A DNA stretch of 64,000 bases from Acidimicrobiia bacterium. GTDB lineage: Bacteria; Actinomycetota; Acidimicrobiia; Acidimicrobiales; AC-14. Shown one piece after another: positions 1-64,000 of the stretch (its first letter is position 1; the number at the start of each line of letters is the position of its first letter). Under the pieces are notes generated by a model. The model did no database searches, was not told the DNA's origin, and worked only from the letters and a program-made list of their open reading frames with translations. The translations under genes and the position numbers were made by a program. The stretch covers positions 1-64,000 of the forward strand of contig JAHFUP010000007.1 in assembly GCA_023265025.1 (NCBI GenBank), in the 5' to 3' direction.

Positions 1-89
1 GGGCATAGCCCCGTGTTGCTGTGGGCATAGCCCAGCCGTACTAAGTACGATCCGCGCAGCGGTCACGTTTTCGACGTACGGGGGGCTTC

Positions 90-2387
90 ATGTTCGGTCG
101 TCTCGGTTCTTTCTGCTTCCGCCGCCGGCGCATCGTCGCCGCCGCGTGGTTCATCGCGCTCATCGTGCTGGGATCGATCCAGGGGGCGGTGGGCACCGCC
201 TTCCAGGACGAGTTCAACCTCCCCAACGTGGAGAGCAAGAAGGGCTTCGACATCCTGGAGGAGCACTTCGGCGGCCAGGGCACGGGCGTCACCGGCACGA
301 TCGTGTTCCGGGCCGACCAAGGGGTCCGCGACCCGGCGGTGCGCTCGGCCATGGAGGCCCTCTTCGCCAAGGTCGACGCCCGCGAGGACGTGACCATCGC
401 CAGCCCCTACGTCGAGGGCGGCGACCGCCAGATCGCGCAGTCCGGCAAGATCGCCTACGCCGACCTGGAGATGCCGGCGGACACCCCCTTCGACGAGACG
501 TTCAAGGTGTCCCAGGAGATCGAGGCTGCCATTCCCGATATTCCCGGCCTGGAGGTGGAGGTCGGCGGCGCCGCCTTCGCCGAGTTTGCCGAGCCGAGCT
601 CGGAGGTCCTCGGCCTGGCCTTCGCCATCGTCATCCTGATCCTCGCCTTCGGATCCGTCCTGGCCATGGGACTGCCCGTCGGCGTGGCCCTCGGCGGCAT
701 CAGCATCGGCACCATCCTCATCGGCCTCATCTCCAACGTGCTGACCCTGCCGGACTTCGCCACCGTCCTCGGCGTGATGATCGGCCTTGGCGTCGGCATC
801 GACTACGCGCTGTTCATCGTGACCCGGTACCGGGAGAACCTGCACAAGGGCCACAGCATCCAAGAGTCGGTGTCGATCGCCCTGGACACCGCCGGCCGGG
901 CGGTGACCTTCGCCGGCACGACGGTCGTCATCTCCCTGATGGGCATGCTGACCATGCAGGTCAGCTTCGTCGGCGGCCTGGCGGTCGGCGCGGCCACGGT
1001 CGTGGCCGTGACCGTGGTGGCGTCCCTGACCCTGCTGCCGGCGCTCCTGGGTTTCGCCGGCCAGCGGGTGGACGTCACCCGCTGGCGGGGCCTGATCGCC
1101 GCCGGCCTGGTGGCGGTGGCGCTGATCGGTGTGGGCCTGAAAGTCTCGCCGCTCATGGTCGGCCTGCCCCTCGCCGCCATCGTCCTGGCCGCCAGCTTCG
1201 TCTACGCCCCGCTCCGGCGGGAGGTGCCCAGGTTCGGCCAGAAGCCGATCCGGGAGACCCTCTCGTACAAGTGGAGCCGGTTCATCCAGCACCGCCCGTG
1301 GCAGACCGCCATCGCCGGGGCGGTCGTGCTGATCGTCCTCGCCATCCCCGTGTTGGGCATGCGGCTCGGGTTCTCCGACGAGGGCAACTACGCCAAGGAC
1401 ACCACCACCCGCAAAGCCTACGACCTGCTGGCGGAGGGCTTCGGGCCCGGCTTCAACGGGACGTTCCTCCTCGTCGCCGAGCTGCCGCCCGGCACCGACG
1501 CCGGCAGGCTAGCCGCCATCAGCGACGCCGTGGCCGCCGACACGGGCGTGGCGTTCGTGTCGCCCGCCGTCCCCGACAAGCCCCAGTCGCCCGCCGCCGC
1601 GCTGTGGCGCATGGTCCCGAAGACGGCGCCGCAGGACGCGGCCACCACGGCGACGGTGAACCGGCTGCGCAAGACCGTCCTGCCGCCGCTCGAGGCCAGG
1701 GCCGGGTTCGACGTGGCGGTCACCGGTGGCGTGCCGGTGCAGGTCGACTTCTCCAACTACCTCGCCGCCCGCCTGCCGCTGTTCTTCGCGGTGGTGCTCG
1801 GCCTGTCGTTCCTGCTCCTCATGACCGTGTTTCGGTCGGTGCTGGTGCCCCTGAAGGCCGTGCTGATGAACCTTTTGTCCATCGGCGCGGCCTACGGCGT
1901 GGCCGTCGCCGTCTTCCAGTGGGGCTGGCTGAGCGCCATCACCGGTGTGGAGCCGGCGCCGATCGAGCCTTTCGTGCCCATGATGTTGTTCGCCATCGTG
2001 TTCGGGCTCTCGATGGACTACGAGGTGTTCCTGCTGTCCCGGGTGCGGGAGGAGTGGGTTCGCACCGGCGACAGCCGCACCTCGGTGGCCGACGGCCTGG
2101 CATCGACCGCCCGGGTGATCAGCGCGGCGGCGGCGATCATGGTCTTCCTGTTCGGCAGCTTCCTGCTCGAGTCGGACCGCATCATCAAGCTGTTCGGTCT
2201 CGGACTGGCGGTCGCCGTGCTGCTCGACGCCACCGTCGTCCGCATGCTGCTCGTGCCCGCCACCATGGAGCTGCTCGGCGACAAGAACTGGTGGATACCC
2301 CGCTGGCTGGACAAGGTGCTGCCCAAGGTCAATGTGGAGGGCGCCCCGGAGGGCACCGACGAGCGGGAGCTGGAGTCGGTCTCCTGA
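90..2387 (+). CDS. MMPL/RND-family membrane transporter
   Basis: 765-aa ORF with multiple hydrophobic segments; MMPL-like GVGIDYALFIVTRYRE and GLSMDYEVFLLSRVREEW motifs in two repeats. Confidence 0.93.
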   Translation: MFGRLGSFCFRRRRIVAAAWFIALIVLGSIQGAVGTAFQDEFNLPNVESKKGFDILEEHFGGQGTGVTGTIVFRADQGVRDPAVRSAMEALFAKVDAREDVTIASPYVEGGDRQIAQSGKIAYADLEMPADTPFDETFKVSQEIEAAIPDIPGLEVEVGGAAFAEFAEPSSEVLGLAFAIVILILAFGSVLAMGLPVGVALGGISIGTILIGLISNVLTLPDFATVLGVMIGLGVGIDYALFIVTRYRENLHKGHSIQESVSIALDTAGRAVTFAGTTVVISLMGMLTMQVSFVGGLAVGAATVVAVTVVASLTLLPALLGFAGQRVDVTRWRGLIAAGLVAVALIGVGLKVSPLMVGLPLAAIVLAASFVYAPLRREVPRFGQKPIRETLSYKWSRFIQHRPWQTAIAGAVVLIVLAIPVLGMRLGFSDEGNYAKDTTTRKAYDLLAEGFGPGFNGTFLLVAELPPGTDAGRLAAISDAVAADTGVAFVSPAVPDKPQSPAAALWRMVPKTAPQDAATTATVNRLRKTVLPPLEARAGFDVAVTGGVPVQVDFSNYLAARLPLFFAVVLGLSFLLLMTVFRSVLVPLKAVLMNLLSIGAAYGVAVAVFQWGWLSAITGVEPAPIEPFVPMMLFAIVFGLSMDYEVFLLSRVREEWVRTGDSRTSVADGLASTARVISAAAAIMVFLFGSFLLESDRIIKLFGLGLAVAVLLDATVVRMLLVPATMELLGDKNWWIPRWLDKVLPKVNVEGAPEGTDERELESVS

Positions 2388-2400
2388 GGTCGGCGCCGGC

Positions 2401-3372
2401 TCACGGCGACAGCACCGGCTGAGGAGGCCGGGCCCACTGCGGCCTGAACTCGAAGTCGGGGTGCGTCGTCAGGGCCGTGTCGCCCGTGCCATCCGGCCTG
2501 ACCACCCGGATGTCGCCCGCGCCGGCGTAGGCGATGCGCCCGTCCGGTGACCAGGTCGGGAACGTGTCGGGCTCCGGCCGCGTGGTGACCCGGCGCGGGA
2601 ACGACACGCCGGCGGACGACGTCGTGAACACGTCCTCGTTCCCGCTGGCGAGCATGGAGAAGGCGATCGTCGAACCGTCCGGCGACCACGCCGGGTTGCG
2701 CTTCGAGAGGGACCCGAACGTGAGCTGGCGCACGCCCGTGCCGTCGGCGTTCATGATGAAGATGTGCCGGCTCCCTTGCGGGGTCTGCCGCACGAACGCG
2801 AGCTGCGTCCCGTCCGCCGACCACGCCGGCTGGGTGTCCTCCGCCTGGACCATGGTGAGGTTCCGCAGGCCGGTGCCGTCGGCGTTGACCACGTAGATCT
2901 CGCTGTTGAAGTCACGGTTCGAGGTGAAGGCGATCTTGTCGCCGGTCGGCGACCACGCCGGCTCGGTGTCGTTCCTGGCCTGGTCGGTCAGCCGGCGGTC
3001 GTTGGCGCCGGTGGCGTCGATGACGTGCAGCTCGAAGTTCTCGATGTGGTTGACCGAATGCCGGTCGGTGGCGTACACGACCCTGGACCGGTCGGGCGAC
3101 CACGACGGGAAGCTGTCGAAGCCGGGCGAGTTGGTGACCCGGGTCTGACCGGAGCCGTCCGCGTTCATCCTGAAGATTTCGGCGCCTCCACCATCGGTCA
3201 CGTTTCGCACATAGGCGATCGGCGGCTCGTTGGCCGTGCAGCCGCACCGGACAGCCGCATCGACGGCGGGGGACGGCGCCACGCCGATGGCAGCAGCGAG
3301 GATGCCGGCTGCCGCGAGCCGGAAGACGCGGCCCCTCCTGCGGTGGCCGATGTCGGGGTCAGGAATCGTCAT
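2401..3372 (-). CDS. Secreted TolB/PD40-type beta-propeller protein
   Basis: Repeated 'PAWSPDGSTIAFxS...IFIMNADGTGVRQLT' blades and an N-terminal signal-like segment. Confidence 0.9.
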   Translation of the reverse strand: MTIPDPDIGHRRRGRVFRLAAAGILAAAIGVAPSPAVDAAVRCGCTANEPPIAYVRNVTDGGGAEIFRMNADGSGQTRVTNSPGFDSFPSWSPDRSRVVYATDRHSVNHIENFELHVIDATGANDRRLTDQARNDTEPAWSPTGDKIAFTSNRDFNSEIYVVNADGTGLRNLTMVQAEDTQPAWSADGTQLAFVRQTPQGSRHIFIMNADGTGVRQLTFGSLSKRNPAWSPDGSTIAFSMLASGNEDVFTTSSAGVSFPRRVTTRPEPDTFPTWSPDGRIAYAGAGDIRVVRPDGTGDTALTTHPDFEFRPQWARPPQPVLSP

Positions 3373-3470
3373 GGCTGCGCTCCTCGGTGTTCGTCCGCAC
3401 GGTCAGACCCGCATACGGTGCTACCTGCCGTCCGGTTCAATGGGCACGGACTCAGGGAGGGAGCGAACGA

Positions 3471-3682
3471 TGGGGGAACGGGCAGAGAGGGTCGAGCAGG
3501 CGCGCACCATGACGGGAGTCCACCAGGGCGACTTCATGGGTGTGGCGCCCACCCAGCGCCAGTACCAGCTCCCCGGCATCACGGTCCTGCGGTTCGGCGG
3601 CGCGCAGGTCGTCGAACGCTGGTCCAGTGCCGACTTCCTCGGCCTCCTCACCCAGCTCGGCGCCATCCCCGGCCCGGGTTGA
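3471..3682 (+). pseudogene. Truncated SnoaL-like ester cyclase remnant (C-terminal half only)
   Basis: Peptide MTGVHQGDFMGVAPTQRQYQLPGITVLRFGGAQVVERWSSADFLGLLTQLGAIP resembles the C-terminal half of SnoaL-like ester cyclases; no matching N-terminal half upstream. Confidence 0.55.
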
Positions 3683-3739
3683 TCAGGCGACCGGGCGGGA
3701 TCGCCGCCCGGCCGCCTGGATCTCCCGGGGACACATCGC

Positions 3740-4024
3740 TCAGCCGTTCAAGGGGGCGATGGGGGTGCAGGACACGGTGGACCCGGTGATCGTGCAGAGC
3801 TGCGGCAGCCTGCCCCCGCCACTGGTCGGCGGCCGCGTCACGCAGTACTCGAAGCCGTCCTGGCTCGGGGGGTTGAAAACCGGCGTGCCGTCGGCGGTGT
3901 AACACACGGTCTGGCCGATGGCCAGTGCGTTCGCCGGCGCGGCGACCAGGAGCGGTGCGGCCACCAGGACGGCGGCGACGACGAGCGGGCGGAGCGGGGT
4001 GGCGGCAAGCATCCTTCGGACCAT
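3740..4024 (-). CDS. Small secreted protein of unknown function
   Basis: ATG at 4024; MVRRMLAATPLRPLVVAAVLVAAPLLVAAPANA signal peptide then Cys-containing mature region. Confidence 0.6.
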   Translation of the reverse strand: MVRRMLAATPLRPLVVAAVLVAAPLLVAAPANALAIGQTVCYTADGTPVFNPPSQDGFEYCVTRPPTSGGGRLPQLCTITGSTVSCTPIAPLNG

Positions 4025-4199
4025 TTCGATCCCTTTCCCTTTGATCTCGGTCGGCGGTTCCGACATCCAGAGCATCCGCGGGATCGCTTGCCAAGCAATT
4101 GCCACGCGCTTGCCCGGAAACCCGCTTCTGGCCGTCAGTTGGGCGCCGGTTGGGCTGGTCTGGGGCGGGCGTTGAGGCCGGTACGCCATCGTCGCCCCA

Positions 4200-4961
4200 A
4201 TGAGCCCGACGGCATGGACGATCGCGACCATCGCGGGGGTGGGCGTCACGACGGCGCTCGCCGTGGTGGCCGCTCGTCTCCTCGCCCGCCGCGGGAAGAT
4301 CGAGGGCGAGAACGAGATTGTCGGGTGGATGTTCAGCGGCCTCGTCGTGGTCGGGGCGGTGTTCCTGGCCTTCGTGGTCTTCTCGGTCTACGAGCGCTAC
4401 TCCGAACTGAGACAGGCGACGACCGAGGAGGCGTCACAGCTGGTCGTCGTGTACCGGGACACGCAGGACTTCTCCGAGCCGGCCAGAACCAACGCCCAGT
4501 ACGCGCTGCACAAGTACGCCGAGGACGTGATGACCAAGGAGTGGAGGTCCCATGGCCTGCTGCTGGCCCACACCTCCGGCGACGCCCTGAACCCTGTCTG
4601 GGCCGCCTACCGGAGCCGGGTCGGTGCCGACCCCAATGGCGCGCCGGAGAGCCGCCTGCACGACCTGGAGCACGTCCGGCACCTGCGTCACCTCGCCGGC
4701 GAGACGAGCCTCCCGGGAGGGTTCTGGCCGCTCCTCATCGGGGGCGCGGGGGTCACGATCATCGCGGCGCTGTTCTTCTCCATGGAACGGGCCGTCGTGC
4801 AGGTCGTCCTCACGACCCTCATGGCCATGATGTTGACGGGCACGCTCCTGCTCATCTCCGCCCTCAACCGGCCGTTCACGGGCCCGATCCCGATCAGCCA
4901 GAGACCCTTCCAGCACGCCGTCCTCAACTTCACCGCCCTGGACATCACGGTGAACCGGTAG
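4200..4961 (+). CDS. DUF4239-like (bestrophin-like) membrane protein
   Basis: N-terminal and C-terminal TM segments flanking a soluble region; overall DUF4239-like organisation. Confidence 0.6.
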   Translation: MSPTAWTIATIAGVGVTTALAVVAARLLARRGKIEGENEIVGWMFSGLVVVGAVFLAFVVFSVYERYSELRQATTEEASQLVVVYRDTQDFSEPARTNAQYALHKYAEDVMTKEWRSHGLLLAHTSGDALNPVWAAYRSRVGADPNGAPESRLHDLEHVRHLRHLAGETSLPGGFWPLLIGGAGVTIIAALFFSMERAVVQVVLTTLMAMMLTGTLLLISALNRPFTGPIPISQRPFQHAVLNFTALDITVNR

Positions 4962-4964
4962 GCC

Positions 4965-6212
4965 TCAATCGCGGCCGGCGGGCATCGATTCGTTGATCCG
5001 GCCCTGGGCCAGCGCGACGACCCCGCGGGTCTCCTTGCGCCTGGCCACGAGCCGGACCTGGACCGGTCCGGACTGGACGTGCATTCTCGGCGCCTGGCCC
5101 GGCCCTCCCCCGGTGCTGACGGTCTGGGTGGACTGGCTTCGGGCGATGGTGTCGGTCACGACCACGACCGCCTCTTTCCGTTGCGGAACGGCGTTCGGTG
5201 ACCCGGCGGCCATCTGCGACCACGCGGCCTGGAGCTGCTCGGCGATGAAGGCGTGGTTGGTCCTCGGGTCGGCGAGGAACACCACCCGTTCGACGGGAAA
5301 CCGATCCACGGCCCGCTGCAGCTCGTAGCTGGTGCCCAGGTTCTCGGGGAGGAAGCCGGAGAGATCGAGGGCGACGAGGTCGACCCGCTCGAGGAGGACC
5401 TCGACCGCAGCCTTCCAGAAGACGCCGTGGCAGAGGAGGGCATGCACGCCGTAGCTGCCGTACTTGTCACGGACCTTGATCGTGGTGGGACCGATCCCCT
5501 TGAGGCGGCGCCGCCCCTTCGCCTGGACGGTGCCTCGGTCGAGGACGGGCAGGAGCTGCTCCCGGGAGGAGATGAACAACCCCGAGGCGTCGTGCGACTT
5601 CTTGACCTGGCGGTACTCGGCCGGCGTGGCCGAGGTCGCGCTCCGGAGGAGATGGACGTAGCCGAACTCCCGCCACGATCCCTGGATGAACGTCCGCATC
5701 CGGGGTTGATTCTCGAACAGCCGCAGATAGGCGATCTGGAGCGGTCGATCGCCGACGACGTTGTGGTCGCGGGTCACCCGACGCAGCCTGGCTCGCGGCT
5801 TCGGCAGCTTGCGGGCCTTCGTCACGGTGACGTCCAGCGGCGGGATCACGTCGGCCGGATGGGCCGCCGGCGTCCACGCGTTGTCGGGGAGGAACGTCGC
5901 CAGCCGTGGGTCGTCTGACCACCGCCGGACGACGCGGGCGATGTGCCACCGCCGACCGTTCGAGACGGCGGCGACGAGGCAGGTCAGCGCGAGGAAGGCG
6001 GCGACCGCGGCGGCGGTGGACGGTATCCCCTTGGGGACGTCGGCGCTGAGCCGCCATTCCTCCGGCCAGGACTCGGATCGGTAGAGGCGCGCCACGACCG
6101 CGAAGGCGGTGAGCAGCACGGCGAGGAAGGCGTAGCTGATCGTCGCCGCGGCGCGTTTGGGCTCCATGTGGAGCACCTGCACCTGTCTTCGGCCCGGCCG
6201 GACTCCGCCCAT
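4965..6212 (-). CDS. Membrane-anchored protein of unknown function (start may be ATG at 6167)
   Basis: Two N-terminal TM segments followed by about 300 aa with alternating alpha/beta pattern (VDLVALDLSGFLPENLGTSYELQRAVDRFPVERVVFLADPRTNHAFIAEQL). Confidence 0.7.
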   Translation of the reverse strand: MGGVRPGRRQVQVLHMEPKRAAATISYAFLAVLLTAFAVVARLYRSESWPEEWRLSADVPKGIPSTAAAVAAFLALTCLVAAVSNGRRWHIARVVRRWSDDPRLATFLPDNAWTPAAHPADVIPPLDVTVTKARKLPKPRARLRRVTRDHNVVGDRPLQIAYLRLFENQPRMRTFIQGSWREFGYVHLLRSATSATPAEYRQVKKSHDASGLFISSREQLLPVLDRGTVQAKGRRRLKGIGPTTIKVRDKYGSYGVHALLCHGVFWKAAVEVLLERVDLVALDLSGFLPENLGTSYELQRAVDRFPVERVVFLADPRTNHAFIAEQLQAAWSQMAAGSPNAVPQRKEAVVVVTDTIARSQSTQTVSTGGGPGQAPRMHVQSGPVQVRLVARRKETRGVVALAQGRINESMPAGRD

Positions 6213-6303
6213 GCCCCCCGCTGACGATCCGAGGTCAGAGAGCCGATGCTAGCGATTGCCGGGCGCTCTGGGGTGTCCTGCGCCCTCTCCGCCGTGCCTG
6301 CGT

Positions 6304-6639
6304 CTAGCTGGCGCGCCGCCGGCGGGCCAGCCACGCCTTGCGCAGCTTGCGGCGCTCCTCCTCGGAGGTGGCACCCCACACGCCGGCCTCCTGGTTGGTG
6401 GCCAGGGCGAACTCCAGGCAGTCGTCACGGGCCTCGCACTGCCGGCAGACGGCCTTGGCCGCCTCGATCTGATCGAGGGCGGAGCCGGTGGTGCCGACAG
6501 GGAAGAACAGGTCCGGATCGGTGTCCCGGCACGATGCACGACGGCGCCAGTCATCGACGTCCCACTCGTACGGGCGGTTCCAGATGAGGGCCACAGCAGC
6601 TCCTTGCGCAGCCTGGGGGGCAGAACATTGTGATTTCAT
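6304..6639 (-). CDS. WhiB-family Fe-S transcriptional regulator
   Basis: Four-Cys pattern ASCRDTDPDLFFP...AVCRQCEARDDCLEFAL and GVWGATSEEERRKLRK turn/basic tail. Confidence 0.95.
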   Translation of the reverse strand: MKSQCSAPQAAQGAAVALIWNRPYEWDVDDWRRRASCRDTDPDLFFPVGTTGSALDQIEAAKAVCRQCEARDDCLEFALATNQEAGVWGATSEEERRKLRKAWLARRRRAS

Positions 6640-6761
6640 TCACAAAGCGGGGAGCCAAGCAGTGCGGCGTCGTCTGCGGAGGGCCCAGTTGTTACGATAC
6701 TGCCGGGCGGGGGCTGGCGACAAGGGTTTGTGAAACTTTTCCCAAACTTTCCGCGAGCCGG

Positions 6762-7694
6762 TTACGGGACGATGAGCCGGATGCTGGCTTCCCCATGGGT
6801 CACGGTCAGCTCCATGGCCTTGCCCAGGTAGTCGCCGTCGACTTGGTGGGGGAAGGGCTTGTGGCCACGCACCGTGAGCGAGGTCAGGTCGGTGTGGTAG
6901 TCGACGTTCGGGCTGCGTCGCAGCCGATTTCCTGAGCCCATGGCCGATCCGAACAGCATGAGCAGGGTGCGGACCTTGAGCTTCTTGGTGGTGACCGTTA
7001 CCAGCCCCCGCTCGGGCCCGGTGTCGGGCGTCACGGACAGTGGGCGCCGGCCGAGGTAGGTGTAGGGGTTGGTGTTCAGGCAGATGGTGAAGAACCCGTT
7101 CTCCACGCTGGTGCCGTCGGGGAAGTCGAGGGCGAAGCTGGGCTTGCGGTGGTCGTAGTGCTTGAAGTAGGTCGAGAATGACGAGTACACGAAGATGGCC
7201 TGGCCGATCTTGCGCTTTAGCCCGGACCGGCGCTCGACCTGGGCCACGACCTCGGCGTCATAGCCGATGCCCAGGTGGAACAGGAAGTGGCGACCGTTCG
7301 TGTCGGGGGCCTTGACCGTGCCGAGCCCGAAGGTGCGCATGGTGTCGGTACGGCCGAGGGCGGCCTGGAGCTGCGCCGCGGCGCGGGTGATCTTCGGGGC
7401 CATGCCGATGGTGCGCGCGAACACGTTGGTCGAGCCCCCCGGGAGGGCGGCGAGAGCGGTCGACGTGCCGGCCAGGCCGTTCGCGGCCTCGTTGAGGGTG
7501 CCGTCGCCCCCGAAGACCACCACCGCCTCGAACCCGTCCTCGGCGGCCTGGCGGGCCAGCTCGGTGGCGTCGTCGCGCTTGGTCGTCTCGACCGTGGTCA
7601 GGTCGTGGTCGCCGACCAGGGCGGAGTTGGCCGCCATGCGGCCTTTCCAGTCGACGGAGGAGGCCGAGGGGTTGATCAGGAGCATGACCTTCAT
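6762..7694 (-). CDS. Diacylglycerol/lipid kinase family protein
   Basis: LLINPSASS..., VVVFGGDGTLNEAANGL and ALPGGSTNVFARTIGM motifs. Confidence 0.93.
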   Translation of the reverse strand: MKVMLLINPSASSVDWKGRMAANSALVGDHDLTTVETTKRDDATELARQAAEDGFEAVVVFGGDGTLNEAANGLAGTSTALAALPGGSTNVFARTIGMAPKITRAAAQLQAALGRTDTMRTFGLGTVKAPDTNGRHFLFHLGIGYDAEVVAQVERRSGLKRKIGQAIFVYSSFSTYFKHYDHRKPSFALDFPDGTSVENGFFTICLNTNPYTYLGRRPLSVTPDTGPERGLVTVTTKKLKVRTLLMLFGSAMGSGNRLRRSPNVDYHTDLTSLTVRGHKPFPHQVDGDYLGKAMELTVTHGEASIRLIVP

Positions 7695-8443
7695 GAGTCG
7701 TCCTCGGCTTGGGTTCGGAGCTGGGCCAGGGCCCGGGCCAGCAGGCGGGAGACATGCATCTGGCTGATGCCCAGGCGGGCGGCGATCTCCGACTGGGTCA
7801 GGCCCTCGAAGAACCGCAGGTGCAGGATCATGCGCTCCCGGGGCGGGAACTGGGCGATCAGGGGCGACAGGGTCACCCGGTGCTCGCTGTCGATGAGGCC
7901 CTGGTCCTCGGCGCCCAGCTCGGCCGAGAGGGACATCTCGTCGTCGCTGCCCGACGGCGCGTCGAGGGAGGTGAAGCGGTAGGCGTGACCGGCCTCGATG
8001 GCCTCCAGGACCTCCTCTTCGGACACCGCGGCCGAGTGGGCGATCTCGCCGATGGTGGGAGAGCGGCCGAGCTCCTGAGAGAGGATGCTGACCACGCTGC
8101 CGAGGCGCAGGTGCAGCTCCTGCACCCGCCGGGGCACCCGGACGGCCCAGCCCTTGTCCCGGAAGTGCCGCTTCAGCTCCCCGACGATGGTCGGCGTGGC
8201 GTAGGTGGAGAACTCCAGGCCCCGCTCGGGGTCGAAGCGGTCCACCGCCTTGAGCAGCCCCAGGGCCGCCACCTGCACCAGGTCGTCGAGTGGCTCGCCC
8301 CGATTGGTGAACCGCCGGGCGAGGTACTCGGCCAGCCCCATGTGCGCGGTGATGAGATCGTCACGCAGCGCGCGATCCCGGGTCGTGGCGTACTGGTGGA
8401 ACTTGCGGCGGAGCTCCTCGCGCTCCTTGCTGTCGAATGCCAT
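7691..8443 (-). CDS. SigB/SigF/SigG-family RNA polymerase sigma factor
   Basis: Region 2 LVQVAALGLLKAVDRFDPERGLEFSTYATPTIVGELKRHFRDKGWAVRVPRR and region 4 LTQSEIAARLGISQMHVSRLL; 4-nt overlap with the downstream kinase gene. Confidence 0.95.
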   Translation of the reverse strand: MAFDSKEREELRRKFHQYATTRDRALRDDLITAHMGLAEYLARRFTNRGEPLDDLVQVAALGLLKAVDRFDPERGLEFSTYATPTIVGELKRHFRDKGWAVRVPRRVQELHLRLGSVVSILSQELGRSPTIGEIAHSAAVSEEEVLEAIEAGHAYRFTSLDAPSGSDDEMSLSAELGAEDQGLIDSEHRVTLSPLIAQFPPRERMILHLRFFEGLTQSEIAARLGISQMHVSRLLARALAQLRTQAEDDS

Positions 8444-8454
8444 CAGCTTCCCGC

Positions 8455-8835
8455 CTAGGTGGACCTGTGTCGCTTGACGAGCCGGAACTGTGGGCCCTCC
8501 TCGCCTGCCGACAACTCACATTCGTCCACCACGGCGGCGAGGATCTGCTTCGAGAGGGCGGACACGGCGGGTTCGTTGCCCAGGCCGTCGGTGAAACGGC
8601 CCGTTCCTTCCACGGCCAGCTGGTCGTCGTCGAGGAGGTAGCGGAGGGTGATGGTCCCCGTCCGGCCGCGGGGTCCCACCAGGGAGAAGCACACCTCGTC
8701 GATGGCGATGCGGAGATCCTCCACCTCGTCGAGGGTGAAGCCAACCCTACTGGCCACGCCGCCGGCCATGATGCGCGAGATGCGCAGGAACTCGGGCGCC
8801 GCCGGCACCTCCAGTCGGACCTCCCCGGTTGCCAC
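8455..8835 (-). CDS. ATP-binding (HATPase_c_2-type) anti-sigma-like regulator
   Basis: VEDLRIAIDEVCFSLVG N-box-like motif; directly upstream of the SigB/F-type sigma gene. Confidence 0.8.
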   Translation of the reverse strand: MATGEVRLEVPAAPEFLRISRIMAGGVASRVGFTLDEVEDLRIAIDEVCFSLVGPRGRTGTITLRYLLDDDQLAVEGTGRFTDGLGNEPAVSALSKQILAAVVDECELSAGEEGPQFRLVKRHRST

Positions 8836-8881
8836 GGGTGTGACCGTACAGGCACAGGCGCCGCCGATGGGAACCGGAGGC

Positions 8882-9631
8882 CTACACGAGGGGCCAGGGG
8901 TAGGCCCGGCCGGACATCACACGGGGGAAGAACGGCCGGCGCAGGATCGCCGCCGCGCGGGCGCGCAGGGCGTCGATCTCCTCAGGTTCCAGCAGGTCCG
9001 CCAGCTCGGCGGGCGGGTCGGACGCCAGCCGGGCCACGTCGGCGAGCCGGTCGGCAGGCAGCGGCTGGCCGGCGAAATCCCAGATCACCGTGCGCAGCTT
9101 GGGCTCCTCGTGCAGGCAGAGGCCGTGGTCGATGCCCCAGATGCGGCCGTCCTCACCGCGCAGGCAGTGGCCGCTCTTCCGGTCGCCGTTGTTGATGAGC
9201 AGGTCGAAGAGGCAGATGAGCTTCAGGGTGTCGTGGAGCTCCGGCCGCTCGAGCATCGTGAAGTAATGCTCCTCGAAGTGGGCGGGCACGAAGTGCTGGA
9301 GCGAGCCCGGGCCGAACGGGCCGTCCTCGCGCAGGACCGTCTCGGGCACGAGTCCCCAGCCGAGTGCCTCCGATACAGCGTGGACCGCCACCTCCCGCCG
9401 GTACAGGCCGGTCGGGTAGTCCCAGAGCGGCCGCTCGCCGGCGTGGGGCTTGTAGATGGCGGCGTCCTCCTCCTCGCCAAGGCACAGATGGACCAGGTAG
9501 GTGCCGTTCGAGCTCCAGGGCATGCGGCCCTTGACCTCGATCTCCCCGCGACGGAGGAGGTCCCTCACCGCTCCCGGTGGCCGTTGAGGCGTGGGCAGGT
9601 GTGGCCCTGGGGGTCGAGCGGCTGCCCGCAC
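8882..9631 (-). CDS. SCO1664-family protein (PI3/4-kinase-like fold)
   Basis: GTYLVHLCLGEEEDAAIYKPHAGERPLWDYPTGLYRREVAVHAVSEALGW, DLLINNGDRKSGHCL, IWGIDHGLC. Confidence 0.88.
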   Translation of the reverse strand: MRAAARPPGPHLPTPQRPPGAVRDLLRRGEIEVKGRMPWSSNGTYLVHLCLGEEEDAAIYKPHAGERPLWDYPTGLYRREVAVHAVSEALGWGLVPETVLREDGPFGPGSLQHFVPAHFEEHYFTMLERPELHDTLKLICLFDLLINNGDRKSGHCLRGEDGRIWGIDHGLCLHEEPKLRTVIWDFAGQPLPADRLADVARLASDPPAELADLLEPEEIDALRARAAAILRRPFFPRVMSGRAYPWPLV

Positions 9632-10059
9632 AGGGGGCAGGGCGGGCGGCCGGCGGCCACCGCCTCGGCGCCGTGGACCGAGAGGGCGGCGACCTGCTCC
9701 CGCGTGGCGGTGATGCGGGCCGAGGCCCCCTCCTCGCCCTCCTCAACCAGCTCCTCGGCCACGATCATCACCCGGTCGGCGTCCTCGTCGTACGTGACGC
9801 CCAGCGAGCCGACCACCCACTCGGCGACGACCGGCTCGATCAGATCCATGCCCGTGGTCGGGATGTCGCCGGGGGGCGGCATGCCGGCCAGCATGGCAGC
9901 CAGGTAGGCCACGAGGGCCGCGACCTGGGTCTTCTCCAGCCGGAGCGACACCACCAGCGTGCCGTGGCGGGCCTGGAGGTAGAAGATTCGCTGGCCCGGA
10001 GGACCGATGGCACCGGTGGTGAGGTGGTCCACCTCGGGAATATCGAAGCTGGAACTCAT
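9565..10059 (-). CDS. DUF3090-family protein
   Basis: ATG at 10059; C-terminal zinc-ribbon-like PCPLCGQPLDPQGHTCPRLNGH; neighbours SCO1664-type and phosphatase genes. Confidence 0.88.
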   Translation of the reverse strand: MSSSFDIPEVDHLTTGAIGPPGQRIFYLQARHGTLVVSLRLEKTQVAALVAYLAAMLAGMPPPGDIPTTGMDLIEPVVAEWVVGSLGVTYDEDADRVMIVAEELVEEGEEGASARITATREQVAALSVHGAEAVAAGRPPCPLCGQPLDPQGHTCPRLNGHRER

Positions 10060-10700
10060 GACGGAGGCGGCGCGGGGGTCTCGGTCGTCGAGTTCACCGA
10101 GAGGACGGTCGGGCCGCCGTCGCCGTAGGCGATGGAGGTCACCGAGCACGGCGAGATCACGATGCGCTGGAACAGGTCGAGATGAGTCCCGAGGGCGTGG
10201 GCGACGGCCGCCTTGATGGTGTCGGCGTGCGACACGGCGACGATCGTCTGCCCGGGATGGGCCTTCCGCAGCCGCTCGATGGCGGTCACCGTGCGGGACT
10301 GCATCTCGACGAAGGACTCGCCACCCGGGAACCGGAACCCGCTCGGGTACGAGTGGACGATCTTCCACTCCGGCGTCTTGGCGACCACCTTGAGCTCCTG
10401 GCCGGTCCAGTCGCCGATGTCGGCCTCCAGTAGCCCCCTGTCGAGCTTGACCTTCATGCCCAGCGCCTTGGCGATGGCGCCGGCGGTCTCCCGCGTCCGC
10501 TCCAGCGGCGACGCGTAGATGGCGTCGACCTTCTTGAGCTTGGCCAGGCGCTCGCCGACGGCCGCGGCCTGGGCCTGGCCGACCTCGGACAGGTGCAACC
10601 CCGGCGCGCGACCGGGCAGGAGCTTGCCGGTCGTCGGCGTTTGGCCGTGCCGGACGAGGAGGACGACGGTGGGGCGCGGCCGGGCCGCGGTGCGGGGCAT
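10056..10700 (-). CDS. Histidine phosphatase family protein (MSMEG_4193-type)
   Basis: VVLLVRHGQTPTTGKLLPGRAPGLHLSEVGQAQA and ERTRETAGAIA; overlaps DUF3090 start. Confidence 0.9.
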   Translation of the reverse strand: MPRTAARPRPTVVLLVRHGQTPTTGKLLPGRAPGLHLSEVGQAQAAAVGERLAKLKKVDAIYASPLERTRETAGAIAKALGMKVKLDRGLLEADIGDWTGQELKVVAKTPEWKIVHSYPSGFRFPGGESFVEMQSRTVTAIERLRKAHPGQTIVAVSHADTIKAAVAHALGTHLDLFQRIVISPCSVTSIAYGDGGPTVLSVNSTTETPAPPPS

Positions 10701-10731
10701 GAGGTGGGGCCAACCTAGTTCGCCCTGACCC

Positions 10732-10785
10732 CCCGATCTGGCTGCACTGACGTGCCTATTGGCACGTAGCTGCAGCCAGTTCGGG
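10732..10785. repeat. Intergenic imperfect hairpin, copy 1 of the CGAACTGG-type family
   Basis: CCCGATCTGGCTGCACTGACGTGCC-TATT-GGCACGTAGCTGCAGCCAGTTCGGG; 21 of 25 arm positions pair by eye. Confidence 0.8.
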
Positions 10786-10818
10786 TGGGGTGGCCCAGCC
10801 CGCCTACGGTCGACCGGC

Positions 10819-11484
10819 GTGGACTCGCTGGAGCTGGTCACCGAGGAGGTTGTGAACTGCCGGGCGTGCCCGCGCCTGGTGGCGTGGCGGGAGCTGGTGG
10901 CGGCGGAGAAGCGGGCGTCGTACCGGGGCGAGGACTACTGGGGGCGGCCGGTGCCGGGCTTCGGCGACCCCACCGCCTCGCTGCTGGTGGTGGGGCTGGC
11001 GCCGGCGGCCCACGGTGGGAACCGGACGGGGCGGGTCTTCACCGGCGACCGCTCCGGCGACTGGGTGTACCGGGCGCTCTGGAAGGCGGGGTTCGCCAAC
11101 CAGCCGACCAGCGTGGCGGCCGACGACGGCCTCCAGCTGGCCGGCGCCTGGGTGGCCGCCGTCGTGCGGTGCGCGCCGCCCGCCAACAAGCCCACGCCCG
11201 AGGAGCGTGACCGCTGCGTCGGGTACCTGGTCCGGGAGGTCGAACTGTTGACCGGGGTGCGGGTGATCGTCTCCCTCGGCCAGTTCGCCTACGACGCCGT
11301 CTGCCGGCTGTTCGCGGTGCGACCCCGGCCCCGCTTCGGCCACGGCGTCGAAGTCGCCCTGCCTGGCGGCCGGACGCTGCTGTGCTCGTACCACCCGAGC
11401 CAGCAGAACACCTTCACGGGCACGCTCACCGAGCCGGCGTTCGATGCCGTCTTCTCGCGGGCCCGGGCGCTCCTCAACCGATAG
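10819..11484 (+). CDS. Uracil-DNA glycosylase family 5 (UdgB-like)
   Basis: CRACPRL...YRGEDYWGRPVPGFGDPTASLLVVGLAPAAHGGNRTGRVFTGDRSGDWVYRAL; GTG start at 10819. Confidence 0.88.
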   Translation: MDSLELVTEEVVNCRACPRLVAWRELVAAEKRASYRGEDYWGRPVPGFGDPTASLLVVGLAPAAHGGNRTGRVFTGDRSGDWVYRALWKAGFANQPTSVAADDGLQLAGAWVAAVVRCAPPANKPTPEERDRCVGYLVREVELLTGVRVIVSLGQFAYDAVCRLFAVRPRPRFGHGVEVALPGGRTLLCSYHPSQQNTFTGTLTEPAFDAVFSRARALLNR

Positions 11485-13138
11485 AGAACCCGGTCTCCAG
11501 CACCGACTCGGCGTCGATGATCTCGTAGGCGTAGCCCTGCTCGGCCAGGAACCGCTGGCGGCGGGCCGCGAACTCCTGGTCGTTGGTGTCCCGGGCGACC
11601 ACTGTGAAGAAATGGGCCTGGCGGCCGTCGTGCTTGGGCCGCAGGATGCGTCCGAGGCGCTGGGCTTCCTCCTGGCGGCTGCCGAACGCCCCGGAGACCT
11701 GGATGGCCACCGACGCCTCGGGCAGGTCGATGGAGAAGTTGGCCACCTTGGACACGACCAGCAGCATCTCCTCACCCACCCGGAACGCCTGGTACAGCCG
11801 TTCCCGCTCCCGGGTCGCGGTCTTGCCCGTGATGAGCGGGGCGCCGAGGTGCTCGGCCAGAAGCTCGACCTGGTCGATGTACTGGCCGATGACGAGGGTC
11901 GGCTGGCGCGCGGCGACGGCGGCGACGGCCAGGGTCTCCACCACCGCCAGCTTGGAGCGGGCAGTGGCGCCGACCCGGTACCGCTCCTCGGCCTCGGCCA
12001 GAGCGTAGGACATGCGCTCCTCGTCGGTCAGGGTGACGCGCACCTCGGTGCAGCGGGCGGGGGCGATCCACCCCTGGGCCTCGATGTCCCGCCACGGCGC
12101 GTCGTAGCGCTTGGGGCCGATGAGGCTGAAGACGTCGCCCTCCCGGCCGTCCTCCCGGACCAGCGTGGCGGTCAGGCCGAGCCGGCGCCGGCTCTGGATC
12201 TCCGCCGTCATCCGGAAGACCGGCGCCGGCAGCAGGTGGACTTCGTCGTAGATCACCAGCCCCCAGTCCTCGGCGTCGAACAGCTCCAGGTGGGTGTAGA
12301 TCTCCCGCCTGCGGGTGGTGAGGATCTGGTAGGTCGCCAGGGTGACGGGGCGGATCTCCTTGCGCTCGCCCGAGTACTCGCCGATCTCCGCCTCGGTCAG
12401 GCTGGTGCGGGCCAGCAGCTCGGCCCGCCACTGGCGGGCGGCGACGGTGTTGGTGACAAGGATGAGCGTGCGAGCGCCGGCCCGGGCCATGGCGGCCATG
12501 GCGACCAGCGTCTTGCCGGCGCCGCAGGGGAGGACGACGGCCCCGCTGCCGCCGGCGAAGAAGGCGTCGACGGCCTGGCGCTGGTAGGGCCGCAGATCGA
12601 ACCCCTGCCCCTCGTGGAGCACGATGGGGTGGGCGGCGCCGTCGACGTAGCCGGCCTGGTCCTCGGCCGGCCACCCCGCCTTGAGCAGGGCCTGCTTGAG
12701 CCGCCCCCGTTCGCCCCGGTGGACCACCACCGTGTGGTCGTCGATCCGGGCGCCGACCAGCGGGGCGACGGCCTTGGCCCGCAGGACCTCGGTCAACACG
12801 GCCAGGTCGGTGGTGCGCAGCACGAGGCCGTGCACCGGGTCGACCTCCAGGCGCAGGCGGCCGTAGCGGCCCATGACCTCGACGACGTCCACCAGCAGTG
12901 CCTGGGGCACCGCGTAGCGTGACCAGCGCAGGAGGGCGTCGACGACCTGCTCGGCGTCGTGGCCGGCGGCGCTGGCGTTCCACAGGCCGAGCGAGCTGAG
13001 CCGGTACGTGTGGACGTGCTCCGGCGAGCGCTCGAGCTCGGCGAAGGGGGCGATGTCGGCCCGGCACGCCTCGGCGTCGTCGTGGTCGACCTCCAGGAGC
13101 AGCGTCCGGTCGGACTGGACGATCAGCGGGCCGTCCAT
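11474..13138 (-). CDS. XPB/Rad25-type DNA repair helicase
   Basis: GAVVLPCGAGKTLVAMAAMA (Walker A), VIYDEVHLLPAPVF (DEVH), GSRQEEAQRLGRILRPK; ATG at 13138. Confidence 0.94.
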   Translation of the reverse strand: MDGPLIVQSDRTLLLEVDHDDAEACRADIAPFAELERSPEHVHTYRLSSLGLWNASAAGHDAEQVVDALLRWSRYAVPQALLVDVVEVMGRYGRLRLEVDPVHGLVLRTTDLAVLTEVLRAKAVAPLVGARIDDHTVVVHRGERGRLKQALLKAGWPAEDQAGYVDGAAHPIVLHEGQGFDLRPYQRQAVDAFFAGGSGAVVLPCGAGKTLVAMAAMARAGARTLILVTNTVAARQWRAELLARTSLTEAEIGEYSGERKEIRPVTLATYQILTTRRREIYTHLELFDAEDWGLVIYDEVHLLPAPVFRMTAEIQSRRRLGLTATLVREDGREGDVFSLIGPKRYDAPWRDIEAQGWIAPARCTEVRVTLTDEERMSYALAEAEERYRVGATARSKLAVVETLAVAAVAARQPTLVIGQYIDQVELLAEHLGAPLITGKTATRERERLYQAFRVGEEMLLVVSKVANFSIDLPEASVAIQVSGAFGSRQEEAQRLGRILRPKHDGRQAHFFTVVARDTNDQEFAARRQRFLAEQGYAYEIIDAESVLETGFSIG

Positions 13139-15531
13139 CAGAAGAGTGCCTCCTCGGCTTCGGTGAGGACGCGCACCCACTCGATCCGGTCGACGACGAA
13201 GCGGCGCTCGTCGCCATCGGGAAAGCAGGTCGCGTACAGGTGGCGGGCGTCGATGTCGACGGGCTCGACCGTCAGCTCGGAGCCTCCGCCGCTGGTGCTG
13301 AGGTACGCCATCCGCACCAGCCAGAACTCCTCGCACGCCTGGCCGAGGACGTACCGGACCGCCATGGGGGTCCGGGCGATGTCGGCGGGCCTCACCGCGG
13401 AGCGGGTGCCGGGCAGGGGCATCTCGAAGACGGGGGGCGGCGGCGGGGCGAGCGGCTTCATCCGGAGCTCGGCAACGACCTTGGCCGGCTCGGGCGCGGC
13501 GGCGGGGCGCCACGCCGGCGCCGGCCGCACGGGTAGGCGCCGGGCCGGCGGGCGGGCCAGCAACAGGGAGCCGTCGGCCGCCTCGTGGGCCGGGAGGTAG
13601 CCGGCGGCCTGGAGGGTCGAGGTGACGGTGGCGGCGTCGGCCGGGCTCACGAGCACCGTGGGGGCCAGGGCCCGGAGGCGGAGCTTGGTGGTGGCCCGGG
13701 CCTGGAGGACCTCGGCCAGCAGGGCGGGGTCGTCGCTGCGGACGTAGCTCGTGGCCGCGCCGACCCGCACGATGCCGAACCGCCGGCCGACGTCGGCGAC
13801 CAGATAGGCCAGGGGTTGTGGCACGCCCCGCGTGGCGTGGGCCTCGAGGAAGGCAAGGATCCCCTCGGCGGTGCGGCCGGCGTCGAACGCCCGGCGCACC
13901 GACGCCTCGCCGAACCGGTAGACGGTGGCCGCGCCCTTGGACTCGACGTCGGCCACGAGGTCGAGCTCGGTACGCACCTCGGTGGCCGGCTCGCCGGCGA
14001 TGACCGCGGTCAGGTCGGCTTGGATGACGAACTGGGTCACCGCCGGCGGCACGAGGGCGGCCAGCGCAGCCGATGCCTCCTCGCCCCGGCCGGCGATGAG
14101 CGCCCGGCCGGCGCTGGACAGTGACCCGAGGCCGGTGACCCCGAGCAGCTCCGTCTCCGCCAGCACCCACGACATCAGCATCTGCGGCTGCGCCGGCCCG
14201 CCGGCCCACATCGCCGGGCAGTCCCAGTCGACCCGCTCATGGACGGACCCCGGCGCCGGCGCCTGGCCTGGCGCCGCCTCGCCCAGGACGCCGAGGACCA
14301 GCCGCCGGCGCCGGCCGGCGGCCCGCTCCGGGGCCCGATCGAGCAGCGGGGCGATGGGCTTGTCCTTGGTGCTGATGGCGCCGGCCAGGCTGATGTGGAG
14401 GTCGGCCTCCAGCCATGCCGTCGCCAGCCAGGCCCAGCGGTCGGGGGACTCCAGGCCCAGCCACTCGTCGTAGGCCACGGTCGGCAGGGCGTCGCCGGCG
14501 ATGTCGACCCGGACCAGCCCGGCCACCGCCGCCAGCTCGATGACGTGCGCCGCCTCCCGCTCGGTGCGGTCCATCGCCTTCGCCGCCCGGCGGACCTCAC
14601 GGATCCCGAGGCCGCCGGCCTTGAGGACCGCCGGCGGCTCGGTCGACCAGAGGTCCAGCACGGCCGCCACCTGGCCGACGACGGTCATCGCTCGCTCGGC
14701 GGCGGTGCGGTCCACCGCGCCGGCATCGACGGTCGCCAGACGGGCCTCGGGCCGCCGGAGGCAGCCGGCCGGAAACACCCGCCCACCCCGCAGTGCGATG
14801 GCGGGCTCGCGCGCCATGACACCGGAGTAGTAGTCCTTGACCCCGACGAGGCCCCGGCTGACCAGCCACCCGGCGGGGGTCTTGTCGGTCACGCCGTACA
14901 TGCCGCCGGTGACGCTGACGAGCGGTCCGTCGACGGCGACCCGGCGGGCCAGGTCCTCGGTGCCCGCAGGGCCCTGGGCGACGAGGCGGGCGACGGTGTC
15001 GGGGTCGGACAGGATGCCGGCGATGACGGCGAAGGTGTCCGCCATGGTCCGGGCCGGCTCGGCGCCCAGCCGGCGGGCCAGCAGGTCGAGCGCCGGCCCG
15101 GTGGTGCCCTGGAGCACCGACGACAACGGCGGGCCGAGGCCGGCGGGGTGGTCGAGCTGGCGCATCCCGGCCAGCAGGCGGAGCTGCGCCGGCTCGGCGT
15201 CGGAGCGGAAGACCAGCGCCCGGTCCTCCAGGCGGGTCACGGCCGAGGCCAGGTCGGCGTCGGCGGCGGGCACCCCGAGGAGGTCGGCGAGGTCGTCGAC
15301 GGTGGCCGCCTGCGGGAGCAGGCACAGCGCCTCGGCCGCCCGCTGGGCGGCGCGGTCGAGCTCCCGGTAGCAGTCACGGGCGCTCGGCCAGGCGCCGGCT
15401 CGCGACGCCAGCACCGACCAGTCCCGCGGTGGTGGGGACATGAGGTCCGGGCGCAGGGCGAGGAGTCGGGCCAGTCGGGTGTCGTCGAAGCCGGCGAGGG
15501 TGGCGGCCAACCCCGGCCAGTCACTCGCCAC
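13138..15531 (-). CDS. Helicase-associated (Helicase_C_3-type) protein paired with XPB
   Basis: 797-aa ORF abutting xpb; C-terminal LYATCFPDGDERRFVVDRIEWVRVLTEAEEALF typical of WYL-like tails in this family. Confidence 0.75.
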   Translation of the reverse strand: MASDWPGLAATLAGFDDTRLARLLALRPDLMSPPPRDWSVLASRAGAWPSARDCYRELDRAAQRAAEALCLLPQAATVDDLADLLGVPAADADLASAVTRLEDRALVFRSDAEPAQLRLLAGMRQLDHPAGLGPPLSSVLQGTTGPALDLLARRLGAEPARTMADTFAVIAGILSDPDTVARLVAQGPAGTEDLARRVAVDGPLVSVTGGMYGVTDKTPAGWLVSRGLVGVKDYYSGVMAREPAIALRGGRVFPAGCLRRPEARLATVDAGAVDRTAAERAMTVVGQVAAVLDLWSTEPPAVLKAGGLGIREVRRAAKAMDRTEREAAHVIELAAVAGLVRVDIAGDALPTVAYDEWLGLESPDRWAWLATAWLEADLHISLAGAISTKDKPIAPLLDRAPERAAGRRRRLVLGVLGEAAPGQAPAPGSVHERVDWDCPAMWAGGPAQPQMLMSWVLAETELLGVTGLGSLSSAGRALIAGRGEEASAALAALVPPAVTQFVIQADLTAVIAGEPATEVRTELDLVADVESKGAATVYRFGEASVRRAFDAGRTAEGILAFLEAHATRGVPQPLAYLVADVGRRFGIVRVGAATSYVRSDDPALLAEVLQARATTKLRLRALAPTVLVSPADAATVTSTLQAAGYLPAHEAADGSLLLARPPARRLPVRPAPAWRPAAAPEPAKVVAELRMKPLAPPPPPVFEMPLPGTRSAVRPADIARTPMAVRYVLGQACEEFWLVRMAYLSTSGGGSELTVEPVDIDARHLYATCFPDGDERRFVVDRIEWVRVLTEAEEALF

Positions 15532-15555
15532 GACGGTCTCCAGCGGTCCCGTCGG

Positions 15556-16794
15556 CTACGCCGTCCGCAGGGCGGCGCGTGCGGCGCCGACCACGTACAG
15601 CGAGCCGGTGACGTGGACGAGGTCCGCCTCGCCGGCGAGCGCCAGCGCGGTGGCGATCGCCTCGGAGACCGACGATGTCTCCTCGGCGTCGGTCCCGAGG
15701 GCCCTCGCGGCGGCAGCCACCTCGGACGCCGGCAGGGCCCGCGGCGACGGCGGCGGGCAGGCGACGACGAGGCGGGCCCGACCGGCGTCGAAGCACTGCA
15801 GCATCTCGACGGGGTCGCGGCCTTGCAGCATTCCGATCACCAGTATGCGCCCCGTCACCGCCGGCCCGAACGCCTCGTCGATGGCGGCGGTGGCGGCCAG
15901 GGCGCCGGCGGGGTTGTGGGCGCCGTCCAGCACGCAGATGGGATGGCGGGTGACGACCTCCAGCCGCCCCGGGAGGCGCACGGCGGCGAACGCCTCGGTC
16001 ACCACCTCCGCGGCGAGGGGGGCACCGAAGAACGCTTCGACGGCGGCGAGGGCCACCGCGGCGTTGTCGCCCTGGTATGGGCCGTGGACGGGCAGGTAGA
16101 CGCCCTCGTAGGCCGCGCCGGGCGTGGACAGGTCGACGACCCGGCCATCGTGGGCGAGCAGGTTGCGGCCGCAGCGGAAGTCCTCGCCCCGGATCCACGT
16201 CTCGTTGGCGTCCGAGGTATCGAACACCGGCCGGAGCAGGGGACTGGTCTCGGCGAGGACGAACGTCGACCCGGGCTTGACGATGCCGACCTTCTCCGTG
16301 GCGATGTCGGTCAGCGTCGGCCCGATCGTCTCGGCGTGGTCGAGGCTGACGTTGGTCAGCACCGCGACCTGCCCGTCGGCCACGTTGGTGGCGTCCCAAC
16401 GACCGCCCAGGCCGACCTCGACCACGGCCACGTCGACGGCGACATCGGCGAACCACCGGAAGGCCGCCGACGTGAGGATCTCGAAGTAGGTGGGCGGCGA
16501 CTCGAGCAGGGGCTCCAGCTCGGCGACGGCGCCGATGACCTCGGCCAGGTCCTCGTCGGGGATCGGCTCGCCGTTCCACGCCAGCCGCTCGTTGAGCCGT
16601 TCCAGGTGGGGGCTGGTGTACGTGCCGACCCGCAGGCCGCGGGCCACCAGCAGGGCGGTGATCATGCGGGCGACGGAGCCCTTGCCGTTGGTGCCGGTGA
16701 CGTGGATGACCGGATAGGTGTCCTGCGGGTCGCCCATCAGCTCGACCAGCCGGCGCACCCGGTCGAGCCGCCGCGCTGCGGCCCGGGGCGCCAC
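15556..16794 (-). CDS. folC: Bifunctional folylpolyglutamate synthase/dihydrofolate synthase
   Basis: VIHVTGTNGKGSVARMITALL, TSPHLERLNERL, LDGAHNPAGALA. In-frame homologous-looking sequence (LNLDEALEYLAGHVNLERD) extends upstream to a possible non-ATG start. Confidence 0.93.
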   Translation of the reverse strand: MAPRAAARRLDRVRRLVELMGDPQDTYPVIHVTGTNGKGSVARMITALLVARGLRVGTYTSPHLERLNERLAWNGEPIPDEDLAEVIGAVAELEPLLESPPTYFEILTSAAFRWFADVAVDVAVVEVGLGGRWDATNVADGQVAVLTNVSLDHAETIGPTLTDIATEKVGIVKPGSTFVLAETSPLLRPVFDTSDANETWIRGEDFRCGRNLLAHDGRVVDLSTPGAAYEGVYLPVHGPYQGDNAAVALAAVEAFFGAPLAAEVVTEAFAAVRLPGRLEVVTRHPICVLDGAHNPAGALAATAAIDEAFGPAVTGRILVIGMLQGRDPVEMLQCFDAGRARLVVACPPPSPRALPASEVAAAARALGTDAEETSSVSEAIATALALAGEADLVHVTGSLYVVGAARAALRTA

Positions 16795-16847
16795 GTCGCG
16801 CTCCAGGTTGACGTGCCCCGCCAGGTACTCGAGGGCCTCGTCGAGGT

Positions 16848-17297
16848 TCAGCTGGCGAGCTTGTGGCGGCCGACGTCCACCAGGTGGTCGGCCTGCAGGC
16901 GGGCGAGCTCGGCCGTGTGGACCGCACGCCGCCCGACCTTCTTCGCCGTGCGCCGGCCGGCGCGGCGGGCGTCCTTGGCCGCCTGCACGGCGGCCTTCAT
17001 GGCCGCCTTGCGGGCCCGGCGGGACTGCTTACCGATGGCCGGACCGGCCTGGCGGGCCGCCTCGACGAGGGCGCCGGCGCTGACCATCGAGGCCAGCTTC
17101 ATGCGCTTCTTCAACTTGCGGTTGCTACGGCGGTCGAGCACCACGCCGACGAGACCGCCGGCCAGGGCGCCGGCGCCGGCCCCCTTCGCCGCCTGGGCCG
17201 GCATGTCGCCGGAGGACTCACCGCCCCGGGACTTCACGGCGAGCGCCGCCGCTCCGACCGCAGCTCCGAGCAGGGTGAACTTGATCGCTTTTCCCAT
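16848..17297 (-). CDS. Glycine-rich membrane-associated hypothetical protein
   Basis: 149-aa ORF with GAAVGAAALAV and AGAGALAGGLVGVVLD segments and a basic C-terminus. Confidence 0.55.
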   Translation of the reverse strand: MGKAIKFTLLGAAVGAAALAVKSRGGESSGDMPAQAAKGAGAGALAGGLVGVVLDRRSNRKLKKRMKLASMVSAGALVEAARQAGPAIGKQSRRARKAAMKAAVQAAKDARRAGRRTAKKVGRRAVHTAELARLQADHLVDVGRHKLAS

Positions 17298-17377
17298 GGC
17301 GCGAGCCTAACCCTGATTGCCAGCGTGTCCACGAAAGCTGTCCGGGCGTTGCACGAGGTTCGTGCCATACTGAAACC

Positions 17378-17608
17378 GTGCGCAATGTGACCATCAGTTT
17401 GGACGATGAGACCGCGTTGTGGGCTCGGATGGAGGCGGCAAGGCGGGATACGAGCGTCTCGCGGTTCGTTGGCGAGCTCCTCCGCCACGAGATGCTTGAT
17501 CGCGCCGAGTACGCGCGGGCCCGGCGGTCGTACGGTCAACGCCCGGCGAGCGCGTTGTCCACCGATGATCAGCCGTACCCTACGCGTGACGAGGTGCACG
17601 GTCGGTGA
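17378..17608 (+). CDS. CopG/RHH-type antitoxin (VapB-like)
   Basis: RNVTISLDDETALWARMEAARRDTSVSRFVGELLRHEM; GTG start; 4-nt overlap with downstream PIN gene. Confidence 0.88.
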   Translation: MRNVTISLDDETALWARMEAARRDTSVSRFVGELLRHEMLDRAEYARARRSYGQRPASALSTDDQPYPTRDEVHGR

Positions 17609-18036
17609 GCATCTTCGTCGACACGAACGTGTTCGTCTACGCGCGCGACAGCAGCCGCCCGGCCAAGCAAGGGGTGGCCGAGCGGTGGATTTCCCACCTC
17701 TGGACGACCGGAACCGGGCGGTTGAGCAGTCAGGTGCTGAGCGAGTACTACGTCACCGTGACCAGCAAGCTCGACCCCGGCATGGAGCGCACCGACGCCC
17801 GCGCGGACATTCGGGACCTGATGGCCTGGCGTCCGGTACCGGTCACCGGGGAGCTGGTGGCTGACGCCTGGGAGATCCAGGACCGCTACGGCTTCTCGTA
17901 CTGGGATTCGCTCATCGTCGCCGCCGCTCGAGCCTCGGGTTGCGACCAGCTGCTCAGCGAGGATCTCCAACACGGTCAGGATCTGGGTGGGATCGTCGTG
18001 ATCGACCCATTCCGCGGGGAGCCCCCGGGGGCCTAG
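17605..18036 (+). CDS. PIN-domain toxin (VapC-like)
   Basis: SIFVDTNVFVYARDSS..., YGFSYWDSLIVAAARASGCDQLLSEDLQHGQ acidic PIN motifs. Confidence 0.93.
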   Translation: MSIFVDTNVFVYARDSSRPAKQGVAERWISHLWTTGTGRLSSQVLSEYYVTVTSKLDPGMERTDARADIRDLMAWRPVPVTGELVADAWEIQDRYGFSYWDSLIVAAARASGCDQLLSEDLQHGQDLGGIVVIDPFRGEPPGA

Positions 18037-18220
18037 TGCCTCGACCTCATTCGTTCGCTTCGCTCACTCCATTCGGTCGAAGTGATCGTGCTCCGGCGGG
18101 CGAGCGGAGCTCGCGCCGCCTCCGCCCTGTCCCTCCCTCGTGTCCGCTGCCGGAGGGGCCGCCTTCGGCGGCGACGGCGGCCACGGACGGGAAACCCCAC
18201 GAACGCGGCGAACGTTTGTG
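18031..18220 (+). repeat. 190-bp dispersed repeat, copy A
   Basis: Ungapped match to the reverse complement of 40842-41031 with 3 mismatches by eye; fills the vapC/clpX convergent gap. Confidence 0.93.
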
Positions 18221-18232
18221 TCAGGGCACTTG

Positions 18233-19510
18233 CTAGGACGCGGCGCGCCTCGGGCGGTTGGCCGGGCGCGACGGCTCGGTGCGGGGCACGAGGGTGGGGT
18301 TCACCTTCTGCATCACCACGGACCGGTCGATGACGCACTTGCCGATGTCCTGGCGGCTCGGCAGGTCGTACATCACGTTGAGCAGGACCTCTTCGAGGAT
18401 GGCCCGCAGGCCGCGGGCGCCGGTGCCCCGCAGCAGGGCCTGCTCGGAGATGGCCTCGAGGGCGTCGGGGCTGAACTCCAGCTCCACGTCGTCCAGCTCG
18501 AAGATGCGGTGGTACTGCTTGACCAGGGCGTTCTTCGGCTCCATGAGGATCCGGACCAGCGCCTCCTGGTCGAGGTTGGACACCGCGCCGATGACGGGCA
18601 GCCGGCCCACGAACTCAGGGATGAGGCCAAACTTCAGCAGGTCCTCGGGCAGCACCTTCGAGAGCAGGGCGCCGACGTCCTTGTCGTTGCGCCGGCGGAG
18701 GTCGGCCCCGAAGCCCACACCCTTGGAGCCGATGCGGCTCTCGATGATCTTCTCCAGGCCGGCGAACGCCCCGCCGCAGATGAAGAGGATGTTCGTGGTG
18801 TCGATCTGGATGAACTCCTGATGGGGGTGCTTGCGACCCCCCTGGGGCGGCACTGACGCGGTGGTGCCCTCCAGGATCTTCAGCAGGGCCTGCTGCACCC
18901 CCTCGCCGGAGACGTCGCGGGTGATCGACGGGTTCTCGCTCTTGCGGGCGATCTTGTCGATCTCGTCGATGTAGATGATGCCGGTCTCGGCCTTCTTGAC
19001 GTCGTAGTCGGCGGCCTGGATCAGCTTGAGGAGGATGTTCTCGACGTCCTCGCCCACGTAGCCCGCCTCGGTCAGCGCGGTGGCATCCGCGATGGCGAAG
19101 GGCACGTTGAGCATGCGGGCCAGCGTCTGGGCCAGCAGCGTCTTGCCGCAGCCGGTGGGGCCGAGGAGCAGGATGTTGGACTTGGCCAGCTCGACGTCGG
19201 AGTCGGAGTGGTTGCCGACCTGGACGCGCTTGTAGTGGTTGTAGACGGCGACCGAGAGGATCTTCTTGGCCTGGTCCTGCCCGATGATGTAGTCGTTCAG
19301 GAACTCGTAGATCTCACGGGGCTTGGGCAACTCGTCGAAGCGGACCTCGGAGGTCTCGGACAGCTCCTCCTCGATGATCTCGTTGCAGAGGTCGATGCAC
19401 TCGTCGCAGATGTAGACGCCCGGCCCGGCTATGAGCTTCTTGACCTGCTTCTGCGACTTGCCGCAGAAGGAGCACTTCAGCAGTTCCCCGCCGTCCCCGA
19501 ACTTCGCCAC
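18233..19510 (-). CDS. clpX: ATP-dependent Clp protease ATP-binding subunit ClpX
   Basis: [34 protein letters not shown] zinc finger, [32 protein letters not shown]. Confidence 0.98.
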
Positions 19511-19525
19511 GTGCGCTCGCCCCTC

Positions 19526-20212
19526 TCAGCCGACGCCCGCGACCTGTGGCACGGATGCCAGCTCGCGGGTCAGGATGACCTCGTCGACGATGCCATAGTC
19601 TTTGGCCTCGTCGGCGTTCATGATGAAGTCGCGGTCGGTGTCCTTGCGGATCTTTTCCTTGCTCTGACCGGTGTGGTGGGCCAGGACGCTTTCCAGCAGC
19701 TCGCGCATGCGGGTGATCTCCTTGGCCTGGATCTCGATGTCGGAGGCCTGGCCGCCGGCGCCGCTGTAGGGCTGGTGGATCAGGATGCGGGCGTGCGGAA
19801 GCGAGTGGCGCTTGCCCTTGGTGCCGGCGGCGAGCAGCACCGCGGCGGCCGACGCGGCCTGCCCCATGCAGTAGGTGGCGATCTCCGGCTTGATGAACTG
19901 CATTGTGTCGTAGATGGCGAACAGCCCGGTGATCTCACCGCCCGGGGAGTTGATGTACAGGTTGATGTCCTTGTCCGCGTCCTCGGACTCGAGGTGCAGG
20001 AACTGGGCCATGATCAGGTTGGCGACGGTGTCGTCGATCGGCGTGCCCAGGAAGATGATCCGGTCCTTGAGCAGCCGGGAGAAGATGTCGAACGCCCGCT
20101 CGCCCCGGTTCGTCTGCTCGATGACGGTCGGCACCATGTAGTTGTAGATGCCGTCCGCGGCTCCGGAGGCCACTGCGCTCCGGATCTCGTGCAACGTCTG
20201 GGGGTCGATCAC
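19526..20212 (-). CDS. clpP: ATP-dependent Clp protease proteolytic subunit ClpP
   Basis: [55 protein letters not shown]. Confidence 0.98.
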
Positions 20213-21555
20213 TCGTCGGTCTCCTCGGCAACTGCGTCGGCTTCAGGGGCGTCGATTGGGGCGGGGGTCAACTGCGAGCGGTCGATGACCTGACCCTCCT
20301 CGTCGACGAACTCGGTGTGGGCGATGAGCCACTCCAAGGCCTTGGTCTTCCTGATTCCCGAGCGTACCGCGGGGAGGTGGTCTTCGTTCTCGAGCTCCTT
20401 GCGTACCTGGGAGGGCTTCTTCCTGCTCTGCCGGGCCAGGTCCTGGATCTCCTGCTCGACCTCCTCCTCGAGCACCTCGACCCCTTCGGCCTCGGCCACG
20501 GCCTTCAGCGCCAGGTCGGCTTTGACCGCGTTGGTGGACTCGTTGCGCAGCTCGGCCACGAACTCGTTCTGCGACTCGCCGAGGCTCTGGAGGAAGGCGC
20601 CGATGTCCGCGCCCTGGTGGCTGAGGCGGTGGGAGAGCGACCGGAGCCGGCGCTCCATCTCCGGGGCGACCAGGGCTTCGGGGATCTCCTCGTCGACCAG
20701 CTCGACCAGCGCCTCGATCACCTTGTCGCGCACCTGCATGGCCGCCTCGAGCTTGCGGACCGCCTCCAACTCGATGCGGTAGTTCGCCCGCAGGTCCTCG
20801 ACGGTGTCGAACTCCGACGCCTCGCCGGCCCACTCGTCGGTGACCTCGGGGAGGATCTTCTCCCGCACCTCCTTGACCAGCACGGTGAACGCCACCACGC
20901 CGATCCGGTCGTGGTGGACGTCGAACTTCAGGATGTCACCGGCCTTCGCACCCCGCAGGTTCTCGTCGAACTCCGGCGCGATGTCGCCGCTGCCGACCTC
21001 GTAGGAGAAGTCCTGCACGACGCTCGACTCGGAGCCCTGCGCCATCGTGCGATCGATCAGGACGAGGTCGCCGTCGTGGGCGGGGCGGGAGACGGCGACG
21101 AGCTCGGCGAACTGGTCTCGGGTGCGCTCGACCCGGGCGTCGATCTCCTCCTCGGTGATGGTGAGGTTGGGGAGGACGATGCGCAGGCCGCCGTAGCCGG
21201 CGACGCTGACCGTGGGCATGATCTCCACGACGGCGTCGAAGGCGATCGTCGGGTCGGTGTCGGCCGAGGTGATGTCGATCTCGGGCGCGGCGATGGGCTC
21301 GATGTCGTTCTCGCGCAAGGCCCGCTCGTAGTAGCCGGGCAGGGCGTCGCGGATGGCTTCCTGACGGGCGACGTCGAGGCCGACGCGGGCCTCGACCAGC
21401 CGGCGCGGCGCCTTCCCCGGCCGGAAGCCCGGGATGCGCACCTCCCGGGAGATCTTGCGGAACGCGGCGTCAATCGCGGTTCCGAACTCGGTCTCATCGA
21501 GCTCGACGGAGAGTTTGACCTTGTTGCCCTCGAGGGGCTCGACGATGGTTTTCAC
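20209..21555 (-). CDS. tig: Trigger factor
   Basis: GTG start ([21 protein letters not shown]), [19 protein letters not shown] signature; directly upstream of clpP. Confidence 0.96.
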
Positions 21556-23567
21556 GGCTTGGCGATTGTAGGCCGCCCCGGTGGCTGCGAGCGGGGCCCG
21601 CGCTTCCAGCGGCGGGCGGGCGTGGCCTTCGTCGCCTGGCGCAGGACCTGTTCGGCCCGAGCCCGGTCCTCGGATGGCGGCTCGTGCCGCGACCAGGCGG
21701 CGACGGTCACGAGGTCGCCCACCTCGTGCAGGCGGGGGTCGGGGAGGACCCCGGCCGCCAGCCCCTCGGCGTACTCCGCCGGCGTCTCGTGCGGCTGTCT
21801 GGGGCGTCCCCGCGCCGCGCCGGCCCGCTCGACCCGGGCGAAGAACCGGGTGGCCCATGGAAGCGCGGCCCGCCGGCGCCACCACTTCGTCCCCCGCCAG
21901 CCCAGCCAGCCGCCGGCGATGAGGAGGGCGGCCAGGAGCAGCGGCCATAGGCTGCGCAGGAACCGGAGCAGCCGGTCCCAGACGGACTCTGACGCATGGG
22001 CGTCGGGCGCCTTGCCGGTGGGGTCGAACCGCTGCCAGCCGTGACCGGGGAACCACACCTCGACCCAGGCGTGGGCGTCGCGCGAGCGGACGACGAACGC
22101 CCGGTCGGGCCCGGTCCGGGTGCCGGGCAGGAAGCCGACGGCCATGCGGGCGGGCACGCCGAGGGTGCGCAGCATGACGACCATGCTCGTGGCCGCCCGC
22201 TCGGCCGGTCCGGAGCGGGCGCCGAGCAGGAAGTCCTCGAGCGCATCGGCCTCCTCGGGCACGGGCGCCGCGTCCCTGGTGAGATCGGTGTGGTCACGGA
22301 TCCACGACTCGAGGGCGCGGGCCTTGGCGTAGGTCGTCGGTCGCCGGCCGGCGACGTCGACCGCCAGCGCCCTGACCGCCGGGTCCACCGCCGGCAGCTG
22401 GAGGTAGAGGCCGGCGACGTCGTCGGGGACACGCGCCGCCGCCGTGTCGCCGACGGCGCGCAGCTCGGCCGCCGGCGCCTGGGACCCGTCGCTGAGCGCG
22501 AAGTACCGGTAGCCGCGGACCAGCGGGGGTGTGGGGTACAGCGTCGCGTCGTTGCCCTCGCGCATGGCGACGCCACCGCCACCCACGATGTAGGTCGGCC
22601 GGGCCGCAGCCACGACCACGCCGGCGGTCCGGGCGAGGACGACGATCGACTGCCGCACGCCGGAGAGACTGGGACCCGGGTCGTCGTCGAGGTCGCCGAT
22701 GCCGGGCACAACGTCGCCGATCGTGAGACGACCGGGGCTCTCGGGTGCGCGGGACCACGCGTCGCCGTCCCAGTGGTCGTAGGTCGTGGCCCGCCACACG
22801 TCCGGCTTGGCCGCATCGACCAGCAGGACGGCGTCGCCGCCGGGGGCGCCCCTGCCGGCGGTGACGTCGAGCTCGTCGCCGTAGTCGAGGGACGGCGCCG
22901 CCGGCCCCGGAAGCGCGCCCGGGCGGTTCCCGCCGAGCCCGCCGCCCCCGCCCCTCGCCGGCGGCGGCGGGAGCAGCGACGCGACGAGGGCGGCCAGGAG
23001 CGCGACGACGGCCAGCACGGTGAGCGCCTCGCCCGCCACCCGGCGGGGCCGGGCCGGTGCTGCCCCGCCGAGGCGGGGCCCGACGGCGGTGGTCAGGCGG
23101 CTGGTCGACACGAGCGCCACGGCCATGGCGACGAGCGCGCCGGCGACCGCCGGCTTGGACTGCACGGGACCGGCCGCGGAGCCGAGCAGGGTGCCCACGG
23201 CCAGCAGCAGGCAGTAGCGCAGGATGTTCGGCTCCGGCCACAGCACGGTGAGGGCGACGACGCCGAGTGGGAGCAACCGGGCGATGTCGGTCTCGTGGTT
23301 CCCCGTGGTCCAGCCGGCGAGGTAGACGGCGAAGAAGCCGGCGACGGTCACCGCGGTGAGTACGACGACGTCCTTGCCGGGCGCGAGCACCGTCGTGGAA
23401 CGTCGGCCGGCCAGCACCGCCCCGGCGGCCAGCGCCGGCAGCAGCACGACGAGCGGCACCTCGAGCCCGGCCACGCCGGCGCCGGCGCCCGCCGCGGCCG
23501 CGCACCACGTCGCCACCGCGACCGAGGCCACGGACACCCCTGCGAGCTGCCGCTCGCCTAGGGCCAC
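21552..23567 (-). CDS. Transglutaminase-like TgpA/DUF3488-type membrane protein
   Basis: Multiple TM segments then AATSMVVMLRTLGVPARMAVGFLPG...VVRSRDAHAWVEVWFPGHGWQRFDPTG; probable GTG start at 23567. Confidence 0.92.
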   Translation of the reverse strand: MALGERQLAGVSVASVAVATWCAAAAGAGAGVAGLEVPLVVLLPALAAGAVLAGRRSTTVLAPGKDVVVLTAVTVAGFFAVYLAGWTTGNHETDIARLLPLGVVALTVLWPEPNILRYCLLLAVGTLLGSAAGPVQSKPAVAGALVAMAVALVSTSRLTTAVGPRLGGAAPARPRRVAGEALTVLAVVALLAALVASLLPPPPARGGGGGLGGNRPGALPGPAAPSLDYGDELDVTAGRGAPGGDAVLLVDAAKPDVWRATTYDHWDGDAWSRAPESPGRLTIGDVVPGIGDLDDDPGPSLSGVRQSIVVLARTAGVVVAAARPTYIVGGGGVAMREGNDATLYPTPPLVRGYRYFALSDGSQAPAAELRAVGDTAAARVPDDVAGLYLQLPAVDPAVRALAVDVAGRRPTTYAKARALESWIRDHTDLTRDAAPVPEEADALEDFLLGARSGPAERAATSMVVMLRTLGVPARMAVGFLPGTRTGPDRAFVVRSRDAHAWVEVWFPGHGWQRFDPTGKAPDAHASESVWDRLLRFLRSLWPLLLAALLIAGGWLGWRGTKWWRRRAALPWATRFFARVERAGAARGRPRQPHETPAEYAEGLAAGVLPDPRLHEVGDLVTVAAWSRHEPPSEDRARAEQVLRQATKATPARRWKRGPRSQPPGRPTIAKP

Positions 23568-24520
23568 GAGTCGCCCTCTGGCGTCACGACCACCACGGCG
23601 GCGCGCCCCGCGCCCGCCGCCGGCAGGCGGGGCTTGCCCCGGACGGCCCGGGCCAACCGCTGGTTCACGTCGGTCGGCGGCCCCATGCGGCCGACGACGG
23701 GGCCGGACGGCTCGGCGGTGGCGAGCACCACCTCGTAGCCCCGGCGCAGCGCCTCGTAGGCGTACCACGCGGCCCGGGCCGCGGCGAGCTCGCCGGCCGC
23801 CGCGCCGCCGCCGAGGTCGAGGGCGACCACCAGCCGCGGCGCGCCCGGCTCCTCGACCTCCTTGACCACCAGGTCGCCCCGGCGGGCGGAGCTCGGCCAA
23901 TGCACCCGGCGCACCGGGTCGCCCGGCACGTAGTCGCGCACGCCCCGCACGATGTCGCCGACCGCCGCCGGCCGGGGCGCGCCCTCGCCCGACGTCCCGA
24001 ACAGCTCGGGGAAGGGATGGGCCGGCGCCGAGGGGCGGGGCCCGACGGCCAGCGGGCGGGGCAGGACGACCGTCTGCCGGCGGGCGCAGGTGACGAGCCC
24101 GCTCAGGCCCGAGCCGGTCACCTCCACCTCCAGCTCGGTCACCACCTCCCGGACATCGGCCACCGCGTTCACGCGGCCCGAGGCCGGCGGGGTGACGACC
24201 AGGGGGTCAGCGCCCGAGACGGGCCGGATCCGGAAGGGGAGGCCCGGGCCCGTGACCGAGATGGTGAACCCGACCTGGTCGCCGACGAACGCGTCCGTCG
24301 GCAGGCCGTCGACGGTGGCGACCACCCGGCGGGTGGCGACCACGGCGAGCATCAGGTCGAGGAGGAGGGCGACGCCGGCGGCGATGGACACGAACGCGGC
24401 GAGGCGCAGTCCCGTCTTCACCCACAACGACCAGCCCACGCCGGCCGCGATGAGAACGCCGGCGGTGCCGACGGACGCCCGGGTCTGGCGCTTCCACCCG
24501 CCGGTGGCCGGCGGCTGCAT
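23558..24520 (-). CDS. DUF58 domain-containing protein
   Basis: GVRDYVPGDPVRRVHWPSSARRGDLVVKE motif; between moxR and transglutaminase genes. Confidence 0.93.
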   Translation of the reverse strand: MQPPATGGWKRQTRASVGTAGVLIAAGVGWSLWVKTGLRLAAFVSIAAGVALLLDLMLAVVATRRVVATVDGLPTDAFVGDQVGFTISVTGPGLPFRIRPVSGADPLVVTPPASGRVNAVADVREVVTELEVEVTGSGLSGLVTCARRQTVVLPRPLAVGPRPSAPAHPFPELFGTSGEGAPRPAAVGDIVRGVRDYVPGDPVRRVHWPSSARRGDLVVKEVEEPGAPRLVVALDLGGGAAAGELAAARAAWYAYEALRRGYEVVLATAEPSGPVVGRMGPPTDVNQRLARAVRGKPRLPAAGAGRAAVVVVTPEGDSWP

Positions 24521-25488
24521 CAGGCCGTCGGGGCGGGGACGGTGTCGAGGAGGTCGGCGACCAGCCGGCGGGTGGCGTCGGTACCCCGGCGGGCCACGGC
24601 GCCCAGACGGTGGGCGAGGACCGGGACGCTGACCGCCTTCACGTCGTCGGGGGCGACGAAGTCCCGCCCGCCGATCACCGCGTACGCCTTGGCCACCTGG
24701 ACGAGGGTCCGGGCGGCGCGGGGGCTGGCGCCGTGGTCGAGGTCGGGGTGGGCCCGGGTGGCCTCCACGATGTCGAGCACATAGTCGGCGACCGCCGGCG
24801 AAAGGTACGTGGCGTCGACCTCGGCCATGGCGGTCAGGACGTCCCCGCCGTCGACGACCGGGCCCAGCTGGTCGAGCGCCGGCGGGCCCCCCTCGCCGCG
24901 GAGCACGGCGCGCTCGGCCTCCCGGCCCGGGAGGCCCATGGTCACGACCAGGGCGAACCGGTCGCTCTGGCCCTCGACCAGGGGGAAGGTGCCGACGTCG
25001 CCGTAGGGGTTCTGGGTGGCGATCACGAAGAAAGGCGTGGGGAGCGGATGGGCGGTGCCGTCGACGGTGACCTGGTCCTCGGCCATCGCCTCCAGCAGGG
25101 CCGACTGGGCCCGGGGCGTGGCCCGGTTGATCTCGTCGACGAGGACGACGTTGTGGAAGATCGGTCCGGGGTGGAAGTCCCACTCGCCGCGGGCCCGGTC
25201 ATAGACGGTGACGCCGGTGATGTCGGCGGGCATGAGGTCGGCGGTCCCCTGCACCCGCCCCGACGTGCCGCCGATCGACCGGGCCAGGCTCTTGGCCAGG
25301 AGCGTCTTGCCCACACCGGGCACGTCCTCCAGGAGCACGTGGCCGCCGGCCAGCAGCCCTGCTGCCACGAGCACGATCTCCTGCCGCTTGCCGAGGACGA
25401 CCGATGCGACGTTGTCGACGATCGCACCGGCCACCGCGGCGGCGGCCACCGTCGACGCCGTCCGAGTCATCCCGCCATTGTCCGTCAT
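24520..25488 (-). CDS. MoxR-family AAA+ ATPase
   Basis: GGHVLLEDVPGVGKTLLAKSLARSI, LVDEINRATPRAQSALLEAMAE, FVIATQNPYG. Confidence 0.97.
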   Translation of the reverse strand: MTDNGGMTRTASTVAAAAVAGAIVDNVASVVLGKRQEIVLVAAGLLAGGHVLLEDVPGVGKTLLAKSLARSIGGTSGRVQGTADLMPADITGVTVYDRARGEWDFHPGPIFHNVVLVDEINRATPRAQSALLEAMAEDQVTVDGTAHPLPTPFFVIATQNPYGDVGTFPLVEGQSDRFALVVTMGLPGREAERAVLRGEGGPPALDQLGPVVDGGDVLTAMAEVDATYLSPAVADYVLDIVEATRAHPDLDHGASPRAARTLVQVAKAYAVIGGRDFVAPDDVKAVSVPVLAHRLGAVARRGTDATRRLVADLLDTVPAPTA

Positions 25489-25543
25489 CGGCGAGGCGTC
25501 CGTCAGAACGAGGCTGCTGGCGTTCCCGGCCTACCGTTGGCCC

Positions 25544-26029
25544 GTGGCCGAACGTGAACCCGTCGCCGATCCCGCCGACCGCGTCCTACGGATGGCCGAG
25601 AACGTCGTGTACTCCGCCGCCGGCGCCATCCTCGCCGGCGGCGCGGTCGCCGTGCTCGGCGCGGTCACGTGGCACCTGGTCAAGGAGATCGGCGACGGGG
25701 TGGAGAAGGGCGTCACCACCGCCCTCGACGGCCTGCTGCTGGTCTTCATCCTTCTGGAGCTGCTGGCCGGCGTCCGGGCGACGATCAAGGAGCGCAAGCT
25801 CGTCGCCGAGCCGTTCCTGATCGTCGGCATCATCGCCTCGATCAAGGAGATCGTGGTGCTGACGCTCGAGTCCAAGGAGATCTACGACACCGACACCGGA
25901 GCCTTTCGCAACGCCATGACCGAGATCGGCGTGCTGGCCGTCGTCATCCTGCTGCTGGCGCTGGCCGGGTTCCTCGTCCGGCGCAAGGAGCGCGAGCCCC
26001 AGGAGGAGGACGAGGCGGGGGGCGGCTGA
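25544..26029 (+). CDS. PsiE-like (phosphate-starvation-inducible PsiE family) membrane protein
   Basis: Four TM-like segments; LLLVFILLELLAGVRATIKERKLVAEPFLIVGIIASIKEIVVLTLE. Confidence 0.75.
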   Translation: MAEREPVADPADRVLRMAENVVYSAAGAILAGGAVAVLGAVTWHLVKEIGDGVEKGVTTALDGLLLVFILLELLAGVRATIKERKLVAEPFLIVGIIASIKEIVVLTLESKEIYDTDTGAFRNAMTEIGVLAVVILLLALAGFLVRRKEREPQEEDEAGGG

Positions 26030-26030
26030 C

Positions 26031-26543
26031 GTGACGTCCACACTCTGGCGGCCGCCGCCGCCGCTCGGGCCCGGCGGCCGCCCGTTCCGCGGCTGGCGCG
26101 TCGTCCCCTTTCTGCTGAGCCTCGCCGCGTTCGCGGCCAACATGGTGATCCTCCTGTCGGACCGGGCACCGGGGTTGTTCTCACGTCTGTCGGCGCGGAT
26201 CGACGCCGGCGTCTCGATCGCCGCGGGGGCAACCGGGGTGGCTAACCCCGGGCGGGTGCCGCAGTCCGACTTCAACGTCCACTTCGTGATCTGGGCCGTC
26301 GTCACCCTGCTGATCGGGCTGGCGACGTGGTCGTGGCCCTCGCTCGTGCTCGCCAGCGCGACCGTGTTCACGTCGAGCGTCCTCCTGGAGCTGGCCCAGC
26401 GGACCTTCACCGAGACACGCTCGGTGCAGCGGGGCGACGTCATCGCCAACGCCGTTGGCGTCGCATGTGGCACGTGTGCAGTGGCCGCCTTCGCCGTGGT
26501 CTGGTGGGCGTTCAGTACCAGGCGGTCCGCACCTCGGCCGTGA
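26031..26543 (+). CDS. VanZ-like membrane protein
   Basis: Several TM segments; SSVLLELAQRTFTETRSVQRGDVIANAVGVACG resembles the VanZ 'E.xQ...R..D..N..G' pattern. Confidence 0.65.
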   Translation: MTSTLWRPPPPLGPGGRPFRGWRVVPFLLSLAAFAANMVILLSDRAPGLFSRLSARIDAGVSIAAGATGVANPGRVPQSDFNVHFVIWAVVTLLIGLATWSWPSLVLASATVFTSSVLLELAQRTFTETRSVQRGDVIANAVGVACGTCAVAAFAVVWWAFSTRRSAPRP

Positions 26544-27081
26544 GCGGTGCGCCGGCGCCCGTGCCCCGTACCCGCCAGACCGGCCGGGTCGTGTCCGGCT
26601 CGCTGACGTCGGTCCCGCCGGCGCACCGGTAGCTCGCCGGCGGGGTTCGTCCGCACCGTGCGCCATCGGCCAGCTCGAGGAACCATGGCGGGAGTCCCGG
26701 GTCGTTGCGGTTGGAGCCGGCCCGGCCGAGCGGCGCCGGCGGCCGGACGATCGTGACGTCGCGGACCCAGGGGTCGCCGGCGCAGGCCAGCTCCTCGCCG
26801 GTCGAGTTGGCGAAGCACGGGTCGAACGCCGTGTCGCCGGCCCGGCACCGCCAGGCGTCGGCCCGGCCGGGGTGGACGACCGACCCGCCCTGGCACGCGC
26901 CGGTGACCGAGACGGCGCGGACGAGGTTCGGCAGCAGGCCGTGCTCGTCGAAGGCCTGGAAGGTCAGGACCTGCGTCACCTGGGCCGACGGGGTCGGGTG
27001 CGCCGGGGTCGGGTCGCTGCCGGCGCAGCCGGCGAGGACCAGGAGGACCACGGCGGCGACGTTTCGCATCACCGGCGCCAC
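26512..27081 (-). CDS. Putative secreted lipoprotein of unknown function
   Basis: NVAAVVLLVLAGCAGSD lipobox-like N-terminus; Cys-rich mature part. Confidence 0.65.
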   Translation of the reverse strand: MAPVMRNVAAVVLLVLAGCAGSDPTPAHPTPSAQVTQVLTFQAFDEHGLLPNLVRAVSVTGACQGGSVVHPGRADAWRCRAGDTAFDPCFANSTGEELACAGDPWVRDVTIVRPPAPLGRAGSNRNDPGLPPWFLELADGARCGRTPPASYRCAGGTDVSEPDTTRPVWRVRGTGAGAPLTAEVRTAWY

Positions 27082-27142
27082 CGTACCGGCGTACCTGCGC
27101 GGCCTAATGTCGGCGACGACGCGTCGAGTGGGGAGGGGCTTG

Positions 27143-30100
27143 ATGGCACAGGTCTACGTCTCCTCCACCCGTACCGACCTCGGCGAGCACCGCCGGCTGG
27201 TGATCGAGGTCCTCACCCGCATGGGCCACACGCACGTGGCCATGGAGCACTACGTGGCCGAAGGCCGGCCGCCGATCGAGAAGTGCCTCGAGGACGTGGC
27301 CGCGTGCGACATCTACGTCGGGATCGTCGCCTTCCGGTACGGGTCGGTCCCGCCGGGCTACGACCGGTCGTTCACCGAGCTGGAGTTCGACCGGGCGGTC
27401 GAGACCGGGAAGAAGCCCCTGGTCTTCGTGCTGGCGGAGTCCGCTCCGGAGTGGCCGCCGATGCTGTTCGAGTTCGGCGCCATCCAGCGGGTCCTGGACT
27501 TCCGGAGGAAGGTGGCCGACGCCGGCATCGTCGAGTTCTTCTCGACCAAGGACGAGCTGCGCGCCCAGCTCGGCGAGGCCGTGCACCAGTGGGAGCGCCG
27601 GCAGGGCGTGGCGCCGACGCGGCCGGCGACGGACTGGGACCGCTACCGGCAGGCCATCTACGAGGAGCACCGCTGGGTGCGCCTGTCGGTGATCGCCGGC
27701 GCCAAGCAGGACCGCATGGCGCGGGTGCCCCTCACCGAGGTGTTCGCCGCGCCGTTGACCGAGGCCGGCCGCCCGTCCTACGACCTGCCCGACGAGGTGC
27801 TGCGGGCCAAGCGCGCCTTCCTCGGGCTGCCGGCCGTCGCCGAGGACGGCGAAAGCCCTGCCCGACCCGAGGCCGCGGCCGACATCGAGCCTCCGAGGAC
27901 GGAGATGAGCGTGGACGTCCTCGGCCGGGAACGGTTGCAGGTGATCCTCGGTGGGCCGGGGAGCGGGAAGAGCACGCTGCTCCACTACGCCCTGTTGACG
28001 CTCTGCCGGCCTGACCCCCAGCCCACCGACATCCCGGCCCACCTCAGCCATGCGCCCATCCCGTTCCTGATCGAGCTGCGCCAGTACGTGCTCAAGAAGG
28101 CCCCCGACTTCGTCGCCTACATCCTCGACAACAGCCGCGAGCGCTATGGGGTGACCCTCGAACGGGCCGACGTCGAGGCGGTCCTGGCGGAGACGGGCGG
28201 GGCGCTCGTCCTGTTCGACGGGCTCGACGAGATCTTCGAGCGTTCCGAGCGGGCCCGGGCCATCCAGCAGTTCGGGGCGTTCGCCCGCAACGCCGGCGCC
28301 TCGATCGTCGTGACCTCTCGAATCGTCGGCTACGACCAGACCGACCTCGGCCTGGCCGGCTTCCAGCACTACACGCTGCTGAACTTCACCCTCCAGGAGA
28401 TCCGGCGGTTCGTGCCGAACTGGTACCGCTTCTACACGTGGGAGGGCGACCAGCGCGATGCCGCCGGCCTTGTCCGCCGCATCACCGAGAGCCCCCGCCT
28501 ACTCGACCTGGCCGGGAACCCACTGCTGCTCACCATGATGGCGGTGATCTACAAGCACCAGGACCTTCCCGAGCAGCGGTGGCGGCTGTACGAGCGATGC
28601 ACGAGCGTGCTGCTCGAGGACTGGGACCTGAAACGCAAGAGCATCGAGTCGAACGCGCTCCTCCCGCTCGACCTCCCGATCAGAGGTCAGCAGAAGGCCG
28701 AGATCCTCCAGCTCGTGGCCATGTTCATGGTGGCGCACGGCCAGGCCGGTCGTGAGCTGAACGCCGTCGCCTACCGGCCCCTGCTCGGCATCCTCGCCGG
28801 TTACCTGCAACAGAAGTACAGCCGGTCCGAGGGGGAGGCGGAGGCCATCGCCGAGGGCATCCTCCAGCACCTCCGCGAGCGCAGCTCCATCCTCGCCGAG
28901 GTGGGCGAGGGCGTCTTCGGGTTCGTGCACCGGACCTTCATGGAGTACTTCGCGGCCAACCAGTGCCGCGCCGAGTTCAATGCGAGCAAGGCCGACTACC
29001 GCTGGTTGCGGGAGGAGATCTTCGGCGCCCACTGGGAGGCGGACGACTGGCGAGAGATCCTCCTCCTGCTGGTCGCCATGCTCGACGACCAGGGCTCACC
29101 GATGCGCGAGGTGGTCGACCACCTGTGGCACGGGTTCAAGCGCCGGCCGCAGACGAACGTCGTGTTCGCCGCTCGTTGCCTGGCCGAGTCGGCGACCATC
29201 GAGGACAGCGACTGGGCCGGGCGGCTGATGACCGAGCTCGTCCTGACACTGGCGAAGGAGGCGGCCCGGACCAAGGCGCGAGTCGTCGAGGGCCGCGACC
29301 TCACCGCTGCGCTCCTCGAGGACGGGCTGGTCGCCCTCTCCGCGCTGGCGCCGCTGGTCCCGCCGCCCACCGAGGCCCGGGACGCGATCGCCGGCCTCGC
29401 CCAATCGCCGCGCCGGGCGACTCGGATCGCGGGATGGCAGATGGAGCTCGCAATCCGGACGCGCGACGAGCGGCGGGCGTTCGCCATCAACGCGCTGCAG
29501 GACGCGGAGGAGTCGGTGCGCCGGGGGGCCATCGCCGCCCTCAGCCGGGAGTGGCCCGGGAACGCGATGGTCGAAGATGCCCTGATCGACGTCGTCCGGC
29601 GGGACGGCAACACGCGGGTCCGTCAGGACGCGCTGGAGGCGCTCGCCCGGTCCTGGTCTCCGGGCGGGCGGCTGCTGGGCGCCATCGCCGAGCGGGCCGG
29701 CCAGGAGCGGGCGTATTCGTTCACGTCGTGGCTGGTCGGCTACGTCGGCCGTCATTGGCGCCGCGACCTCGGAGCCCTCCAGGTCATCCTGCACCTCACA
29801 GGCGCACAGGAGAAGGCGCCGGCGGAGTACGACAGATCCGATGTCGCCGAGGCCGCGGTGTCGGCGTTGGCCGCCGGGTACGCAGGCGACCCGAGGGCGC
29901 TGGAGGTCCTGCTGACGGCGGCGGCCGAGGAGAGCGACCCGACGCTCGCCCACGTCGCCATGCTGGCGTTGGCGACCGCGTGGCCCGAGGAACCTCGGGT
30001 CCGGGAGCTCGTCCGGAGGGTCCTCGCCGAGGCCTCGGACTACGAGGCGCGGGCGCTGGCCGTCAGCGCCCTGCACCGCATGCCATCGGCCGACAGCCGC

Positions 30101-31084
30101 GCTGTCCTCACCGCGGTCGTCGACGACGGGCGCGCCGACGTGTCGCAGCGGATGCTGGCCATGGTCAGTCTCTGGGCGACGTCGTCGGATGACCCGGGGC
30201 TCGCTCGGGGTTTGCTCGAAGCGGCGGAACGCGGTCCCGCGGCCCTCGCCGGGACCGCGCTGCAGCTGGTGGCCGGCGGCGGGTCGGCGGGGTTGCAGTA
30301 CCTCCATGTGGACCTCCACCGGTTCCTGCCCGCAGTTCCCTCCGCGCGCCGGGGCGGGCCGCCGCCGATCGCAGGGGCACGCCAGCTCGTCCTCGATGCC
30401 GCGCTCCGCCACCGCGACCCGGCGATGCGGACGCACGGCTTGGCGATTCTGAGGAGGGTGTGGGACGACGGGGACAGCAGCGCCGTCCTGCGCCGCACCG
30501 CGGCCGAGGATCCCGACCCCCGGATCCGGACAGCCGCCGTCGAGATCCTCGGCCGGCCATCCGAATGGCCCAGCGACGACATGTGGTGGTTCATGAGCGA
30601 CGAGGATCGGGAGTTCCTGGCCCGGCGGGGATTTCTCGACGCCGATCCGATGGTTCGCGCCGCGGCGCTGAGAGCTGCGGAACGGCCGATGATCGCGGTT
30701 GGCCTCATTCCCTCGGTGCCGTCGCGCCCGTCGGAGGTCGGTGAGCCTGCTCGCGCCGCGGCTGTTGCCACGTTGGCCGGGCTTCACCATGTCATGGGGA
30801 TCGACGGGTTCGCGGGGTTCTGGTCCCTGATGGTCAACGAGGTGCTGACCCGAATGGGAGTGCCACCACGGCTGTTGGACGACGAGACGGTGGGCATCCT
30901 CTTGGCTCTCCTTGCCGATCCGTGGTTCACCGTCCGCACCACCGCGGTCGTCGGACTGGCGAGCAGCGCGGTGACGCGAGAGGACATACGGGCGGCCATC
31001 AAGCGCTTCGCCGCCGACGACCCGGACGAGGACGCACGCCACGTCGCCACCGAGGTCCTCGACTGGGTGGAGCGGCAGCATTGA
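27143..31084 (+). CDS. DUF4062-NACHT-HEAT-repeat protein (bacterial NLR-like, candidate anti-phage protein)
   Basis: ATG at 27143, 1313 aa. N-terminus AQVYVSSTRTDLGEHRRLVIEVLTRMGHTHVAMEHYVAEGRPPIEKCLEDVAACDIYVGIVAFRYG is DUF4062-like; Walker A VILGGPGSGKSTLLHY; NACHT Walker B GALVLFDGLDEIFE; SASIVVTSRIVGYD; long C-terminal helical HEAT-like repeats with R(A/V)xAAxAL patterns. Confidence 0.92.
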   Translation: MAQVYVSSTRTDLGEHRRLVIEVLTRMGHTHVAMEHYVAEGRPPIEKCLEDVAACDIYVGIVAFRYGSVPPGYDRSFTELEFDRAVETGKKPLVFVLAESAPEWPPMLFEFGAIQRVLDFRRKVADAGIVEFFSTKDELRAQLGEAVHQWERRQGVAPTRPATDWDRYRQAIYEEHRWVRLSVIAGAKQDRMARVPLTEVFAAPLTEAGRPSYDLPDEVLRAKRAFLGLPAVAEDGESPARPEAAADIEPPRTEMSVDVLGRERLQVILGGPGSGKSTLLHYALLTLCRPDPQPTDIPAHLSHAPIPFLIELRQYVLKKAPDFVAYILDNSRERYGVTLERADVEAVLAETGGALVLFDGLDEIFERSERARAIQQFGAFARNAGASIVVTSRIVGYDQTDLGLAGFQHYTLLNFTLQEIRRFVPNWYRFYTWEGDQRDAAGLVRRITESPRLLDLAGNPLLLTMMAVIYKHQDLPEQRWRLYERCTSVLLEDWDLKRKSIESNALLPLDLPIRGQQKAEILQLVAMFMVAHGQAGRELNAVAYRPLLGILAGYLQQKYSRSEGEAEAIAEGILQHLRERSSILAEVGEGVFGFVHRTFMEYFAANQCRAEFNASKADYRWLREEIFGAHWEADDWREILLLLVAMLDDQGSPMREVVDHLWHGFKRRPQTNVVFAARCLAESATIEDSDWAGRLMTELVLTLAKEAARTKARVVEGRDLTAALLEDGLVALSALAPLVPPPTEARDAIAGLAQSPRRATRIAGWQMELAIRTRDERRAFAINALQDAEESVRRGAIAALSREWPGNAMVEDALIDVVRRDGNTRVRQDALEALARSWSPGGRLLGAIAERAGQERAYSFTSWLVGYVGRHWRRDLGALQVILHLTGAQEKAPAEYDRSDVAEAAVSALAAGYAGDPRALEVLLTAAAEESDPTLAHVAMLALATAWPEEPRVRELVRRVLAEASDYEARALAVSALHRMPSADSRAVLTAVVDDGRADVSQRMLAMVSLWATSSDDPGLARGLLEAAERGPAALAGTALQLVAGGGSAGLQYLHVDLHRFLPAVPSARRGGPPPIAGARQLVLDAALRHRDPAMRTHGLAILRRVWDDGDSSAVLRRTAAEDPDPRIRTAAVEILGRPSEWPSDDMWWFMSDEDREFLARRGFLDADPMVRAAALRAAERPMIAVGLIPSVPSRPSEVGEPARAAAVATLAGLHHVMGIDGFAGFWSLMVNEVLTRMGVPPRLLDDETVGILLALLADPWFTVRTTAVVGLASSAVTREDIRAAIKRFAADDPDEDARHVATEVLDWVERQH

Positions 31085-31100
31085 TGCGCCGACCGGGCGT

Positions 31101-31838
31101 TCAGCCCTTGAGGTCGTCGAGCCACGAATGGGTGGACAGCCCGCCGTCGACCACCCAATTGGCGCCGGTGACGTAGCGCGACTCGTCCGAGAGGAGCACG
31201 CCCACGACCTCGGCCACCTCCTTCGGCGTGCCCGAACGCCCGCCGAGCGGGATGCGCTCATGCAGGGGCTCGTTCCGGCCCCCGCCCTCTGAGATCGCCC
31301 CCGGGGACACGGCGTTGACCCGGATCGAATGGGGCCCGAGCTCCGCAGCCATCTCGACGACCAACATGGCGATGGCGGCCTTCGACGCCGAGTACGCCGG
31401 GAAGCCGTGCCGGCGGTGGTCGTGGGCCGAGGAGATCCACACGATGGCACCCCCCTCACGCCGTCGTACCAGGTCGGCCGCGATCGCCCTCGTCATAAGC
31501 CAAGGGGTGAGGAGGTTGGTGGTGAAGACCCGGTTGAGCTCGCCGGCGGTCGTGTCCAGAAAGCGCTCCGTGCTCGTCACGCCCACGTTGTTGACGACGA
31601 AGGAGATGGGCCCGAAGCGACGCAGGAGCTGGGCGGCGAGCGCCTCGCCGTCGACCACGCCGAAGTCGGCCCCGATCGCCGCGCAACCGAGCTCGGCCGT
31701 GAGCCGGTCCAGCGCGTCGCCGTCGCGGTCCACGGCCACTACCCGCACCTCGGCGGCGGCCAGGTGGCGGGCGATTCCCCGACCGATGTTGGCGCCGGCC
31801 CCCGTCACGACGGCCGTCCGGCCTGCCACACCGCGCAC
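31101..31838 (-). CDS. SDR-family oxidoreductase
   Basis: TAVVTGAGANIGRGIARHLA, YSASKAAIAML, VVNNVGVT, C-terminal YVTGANWVVDGGLSTHSW. Confidence 0.93.
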   Translation of the reverse strand: MRGVAGRTAVVTGAGANIGRGIARHLAAAEVRVVAVDRDGDALDRLTAELGCAAIGADFGVVDGEALAAQLLRRFGPISFVVNNVGVTSTERFLDTTAGELNRVFTTNLLTPWLMTRAIAADLVRRREGGAIVWISSAHDHRRHGFPAYSASKAAIAMLVVEMAAELGPHSIRVNAVSPGAISEGGGRNEPLHERIPLGGRSGTPKEVAEVVGVLLSDESRYVTGANWVVDGGLSTHSWLDDLKG

Positions 31839-31892
31839 GCGCCAGGTTCTACACCTGGTCGGATGGTCCCGTGGCCAGGCCGGGCGACGACC

Positions 31893-32345
31893 TCAGGCCC
31901 GCCACTTCTCGACCATGGCGAAGATGGCGACGAGCGGCAGCGCGCTCACAAGGAGGCCGAGGGGAAGGCCGCGACGCCGTGCCGCGCCGGCGCCGGCGGC
32001 GTCGCCCGCCTCCAGGGCGGCGCCGACTCCCACCCAGATGAAGCCGGACGACCAGGACCACCCGCTCTTCTGCACCAGGGCCGCGCCGGTGCCGCAGCTC
32101 GTCGATGGCCTCCTCGGGGTCGCCGACCACGTAGAGGTGCACGATGGCCTCGCCGTCCGGACCATTGATGATGTCGACGACACGGGCCAGGAAGGTTCGA
32201 CAGCGTCGCCGGCCACAATCAGCGCGCCCGGTCGGACAGGCTCGGGCTCGCGGGCCTCGGAGAGAAACGCCCACACGTAGCCCGTTTCATCGACCTCATT
32301 CGTGTCGCCGGGCTGGGTGACGATGACGCCCTCGTGGTCCGTCAC
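31893..32345 (-). pseudogene. Possible frameshifted hypothetical gene
   Basis: N-terminus (VWAFLSEAREPEPVRPGALIVAGDAVE) and C-terminal TM segment lie in one frame, but the protein-like middle (LARVVDIINGPDGEAIVHLYVVGDPEEAIDEL) is in an adjacent frame. Confidence 0.5.
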
Positions 32346-32664
32346 TGATCCCTCTTCACGTGATGCGGGTTGATTCGCACGTCGCCGAAGACGTCCAGCA
32401 GACGCTGAACGATGTCCCCGGCATGCCAGACCGCTCGACGAAGGCGGCCAGCTGGTCGATCGCCTCCCGGTAGGTGCCGATCGTCCGAGGGGACCGGCGG
32501 GCCGCTCCCTGCGAGCGCTCGAAGTCTCGTTGCAGCGCCTTGCTGTCGTTTACGCTTGCCTTCGTGACCGCCGATTTGGGCGCTCTTGGACTCCTGGAAA
32601 ACCCATCGAGTTCGGTAATGTACCAGCGGTGTGGTCCGGGCAACCGGACGCTCCGGGAGGGCAA
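32342..32664 (-). pseudogene. Tyrosine-recombinase N-terminal (SAM-like) remnant
   Basis: LQRDFERSQGAARRSPRTIGTYREAIDQLAAFVERSGMPG matches the core-binding-domain style of phage-type integrases; apparent frame disruption and no catalytic domain. Confidence 0.55.
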
Positions 32665-32693
32665 AAGGCCAGGTCAGTGGGCATACAGAGTAC

Positions 32694-32765
32694 CGGGGAG
32701 TGGCGCAGTGGTAGCGCACCTGCTTTGGGGGCAGGCGGTCGGGGGTTCAAATCCCCCCTCCCCGA
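32694..32765 (+). tRNA. tRNA-Pro (anticodon TGG)
   Basis: CGGGGAG...CTCCCCG acceptor stem; anticodon arm CCTGC-TTTGGGG-GCAGG; T arm GGGGG-TTCAAAT-CCCCC. Confidence 0.95.
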
Positions 32766-32775
32766 CGGACACCCT

Positions 32776-32849
<74 letters not shown>

Positions 32850-33001
32850 TCGGCGAACCCTGCGCGAAGAGGCAATCACGCGCCGATAGTGCGTCGGCCA
32901 ACTCGCCCCGACGGTGTCGTTGAACCGGTCCACCTTGGAGCGGAGGGATGAGGCGGGCTCCCGGGCTCCGCCAAATTCGGCTGGGGGTGGCAGCAGCGCG
33001 G

Positions 33002-33424
33002 CTATGAGACGGTGCCGGCCGCCACGATCCACTCAGTCGGCTGGCCGGTGATCTCGGCGATGAGGTCGAAGTCGTGGTCGTAGTGGAGCACGACCAGACG
33101 GGCGGCCTCCGCGGCGGCAGCGATGAGCAGGTCCGCGATCTTCGCCCCTCGCTGCTGGCTCCGCTCGGCGAGCGCGTCCTGGACCGCCACGGCCCGGTCG
33201 AGGACCACCTGATCCATCTCGACGAACGGCCATGAGGAGCGCGTGTGTCGCATGGCCCGATGCGACGCCGGACCTGTGGAGGAGAAGCCGGCTTCAAGGT
33301 CGGTGGGCGTGCAGCGGGCGACAAGCCCGCTCTCGAGCCAGGGGGCAAGCCGGGCCGCGACCACTGGCTGACGGAGCCTGGACAACGCGGAGGTGTCGCC
33401 GAGGTAGTAGGGACTCAGCCCCAC
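33002..33424 (-). CDS. PIN-domain toxin (VapC-like)
   Basis: YYLGDTSALSRL, FVEMDQVVLDRAVAVQDALAERSQQRGAKIADLLIAAAAEAARLVVLHYDHDFDLIAEITGQPTEWI. Confidence 0.92.
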   Translation of the reverse strand: MGLSPYYLGDTSALSRLRQPVVAARLAPWLESGLVARCTPTDLEAGFSSTGPASHRAMRHTRSSWPFVEMDQVVLDRAVAVQDALAERSQQRGAKIADLLIAAAAEAARLVVLHYDHDFDLIAEITGQPTEWIVAAGTVS

Positions 33425-33639
33425 GCGTCGCGCCGGGCCTCGGGATCGGCCAGTACGTCAGGCTCGACTCCCCGCTCGGCCAGCAGGGCCTGGCGGCGCT
33501 GGTCGAGGGCGAGCACCTCGTCGAACGCCTCGTCCACCGTCGCCTTCAACGTGCGGGTCCCGAGGAGAGTTCGGACCGCGTCGAGTTTGTCGTCGTCGAC
33601 CTCGATGAGTCTCTTGGTCACCTCGCCAGGATATCTCAT
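33415..33639 (-). CDS. VapB-like antitoxin
   Basis: VTKRLIEVDDDKLDAVRTLLGTRTLKATVDEAFDEVLALDQRRQALL; overlaps the start of the PIN gene. Confidence 0.88.
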   Translation of the reverse strand: MRYPGEVTKRLIEVDDDKLDAVRTLLGTRTLKATVDEAFDEVLALDQRRQALLAERGVEPDVLADPEARRDAWG

Positions 33640-33721
33640 CGACGCTCCGCGGATAGCCCAACCCAGCACATCAGGGCGCCTGGATGGCGGCCGCGGACTA
33701 CCGGCCCGCGTGGGGCAAGCG

Positions 33722-34102
33722 TCAGACGTTGCGGCCGATACGGACCCGATTGCCGCCGGGGTCCACAACGGCGAACTCCCGCATGCCCCAGGGCTCGTCC
33801 CGAAGCTGGCTCACGGGGAGGCCCGCCGCCGTCCAGGTCGCGTGCACGGCATTGACGTCCCGCGCGTGGATATAGGCGGCGCCACGGTCGCGGCCCTCGG
33901 GTCGGTCGAGGACGAGGTGCACCTCGAGTCCCTCCCGGTGGCCGGACGCAAAGTCCTCGCCGTAGCGGTGGACCTCGAAGCCGGCCGCCTCCCAGAACCG
34001 CATCGAGGCCTCCAGGTCGCCGGTATGCAGCACCGGCACGGCGCGCACGAGCGACTTGGCCCTCGTGGCGAGCCAGTCGGCGCAGCCGGCGCAGACCACC
34101 AC
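33722..34102 (-). CDS. VOC/glyoxalase-like (bleomycin-resistance type) protein
   Basis: RAVPVLHTGDLEASMRFWEAAGFEVHRYGEDFA...FAVVDPGGNRVRIGR. Confidence 0.88.
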   Translation of the reverse strand: MVVCAGCADWLATRAKSLVRAVPVLHTGDLEASMRFWEAAGFEVHRYGEDFASGHREGLEVHLVLDRPEGRDRGAAYIHARDVNAVHATWTAAGLPVSQLRDEPWGMREFAVVDPGGNRVRIGRNV

Positions 34103-34168
34103 CTCGGGCCCGTCAGGTTAGGACGACGGCCCGGCGTTCGGTGGGCGCCGGCCTGCGTCCGCCGGCGG

Positions 34169-34651
34169 TCAGCCGGCGAGAAGGTCGTCGAGGCGCTCGT
34201 AGCCTTCGCGCACGCCGACCTCCATGCCACTGGCGACAAAGGCGTCGCGATCCTCGAAGCTGTCGACGAGCGAGGTCGCGGTGAGCCGGGTGCGGCCGTC
34301 GCCCAGGTCCTCGAAGACCAGCCGCTCGAGGGCCACGCCGTCGGGCATGCCCTCGTAGGTGAACGTCTGCACGATCAGCTCGTCGGGTCGGACCTCGTGG
34401 AAGCAGCCGTAGAAGGCGTGCTCCACGCCGGCGCTGAGGTGGACGTAGCGGTACGACCCGCCGGTCCGGCAGTCGTAGTGGTCGATGCGTCCCTCGGTGT
34501 GGCGGGGGCCGTTCCACTGCACAAACAGGTCGGGGTCGGTGTGGGCCCGGAAGACCTTGGCCGGCGGGGCGTCGAACTCCCGGATGATGCGGACGAGCGG
34601 CACATCGGTGTCGACGACGATCTCGGTCTCATGCGTGCGGGTGGCGTTCAT
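34169..34651 (-). CDS. SRPBCC/AHSA1-type protein
   Basis: IIREFDAPPAKVFRAHTDPDLFVQWNGPRHTEGRIDHYDCRTGGSYRYVH. Confidence 0.93.
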   Translation of the reverse strand: MNATRTHETEIVVDTDVPLVRIIREFDAPPAKVFRAHTDPDLFVQWNGPRHTEGRIDHYDCRTGGSYRYVHLSAGVEHAFYGCFHEVRPDELIVQTFTYEGMPDGVALERLVFEDLGDGRTRLTATSLVDSFEDRDAFVASGMEVGVREGYERLDDLLAG

Positions 34652-35013
34652 CGGTCGGTTCCTTTCGGGGTCGGTGGTGCGGTCGGGGCCTCATCGGCCA
34701 TCGTCTCGAGGAGGTCGTCGAGGCGGCGGTAGCGCTCCTCGGCCTGGCGCCGGTAGCGCTCGATCCACTTGGTCATCAAGTCGAACACCCCCGCTTCCAG
34801 GTGCACCGGCCGGCGCTGGGCCTCCCGCGTGCGACTCACCAGGCCGGCGTCCTCCAGCACCCTCAGGTGCTTGGAGACGGCCTGGAGGCTGACGTCGTAC
34901 GGCTCGGCCAGCTCGTTGACGGTGGCGTCGCCCGCCGCGAGCCTCGCCACCATGTCGCGCCGGGTGGGATCGGCCAGGGCCGAGAACACCCGGGAGAGCG
35001 GATCAGCCGGCAA
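34648..35013 (-). CDS. ArsR-family HTH transcriptional regulator
   Basis: VFSALADPTRRDMVARLAAGDATVNELAEPYDVSLQAVSKHLRVLEDAGLVSRTREAQRRPVHL; overlaps the SRPBCC gene start. Confidence 0.95.
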   Translation of the reverse strand: MPADPLSRVFSALADPTRRDMVARLAAGDATVNELAEPYDVSLQAVSKHLRVLEDAGLVSRTREAQRRPVHLEAGVFDLMTKWIERYRRQAEERYRRLDDLLETMADEAPTAPPTPKGTDR

Positions 35014-35019
35014 TCCTTT

Positions 35020-35078
35020 GGTGTGTTTCTGGTCGTGATTTCGGCGTTTTCGAGCGGAATCACAACCAGAAACACACC
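35020..35078. repeat. AT-richer intergenic inverted repeat immediately 5' of the arsR-type gene
   Basis: Arms GGTGTGTTTCTGGTCGTGATT (35020-35040) and AATCACAACCAGAAACACACC (35058-35078), 20/21 complementary by eye. Confidence 0.85.
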
Positions 35079-35097
35079 GAGACCGGCTACGGCGCGA

Positions 35098-35565
35098 TCA
35101 CGGGAACCGGGTCGGCCGGCCTCGCGACAGCCGGATGCCGAGGATGCCCAGGGCGATCATCGAGACGCCGAGCGCCAAGTGGAGCAGGTTGTCGGCGGTG
35201 TTGATCGGGAGGAAGTTGGCATCGCTCTCCCGCTCGACGACCGCGCCAAAGAGGGCGACCAGCAGGTAGGCCGCGCCCCCGCCCAGCAGGTAGATGCGGG
35301 ACCACGCCACCCGGGCGGCGGCGATCAGTCCCAGGGCGAAGAGCAGGTGGACGATGTTGTGCAGGACGCTGACCTCGAACAGTCCGCACAGCTTGGCCGC
35401 CGAGTCCGGGCCGGCGAAGGCCAGCTCGTCGTCGTTGCTGGTGACCCCGGGGATGAACCCGGCGATGCCGACCAGGAGGAACAGGAGGCCGGCGGAGGCG
35501 GCGAAGGCGTGGATGGGTTGCCGCGGCTCCGGTCCCGCGCCGGGCCCCGGGAGCTCATGCGGCAT
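35098..35565 (-). CDS. DUF4383-like membrane protein
   Basis: Four TM segments; FEVSVLHNIVHLLFALGLIAAARVAWSRIYLLGGGAAYLLVALFG, NTADNLLHLALGVSMIALG. Confidence 0.85.
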   Translation of the reverse strand: MPHELPGPGAGPEPRQPIHAFAASAGLLFLLVGIAGFIPGVTSNDDELAFAGPDSAAKLCGLFEVSVLHNIVHLLFALGLIAAARVAWSRIYLLGGGAAYLLVALFGAVVERESDANFLPINTADNLLHLALGVSMIALGILGIRLSRGRPTRFP

Positions 35566-35584
35566 GGGGGTAGCCTCGCCGTCG

Positions 35585-37243
35585 ATGGCCCAGGCTGATC
35601 AGGGTCCCGACTCCGACGAGGGGCTGCCCGTCAACCTCGGCCGATCGGCTGTCGTCATGGCAGTGGGGACGACGCTCTCCCGGGTAACCGGGCTGGGCCG
35701 GCTGGTGGCCATGGCGTTCGCCCTGGGCATCACCGAGTCCCGCCTGGCCGACTCCTACAACATCGCCAACACCATGCCCAACGTGGTCTACGAGCTGATC
35801 CTGGGCGGGGTGCTGACGTCGGTCTTCATCCCGGTTCTCGTCGAGGAGTTGCGCAAGAAGCGTGACGACGACGCCTGGGAGTCCGTGTCCGCCCTGGTCA
35901 CCACGTCGATGGTGGCGGTGCTGGCGATCACGGTCCTGGCCGTGATCGGTGCGCCGTGGATCATCCGGCTGTTCACCTTCCGCCTCTCGGGGGCCGAGCA
36001 GGCCGAACAGCAGGCGCTGGCGACCTTCTTCCTGCGCTTCTTCGCCCCGCAGATCGCGTTCTACGGGATCGCCGCCATCGCCGGCGGCCTGCTCAACGCG
36101 CACGACCGCTTCGCCGTCCCGATGTTCGCCCCCATCGCCAACAACGTAGTGGTCATCGGGACGTTCCTGGCCTTCGCCGCCATCGTTTCGGGCACGCCCG
36201 ACGAGGCCGGCGTCGGCACGGCGCTGAGCCAGAAGCTGCTGCTGGCGGTGGGGACGACAGGGGGCGTGGCGCTCATGGCCATCGCCCATTGGCCGTACGT
36301 CCGGCGCCTGCCCGGGAAGCTGCGCTGGCGCCCCGACTTCCGCCATCCGGCGGTCCGCAAGCTGGCCCGGCTGTCGCTGTGGACCCTGGGATACGTGGTC
36401 GCCAACCAGCTCAGCTTCGGGGTCGGGCTCGTCCTGGCCAACGGGGTCCAGGGCGGGCCGACGGCCATGTTCACCGCCTTCGCCTTCTTCCAGCTGCCCT
36501 ACGGCATCGCCGCGGTGTCGATCATGACGGCCCTGGTGCCCCGCATGTCCACCCAGGCGGTGGAGGGCGACGAGGACGGCTTCCGCGCCTCGGTCGGCAG
36601 CGGGCTGCGCCTCATGGGGCTGCTGCTCCTCCCCGCGACCGCCGGCTACCTCGTCCTGTCCCGGCCGCTGGTCACCACCCTCCTCGAGCACGGCGTCATG
36701 AGCGCCAACAGCAGCCGTCTCGTCGCCGAGGTGCTGGACATGTTCGCCCTGGGGCTGGTGCCGTTCTCCTTCTACCTCCTGCTCCTCCGGGCTTTCTACT
36801 CCCGCCAGGACGCCCGCACGCCCACCCTGGTCAACGTGGTCCTGAACACCGTCTACGCCGTCTTCTCGCTGATCCTCTTCCCGACGTTCCGCGTCCAGGG
36901 CCTGGCCCTGGCCCATTCGCTCTGTTACTTCACCGGGGCACTGCTGGCCGGCGTGCTCCTGTCCCGGCGGATCGGCGGGCTCGATTCCGCCCGGACCTTC
37001 GCCGCCCTGGGTCGGGCCGCGGCCGCGTCTGTCGTCGCCGCCGGCGCCATGGTCGTCGCCCTGGCCGCGGTGAACGCGGTCATGGGCCCGAGCGGCGAGC
37101 GGGCCCTCGTGCAGCTCCTGGCGGGGGCCGCCGCCGGCGGCGTGGCCTACCTCCTGGCGGCCAAGGCGTTGCGCATGGAAGAGCTGCAGACGCTCCGGAA
37201 CCTGCTCCCGGGACGCTCCCGTTCCGCATCGGCCCTGGGGTAG
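35585..37243 (+). CDS. murJ: Lipid II flippase MurJ/MviN family
   Basis: TTLSRVTGLGRLVAMAFALG, NTMPNVVYELILGGVLTSVFIPVLVEE; about 14 TM segments. Confidence 0.93.
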   Translation: MAQADQGPDSDEGLPVNLGRSAVVMAVGTTLSRVTGLGRLVAMAFALGITESRLADSYNIANTMPNVVYELILGGVLTSVFIPVLVEELRKKRDDDAWESVSALVTTSMVAVLAITVLAVIGAPWIIRLFTFRLSGAEQAEQQALATFFLRFFAPQIAFYGIAAIAGGLLNAHDRFAVPMFAPIANNVVVIGTFLAFAAIVSGTPDEAGVGTALSQKLLLAVGTTGGVALMAIAHWPYVRRLPGKLRWRPDFRHPAVRKLARLSLWTLGYVVANQLSFGVGLVLANGVQGGPTAMFTAFAFFQLPYGIAAVSIMTALVPRMSTQAVEGDEDGFRASVGSGLRLMGLLLLPATAGYLVLSRPLVTTLLEHGVMSANSSRLVAEVLDMFALGLVPFSFYLLLLRAFYSRQDARTPTLVNVVLNTVYAVFSLILFPTFRVQGLALAHSLCYFTGALLAGVLLSRRIGGLDSARTFAALGRAAAASVVAAGAMVVALAAVNAVMGPSGERALVQLLAGAAAGGVAYLLAAKALRMEELQTLRNLLPGRSRSASALG

Positions 37244-37252
37244 TTTCTGTCC

Positions 37253-38332
37253 ATGACCAGGCGGACCGTGGTCGTGGCGATCGTGCTCCCGCTGGCCCTC
37301 GTACTCGCCCTCGCGGGGGCCGTCGGGGCGCTGGTCGTCGACGGTCGGGCCCAGCGCACCCTGCCCGCCGGCGCCGTCGTCCAGGGCGTGGACGTGGGCA
37401 ACCTGGGGTTCAGCGCCGCCGTCGCCCGGGTGCGCCAGCGGGTCGAGTCGCCCCTGCACCGACCGATCACGGTGACCGTCGACTCCTTCTCGGTGCAGAC
37501 CACGCCGTGGGACCTGGGCTACCGGGTCGACGTACCGGGTGCCATCGAACTGGCGATGGACGACCGGCGGGCCGGCAGCGTCTTCTCCCGGGTGTCCTCA
37601 CAGCTGTTCTCCTCGGGAGACACCGCTTTCGCCGACGTGCGCCCAAGCTGGGGCGAGGGCACCCTCGACAAGGTCATCGCCGACGCGGCCAAGGCCATCG
37701 GCGCCGAGCCGCGCGACGCCGACCTCGACATATCGACGGGTTGGGTGAAGATCGTGCCGGAGAAGGTGGGCAAGGAGATCGACGTCGAGGCGTCGAAGCA
37801 GGCGCTGATGTACGGCGTGGCCACCGGCGGCTCCACCGTGAAGCTGGCCGTCCGGGAGCTGAAGCCGGCCAACGACCCGACGATGTCGAAGGTGATCCTG
37901 GTCCGGGCCGGCGAGAACAAGCTCTACCTGTACGAGAACGGGCTCATCGTGAAGTCCTGGCCGGTCGCCACCGGCGCCAAGGGGTACCTCACTCCCGAGG
38001 GCGTCTGGCACATCACCCAGAAGCTGGTCAACCCGTCCTGGCACAATCCGGGCAGTGCCTGGGCGAAGGGCCTGCCGGCGGTCATCGGTCCCGGGCCGAA
38101 CAACCCGCTTGGCACCAAGGCCATGCGGCTCGACGCCCCCTCCATCCTGATCCACGCCACGTCGAAGACGTCGTCGATCGGCTACAGCGACTCCCACGGG
38201 TGCATCCGCATGAACGAGACGGACGAAGCCGAGCTTTTCAACCTCGTCCCGGTGGGCACCCGGGTGGCCGTCGTGCAGGTCAGCCCGCCCCGGCCCATCG
38301 GCTCCGACCCGATCGACGCCACCGCCTTCTAA
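37253..38332 (+). CDS. L,D-transpeptidase (YkuD) with peptidoglycan-binding-type N-terminus
   Basis: LYLYENGLIVKSWPVATG...ILIHATSKTSSIGYSDSHGCIRMNETDEAELF (HGCIRM active site). Confidence 0.95.
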   Translation: MTRRTVVVAIVLPLALVLALAGAVGALVVDGRAQRTLPAGAVVQGVDVGNLGFSAAVARVRQRVESPLHRPITVTVDSFSVQTTPWDLGYRVDVPGAIELAMDDRRAGSVFSRVSSQLFSSGDTAFADVRPSWGEGTLDKVIADAAKAIGAEPRDADLDISTGWVKIVPEKVGKEIDVEASKQALMYGVATGGSTVKLAVRELKPANDPTMSKVILVRAGENKLYLYENGLIVKSWPVATGAKGYLTPEGVWHITQKLVNPSWHNPGSAWAKGLPAVIGPGPNNPLGTKAMRLDAPSILIHATSKTSSIGYSDSHGCIRMNETDEAELFNLVPVGTRVAVVQVSPPRPIGSDPIDATAF

Positions 38333-38345
38333 CCCCGACGTCCAA

Positions 38346-38404
38346 CCCCGAACTGGCGGCAATTGGCCGCGTAGGCGCGGCCAAGTGCAGCCAGAACGAG
38401 GGGG
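38346..38404. terminator. Imperfect hairpin, copy 2 of the CGAACTGG-type family; possible bidirectional terminator
   Basis: CCCCGAACTGGCGGCAATTGGCCGCG-TAGG-CGCGGCCAAGTGCAGCCAGAACGAGGGG fills the convergent gap between 38332 and 38405; inner 23-bp arms 19/23 paired by eye. Confidence 0.6.
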
Positions 38405-39157
38405 TCAGATCGTCTGGTTGGCCAGGGCCAGGTGGGCGGCGCTGGCCTTGCGGAGGTTGGCCAGCCGGCGGGCGTCGAGGGTCTCGCAGATCCAGCCCCA
38501 GTGGATCGAGACCCAGTCGCCGGCGGCCAGGTCGTCGGCGAAGCCCCGGCCCTCGAACGCCCGCAGCACCCGCTCGGCCCGGGCCTCGCCGAGGGCCAGC
38601 TTGCCGTCGACCAGCGTCAAGGGCCGGCGGTCGACGGTGACGCTGGCGCCGTCGACCTCGCGGACCTGGCCCCAGCTGATCCGGCAGTTCTCCATGGCCG
38701 CCATTCCGACGGAATCCGACTCCAGGTGGCGGTAGACGTCGAGCACATGGAAGAGGTGGAAGGGTTTGGCGCCGGCGGGCGGCTTGCGCAGCACCTGCTC
38801 GCGGACCTTCGTGGGTAGATGGTTGCCGAACCGCTCCTCCAGCGACCGGTAGAGGTCGCCGGCCTCGACCACGTCGAGCAGCTCGTTGCCGAGCCAGTAC
38901 GCCTCGACAACCCGGGGGTCAAAGGGGTCGCCGATGCCGTTGGCGGCGGCGATGGTCCGCAGATAGGGCACCGCGCCGGTGAACTTGACCAGCAACGGGG
39001 CCAATCTGGGGTCGGGACGGCCCTCGACCGCGTGCTCGAGCAGGACCTCGTTCCCGTTGCCCCCGCAGTAGCCCAGGTGGTTGGGCATGAACGCGTAGCG
39101 GATGAAGAGGAGCAGCCCCGAGGGAGGGGCGGCCGGGGGTGCCGCGGGCATGCTCAA
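38405..39157 (-). CDS. DUF6390-like protein of unknown function
   Basis: LLLFIRYAFMPNHLGYCGGNGNEVLLEHAVEG...KPFHLFHVLDVYRHL...ENCRISWGQV. Confidence 0.7.
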   Translation of the reverse strand: MSMPAAPPAAPPSGLLLFIRYAFMPNHLGYCGGNGNEVLLEHAVEGRPDPRLAPLLVKFTGAVPYLRTIAAANGIGDPFDPRVVEAYWLGNELLDVVEAGDLYRSLEERFGNHLPTKVREQVLRKPPAGAKPFHLFHVLDVYRHLESDSVGMAAMENCRISWGQVREVDGASVTVDRRPLTLVDGKLALGEARAERVLRAFEGRGFADDLAAGDWVSIHWGWICETLDARRLANLRKASAAHLALANQTI

Positions 39158-39292
39158 GTCTCGCGCCGGATCTCTGCTTCAGGTTCCGCGTGAATAGGCC
39201 GAAAGTACTAGTGGCGACGCCGACTCCACTGCGCGATCCTGTAGGGCTTCGCCGCCGCAACGGTCCTGACGGAAGACAACGAGGCCAGCGCT

Positions 39293-40837
39293 ATGCGCCT
39301 TTCCATCCTGATGAGACCGGAAGTGATCGCATTCTCAATACTGATCATCGGGACGGCTATCGTGACGCTTCGAATGACACGACCGGAAGGCCGGTTCGCC
39401 CGGCGCAAGGAGGGCCGCGGCGGACGGGCGGTGGCTGCTGCCGGCGGTGGCGGCGAAACCGCCTTCAAAGTCGAGCAGGTCAACCGCAGCGACCCCAAGT
39501 CGCGCATGGAGTCGGTGACCTTCGCCGACGTCGCCGGCCTCGAGGAGGCCATCTCCGAGCTGCGTGAGGTCGTCGACTACCTCCGCGACCCCCACCGCTT
39601 CGAGCGGCTGGGTGCGCATATGCCCAAGGGCGTCCTGCTCTACGGGATGCCCGGCTGCGGGAAGACGCTGCTGGCCCGGGCCCTCGCCGGCGAGACGGGC
39701 GTTCCCTTCTACTTCGTGTCGGCTACCAGCTTCGTGGAGAAGTTCGTCGGCCTCGGCGCCTCCCGCGTCCGCCAGCTGTTCGAGGCGGCCAAGAGTTCGG
39801 CGCCCTGCATCATCTTCATCGACGAGCTCGACGCCATCGGCCGCCACCGCAGCGCCGACACCACGGGGGAGCGGGAGTTCGACCACACCCTGAACCAGCT
39901 GCTCGTCGAGCTCGACGGCTTCGGAGGCTCACCGGGTGTGATGATCATCGGCGCCACCAACCGACCCGAGCTGATCGACAGTGCCCTGCTGCGCCCGGGC
40001 CGGTTCGACCGCCGCATCCAGGTGGACCGGCCCGACCGCGGCGGCCGCGAGAAAATCCTTCGCCTCCACGCCGACACCCGCCCGGTGTCCCGGCGGATCG
40101 ATTGGGGCGAGGTCGCGGCCCACACCGCCGGCCTCACCGCCGCCGAGCTGGCCAACATCGTCAACGAGGCCTGCCTGCTCGCCGCCCGCCGGCATCGCGA
40201 CCGGGTCGCGCCCGAGGACGTCGACGAGGCCGTCTCCCGGGTGCTGGCGGGCACCCGCAGCGCCCGACTGATGTCCGACGACGAGAAGGAGCTCGTGGGC
40301 GTGCACGAGGCGGGCCACGCCCTGCTCTCGGTGCTGCTCCGGGGCGTCCAGCCGCCGTCGCGGGTGTCGATCGTGAACCGGGGGGCGGCCTTCGGGCGCT
40401 CGCCGTGGTCCACCACCGACGACCGCGAGGTCCTGACCAAGCGCGAGCTCATGGCCCAGCTGATCGTCCTCATGGGCGGGCGGGCCGCCGAGATGCAGGT
40501 CTTCGGCCAGCCCAGCACCCGGGCCGAGGACGACCTCGAGCACGCCGCCGATCTCGCCCGCCGCATGGTCGAGCGCTTGGCCATGACCGGCCGCTTCGAG
40601 CTGGCCGGCCGCAAGGACGAAGGCACCCGCGGCAATGACGACGGCGAGGGAGGCAAGGAGGTCCGCGAGCTGCTCGAAAAGGCCGAGCAGGCCGCCCGCA
40701 CCATCCTGGGCGACAACAGCGGCGACCTGCGCACCATCGCCGAGGCGCTGGTGCTGAAGGAGACCCTCACCGCCGCCGAGCTCCAGGACATCGTCCGGGG
40801 AGGCGGCGGGGGCGGCGCCTTCGAGCTTTCCAGCTAA
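39293..40837 (+). CDS. FtsH-like AAA+ metalloprotease with a minimal single-TM N-terminus
   Basis: [54 protein letters not shown] zinc motif, AEDDLEHA third-ligand region; N-terminus shows only one TM segment. Confidence 0.9.
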   Translation: MRLSILMRPEVIAFSILIIGTAIVTLRMTRPEGRFARRKEGRGGRAVAAAGGGGETAFKVEQVNRSDPKSRMESVTFADVAGLEEAISELREVVDYLRDPHRFERLGAHMPKGVLLYGMPGCGKTLLARALAGETGVPFYFVSATSFVEKFVGLGASRVRQLFEAAKSSAPCIIFIDELDAIGRHRSADTTGEREFDHTLNQLLVELDGFGGSPGVMIIGATNRPELIDSALLRPGRFDRRIQVDRPDRGGREKILRLHADTRPVSRRIDWGEVAAHTAGLTAAELANIVNEACLLAARRHRDRVAPEDVDEAVSRVLAGTRSARLMSDDEKELVGVHEAGHALLSVLLRGVQPPSRVSIVNRGAAFGRSPWSTTDDREVLTKRELMAQLIVLMGGRAAEMQVFGQPSTRAEDDLEHAADLARRMVERLAMTGRFELAGRKDEGTRGNDDGEGGKEVRELLEKAEQAARTILGDNSGDLRTIAEALVLKETLTAAELQDIVRGGGGGGAFELSS

Positions 40838-40841
40838 GTAC

Positions 40842-41031
40842 CACAAACGTTCGCCGCGTTCGTGGGGTTTGCCGTCCGTGGCCGCCGTCGCCGCCGATGG
40901 CGGCCCCTCCGGCAGCGGACACGAGGGAGGGACAGGGCGGAGGCGGCGCGAGCTCCGCTCGCCCGCCGGAGCACGATCACTTCGACCGAATGGAGTGAGC
41001 GACGCGAACGAATGAGGTCGAGGCACTAGGC
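40842..41031 (-). repeat. 190-bp dispersed repeat, copy B (inverted relative to copy A)
   Basis: Reverse complement matches 18031-18220 without gaps, 3 mismatches by eye; fills the convergent gap after the FtsH-like gene. Confidence 0.93.
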
Positions 41032-41045
41032 GCCCGAGGACCCCC

Positions 41046-41894
41046 CTAGAAACACAGGAAGAGGATGCACTGCTTGGCCGGCGCCGCTGCCGCCGCCGGC
41101 GCCGGCGCAGTGGCCACCGCATCCAGGAAGAGCGGCGTGCCGTCCCAGCCGGCCATCACCGGGTGCTGGGCACCCTGGCGCTGGTTCGCCGTGATCATCG
41201 GGGCCCGGGCGGCGGCGAAGGCGAAGGCCTCTTGCACCGATACCCTGCCGTCGCGGTTGGCATCGCCCTCGCCGTTGACGATGGCCTTCTCGATCTCCAG
41301 CAGCGTGAACACCGACTGCTGCTGGTCGGGCAGCTCGTAGGACTTTTCGTTGGCCCTCGACGAGCCAGTGAACAGGCGATTGGGCGCCGAGATGCCCTCG
41401 TCGAAGCCGGCCGCCTCGCAGCCCGAGATGTCCACCCACGCCTGACCCCTCAACTGGCGCACCTTGCCGGCCAGCTCGGTGTCGGCGATGAAGGCGTTGT
41501 CGTGGGGCCACAGGTACTCGGTCGAGCCGACCTGCTTGACGTGCCCGGAGTAGTGGATAACTGATAGCGACGTCGGCCCGCTGTGGTCGACGAGCCACTG
41601 CAGGCCGCCGCGGATGGCCCCGGCTGTCGCCGCACTCTCCGTGAGCACCTTGATGTGGTCGTCCGCCCAACCTGACTTCAGGAGGGCTTGGCGGAAGTCG
41701 GCGGCGTCGGCCACCGCCCCGAAGTTGGGCCGCGTCCGGCCCTGGAAGTGGTCGATGCCGATGATCAGCGCCCACCGCTCGCCGGCCGCGGGCGGCGAGG
41801 CGGCCGAAGCGGACACCGCCCCGCCGAGCGCTCCGGCGACCAGGAACGGGAGGAGCAGAAGGGCGCGGCGCATGACGATGTTCATACCACGCAC
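41046..41894 (-). CDS. Secreted caspase/metacaspase-family protein with an EF-hand-like loop
   Basis: Signal peptide LLLLPFLVAGALGGAVSASAA; WALIIGIDHFQG; His/Cys dyad SVIHYSGHVKQ and WVDISGCEAAG; DANRDGRVSVQEAF calcium-loop-like. Confidence 0.85.
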   Translation of the reverse strand: MRGMNIVMRRALLLLPFLVAGALGGAVSASAASPPAAGERWALIIGIDHFQGRTRPNFGAVADAADFRQALLKSGWADDHIKVLTESAATAGAIRGGLQWLVDHSGPTSLSVIHYSGHVKQVGSTEYLWPHDNAFIADTELAGKVRQLRGQAWVDISGCEAAGFDEGISAPNRLFTGSSRANEKSYELPDQQQSVFTLLEIEKAIVNGEGDANRDGRVSVQEAFAFAAARAPMITANQRQGAQHPVMAGWDGTPLFLDAVATAPAPAAAAAPAKQCILFLCF

Positions 41895-42022
41895 AGTGTT
41901 TGGCCACCCTTCGCGGCCTCAAGGTTCGCGCCGCCGGTGCCGATAACGAGGGACACTGGCCTTGAGAAGCGGAGGGGCGTTGCTGTGCGCACATCGGGAG
42001 TGACGGAACACCCCATGCACGG

Positions 42023-43525
42023 ATGACGTCAGACCGTCAGCGCATCCGGGTACTGATCGCCGACGACACTGCGACGCTCCGACTCGTGTTGCGCCGCACC
42101 CTGGAGGCGTCGCTGGCCTTCCAGGTCGTGGGCGAGGCCGTCGATGGGGCGGAGGCGGTCGAGATGGCAGGCGTGCACCGTCCCGACATCGTCCTCCTCG
42201 ACCTCTCCATGCCCGTGCTGGGCGGAATGGAAGCCATCCCGCTGATCCGCGATCGGGCGCCCGACACCCAGATCGTCGTGCTGTCGGAGTTCCCTGCCGA
42301 GCGCGTCGGGCCCCAGGTGGTGGAGATCGGGGCCGCGGCGTTCCTTGGCAAGCAGCAGGGCCTCGACCGGCTGGTGCCCAGCCTGCTGCAGGTGTGGCGG
42401 GCCAGCCAGCCGCAGCCGGCCCCGGCGGTCCTGCCCGACGGGTGGTTCCGGGGTGCCTTCGCGCACGCGCCACTGCCGATGGCCCTGGTCGGCCCTGGCG
42501 ACGCGGTCCTCTACGCCAACCCGGCCCTGTGCCGGCTCACCGGCTACCGCCGCGAGCAGCTCGGAGCGCTCACGGTCGCCGAGCTCAGCCACCCCGACGA
42601 CCGGGAGGTGGCGGCCCAGTCGCTCCGCTCGGTCGCCAACGGGAGCAGGGCGTCGTCAGTGACCGACGCCCGCCTCCTCCGGCCGGACGGCCGCACGGTA
42701 TGGGTTTCCCTCAGCTGCTCGGCGACGGAGGACGGTTCCTACCTGGTCGTCCAGATGGTCGACGTGACCGATCAGCGGTGGACCGAGCGGGAGCTGAGCC
42801 GCTCCAACGCCGAGCTGGGGAGCTTCGCCTATCTCGCGGCCCACGAGCTCAAGGCGCCGCTCCAGACGATCTCGGGCTTCGCCGGCTTCCTCGACCACGT
42901 GTACGGGCCGGGCCTCGAGCCCCAGGCCCGGGAGTTCGTCAACTGGATCGTCGAAGGCGCCGGCCGGATGAACTCCCTTATCGAGGACCTGCTGGGCTAC
43001 TGCGCCGTCGACGTGGCCGAAACCGTCCTCGAGCCGGTCGCCCTGGACGGCGTGGTCGCTGAGGCGCTGCACCAGCTCGACTGGGAGGTGGCGTGCCGGG
43101 GGGCGCTGGTCACCGTCGACCCCCTGCCCACGGTGACCGGCGACCCGGTCCAGTTCGGCCAGCTGCTCCAGAACCTGCTGGCCAACGCCCTCAAGTTCGT
43201 CCCCGAGGGGCGCCGGCCGGAGGTCCATGTCTCCGCCGAGCGGATCGCCAACGGCTGGACGCTGACCGTGGCCGACAACGGCATCGGGGTCGAGGACGCG
43301 GCTCGGGAACGCATCTTCTCCATGTTCGAGCGAGTGCACCCACGGGAGCGATACAAGGGCACGGGCATCGGCCTGACCCTCTGCAAGCGCATCATCGAGC
43401 GTCGGGGCGGGACGATCTGGGTCGAACCCAACCCGACGGGCGGCAGCCGGTTCTGCTTCAGGATGCCTGACGTCCTGACACCGGCCGTCCTGCCGGCGTC
43501 GCCGCGCACCGTGGCGGCCGCCTGA
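42023..43525 (+). CDS. Hybrid response regulator-PAS-histidine kinase
   Basis: N-terminal REC (VLIADDTATLRLVL...DIVLLDLSMPVLGG), PAS (FRGAFAHAPLPMALVG...), kinase LAAHELKAPLQTISGFAGFL and NALKFVPEGRRPEV/GTGIGLTLCKRIIERRGG. Confidence 0.95.
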   Translation: MTSDRQRIRVLIADDTATLRLVLRRTLEASLAFQVVGEAVDGAEAVEMAGVHRPDIVLLDLSMPVLGGMEAIPLIRDRAPDTQIVVLSEFPAERVGPQVVEIGAAAFLGKQQGLDRLVPSLLQVWRASQPQPAPAVLPDGWFRGAFAHAPLPMALVGPGDAVLYANPALCRLTGYRREQLGALTVAELSHPDDREVAAQSLRSVANGSRASSVTDARLLRPDGRTVWVSLSCSATEDGSYLVVQMVDVTDQRWTERELSRSNAELGSFAYLAAHELKAPLQTISGFAGFLDHVYGPGLEPQAREFVNWIVEGAGRMNSLIEDLLGYCAVDVAETVLEPVALDGVVAEALHQLDWEVACRGALVTVDPLPTVTGDPVQFGQLLQNLLANALKFVPEGRRPEVHVSAERIANGWTLTVADNGIGVEDAARERIFSMFERVHPRERYKGTGIGLTLCKRIIERRGGTIWVEPNPTGGSRFCFRMPDVLTPAVLPASPRTVAAA

Positions 43526-43612
43526 GCGGTACAGCAGCGCGACAGGTAGCGGACCCCGAGTCGTAAACCCTGAGAGACCGGCGGGCAACGCTCAATCCGT
43601 ACTGTCCAACGG

Positions 43613-44335
43613 GTGGATGCAGAGTTGTATACAGCCCGCCCGGAGCTCCGGCGCGAGTTGGCGTACGACCGGCTGAAGACCGCCCTGCTGGTCGGGGATT
43701 ACCCGTTGAACCGTCGGCTGGCCGAAGAGCGCCTCGCGGCCCAGCTCGGGGTGTCCCGGACGCCGGTGCGCGAGGCGCTGCTGCGTCTCGACGCCGAGGG
43801 CCTGGTCCGGCGTTCCCCGGAGGGCGGCTGGTACCCGACGGCGCCCGACGTCTCTGCAGTGCACGACCTCTACGAGGTGCGCCTGGTCCTGGAGCTGCAG
43901 GGCCTGCGCCGGCCGATCCAGGGAGGCCGGGCGGCAATGCATGACCCGGCCGTCCTGGAGCCCCTGCGGGACGAGTGGCGCCGGTTGGCCGGCGAGGCGC
44001 CGGCGCCGGATCCCGGGTTCGTCACCCTCGACGAGGACTTCCACGAGCGCCTGGCCGCCTCGTCGGGCAACCCGTCGCTGGCCGACCTGCTGCGCATGGT
44101 GAACGAGCGGATCCGGATGGTCCGCATGCACGACTTCCTCACCGAGGAGCGGGTGCGCCGGACGATCGGCCAGCACCTGGAGATCGTCGAGGCGGTACTG
44201 GTGGGGGATCTGACGCTCGCGGTGGCCCGGTTCGAGGTCCACCTGGGGGAGTCAATGGCCGTGGTGGAGGAGCGGGCGACCCGCGCTCTGGCCCGGATGG
44301 TCGCCGGAAGAGGGGGAATGGGGATGCGCGCATGA
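43613..44335 (+). CDS. GntR-family (FCD-type) transcriptional regulator
   Basis: RLAEERLAAQLGVSRTPVREALLRLDAEGLVRRSPEGGWYPTAPDVSAVHDLYEVRLVLE; GTG start. Confidence 0.95.
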   Translation: MDAELYTARPELRRELAYDRLKTALLVGDYPLNRRLAEERLAAQLGVSRTPVREALLRLDAEGLVRRSPEGGWYPTAPDVSAVHDLYEVRLVLELQGLRRPIQGGRAAMHDPAVLEPLRDEWRRLAGEAPAPDPGFVTLDEDFHERLAASSGNPSLADLLRMVNERIRMVRMHDFLTEERVRRTIGQHLEIVEAVLVGDLTLAVARFEVHLGESMAVVEERATRALARMVAGRGGMGMRA

Positions 44336-45882
44336 GCTTGTTGACCGAGGAGGTCGCGGCGCCGACCATTGAGGGGGAGCCGCTGCTGGCGGTGCGGGAT
44401 CTCACCGTCCGCTTCGGCGAGGTGGTGGCCAACGACTCGGTGAACTTCGAGGTCCGCGCCGGGGAGGTGCATGCCCTCCTGGGCGAGAACGGCGCCGGCA
44501 AGAGCACCCTGATGAAGCTCATCTACGGGGTCAACAAGCCCGATTCCGGGGAGCTCCATTTCGGCGGGTCGCCGGTTCGCATCGACTCGCCGGCCGCGGC
44601 CCGCAGGCTCGGCATCGGCATGGTCTTCCAGGACCTCCGCCTGGTGCCGGCGCTGACGGTGGCGGAGAACGTGGCCCTTGCCCTGCCGCTCAAGGGCATC
44701 CGCCTCGACCGGGCCGGGCTCGTCAGGCGGATCGAGGAGGCGGCCGACCACTTCGGGCTGGCCTGCGACCCGTCTGCCCTCGTCCGCCATCTCTCCATCG
44801 GGGAGCGCCAGCGGGTCGAGATCCTGAAGGTCTTGATGGCGGGGGCCAAGCTCGTCATCCTCGACGAGCCGACGAGCGTCCTCGCCCCCCAGGAGGTCGA
44901 CGCCCTGTTCGCCGGCCTCCGCCAGCTCCGGGCCCGCGGGCTGTCGGTCGTCATCATCACCCACAAGCTCCACGAGGCCCGGGCCATCGCCGACCGGGTC
45001 AGTGTCCTGCGGGGCGGGAAGATGGTGCTGGTCGCCGCCGACCCGACGGCCCACGACGACCGCTCGTTGATCGAGGCGATGGTCGGCCGCACCGTGCCGG
45101 CGCTCCCGGCGACCCGCCCGTCACCGCGGGCGGCGGCGACGCCGGCGCTGGAGCTGCACGGCGTGTCGGCGAACGGCGACGGCGGCCACCTGGCCCTGCA
45201 GGACGTCGATCTGGTGATCGCCAGCGGTGAGCTGGTCGGCGTGGCCGGCGTCTCGGGCAACGGTCAGCGTGAGCTCTACGAAGTCGCCCTCGGCCTGCGC
45301 GAGCTGGCCGGCGGGCGGGTGGTCGTGGCGGGGACCGACCTGTCCGGGGGTGGTCCCCGGGCCGCGATCGAGGCCGGCGGGGTCGGCATCCCGGAGGACC
45401 CGGTGGCCGACGCCGTCGTGCCGGGCCTCTCGGTGGCCGAGCACATGGCGCTGGCCGACCTGAAGAGCGTCCGGCGGGGCTTCGGCATCGATTGGGCCAA
45501 GGTGCGTTCACGGTTGGCGGGGCTCGACGAACAGACCGGCCTGCGCATGGCCGGCGCCGGGCGGAAGGTGGCCGATCTGTCGGGTGGCAACATCCAGCGG
45601 GTCATCCTTACCCGGGCGCTAGGGAGCGATGCCCGCCTGGTGGTCGCCGCGTACCCGAGTCGGGGCCTCGACGTCGCCACCACCCGGCGCACCCAGGAGC
45701 TGCTGCTCGAGCGCCGGGCCGCCGGTGCCGGCGTGCTGGTGATCTCCGAGGACGTCGACGAGCTGCTGGAGCTGTCGGACCGCATCCTCGTGCTCCACGC
45801 CGGCCGGGTGGCCGGGATCGTGCGGCCGGGCGAGGCCGACCGGTACGACATCGGCGAGCTCATGCTCCAGGGGGCCAAGTGA
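44332..45882 (+). CDS. ABC transporter ATP-binding protein with tandem ABC domains (nucleoside/BMP type)
   Basis: LLGENGAGKSTLMKLIYGVNKPDSGEL, LSIGERQRVEILKVLMAGAKLVILDEPTSVL; second ABC half with LSGGNIQRVILTRAL. Confidence 0.95.
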   Translation: MSLLTEEVAAPTIEGEPLLAVRDLTVRFGEVVANDSVNFEVRAGEVHALLGENGAGKSTLMKLIYGVNKPDSGELHFGGSPVRIDSPAAARRLGIGMVFQDLRLVPALTVAENVALALPLKGIRLDRAGLVRRIEEAADHFGLACDPSALVRHLSIGERQRVEILKVLMAGAKLVILDEPTSVLAPQEVDALFAGLRQLRARGLSVVIITHKLHEARAIADRVSVLRGGKMVLVAADPTAHDDRSLIEAMVGRTVPALPATRPSPRAAATPALELHGVSANGDGGHLALQDVDLVIASGELVGVAGVSGNGQRELYEVALGLRELAGGRVVVAGTDLSGGGPRAAIEAGGVGIPEDPVADAVVPGLSVAEHMALADLKSVRRGFGIDWAKVRSRLAGLDEQTGLRMAGAGRKVADLSGGNIQRVILTRALGSDARLVVAAYPSRGLDVATTRRTQELLLERRAAGAGVLVISEDVDELLELSDRILVLHAGRVAGIVRPGEADRYDIGELMLQGAK

Positions 45883-46940
45883 ACCTCGACGCGGCCAGGC
45901 TGGCTCGCGGCGCCGGCCGGCTGGCACTGGCCTACGCCGCCGCCCTTGTGCTCTTCGGCGCCTTCGTCGTCACCAAAGGCGCCAACCCGATCCAGATGTA
46001 CGGCGACATGTGGCGGTCGACGGTCCTCAACGGCACGTCGATCGGCCAGGTACTGGTCAAGGCCTCGCCGCTCATCCTCGCCGGGCTGGCGGTGGCGGTG
46101 CCGGCCAAGGCGGGGCTAGTGAACGTCGGCGGCGAGGGCCAGGTGATCATGGGCGCGGTGGCGGCCGGCGGGGTCGCCCTGGCCCTGGACGGCACCCTCC
46201 CCGGCGGCGTGATGGTCGTCGTGATGATGCTGGCCGCGGCAACGGCCGGCGGTCTGTGGGCCGGGCTGGCCGCGGTGCTGCGGCTGACCGTGCGGGTCAA
46301 CGAGGCCATCACCACGCTGCTTCTCAACTACGTGGCCATCGACCTCCTCCTGTACCTGATCTACCAGCCGTGGAAGGACAAGTTCGGCTCCGGCCAGCCC
46401 GCGACCCGCGCCCTCGCGGTGGCCGCCCGGCTGCCCCTCATCGGTACGAGCAAGGTCCACGCCGGCTTCGTGATCGCGGTCGTCGCCACGGCCGTGATCT
46501 TCGCCCTGCTGCGGTGGACGTCGTGGGGCTTCCGTCTCCGGGTGGTCGGCGGCAACGCCGAAGCCGCCCGCCGTGCCGGCCTACCCGTCTCCGCCCTGCT
46601 GATCTCGGCCATGGTGGTCGGCGGCGCGCTGGCCGGGCTGGGCGGCATGGTCCACTTCGCCGGCGCCGAGTTCAAGCTCCGCCCGGGCATGACGCTCAAC
46701 TTCGGCTACATCGCCTTCCTCGCCGCCTGGCTGGCCCGCCACGATCCACTGAAGGTGGCCGGCGCCGCCGTCCTGCTGGCCCTGATCGCCATCGGCGGCG
46801 ACAGCCTCCAGCTGGATTCCGGGCTGCCGGCGGCGGCGGTGAACGTCCTGATGGGGCTCGTCCTGGTGGCCGTCATGGGTCGGGGCCAAACCACCCGACG
46901 TTCGCCCAAGGTCGCCGGGATCCCGGCGGTCGCTTCATGA
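45879..46940 (+). CDS. ABC transporter permease (nucleoside/BMP type)
   Basis: GTG start overlapping previous stop; NVGGEGQVIMGAVAAGGVAL, VNEAITTLLLNYVAIDLLLYLI. Confidence 0.94.
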   Translation: MNLDAARLARGAGRLALAYAAALVLFGAFVVTKGANPIQMYGDMWRSTVLNGTSIGQVLVKASPLILAGLAVAVPAKAGLVNVGGEGQVIMGAVAAGGVALALDGTLPGGVMVVVMMLAAATAGGLWAGLAAVLRLTVRVNEAITTLLLNYVAIDLLLYLIYQPWKDKFGSGQPATRALAVAARLPLIGTSKVHAGFVIAVVATAVIFALLRWTSWGFRLRVVGGNAEAARRAGLPVSALLISAMVVGGALAGLGGMVHFAGAEFKLRPGMTLNFGYIAFLAAWLARHDPLKVAGAAVLLALIAIGGDSLQLDSGLPAAAVNVLMGLVLVAVMGRGQTTRRSPKVAGIPAVAS

Positions 46941-47851
46941 TTCTTCCTGTTGAGGTCATGGTCGGCGCCGTCCGGGGCGGGACGTCGATCCTCTACGCCG
47001 CCCTCGGGGAGACCGTCTCCGAGCGGGCCGGCGTCATCAACCTGGGCACCGAGGGCTGCATGCTCGTCGGCGCCCTCACCGGCTACGCGGTCACCGCGTC
47101 GACGGGCAACCCGTGGGTGGGCGTGCTGGCCGGGGCCGTGGCCGGCGGGCTGCTGGCCCTCGTCCACGCCATCCTCGTCCTGTCCAGGGGCGCCAACCAA
47201 CTGGCCACCGGCCTGGTGGTGCTGTTCCTGGGCCTGGGGCTGACGTCGCTTTTCGGCGCCGCCTACGTCGGCCGCTCGATCAACGCGTTCAAGCCCGTCG
47301 GCATCCCCGGCCTGTCGTCGATTCCGGGCGTCGGCGACGTCCTGTTCAACCACGACCCCCTCACCTACCTGTCATATCTCGCCGGGCCGGCGGTGTGGTG
47401 GCTGCTCTACCGCAGCCGCCCGGGTCTCATCCTGCGGGCCGCCGGCGAGCGCCAGGAGGTGCTGGCTGCCTACGGCCACTCGCCCCTGCGGGTCCGCTAC
47501 CTGGCGGTGGTCGCCGGCGGCGCCCTCGCCGGGATCGGCGGCGCCCAGCTGTCGACCGCCTACGCCAACGCCTGGTTCGAGAACATGACCCAGGGCCGCG
47601 GCTTCATCGCCGTCGCCCTGGTCATCTTCGCCGCCTGGCACCCCATCCGGGCCGTGTGGGGCGCCTACCTGTTCGGCGCCGCACTGGCCCTCTCGCCGGC
47701 CCTCCAGGCTCGGGGCTACGGCTTCAACCAGTTCGCCCTCGATGCCATCCCGTACGTCGTCACCATCGGGGTCCTCGTGTTCCTCGGCCGCCGTCGTGCC
47801 CACGCTGCCCCCGAGGGACTGAGGAAGGTCTTCGAGATGAGCGGGACGTAG
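46937..47851 (+). CDS. ABC transporter permease (nucleoside/BMP type)
   Basis: ILYAALGETVSERAGVINLGTEGCMLVGALTGYAV, GRGFIAVALVIFAAWHPIRAVWGAYLFG. Confidence 0.95.
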   Translation: MILPVEVMVGAVRGGTSILYAALGETVSERAGVINLGTEGCMLVGALTGYAVTASTGNPWVGVLAGAVAGGLLALVHAILVLSRGANQLATGLVVLFLGLGLTSLFGAAYVGRSINAFKPVGIPGLSSIPGVGDVLFNHDPLTYLSYLAGPAVWWLLYRSRPGLILRAAGERQEVLAAYGHSPLRVRYLAVVAGGALAGIGGAQLSTAYANAWFENMTQGRGFIAVALVIFAAWHPIRAVWGAYLFGAALALSPALQARGYGFNQFALDAIPYVVTIGVLVFLGRRRAHAAPEGLRKVFEMSGT

Positions 47852-47862
47852 CCGCACCATCC

Positions 47863-47914
47863 CGAACTGGTGACGGTTCGACCGGCCAGGACCTGTCCGA
47901 TCGTCACCAGTTCG
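47863..47914. repeat. Intergenic hairpin, copy 3 of the CGAACTGG-type family
   Basis: CGAACTGGTGACG (47863-47875) is a perfect 13-bp inverted repeat of CGTCACCAGTTCG (47902-47914); inner parts partly paired. Confidence 0.8.
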
Positions 47915-47949
47915 ATGTGAGAGCTCAATACAACCAAAGGGAGAGAGCA

Positions 47950-49104
47950 ATGGGGAAGGGTTGGAAAGCCGCGGCTTTGGCCGCAGTGATCGGGCTGCTC
48001 GGCGTTGGCTGCAGCAGTAACAGCACCTCGACGACGAGCGCCGGCGGGGGCGCGACGGCGACGGCGCCGGGCACGGGGGGGAAGGCCGTCGGCTTCATCT
48101 TCGTCGGCCCGAAGGACGACTACGGCTACAACCAGGCCGCATACGAAGGCAGCCAGGATGTGGCCAAGGCGTTCCCGAACCTCAAGGTGCTGACCGCCGA
48201 GAACGTCCCTGAGGACGACAACGCCACCCGGGTCATGGAGGGCATGATCAACAACGGGGCGAAGATCATCTTCGCCACCAGCTACGGCCACCTGGACCCG
48301 GCCATGAAGGTCGCCGCCGCCCACCCCGACGTGGTCGTGATCCAGCAGGGCAACATCGCCACCGGGACCATCCCGGCCAACTTCGGCACCTACTTCGGGA
48401 CCGTGTACGAGCCGGTCTACCTGGCCGGGATCGCCGCCGGGAAGGCGACCAAGTCCAACAAGCTCGGCTACGTCTACGCCTTCCCGATCTCCCAGAGCAT
48501 TGACAACATCAACGCCTTCCAGCTGGGGGCCAAGTCGGTCAACCCGGCAGCCAAGACCTACGTGGTCAACACGTCGAACTGGTGTGACCCCGGCAAGCAG
48601 GCCGAGGCCACAAACAGCCTGCTGTCCCAGGGCGTCGACGTGATCACCCAGCACCAGGACTGCACGGCCACCGTCATCAAGACCGCCGAGGCCAAGGGCG
48701 CCTTCACGGTCGGCTATCACGCCGATGCCTCCGCGCTGGCCCCGAAGGGCTGGCTGACGGGGTCCCAGTGGAAGTGGGGGCCGCTCTACGTCGACCTGGT
48801 CCGCACCACCATCGACGGCAAGTTCACCGGTTCCAAGTTCAACGCCAACTACCGGGTCGGGCTGAAGACCGGTGACAACCCGTTCGTCCAGTCGCCCTAC
48901 GGACCCTCGGTGACCGCCGAGACCAAGGCGGACATCGAGAAGGCCCGTGCGATCATTGCGGCCAAGGACGGCTCGCCGTTCAAGGGCCCGGTCATGAGCC
49001 AGGACGGCAAGGTCATCTTCGCCGACGGCATGGTGCCCAGCTACGCAGCCATCGAGGACCTGAAGGTCTTCGTCGACGGCGTCGTCGGCAAGCTGCCTAC
49101 GTAG
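47950..49104 (+). CDS. BMP-family (PBP1-type) ABC transporter substrate-binding lipoprotein
   Basis: LAAVIGLLGVGCSSNS lipobox; KAVGFIFVGPKDDYGYNQAAYEGSQDVAKAFPNLKVLTAENVPEDDNATRVMEGMI. Confidence 0.96.
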   Translation: MGKGWKAAALAAVIGLLGVGCSSNSTSTTSAGGGATATAPGTGGKAVGFIFVGPKDDYGYNQAAYEGSQDVAKAFPNLKVLTAENVPEDDNATRVMEGMINNGAKIIFATSYGHLDPAMKVAAAHPDVVVIQQGNIATGTIPANFGTYFGTVYEPVYLAGIAAGKATKSNKLGYVYAFPISQSIDNINAFQLGAKSVNPAAKTYVVNTSNWCDPGKQAEATNSLLSQGVDVITQHQDCTATVIKTAEAKGAFTVGYHADASALAPKGWLTGSQWKWGPLYVDLVRTTIDGKFTGSKFNANYRVGLKTGDNPFVQSPYGPSVTAETKADIEKARAIIAAKDGSPFKGPVMSQDGKVIFADGMVPSYAAIEDLKVFVDGVVGKLPT

Positions 49105-49641
49105 TTGGCGACCCGCCCCTACCCCTGGCCCTACGACGGGACGCTGGAGCCACGGCGGCTGGCCCTGGTGGTCGTCGGGGCCCAGGAATGGGGTGCGGCC
49201 CACACCGTCGACCCGGCCGGTGCGCTCGAAGCCCTCGAGCGCACCGCCAAGGTCGTCCGGGACGCCGGCGGCTCGGTGGTGGTCGTCCTCCGGGCCGGCG
49301 CCGGCGACCCGCGGTTCGACCCGGACGCCGGCGATGTGGTCGTCGACTGCGCCGGCATGAGCGGCTTCGCCGGCGGACCGCTCGACGTCCGGTTGCGGGC
49401 CCTCGGCCGGACCCATCTCGCCATCGGGGGGCTCGGGCTGGAGACGGCGGTGTACTCGACCGTCGGCGGGGCCAGCGACCGGGGGTACGAGTGCCTGACC
49501 CTGGCGGACGCGGCCGCCCCCCACGACGGGGCGGTCGCGACTGGAGCGCTGTCCAGCATCACCATGTCCGGCGGCATCTTCGGCGCCGTCGGCACCTCCG
49601 CCGATCTCCTGGACCTACTGAGCAAGGAGCGCAGCACATGA
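49105..49641 (+). CDS. Isochorismatase-fold protein, apparently catalytically degenerate
   Basis: Aligns by eye with the next ORF (WPYDGTLEPRRLALVVVGAQEWG; GYECLTLADAAAPHDGAVATGALSSITMSGGIFGAVGTSADLL) but lacks the D-K-C residues. Probable TTG start. Confidence 0.85.
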   Translation: MATRPYPWPYDGTLEPRRLALVVVGAQEWGAAHTVDPAGALEALERTAKVVRDAGGSVVVVLRAGAGDPRFDPDAGDVVVDCAGMSGFAGGPLDVRLRALGRTHLAIGGLGLETAVYSTVGGASDRGYECLTLADAAAPHDGAVATGALSSITMSGGIFGAVGTSADLLDLLSKERST

Positions 49642-50321
49642 AGCAGGTCGAGGCCGACCCCTACACCTGGCCCTACGACGGGCCGGTCGACCCGGCGAAG
49701 ACCGCCCTGGTCTGCATCGACTGGCAGGTCGACTTCTGCGGTCCCGGGGGCTACGTCGACACCATGGGGTACGACCTCAAGCTGACTCGCGCCGGGCTGG
49801 AGCCGACGGCCGTCGTGCTGGCCGCGGCGCGGGCGGCCGGGATGCTGGTCGTCCACACCCGGGAGGGCCATCTGCCCGACCTCTCGGACTGCCCGCCGAA
49901 CAAGCTGTGGCGGTCGAAGCGGATCGGGGCCGGCATCGGCGACGCCGGCCCCTGCGGTCGCATCCTCGTCAAGGGCGAGCCCGGTTGGGAGATCGTCCCC
50001 GAGGTGGCCCCGATCGAAGGCGAGCCAATCGTCGACAAACCGGGGAAGGGGGCGTTCTATGCGACGAACCTCGACCTGCTCCTGCGGGTGGCCGGCGTCA
50101 CCCACCTGATCTTCACCGGCATCACCACCGACGTGTGTGTCCACACGACGATGCGGGAGGCGAACGACAAGGGCTACGAGTGCCTGCTCCTTGAGGACTG
50201 CACCGGCGCGACCGACTACGGCAACTACCTTGCCGCGCTCCAGATGGTCAAGATGCAGGGCGGTGTGTTCGGCGCCGTGGCGCCGTCGAGCGCCCTTCTG
50301 GCTGCCATGGAGGCGGCTTGA
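49638..50321 (+). CDS. Isochorismatase-family cysteine hydrolase (biuret/RutB-like amidohydrolase)
   Basis: ALVCIDWQVDFCGPGGYVDTMGYD, VDKPGKGAFYATNLDLLL, LIFTGITTDVCVHTTMREANDKGYECLLLEDCTGA. Confidence 0.93.
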   Translation: MKQVEADPYTWPYDGPVDPAKTALVCIDWQVDFCGPGGYVDTMGYDLKLTRAGLEPTAVVLAAARAAGMLVVHTREGHLPDLSDCPPNKLWRSKRIGAGIGDAGPCGRILVKGEPGWEIVPEVAPIEGEPIVDKPGKGAFYATNLDLLLRVAGVTHLIFTGITTDVCVHTTMREANDKGYECLLLEDCTGATDYGNYLAALQMVKMQGGVFGAVAPSSALLAAMEAA

Positions 50322-51796
50322 CCACAACGCCGGCGGGGAGTATGGGTCGCGAGGCGGTGGCGGCCGCGCTGGCCAACCTGGCGATGTACCGGCCCGACCG
50401 TGCTGATCGCCGGCCGGTGTTCGAGGTGCCGGCCCCGGCGTCGGCCGCCGGGCCACCGGCGGACTGCGTGCCCTCCGGGGTCGCCCCTGGGCCGCTCGGC
50501 GCCGCCGCCGCCGATCTGCGGGCCGGCCGAGCGACCAGCGTGCAGTTGGTCGAGGAGGCATTGCTCGCCGTTGAGAAGCACGACGGCGAGCTGCACGCTG
50601 TGGTCCACCTGATGGACGCCTCGGCCCGGGCCGAGGCCGAGGCCTGCGACGCCGAGGCCGGCGCCGGCCGGTGGCGGGGGCCGCTCCACGGGATCCCGAT
50701 CACGGTCAAGGACGTCATCGATGTCGCCGGCGCACCGACCCGGGCCGGCTCCGCCGCCTACGACGACCTGCCGGCGGCCGACGCCGCCTCGGTCGCCCTG
50801 CTCCGTGCCGCCGGCGCCATCGTGCTGGCCAAGGTCAGCACCCACGAGTTCGCCCTGGGCGTGACCACACCTCAGAGTCGCAACCCCCACGACCCGACCC
50901 GGATACCCGGGGGGTCCAGCGGCGGGTCGGCCATCGCGGTGACCACCGGCATGGGCCTCGGCTCCCTCGGCACCGACACCCGGGCGTCGATCCGGGTGCC
51001 GGCGGCGCTGTCCGGCGCCGTCGGCCTCAAGCCGACCTACGGGACGATTTCGACCGCGGGCGTGGTGCCGCTCTCCTGGACCATGGACCATGTCGCCCCC
51101 ATGGCCGCGACCGTCGGCGACGCCGCCCTCCTGCTCGACGCCCTGCGCCCGGGCATGGCCCCGGTGGCGCCGTGGACCGGCGCCGGCGTGGCCGGCGTGG
51201 GCATCGGCGTGCCGGAGGCCGCCTTCGAGGGCGCCGAGGCCGGCGTCGCCGCCTGCGTGCACGGCGCCATCGACATCCTCGCCGGCCTCGGCGGCGTGGT
51301 CGGGACGGCGCCCCGGCCGACCGCCGCCGACCTCGAAGCGGCCAACAGCGCCGGCCTGCTCGTCAGCCGGTGCGAGGCGGCCGCCTTCCATCGCGCCCTC
51401 GCCGCCGACCGCAGCCTCTACTGGGACGAGGTGGCGGACCAGCTCGACGCAGCCAACGGCGTCGCCGCCGTCGACTACATCGACGCCCAGCGCCTCCGGG
51501 CCGAGCTGCTTGACGCGTTCATCGACCTGTTCGCCGGCGTCGACCTCCTGGTCATGCCCACCGTGCCGATCGTCGCCCCTCCGGTCGCGGACTTCGCCCG
51601 GCACCTCCTGCTGCTGTCCCGCAACGCAATCCCGTGGAGCTTCACCGGCCTGCCGGCCGTGTCGGTGCCGTGCGGGTGGTCCGAGGGACTACCGGTCGGC
51701 GTGCAGCTCGTCGCCGGGCCGGGTCGCGAGGACCTCCTCGTCGCCGCCGGCGCCGCCCTGGAGCGCGCCCAGGGCTCCGCCCTCAATCGAGCGTAG
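50318..51796 (+). CDS. Amidase-signature family hydrolase (allophanate-hydrolase/AtzE-like context)
   Basis: GPLHGIPITVKDVIDVAGAPTRAGSAAY, TRIPGGSSGGSAIAVTTGM, GTDTRASIRVPAALSGAVGLKPTYG. Confidence 0.92.
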   Translation: MTTTPAGSMGREAVAAALANLAMYRPDRADRRPVFEVPAPASAAGPPADCVPSGVAPGPLGAAAADLRAGRATSVQLVEEALLAVEKHDGELHAVVHLMDASARAEAEACDAEAGAGRWRGPLHGIPITVKDVIDVAGAPTRAGSAAYDDLPAADAASVALLRAAGAIVLAKVSTHEFALGVTTPQSRNPHDPTRIPGGSSGGSAIAVTTGMGLGSLGTDTRASIRVPAALSGAVGLKPTYGTISTAGVVPLSWTMDHVAPMAATVGDAALLLDALRPGMAPVAPWTGAGVAGVGIGVPEAAFEGAEAGVAACVHGAIDILAGLGGVVGTAPRPTAADLEAANSAGLLVSRCEAAAFHRALAADRSLYWDEVADQLDAANGVAAVDYIDAQRLRAELLDAFIDLFAGVDLLVMPTVPIVAPPVADFARHLLLLSRNAIPWSFTGLPAVSVPCGWSEGLPVGVQLVAGPGREDLLVAAGAALERAQGSALNRA

Positions 51797-52483
51797 GAGC
51801 CCGGCGAGGGCGGCCGGCCCTTCGAGCTGGGCCAGGTGGCCGACGCCGGGCAGGACCGCCGGTGAGCGGGCGGTGTAGCCGGCGACGACGGCTGCGGCGG
51901 CCTTCCGGATGCGAGGGCTCTCCTCGCCGACGCTGCTGAGGACTGGCGCGCCCGCCAGGCCGGCGAGCTGGGCCGGCGTCGGCGCGAAGGCCAGGAACAA
52001 CGGCACCTCGGCCCGCACGACGGCCTGGTTACGCATGGCGCCGGCCCGCTGCCCCGGGCTCAGGCGGTCCCATGCCGACGGCCCGACCAGCGTCCGCAGG
52101 AAGTCGACCACGCCGGCCTCGCCGGGCGTCGCCGCCAGCTGCCCGGCCGCCGCGCTGACCTGGACGTGGAGCTCGTGCGCCACCGGCCCGACCAGCGGCT
52201 CGTGGACCACGGCGGCGGCGACCAGCTCGGGGTGGGCCACGGCCAGGGCCAGCACCAGCGTGGCCCCGCCCGAGACCCCGACGAAGGCCGCCGGCCCCCC
52301 GGCCAGGCGGGCGATGTCCTCCACCAGTTCCTCGAACGACGCGGCCGGAGCGGCGGCGACGCCATAGCCCCACCGGCTGGCGACGACCACCTCGTGGTCC
52401 GCGGCCAGGTCGGCGGCCAGCGCCCTGTAGGACCATGACCCGATCCCGACCCCGTGGACCAGCAAGGCCCGGAGGCCGGTCAC
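51689..52483 (-). CDS. Alpha/beta hydrolase
   Basis: VTGLRALLVHGVGIGSWSYRALAADLAADHEVVVASRWGYG, FVGVSGGATLVLALAVAHPELVAAAVVHEP, VLPGVGHLAQLEGP; GTG start. Its 3' end overlaps the amidase 3' end by about 108 bp. Confidence 0.85.
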   Translation of the reverse strand: MTGLRALLVHGVGIGSWSYRALAADLAADHEVVVASRWGYGVAAAPAASFEELVEDIARLAGGPAAFVGVSGGATLVLALAVAHPELVAAAVVHEPLVGPVAHELHVQVSAAAGQLAATPGEAGVVDFLRTLVGPSAWDRLSPGQRAGAMRNQAVVRAEVPLFLAFAPTPAQLAGLAGAPVLSSVGEESPRIRKAAAAVVAGYTARSPAVLPGVGHLAQLEGPAALAGLLRSIEGGALGALQGGAGGDEEVLATRPGDELHADR

Positions 52484-53178
52484 GGGTCGAAGCGGTAGCC
52501 CACGCCCCGCACCGTCGTGATCCAGCGCGGGTGGTCCGGGTCCGGCTCGATCCGCCGCCGGATGCGACGGATGTGCTCGGTGACGGTGTCCGGGTCCTGC
52601 CACTCCTGGGAGGAGTCCCAGACGTTCGCCAGCAGCTGCTGGCGGGAGAACACCTGGCGGGGCGACCCGGCGAGGAACGCCAGGAGGTCGAACTCCCGCG
52701 CCGTCAGGGTGACCGGCTCCTCGCCGGCGGTGACCTCGCGGGTGCCGAGGTCGAGCGTCAGCCCTTCGAACTGGAGCACGGACTGCGGGGCGGAGACGCG
52801 GGTCCGCCGCAGCACGGAGCTGATGCGTGCGCTCAGCTCGCCCGGGGAGAACGGCTTCACGACGTAGTCGTCGGCCCCGAGCTTCAGCCCGAGGATGCGA
52901 TCGGCCTCACTGCCCCGGGCGGTGAGGAGGATGACGGGGACGTCGCTGTCGCGCCGCAACCGGGTGAGGATGTCCAGGCCGTCCTGGGCCGGGAGCATGA
53001 GGTCGAGCAGGATGAGGTCGGGAGGGGTGGCGGCGATGGCCGCGAGCGCCGATGCGCCGTCGGGCACCGGGTCGACGGAGTAGCCCTCCATCTCCAGGTA
53101 CCGGGTCAGCAGCACCCGGACCGACTCGTCGTCGTCGACCACGAGCACCCTGCCAGCGGCTGGCGATTCCAAAGTCAC
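52480..53178 (-). CDS. OmpR/PhoB-family DNA-binding response regulator
   Basis: RVLVVDDDESVRVLLTRYLE...DLILLDLMLPAQDGLDIL and winged-helix LTAREFDLLAFLAGSPRQVFSRQQLL...RRRIEPDPDHPRWITTVRGVGYRFDP. Confidence 0.96.
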   Translation of the reverse strand: MTLESPAAGRVLVVDDDESVRVLLTRYLEMEGYSVDPVPDGASALAAIAATPPDLILLDLMLPAQDGLDILTRLRRDSDVPVILLTARGSEADRILGLKLGADDYVVKPFSPGELSARISSVLRRTRVSAPQSVLQFEGLTLDLGTREVTAGEEPVTLTAREFDLLAFLAGSPRQVFSRQQLLANVWDSSQEWQDPDTVTEHIRRIRRRIEPDPDHPRWITTVRGVGYRFDP

Positions 53179-53353
53179 AACCCCCAGGGTAGAAGTGTTG
53201 GGCAAAGGTTGGGTTTGGATGGGCTTGCCCGTGGGGTGAACACGCCGACACTGTCCCCATGAGCCACGGCCGACCGGATGACCGCGTTCAAGTCCCCCGA
53301 CGATCCGGTCGATAAGCATGAGGAGATCCGCTGCGACCGATGAGGGGGCGAGG

Positions 53354-53788
53354 ATGAGGCACGATGGAGCGGCGTTGGCTCATCCAGACGACCCCGGGAT
53401 GTTGGCGGACGAGGACCGTCCGCCCGGACCTGACCGTCCACCGGTCGACGAGGCGGTCATCGACCAGCTGGCCAGCATCACCGATGGCCAGGGCGACAGC
53501 GTCCTGGGCGAGCTCCTGAACGCGTTCCTGTCCGCGGTGCCGGAGCGGCTGGACACGCTCGACCTGGCCGTGGCCGGCGGTGACGCCGAGGCGGTGGCCG
53601 AGCAGGCTCACGCCCTCACCGGGAGCGCGGCCAGCTTCGGCGCGGTCGGTATGGCCGATCTGTGCCGGGAGCTGCGGGTGGTGGCCGTGCGAGGCGACAT
53701 GGACGGCGCGACACACCTGGTCCGTGAGCTGCAGGCCGAGTTTCTGCGGGTCCGATCGTGGCTGGCGGACTTCCGGAGCAGACCGTGA
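53354..53788 (+). CDS. Hpt (histidine phosphotransfer) domain protein
   Basis: LGELLNAFLSAVPERLDTLDLAVAGGDAEAVAEQAHALTGSAASFGAVGMADLCRELRVV; AHALTGSA Hpt motif. Confidence 0.9.
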   Translation: MRHDGAALAHPDDPGMLADEDRPPGPDRPPVDEAVIDQLASITDGQGDSVLGELLNAFLSAVPERLDTLDLAVAGGDAEAVAEQAHALTGSAASFGAVGMADLCRELRVVAVRGDMDGATHLVRELQAEFLRVRSWLADFRSRP

Positions 53789-54741
53789 ACGTCGTCGTCG
53801 TCGACGACGATCCCCTGGTCAGACTGGTCCTCGCCCGGGCCGTGGCCAGCATGGGCCACGTCTCCCTGCCCGCCGAGAATGGTGACGCCGCGCTGCAGCT
53901 GGTCGAGACGAAGTCGGTCGACGTCGTCGTCAGCGACTGGATGATGCCGGGGATGACAGGCCTGGAGCTTTGCCAGCGGATCCGGGCCCGGGATGCCATC
54001 GAGTACGTGTACTTCATGCTCGTCACCGCGCTGGACGACAGCGAGCATGCGCTCGCCGGCATCGAGGCCGGCGTGGACGACTGCCTCGTCAAGCCCGTCC
54101 GGCCCTTTGACCTGCGGCTTCGGCTGATGGTCGCCGAGCGCGTCACTGGGCTGCACCGGCGGCTGGCCGAGCGCCAGCGGGGCCTGGAGCGGACCAACGT
54201 CGAGATGGCGGTGACCGCCCGGCTCGACCCCCTCACCGGACTCGGGAACCGGCTGAAGATGGCCGAGGACCTGGAAATCTTCCGCTCGCGGCGGGAGCGC
54301 TACCACGAGCCCTTCGGCGTGGCCCTGTTCGACCTCGACCACTTCAAGTCGCTCAACGACGCCGCCGGCCACCTGGCCGGCGACCGGGCCCTCCGCCAGG
54401 TCGCCGCCATCATCCGCCGGGAGCTGCGCGACTCCGACATGGCATACCGCTACGGGGGCGAGGAGCTGCTCGTGGTGCTGCCCGCCGGCGTCCGCAGCGT
54501 GGCGGCCGCGGCCGAGCGCATCCGCAAGGCGGTCGAGAACGCGGCCATTCCGCACCCGGGCCGGCCCGGCCCCGAGACGGTCGTGACGCTCAGCGTCGGG
54601 GTTGCTGCAGCCGAGGGCGACGCCGAGAGCTACCTACTGGCCGCCGACGCCGCCCTCTACAAAGCGAAGTCGCAGGGCCGCAACCAGATGGCGGTGGCGG
54701 GCCGCTGGTTCGCCATCCCGGAGCTGGCGGCGCAACCATGA
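53785..54741 (+). CDS. Response regulator with GGDEF-family output (diguanylate cyclase)
   Basis: NVVVVDDDPLVRLVLARAVA, DVVVSDWMMPGMTGLEL; DPLTGLGNRLKMAEDLE, MAYRYGGEELLVVLP (GGEEL). Confidence 0.95.
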   Translation: MNVVVVDDDPLVRLVLARAVASMGHVSLPAENGDAALQLVETKSVDVVVSDWMMPGMTGLELCQRIRARDAIEYVYFMLVTALDDSEHALAGIEAGVDDCLVKPVRPFDLRLRLMVAERVTGLHRRLAERQRGLERTNVEMAVTARLDPLTGLGNRLKMAEDLEIFRSRRERYHEPFGVALFDLDHFKSLNDAAGHLAGDRALRQVAAIIRRELRDSDMAYRYGGEELLVVLPAGVRSVAAAAERIRKAVENAAIPHPGRPGPETVVTLSVGVAAAEGDAESYLLAADAALYKAKSQGRNQMAVAGRWFAIPELAAQP

Positions 54742-54796
54742 CCGGCCCGGGAGGCCGGTCGGGAAACGATGACCGGGCCACTCTCCCGAAGGGAGC

Positions 54797-56533
54797 GTGG
54801 CTCCGGTGAATGAGGCGTCACCGGGCCGGGGCCCGGTGACCGGGAGCCGGCTCACGGAGTCGGACCTCACCGCCCTTTGGGCCGCCGGTGTCACGCGCGT
54901 CACCGTGGCCGGCATCACCGCCGCGGTGGGCGTGGCCGGCGCCCGGTGGTGGGAGGGGGACATGGCCGTCTTCTTCCTCGTCGCCGGCGTCGTGTGGCTG
55001 CCGTGGGCCATCTACCTGCTGTCGGTCGGTTCCAGCCGCCACGGTCCATCCCGGCACCGGCGTCTGGCGGCCTACGGCGGCCCCATCGGCGACGTGATCA
55101 TCGTCTTCGCCGCCCAGTGCCTCCTGCCCTGGGCCTGGGGGCTGCTCCTGCTGGCCGACGCCTTGGCCGTGTGCCTCGCGGCATCGATGTGGCGCCGGCG
55201 GGCCGCGTTCCTGCTGGTCGGCTTCTGCGTCGTCGTGACCACCGTCGCCCAGGCGGTCCTGAGCCCGGACGACCGTGTCGCCGTCGGGCTGCTGGTCGTC
55301 TTCGCCCTCGCGCTCGTCGGCCTGGTGCTCGTCGTCGGGCGCATCGCCGGCTCCCACCGGCTGGCCGCCGTCAGCTCCCACCGGTTCCAGAAGAAGGCGG
55401 AGACGATCCTGGCCCGGGTCGCCGACGGCATCGTGGTCACCGATGGTGCCGGCGTCGTGCTGGAGACGAACCCGGCGGGCGAGCGCCTGATCGGCGCCGG
55501 AACGGGTTGGCCGGCGATCGGGATGCCGTGCATCCGGGCCCTCGGCCTGCACGACGGTGAGCGCCCGCTGGACTGCCGGTCCGGCTGCCCGCTGCTGCAG
55601 GACGGCGACGGTGGCGACGCCGACGGCGGGCGCGAGGTCTGGCGCCTCCTTCCTGACGGCCGGCGCCAGCCACTGCTGGCCGCGGCCTTCGCGGTCTCCG
55701 ACGAGCAGGGCGGCGTCGAGGTGGTGCACTCGCTGCGGGACGTCACGCGACTGAAGGAGGCGGACGAGGCCAAGACCCTGTTCCTGGCCACGGCCTCCCA
55801 CGAGCTGAAAACGCCCGTCACCGTCATCGCCGGCTTCGCCGAGACCATCCTGCGCTACCCGGACATGCCCAGCGAGCGGCGGGCGGAGGCGGTCGAGGCC
55901 ATCCGCCGGCGGGCGTTGGAGCTCTCGTCGATCGTCGACCGGCTGCTGCTGTCCAGCAAGATCGAGGGGGGTCGGGTCAACGTCGACCTCCACCCGGTCG
56001 ACGTCCGAGCCCTGGTTCTGGAACGGGGCAATGCCTTCCAGGACGCGTCGGGACGCCACGTGGTCCTCCAGGTCGCCCACCAGGCGCTCGTCGCCCATGC
56101 CGACCCGCTGGCCCTGCGGACGATCGTCGACCACCTGCTCGACAACGCGATGAAGTACTCCGACGGGGGCCCGGTCGTGCTCGGCAGCCGGCGGACGGAC
56201 GATCACGTCCTCGTCTCCGTCAGCGACATCGGGATCGGCATGGACGAGGAACAGGCGCGCCACTGCTTCGACAAGTTCTGGCAGGCCGAGTCGACCGACG
56301 TGCGGCGGTTCGGGGGCACGGGGATCGGGCTGTACATCGTCTCGTCGATGGTCGACGCGATGGGCGGCACGATCACCGTGGAGACGGCGGTGGGCCAGGG
56401 CAGCACCTTCACCGTCTCCCTGCCCATGGCGGTGGAGGAAATCCCTTTCGATGAGCCGGAGGCTGAGGTGGACCAGTCGGGCATCAAGGACTTCATGCGC
56501 CAGATCGGCGTGCTGAGCCGGGGGGCGGCATGA
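54797..56533 (+). CDS. Membrane PAS-histidine kinase
   Basis: About six TM segments, PAS-like region, FLATASHELKTPVTVIAGFAETIL H-box, NAMKYSDGGPVVLG N-box, GGTGIGLYIVSSMVDAMGGTITVE. Confidence 0.95.
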   Translation: MAPVNEASPGRGPVTGSRLTESDLTALWAAGVTRVTVAGITAAVGVAGARWWEGDMAVFFLVAGVVWLPWAIYLLSVGSSRHGPSRHRRLAAYGGPIGDVIIVFAAQCLLPWAWGLLLLADALAVCLAASMWRRRAAFLLVGFCVVVTTVAQAVLSPDDRVAVGLLVVFALALVGLVLVVGRIAGSHRLAAVSSHRFQKKAETILARVADGIVVTDGAGVVLETNPAGERLIGAGTGWPAIGMPCIRALGLHDGERPLDCRSGCPLLQDGDGGDADGGREVWRLLPDGRRQPLLAAAFAVSDEQGGVEVVHSLRDVTRLKEADEAKTLFLATASHELKTPVTVIAGFAETILRYPDMPSERRAEAVEAIRRRALELSSIVDRLLLSSKIEGGRVNVDLHPVDVRALVLERGNAFQDASGRHVVLQVAHQALVAHADPLALRTIVDHLLDNAMKYSDGGPVVLGSRRTDDHVLVSVSDIGIGMDEEQARHCFDKFWQAESTDVRRFGGTGIGLYIVSSMVDAMGGTITVETAVGQGSTFTVSLPMAVEEIPFDEPEAEVDQSGIKDFMRQIGVLSRGAA

Positions 56534-56979
56534 AAGGGGACGGGTGCCCCACCGCCCTGGTGGTCGACGACGCCCCCGACATCCGTCTGCTCACCGACCT
56601 GGTGCTGACCATGGCCGGCTTCAAGGTGAAGGCGGCCGCCAGTGGCCGGGACGCCCTGCACCTACTGGCCGGCCGCGACCTGCCCGACATCGTGCTGCTC
56701 GACGTGCAGATGCCCGAGGTCGACGGGTGGGAGACCCTGAGCCGGGTGCGCGCCGACCCGCGCACCGCAGACCTGCCGGTCGTCCTGTGCACCGTAAAGG
56801 GACTTCCCGAGGACACCTTCAAGGGGTGGTCGCTCGGTTGTGACGGCTACATCGGGAAGCCCTTCGACATCGGCGGCCTGGTCGAGGAGCTGCAGGCCGT
56901 GCTGCGCCGGACCCCGAAACAGCGCCTGGCGATCCGCCGGGACAAGGTCGCCGAGCTGGCCCGGGTCGTGCGCTCCTGA
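56530..56979 (+). CDS. Response regulator (REC domain only)
   Basis: TALVVDDAPDIRLLTDLVLTMAGFKVKAAASGRDAL...DIVLLDVQMPEVDGWETL; ATGA overlap with kinase. Confidence 0.93.
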   Translation: MKGDGCPTALVVDDAPDIRLLTDLVLTMAGFKVKAAASGRDALHLLAGRDLPDIVLLDVQMPEVDGWETLSRVRADPRTADLPVVLCTVKGLPEDTFKGWSLGCDGYIGKPFDIGGLVEELQAVLRRTPKQRLAIRRDKVAELARVVRS

Positions 56980-56985
56980 CGCTCG

Positions 56986-57495
56986 TTACGAGGGCTTGGC
57001 GACGTGCCAGGTGCCGCCCACTCCGTCGCCCTTGACGTCGCCGGCGGCGGTGTCGGCCGCGTAGTTGTACAGCGGCTTGCCGTTCCAGACGACCTGCATC
57101 TTGGTGGCGTCGTCCGGCCGGGCCGCGACGGTCATTGTGCCAGTCACGCCGGGTCCGGCGACCGGTGTCGTGACACCGCTGGCGAGGACGAGCGCGGGCC
57201 ACGTGGCCGCACAGTTGCCGGTGCAGGTGCTGGTTGGGCCGGTATCGCGGTCCCAGGTGTAGAGCGTCTTGCCGGTGGCGTCGACGAAGATGGTCCCGAG
57301 GGACGAGGTGGCCGTGGCCACGGTGGCCTTCGGGGCCGCCGTGGTGGTCGGGGCCGGCGCGGTCGTCGTCGGCGTGGTCGCCGCCGTCTGGCCGCCGCTG
57401 GCCGTCGTCGTCGGGTCGTCGTCGTCGCCGCAGGCCGCCATGGCCATGGCGAGTGTGGCGCTCAGAAGCACCGCGGACAGTCTTCTCGTACGCAT
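56986..57495 (-). CDS. COG4315-type secreted lipoprotein (predicted repeat lipoprotein)
   Basis: LSATLAMAMAACGDDDD lipobox; TIFVDATGKTLYTWDRDTGPTSTCTGNCAATWPAL; VVWNGKPLYNYAADTAAGDVKGDGVGGTWHVAKP. Confidence 0.93.
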   Translation of the reverse strand: MRTRRLSAVLLSATLAMAMAACGDDDDPTTTASGGQTAATTPTTTAPAPTTTAAPKATVATATSSLGTIFVDATGKTLYTWDRDTGPTSTCTGNCAATWPALVLASGVTTPVAGPGVTGTMTVAARPDDATKMQVVWNGKPLYNYAADTAAGDVKGDGVGGTWHVAKPS

Positions 57496-57601
57496 CTACT
57501 CGTCCTCCCGTATCGGTTTCGCCGGTCGGTATCCCTACGGCCGGCGGCGCCGGGGAGATTGCGCAATCTTTGCGGGCGGCTCCGCCGTACCCTCGTGCAC
57601 G

Positions 57602-58165
57602 ATGTCCGTGGCGTCCGACGACACTCTGCTGGCCAGCTTCGCCCTCGGCGACGCCGATGCCGCCGCCGCGTTCATCCGCCGCTACCAGGGCAAGGTCTAC
57701 GGGTTGGCGAGATCCATGGTCGGCGACGCCGACCTGGCCGAGGACGTGGCCCAGGAAGCCTTCATCCGGGCCTGGCGCAACGCCCAGGCCTACGACTCCC
57801 GGCGGGGCTCCGTACACACGTGGTTGCTGGTCATCACGCGGAACCTCGCCATCGACGCCATGCGCCTGCGCCGGGCCCAGCCCGTCGACCCCCAGGTGTT
57901 CTCCACGCTCGACCTGCGCACATCGGCGGCCAGGGGGCCGGAGGCGGCGGCCGAGACCAACGCCGAGATGCGCGACCTGCGGGCCGCGCTCGAGGATCTC
58001 CCGGCTGAGCAGCGCCAGGCCCTGCTGCTGGCCGGCCTGTGCGGGCGCACCGCGGCGGAGATCAGCGAGATCGAGTCGATCCCGCTCGGCACGGCCAAGA
58101 CCCGCATCCGCACGGGCCTGGCCAAGGTGCGGTCGACCATGGCCCGGCGAGGGACGGACCAGTGA
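57602..58165 (+). CDS. ECF-type RNA polymerase sigma factor
   Basis: LARSMVGDADLAEDVAQEAFIRAWRNAQAYDSRRGSVHTWLLVITRNLAIDAMR; LPAEQRQALLLAGLCGRTAAEISEIESIPLGTAKTRIRTGLAKVR. Confidence 0.95.
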   Translation: MSVASDDTLLASFALGDADAAAAFIRRYQGKVYGLARSMVGDADLAEDVAQEAFIRAWRNAQAYDSRRGSVHTWLLVITRNLAIDAMRLRRAQPVDPQVFSTLDLRTSAARGPEAAAETNAEMRDLRAALEDLPAEQRQALLLAGLCGRTAAEISEIESIPLGTAKTRIRTGLAKVRSTMARRGTDQ

Positions 58166-58863
58166 CTGTGAATTGTGCACAGCTCGAGGAGCTGGCGGCC
58201 GAGCTGGCGCTGGGCACCGTCTCGGGGGCCGAGCGGGCCGCCGCCCTCGACCACCTCGCGGGCTGCCCGACCTGCCGTGACCTGGTCGAACAGCTGGCCC
58301 GGGTCGCCGACAGCATGCTGCTGCTGGCGCCCGAGGTGGAGCCGCCGCCGGGGTTCGAGTCCCAGGTTCTCATCAGGATGGGCGTGGTGTCCGCGCCGGT
58401 CGTGCGGCTGGGGCCGGCACGGGCGCCACGCCGGCGGGTCCTCGTCGGCGTGGCCGCCGCTGCGCTGGTCGCCGGGCTGGCGGGTGCCGGCGTGGCCCGG
58501 TTGGTCGACGACGGGCGCCCGGCGGCCGTCCAGACCGCCGCCGGCACGCCCGCCGCCGGCGTTCGCACCGCCCTGGCCTTTGACACCGACGGTCGGTGGA
58601 CGTGCCGCGCCGTGATCTACGGCGACACCCCCACATGGCTGGTCGTGAGCCTGGACCGCACCGACGGCCTGAACGCCACCTTCACGGTCGAGGCGTTCCA
58701 CCGCGACGATCCCACGCCGGTCCCCGTCGGCTCGTTCTCGACTGCGCAGGGCCATGGCACCTTCGCGCAGCCGGTGCAGCTGCGGGCGGAATCACTGCAG
58801 TCCGTCCGGGTCCTCGACGCCGGCGGGCGGGTCCGGTACGAGATGACATTCCCGCCGACCTGA
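58162..58863 (+). CDS. Anti-sigma factor (zinc-finger/RskA-like)
   Basis: CAQLEELAAELALGTVSGAERAAALDHLAGCPTCRDLVEQL HxxxCxxC motif, one TM segment; GTG start overlaps the sigma gene stop. Confidence 0.9.
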   Translation: MTVNCAQLEELAAELALGTVSGAERAAALDHLAGCPTCRDLVEQLARVADSMLLLAPEVEPPPGFESQVLIRMGVVSAPVVRLGPARAPRRRVLVGVAAAALVAGLAGAGVARLVDDGRPAAVQTAAGTPAAGVRTALAFDTDGRWTCRAVIYGDTPTWLVVSLDRTDGLNATFTVEAFHRDDPTPVPVGSFSTAQGHGTFAQPVQLRAESLQSVRVLDAGGRVRYEMTFPPT

Positions 58864-58879
58864 GGTCTACGCTCGCTCG

Positions 58880-59374
58880 GTGGACGATGGTGGCTACGAC
58901 TCGACGCTCGACACACTGAAGCACTCCCGGCGGGTCGACCAGCTCCTCCTCCAGGTCATCGCCGCCGTGCAGGACCGGGTCACCCGCCATGACCTGTCCA
59001 AGATGGAACCGCCCGAGAAAGCCGTCTTCGACCGGGTCACGCCGATGCTGAAGTACAGCACCTACGGGTCCGACCAGTACCGGGCGTCGCTGGTGGAGAT
59101 GGGGGAGGGCCTGGCCCACCACTACGCCGGCAACCGCCACCACCCCGAGCACCACGACAGGGGCATCAGTGGGATGACGCTGGTCGACGTGATCGAGATG
59201 CTGGCGGACTGGAAGGCGGCCACCGAGCGCCACGACGACGGCAGCCTGGCCCGCTCGCTGCCGATGCAAGCCGAGCGGTTCGGTATCGCCCCCCAGCTCA
59301 TGGACCTGCTGACCAACACCGCCGTCCAGTTCGGCTGGCTCGACGCGCCGCCGCCCCCTCAGCCAGCCCCGTAG
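58880..59374 (+). CDS. DUF5662-like protein
   Basis: HSRRVDQLLLQVIAAVQDRVTRHDLSKMEPPEKAVFD...GLAHHYAGNRHHPEHHDRGISGMTLVDVIEMLADWKAA. Confidence 0.8.
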   Translation: MDDGGYDSTLDTLKHSRRVDQLLLQVIAAVQDRVTRHDLSKMEPPEKAVFDRVTPMLKYSTYGSDQYRASLVEMGEGLAHHYAGNRHHPEHHDRGISGMTLVDVIEMLADWKAATERHDDGSLARSLPMQAERFGIAPQLMDLLTNTAVQFGWLDAPPPPQPAP

Positions 59375-59393
59375 GCCTCCAGCCGGAGCTACG

Positions 59394-60314
59394 TCACGCG
59401 ACGTCCCTACGTCGGAACACGACAGTTGCCACCGTGAGCAGCCCGATGCCGACGGCCGTGAGGTACATCGCCGCCACCACGACCGACCGCCCGGGGACGT
59501 CGCCGCCGGAGTTCTCGCCGGACACCAGCACGATGGCGTTGCCGAGGATGAGCCACCGGCGCAGGCCTTCGAGGAAGCTGCCGACCACGTTCTCGATGAC
59601 GAGGAAGTAGGCGAACCCGATGCCCAGCGCCGCCGCGGTGTTGCGGCCGATCGACGCCACCGAGAAGCCAACGGCGGCGGCGACGGCCACCAGCCCCGTG
59701 CCTCGCCCGAGCACGCCGAGCAGGGACAGGCCCCAGTGCCCGCCGGTGCCCGAGGTGGTGCCGTGCAGGTACGCCGCCGGCAGCAGGGCGAGGCTGAGGA
59801 GGGCCTGGGCCAGCAGGGCGAAGACCGACGCCACGACGATGCAGGAGAAGGCCTTGGTGAGCAGGACCCGGGCCCGTCGCGGTTCCCACGTGAGGACCGT
59901 GGTGACTGTGCGGTTCTGCCAGTCGGAGCCGATCACCGACGCCCCGATGAGCCAGGCGACCACCACCAGCGGCGCCGTCGTGCCCTGGAGGACGCCCTTG
60001 AGAGATCGGAGCTTGAAGCGGGGGTCGTCGACCCCGCCGGCCACGAACCGGCAGAAGTTCTCCGTGCGCCTCTCGCCGGGCGGCGGGCCGTCCCGCCCCT
60101 CGAACTCAGGGAGCGGGCCGCCGGCCAGGCAGGCGGCCACCCGCGTCTCGGCGGCCTGGCGCCGGGCGGCCAGCTCGCCGTCGCTCAGCGCCGCCGTGTT
60201 CAGGAACGTGAGCACGCCGGCGACGGCGATGCCGGCGAGGGCCAGCAGCGCCAGCACCCGGACCATGCGCCGGGCCAGCACCCGGCGGAGCTCGCCGGCG
60301 GCCAGGGCGATCAC
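59394..60314 (-). CDS. ABC-2 type transporter permease
   Basis: Multiple TM segments; probable GTG start (VIALAAGELRRVLARRMVRVLALLALAGIAVAG); follows the ABC ATPase with 4-nt overlap. Confidence 0.85.
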   Translation of the reverse strand: MIALAAGELRRVLARRMVRVLALLALAGIAVAGVLTFLNTAALSDGELAARRQAAETRVAACLAGGPLPEFEGRDGPPPGERRTENFCRFVAGGVDDPRFKLRSLKGVLQGTTAPLVVVAWLIGASVIGSDWQNRTVTTVLTWEPRRARVLLTKAFSCIVVASVFALLAQALLSLALLPAAYLHGTTSGTGGHWGLSLLGVLGRGTGLVAVAAAVGFSVASIGRNTAAALGIGFAYFLVIENVVGSFLEGLRRWLILGNAIVLVSGENSGGDVPGRSVVVAAMYLTAVGIGLLTVATVVFRRRDVA

Positions 60315-61240
60315 CCTCCCTCCTCGACGGGATGCTCGCCGGTCAGCTCCAGGAAGACGGCTTCGAGACTGATCTCCTCGGGCCGCAGCTCGGTCAGGTA
60401 GAGCCGCTTCTTGACCAGGGCCCGCGTCACCATCTCGGCGTCCTCCGGCGGCAGGTCGACCCGAAGGTGGTCGCCGGCGATCTCCGCGTCGATGCCGGCC
60501 TCGGCCAGGGCGGCGACGCCCTTCTGGAGATTGGCGAGCCGCACGATCAGGCCTTGGGCGCCGCCGGCGGCCAGCACGTCGTCGACGGCGCCGGCAGCCA
60601 CGCAGCGGCCCCGGGCGAGAACGGCAACCCGGTCGCAGGTCTGCTGCACCTCGCTCAGGAGGTGGCTCGACACGAACACCGTCCGGCCCTCGGCCCCGAG
60701 GCTGCGGAGCAGTTCCCGCACCTCCTTGATGCCGGCAGGGTCGAGCCCGTTGGCCGGCTCGTCGAGGACGAGCAGCTGCGGGTCCTTCAACAGGGCGATG
60801 CCGATCCCGAGGCGCTGGCGCATGCCGAGGGAGTAGTTGCGGACCGGGTCGTCGGCCCGTTCCGCCAGGCCGACCCGATCGAGCACCACCGCCACCGCCT
60901 TCGGCCCGATGCCCTGGATGCGCCCGAGCAACGCGAGGTTCTTCCGCCCGGTCATCGCCGGGAACAGGCCCGGCGTCTCGACCATCGAACCGATCCGCCC
61001 GATCACCTTGGGCAGGTCGGTCTGCGAGTCGACCCCGAGCACCCGGCAGGCGCCGGCCGTCGGCCGGGCCAGCGCCAGCAGGCAGCGGATGGTGGTCGTC
61101 TTGCCGGAGCCATTCGGGCCGAGGAAGCCGAAGACACCGCCGTCGGGCACCGAGAGGTCGACCCCGTCGAGGGCGACGATCGGCGGGCGCCGGAAGCGGT
61201 GGTACTCCTTGCGCAAGCCGGTGAGCTCGATCACCGCCAC
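60311..61240 (-). CDS. ABC transporter ATP-binding protein
   Basis: GFLGPNGSGKTTTIRCLLALARPT, NYSLGMRQRLGIGIALLKDPQLLVLDEPANGLDPAGI. Confidence 0.97.
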   Translation of the reverse strand: MAVIELTGLRKEYHRFRRPPIVALDGVDLSVPDGGVFGFLGPNGSGKTTTIRCLLALARPTAGACRVLGVDSQTDLPKVIGRIGSMVETPGLFPAMTGRKNLALLGRIQGIGPKAVAVVLDRVGLAERADDPVRNYSLGMRQRLGIGIALLKDPQLLVLDEPANGLDPAGIKEVRELLRSLGAEGRTVFVSSHLLSEVQQTCDRVAVLARGRCVAAGAVDDVLAAGGAQGLIVRLANLQKGVAALAEAGIDAEIAGDHLRVDLPPEDAEMVTRALVKKRLYLTELRPEEISLEAVFLELTGEHPVEEGG

Positions 61241-61263
61241 GGGGACCTTCTAGCACCGGAGGG

Positions 61264-61335
61264 CGCCCTCGGTAGGATTCGAACCTACGCACCCGCCTCC
61301 GGAGGGCGGTGCTCTATCCCCTGAGCTACGAGGGC
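61264..61335 (-). tRNA. tRNA-Arg (anticodon CCG)
   Basis: Reverse complement GCCCTCGTAGCTCAGGGGATAGAGCACCGCCCTCCGGAGGCGGGTGCGTAGGTTCGAATCCTACCGAGGGC; anticodon arm CCGCC-CTCCGGA-GGCGG. Confidence 0.94.
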
Positions 61336-61398
61336 CTGCTCCGCCCCGATGGTATCTCCCACTGACAGTGGCGCGGGCGCCGGTAGGATCTCCGGGCA

Positions 61399-61779
61399 GT
61401 GAGCAAGCTGACCGTGCTGGTGATCGACGACGATCCGGTGATCCTCGAACTGCTGCGGGTGAACTTCGAGATCGAGGGGTTCGACGTGATCTGCGCGGCC
61501 GACGGCGAGGAGGGGCTCAAGCGGGCCCAGACGGACCGTCCCGATGCGGTCATCTCCGACATCATGATGCCCCGCCGCGACGGCCTGCAGCTCCTGGCCG
61601 ACCTCAAGGCCGACCCCTCCACCCAGGACCTCCCGGTCATCCTGCTGTCGGCCAAGGCGCAGAAGAACGAGGTCCAGCAGGGCCTCGAGATGGGCGCGGA
61701 CGACTACATCACCAAGCCGTTCGACCCGCTGGAGCTGATCGACCGGCTCAACGCCGTCATGACCCGGCCCCGCCGCTAA
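61399..61779 (+). CDS. Response regulator (REC domain only)
   Basis: LTVLVIDDDPVILELLRVNFEIEGFDVICAADGEEGL...DAVISDIMMPRRDGLQLL...PVILLSAKAQKNEVQQGLEMGADDYITKPFDPLEL; GTG start. Confidence 0.96.
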   Translation: MSKLTVLVIDDDPVILELLRVNFEIEGFDVICAADGEEGLKRAQTDRPDAVISDIMMPRRDGLQLLADLKADPSTQDLPVILLSAKAQKNEVQQGLEMGADDYITKPFDPLELIDRLNAVMTRPRR

Positions 61780-61789
61780 CCCCGATCCC

Positions 61790-63403
61790 ATGCCGATGAT
61801 CCAGGACATCCTGACCTCCTCCCTGCGCGGCGCGCTGGTCGGCCTCGGCGTCGAGCCCGTGCCGGAACGCATCCCCGTCGAGCGCTCCAACCGGCCCGAG
61901 CTGGGCGACTGGTCGTCGAGTGTGGCCCTCGCCGCGGCCAAGGCCAGTGGCCGCAAGCCCCGCGACCTGGCCGATGAGCTGGCGGCCAAGCTGCGCGTCG
62001 ACCCGCCGGCATACGTGTCCGAGATCACCGTCGCCGGCCCCGGGTTCCTCAACTTCAAGCTGCACGACCGGTGGCTGCACGACGTCCTCACGGAGGTGGT
62101 CGAGAAGGGCGTCGAGGGGTACGCGCGTCACGACATCGGCCACGGCGAGCGGGTCAACGTCGAGTTCGTCAGCGCCAACCCCACCGGGCCGCTCCACGTC
62201 GGCGCCGGCCGGTGGGCGGTCTACGGCGACGCCCTGTGCCGGATCCTCGAGCGGTGCGGCCACGCCATCCACCGGGAGTACTACCTCAACGACCGGGGCG
62301 TGCAGATGGGCCTGCTCGCGGCATCCGTGGCGGCGGCCAGGGCCGGGCAGCCCACGCCCGAGGACGGCTATCAAGGCCAGTACATCGCCGACTGGGCCGC
62401 CGAGATGGCCGACGACGCCGACCCCGCCGTGTGGGCGCCGCAGCGGGCGCTCGCCGACATCGAGGCCGCGCTCGGCTCCCTCGGCGTGGAGTTCGAAACG
62501 TGGTTCAGCGAGAAGTCGATGATCGCCTCGGGCGCGATCGACGCCGCCCTGGCCGACCTGCGCGCCTCGGGCCTCGTGTACGAGAAGGACGGCGCCACCT
62601 GGCTGCGGACGACCGACCTCGGCCTCCCCAAGGACGAGGTTCTCCTCAAGACCGGCGGCGAGCCGACCTACCTGCTGGGCGACATCGCCTATCACCGGGA
62701 CAAGTTCACACGGGGCTTCACCCGGCTGATCGACATCTGGGGGGCCGATCACCACGGCCACGTCGACCGGCTCAAGGCCGGCGTCCAGGCCCTGGGCCAT
62801 GACCCCGCCGAGCTGGAGATCGTGCTCGGCCAGCTGGTGACAATCGTCAAGGACGGCCAGGTCGTCCGGATGGGCAGGCGGAGCGGGACGTTCGTGGAGC
62901 TGGCCGAGGTGGTCGACGAGGTCGGCCCCGACGTCGCCCGGCTCACCTTTCTGCTCCAGTCCATCGACACCCGCCAGACGTTCGACCTCGACGCCGTCGT
63001 GTCGAAGTCCATGGACAACCCGGTCTTCTACGTCCAGTACGCCCACGCCCGGATCGCGTCCATCTCCCGGGTGGCGGCCGAGAAGAACGTGCCGCGGTAC
63101 CCGCTCGAGATGGTCGACCTGTCGGGGCTCGATCATCCCCGGGAGCTGGACCTGCTGCGCAGCCTCGGCGAGCTGCCCGAGGTGGTGGCCGACGCGTGCC
63201 GCACCCGGGCGCCGCACAAGGTCGCCACCTGGGTGCGGGAGCTGGCCGGGCGCTTCCACGGCTTTTACCACGACTGCTACGTCATGGGTGAGGGCGTCAG
63301 CCACGAGCAGACCCAGGCCCGGCTGTGGCTGGTGGAGTCGACGCGGATCGGGCTCGCCATCGGGCTCGACCTGCTCGGGGTCAGCGCGCCCGACTCGATG
63401 TGA
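61790..63403 (+). CDS. argS: Arginyl-tRNA synthetase
   Basis: NVEFVSANPTGPLHVGAGRWAVYGDALCRILERCG, LGDIAYHRDKFTRGF, VRMGRRSGTFVELAEVVDEVG. Confidence 0.97.
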   Translation: MPMIQDILTSSLRGALVGLGVEPVPERIPVERSNRPELGDWSSSVALAAAKASGRKPRDLADELAAKLRVDPPAYVSEITVAGPGFLNFKLHDRWLHDVLTEVVEKGVEGYARHDIGHGERVNVEFVSANPTGPLHVGAGRWAVYGDALCRILERCGHAIHREYYLNDRGVQMGLLAASVAAARAGQPTPEDGYQGQYIADWAAEMADDADPAVWAPQRALADIEAALGSLGVEFETWFSEKSMIASGAIDAALADLRASGLVYEKDGATWLRTTDLGLPKDEVLLKTGGEPTYLLGDIAYHRDKFTRGFTRLIDIWGADHHGHVDRLKAGVQALGHDPAELEIVLGQLVTIVKDGQVVRMGRRSGTFVELAEVVDEVGPDVARLTFLLQSIDTRQTFDLDAVVSKSMDNPVFYVQYAHARIASISRVAAEKNVPRYPLEMVDLSGLDHPRELDLLRSLGELPEVVADACRTRAPHKVATWVRELAGRFHGFYHDCYVMGEGVSHEQTQARLWLVESTRIGLAIGLDLLGVSAPDSM

Positions 63404-64000
63404 TCCACCCTCTGCCCCGCTACGTCCTGCCGGACACGGCGGCGGTGGGCCGCGACGGGCGCCTGACGGTCGGGGGCGTCGACCTGCTGGATCTGGCCGA
63501 GGAGCACGGCACGCCGGTGTTCGTCTACGACGAGGCCCACCTGCGGGCCCGATGCCGGGAGGCGGTGGCCTCGTTCGGCGACGGCGTGGCGTACGGGTCC
63601 AAGGCGTTCCTGTGCCTGGCCATGGCCCGGCTGGTGCACGAGGAGGGGATGCGGGTCGACGTGGCCACCGGCGGCGAGCTGCACGTGGCGCTGGCCGCCG
63701 GCGTGCCGCCGGAGCGGCTCGTGCTCCACGGCAACAACAAGTCGCTGGACGAGCTGCGCCGGGCCCACCAGCTCGGCGTTCGGGTGGTGGTCGACTCCTT
63801 CGACGAGCTGGCCCGGCTGGAGCGGCTTCACGAGGAGGATGGGCAGCCGACCAAGGTCATGGTGCGCGTCACGCCGGGCGTCGAGGCGCACACGCACGAG
63901 TACGTGATGACGGGCCAGACCGACTCGAAGTTCGGCCTCGGCGTTGCCTCTGGTGATGCGGCGCGGGCGGTCGAGCACGCCCAGATCCACCCGGCCCTCG
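63400..64000 (+). CDS. lysA: Diaminopimelate decarboxylase, truncated by window end
   Basis: GTPVFVYDEAHLRARCREAVASFGDGVAYGSKAFLCLAMARLVHEEGMRVDVATGGELHVALAAG (PLP-Lys region), LHGNNKSLDELRRA; GTG start overlaps argS stop. Confidence 0.95.
   Translation, partial: MIHPLPRYVLPDTAAVGRDGRLTVGGVDLLDLAEEHGTPVFVYDEAHLRARCREAVASFGDGVAYGSKAFLCLAMARLVHEEGMRVDVATGGELHVALAAGVPPERLVLHGNNKSLDELRRAHQLGVRVVVDSFDELARLERLHEEDGQPTKVMVRVTPGVEAHTHEYVMTGQTDSKFGLGVASGDAARAVEHAQIHPAL

Follow-up and report, generated by a model that had tools for sequence, protein, structure and literature searches.

Proteins with a DUF4062 domain form a TIR-like NADase family, according to a May 2026 preprint (PMC13174449). The bacterial example, KpSwz, depletes NAD+ once a phage portal binds to its AUX domain, protects E. 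coli against phages through abortive infection, and releases ADP-ribose and nicotinamide (PMC13174449). NAD(P)+ hydrolysis was also shown for human TEP1 in the RNA vault, which yielded no further derivatives; activation of TEP1 by NACHT oligomerization was speculation only by the same authors (PMC13174449). NWD1, NWD2 and NPHP3, the other human DUF4062-NACHT proteins of that study, had no NADase activity in the assay in which TEP1 was active (PMC13174449). Thus, a DUF4062-NACHT architecture does not by itself guarantee catalysis.

The remaining modules are best described in other anti-phage proteins. bNACHT proteins follow an effector-NACHT-sensor plan that the protein studied here shares, but those described in PMC12169576 carry a PD-(D/E)XK nuclease or no discernible effector, together with SNaCT or NCH1 C-termini, and none of them has DUF4062. 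DSR2, a SIR2-HEAT protein whose HEAT repeats touch its phage activator, likewise combines a NADase head (predicted in our protein) with a HEAT region, but that head is SIR2 and the domains listed for it include no NACHT (PMC11263360). A DUF4062/NACHT/TPR protein of Treponema azotonutricium, reported in 2015, has the same DUF4062-NACHT-repeat order with TPR, not HEAT (PMC4452313). In TEP1, NWD1, NWD2 and NPHP3, DUF4062 stands right before NACHT, and a helical segment and then repeats come after, as here, although the repeats are WD40 in several of them and HEAT in our protein, and TEP1 acts in the RNA vault.

We examined a 64,000-nucleotide stretch of DNA from an Acidimicrobiia bacterium (the window), in which the original prediction had singled out one 1313-aa ORF. 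The ORF is a single intact gene on the plus strand at 27143-31084, encoding a protein with the domain order DUF4062-NACHT-WHD-HEAT. Its features, with the evidence for each, are as follows.

27143..31084, plus strand: whole gene, 1313 aa, DUF4062-NACHT-WHD-HEAT (ORF, Pfam, codon GC, SD-like GGGAGGGG, homologue starts)
27149..27592, plus strand: DUF4062 TIR-like domain, a predicted NADase, aa 3-150 (Pfam, KpSwz and TEP1 matches, AlphaFold2 model, PMC13174449)
27629..27925, plus strand: linker or pre-NACHT region, aa 163-261, DWDRYRQAI..WVRLSVIAG..LTEVF (family conservation)
27938..28423, plus strand: NACHT NTPase, aa 266-427 (Pfam, motifs, Foldseek)
28433..29212, plus strand: winged-helix/helical arm of the NACHT module, aa 431-690 (family alignment, model)
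29213..31081, plus strand: HEAT-repeat array, aa 691-1313, the proposed sensor (Pfam, identity comparison, model)

The reading frame stays open upstream as far as a TTG at 26705. We place the start at the ATG at 27143 rather than at this TTG because the ATG is closely preceded by the SD-like GGGAGGGG and because all six close homologues (6/6) share this start point (M-A/S-K/R-V/I-Y-V/I-S-S-T). GC at the three codon positions is 0.72/0.50/0.92, which is the pattern of a coding gene.

The N-terminal domain is a clear member of its family. Pfam assigns aa 3-85 to DUF4062 (PF13271) with an E-value of 2e-23 and 82.6 bits, against a curated cut-off of 24.7. KpSwz matches the domain at 2e-7 as a single sequence and at 7.6e-18 as a profile, human TEP1 matches the profile at 6.6e-10, and KpSwz (10wc, 11cq, 11cv) and human TEP1 (11gz) are its only relatives by sequence in the PDB. 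The KpSwz alignment covers aa 3-150, keeps the catalytic Glu, and stops at aa 150 (155 of 326 in the KpSwz chain), after which our protein continues into NACHT and HEAT. KpSwz instead is about 330 aa long, has a helical stalk and an HTH/winged AUX portal-binding domain, and contains neither NACHT nor HEAT. Membership of Swarozyc, the KpSwz system, was considered and rejected, as our protein lacks an AUX domain.

The position of the catalytic residue was taken from the numbering of the PDB chains. With an offset of 893, the TEP1 chain has Arg at 908, 954 and 976, matching PMC13174449, and in T-E-M-E the second Glu is then TEP1 E1008. In the KpSwz chain this stretch is T-E-K-A, and its Ala stands where the E97A of PMC13174449 would fall at an offset of 13; the same offset turns KpSwz residue 71 into Asp, as that study states. 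Under the numbering that follows from these chain offsets, KpSwz E97 and TEP1 E1008 both map to E81, which is therefore the predicted catalytic Glu of our protein. E79, the earlier choice from a pairwise alignment, was displaced by E81 after these checks. E79 and E81 are both Glu in 31/31 family sequences, and R65, the equivalent of TEP1 R976, is Arg in 30/31.

Structural modeling agrees with the original prediction of a TIR-like N-terminal domain. An AlphaFold2 model of aa 1-166 alone (pLDDT 90) adopts a TIR fold, and Foldseek places TIR domains (RPS4/RRS1 of plants, SARM1) among the top matches, with deoxyribosyltransferase-like (NDT/DNPH1) and flavodoxin folds close behind. TIR and NDT cannot be told apart by fold alone, but they can by the sequence match to KpSwz and TEP1.

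The other two domains named in the prediction, NACHT and HEAT, were also found by Pfam. NACHT (aa 266-427) scores E 9e-6 and 26.0 bits on the protein, just below the curated cut-off of 26.7, and 30.6 bits, above that cut-off, when the model is scored on the genome. The quoted motifs GGPGSGKSTLL, GALVLFDGLDEIFE and IVVTSR are each present. The domain has Walker A (GGPGSGKST, with K276), Walker B (DGLDE, 359-363) and TSR (391-393), and an alignment of 21 sequences holds invariant K276, DGLDE, S392-R393 and the winged-helix H596, the last within a conserved FVHRTFxEYF of the arm. By its profile, its Walker A/B and TSR motifs and its winged-helix/arm region, the protein belongs to the NACHT clade of STAND NTPases, and Foldseek ranks NLRP3 first among PDB matches to a model of aa 1-1000 (pLDDT 81). 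Within the close family, conservation peaks in the arm (mean pairwise identity 60%, with 53% for DUF4062 and 51% for NACHT). The linker preceding NACHT is conserved in the close family as well, and a weaker form of it occurs in relatives with NNH2 or SIR2 heads.

The HEAT array spans about 620 aa, near the 600 aa first estimated, and contains five HEAT_2 stretches (E 8e-19). Its successive thirds have mean pairwise identities of 29, 24 and 23% in the close family, versus 45-60% elsewhere in the protein. Total lengths also differ within the close family, where one locus, L097, may be truncated. Such divergence is the look expected of a variable sensor, and relaxed constraint on the repeats would look similar.

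A single-sequence scan of genome contigs found no homologue, while querying 85,000 species genomes with the aligned NACHT-arm core recovered 79 loci. Phage records yielded no homologue. Six homologues are 40-53% identical to our protein over most of their length, come from Actinomycetota and Pseudomonadota (Lentzea, Kutzneria, Planomonospora, Paractinoplanes, Variovorax and an uncultured proteobacterium), and all begin with DUF4062. Across the wider set, the NACHT core follows DUF4062 in 29/78 and NNH2 in 45/78, and four actinomycete relatives have no recognised effector. On a plasmid of Azotobacter chroococcum, a SIR2_2-NACHT-HEAT protein combines a related core (~30% identity over 60% of our protein) and a HEAT end with a SIR2-like head instead of DUF4062. 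More distant DUF4062-NACHT relatives occur in Methanosarcina, Chloroflexota and KSB1, archaea included. In a tree of the core, our protein lies within a seven-member clade with support of 100, and the DUF4062 label needs 4 changes, at least 3 of them forced by supported branches. The heads have therefore been repeatedly exchanged or lost. The family shows the tripartite plan of NLRs, with an exchangeable N-terminal effector and a variable C-terminal end, and the gene encodes a bacterial protein related to the NLR immune receptors of animals.

Taken with the models and the analogies above, these data suggest, with a probability of roughly two in three, that the gene encodes a NACHT-gated, NAD+-depleting, NLR-like receptor that acts as a single-gene anti-phage system, with DUF4062 and NACHT in the order found in human TEP1 and NWD1. 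In the proposed mechanism, the C-terminal HEAT array would bind a ligand that marks infection, most probably a structural protein of a phage. NACHT would then swap its nucleotide and oligomerize, clustering the N-terminal DUF4062 TIR-like domains; the clustered heads would hydrolyse NAD+, and the cell would halt ahead of phage release. For this protein we infer the NADase activity, the oligomeric activation, the phage trigger and the protection. The assignment of DUF4062 as effector, NACHT as switch and HEAT as sensor, made in the original prediction, is well supported by homology to KpSwz and TEP1, the invariant Glu, head swapping on one NACHT core, HEAT divergence and patchy horizontal spread; enrichment in defence islands is not supported. 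For the family at large, we lean towards a distinct prokaryotic counterpart of TEP1/NWD1 in which a HEAT-controlled NACHT switch gates a DUF4062 NADase and NAD-directed heads (DUF4062, SIR2-like) are interchangeable on a single NACHT-HEAT core.

Each of these modules is known; the union of a DUF4062 NADase, a NACHT switch and a HEAT sensor was not found among characterised bacterial proteins. Our literature search returned no report on DUF4062-NACHT-HEAT, although the supplements of PMC13174449 may list the architecture, and no functional study of any prokaryotic DUF4062-NACHT protein. Conflict-system papers searched for the architecture (PMC7159879, PMC8195603, PMC10907252) do not name DUF4062. 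The earlier remark that no mechanism had been characterised thus holds for the whole architecture but not for DUF4062 itself, which now has one (PMC13174449). The family pairs the two TEP1 domains, DUF4062 and NACHT, in free-living prokaryotes, which makes the question of NACHT activation testable, and homologues in which this core carries a different head are ready natural controls. If the proposed reading is true, the gene would offer a simple test system for NACHT control of DUF4062, the step that is speculative for TEP1 in the vault. The family also adds another case of NLR modularity across bacteria and archaea.

The same sensor and NADase chemistry could also serve signaling, with DUF4062 yielding an ADP-ribose-derived signal for a separate effector in a Thoeris-like manner. 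TIR domains are able to produce signals, some DUF4062 proteins share operons with other enzymes (PMC13174449), and the same genome has a second DUF4062-STAND protein beside a TPR-S/patatin gene, a possible responder. We regard this as unlikely: no conserved partner gene adjoins our gene or its close homologues, KpSwz gives ADP-ribose and nicotinamide, and TEP1 gives no further derivatives (PMC13174449).

Marginally less probable is a STAND conflict or signaling switch with an active NADase head and a non-phage trigger, for example stress, a plasmid or a rival that leads to cell death. The enrichment of homologues in defence islands raised in the original prediction was not found, and this agrees with such a switch: PADLOC on 91 homologue neighbours and 48 window genes, a limited and unmatched sample, gave no defence-island link, and the matches among neighbours were mostly generic AAA, ABC, kinase, HTH or housekeeping proteins. 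The strongest neighbour match (mad3/mad8, at L097) is UvrA and a BrxL match is very probably Lon protease, and both were dropped as defence evidence. A TIR-WD40 protein adjoins the Kutzneria homologue. With its unmatched sample, this neighbourhood result is weak evidence in either direction. No PADLOC system model fits the protein itself (best mad8, E 0.003, 15.2 bits). Some of the close homologues also come from multicellular Actinomycetota (Lentzea, Kutzneria, Planomonospora), for which PMC7159879 reports such conflict systems as common. However, patchiness across phyla and the exchange of toxic heads suit anti-invader systems, and the relatives tested to date, both DUF4062 and bNACHT, are anti-phage (PMC13174449, PMC12169576).

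DUF4062 might instead be a non-catalytic adaptor or oligomerization domain, which may also be the case in human NWD1, NWD2 and NPHP3, given their inactivity in vitro (PMC13174449). We consider this very improbable for our protein, where E81 is invariant and R65 nearly so in the 31 family sequences, and where relatives swap DUF4062 for SIR2_2, some members of which are NADases.

A core or housekeeping regulator with no conflict role, which the surrounding clpX/clpP/tig/MurJ genes could suggest, is scarcely credible, as the gene is missing in congeners despite collinear neighbours. Consistent with this, vertical conservation as a housekeeping gene was excluded in our sample: no full-length match occurred in the sampled order (298 genomes) or phylum (397 genomes), and neither the 2 sampled congeners nor 7 further sampled members of the family carry the gene. 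On the clpX-clpP-tig-MoxR side, the congeners are collinear until about 26.5-27.0 kb of the window, and homology picks up again at tRNA-Pro/tRNA-Gly (32694-32849). Between these points, where the window has the NACHT gene and an SDR gene, the congeners hold one gene of 762-763 aa (82% identical between both), which is unmatched in the window. As a different gene occupies the same position in congeners, this is a variable slot and ours an accessory gene; the direction of the change (gained here or replaced elsewhere) is one that we infer. Insertion at a tRNA site was considered and rejected: the tRNAs share no att-like repeat of 12-14 bases with the left edge or the gap, and tRNAs were not found beside the close homologues. 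The gene (GC 0.68-0.75, window 0.71) gives no GC island signal. The distribution is horizontal and patchy, and transposase genes lie on either side of the Variovorax homologue.

Beside the NACHT gene lies an SDR oxidoreductase gene to which nothing in the congeners is closely related (best ~39%); the SDR gene therefore shares the variable slot with the NACHT gene. In both congeners, the slot is filled by a gene of 762-763 aa, whose product, judged by eye, resembles a membrane protein, one part of which is spermidine-synthase-like.

Window 31101-31838 (-), SDR oxidoreductase
L043:11256-13547 (-) and L044:1542-3830 (+), congener slot gene

On an Azotobacter chroococcum plasmid, a SIR2_2-NACHT-HEAT protein has a core related to that of the window protein. 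The switch is of the same kind, and the head that it carries is a different one, possibly NAD-directed. IS elements adjoin this gene. In Kutzneria, a 959-aa TIR_2...WD40 gene and the DUF4062-NACHT gene are divergently transcribed, and their products are possibly two immune receptors side by side.

L049:7323-10517, NZ_CP066311.1, SIR2_2-NACHT-HEAT
L099:2540-5419 (-), TIR_2...WD40

The source genome encodes a second DUF4062 protein of 927 aa, ordered DUF4062-STAND(NB-ARC/AAA_16)-TPR, which has only the DUF4062 domain in common with the window protein (43%). The 3' end of its gene overlaps a TPR-S/patatin gene, and the two are likely a two-gene conflict system.

Contig C123, L003:8102-10885 (-), DUF4062-STAND-TPR
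Contig C123, L003:5769-8180 (-), TPR-S/patatin

DUF4062-NACHT-HEAT proteins also occur far outside Actinomycetota, in archaea (Methanosarcina and other; L103, L104, L107, L116). Relatives in Streptosporangiaceae and Frankia (L105, L108, L111, L106) reach 2000-2500 aa, a greater length that suggests extra C-terminal domains; their divergent DUF4062 subtype carries SHT-S-D/E in place of SST-x-D and retains the catalytic-type Glu.

Elsewhere in the window, a stand-alone caspase-like (Peptidase_C14) gene is flanked by one gene for an FtsH-like AAA-M41 protein and one for a hybrid histidine kinase.

Window 41046-41894 (-), caspase-like
Window 39293-40837, FtsH-like AAA-M41
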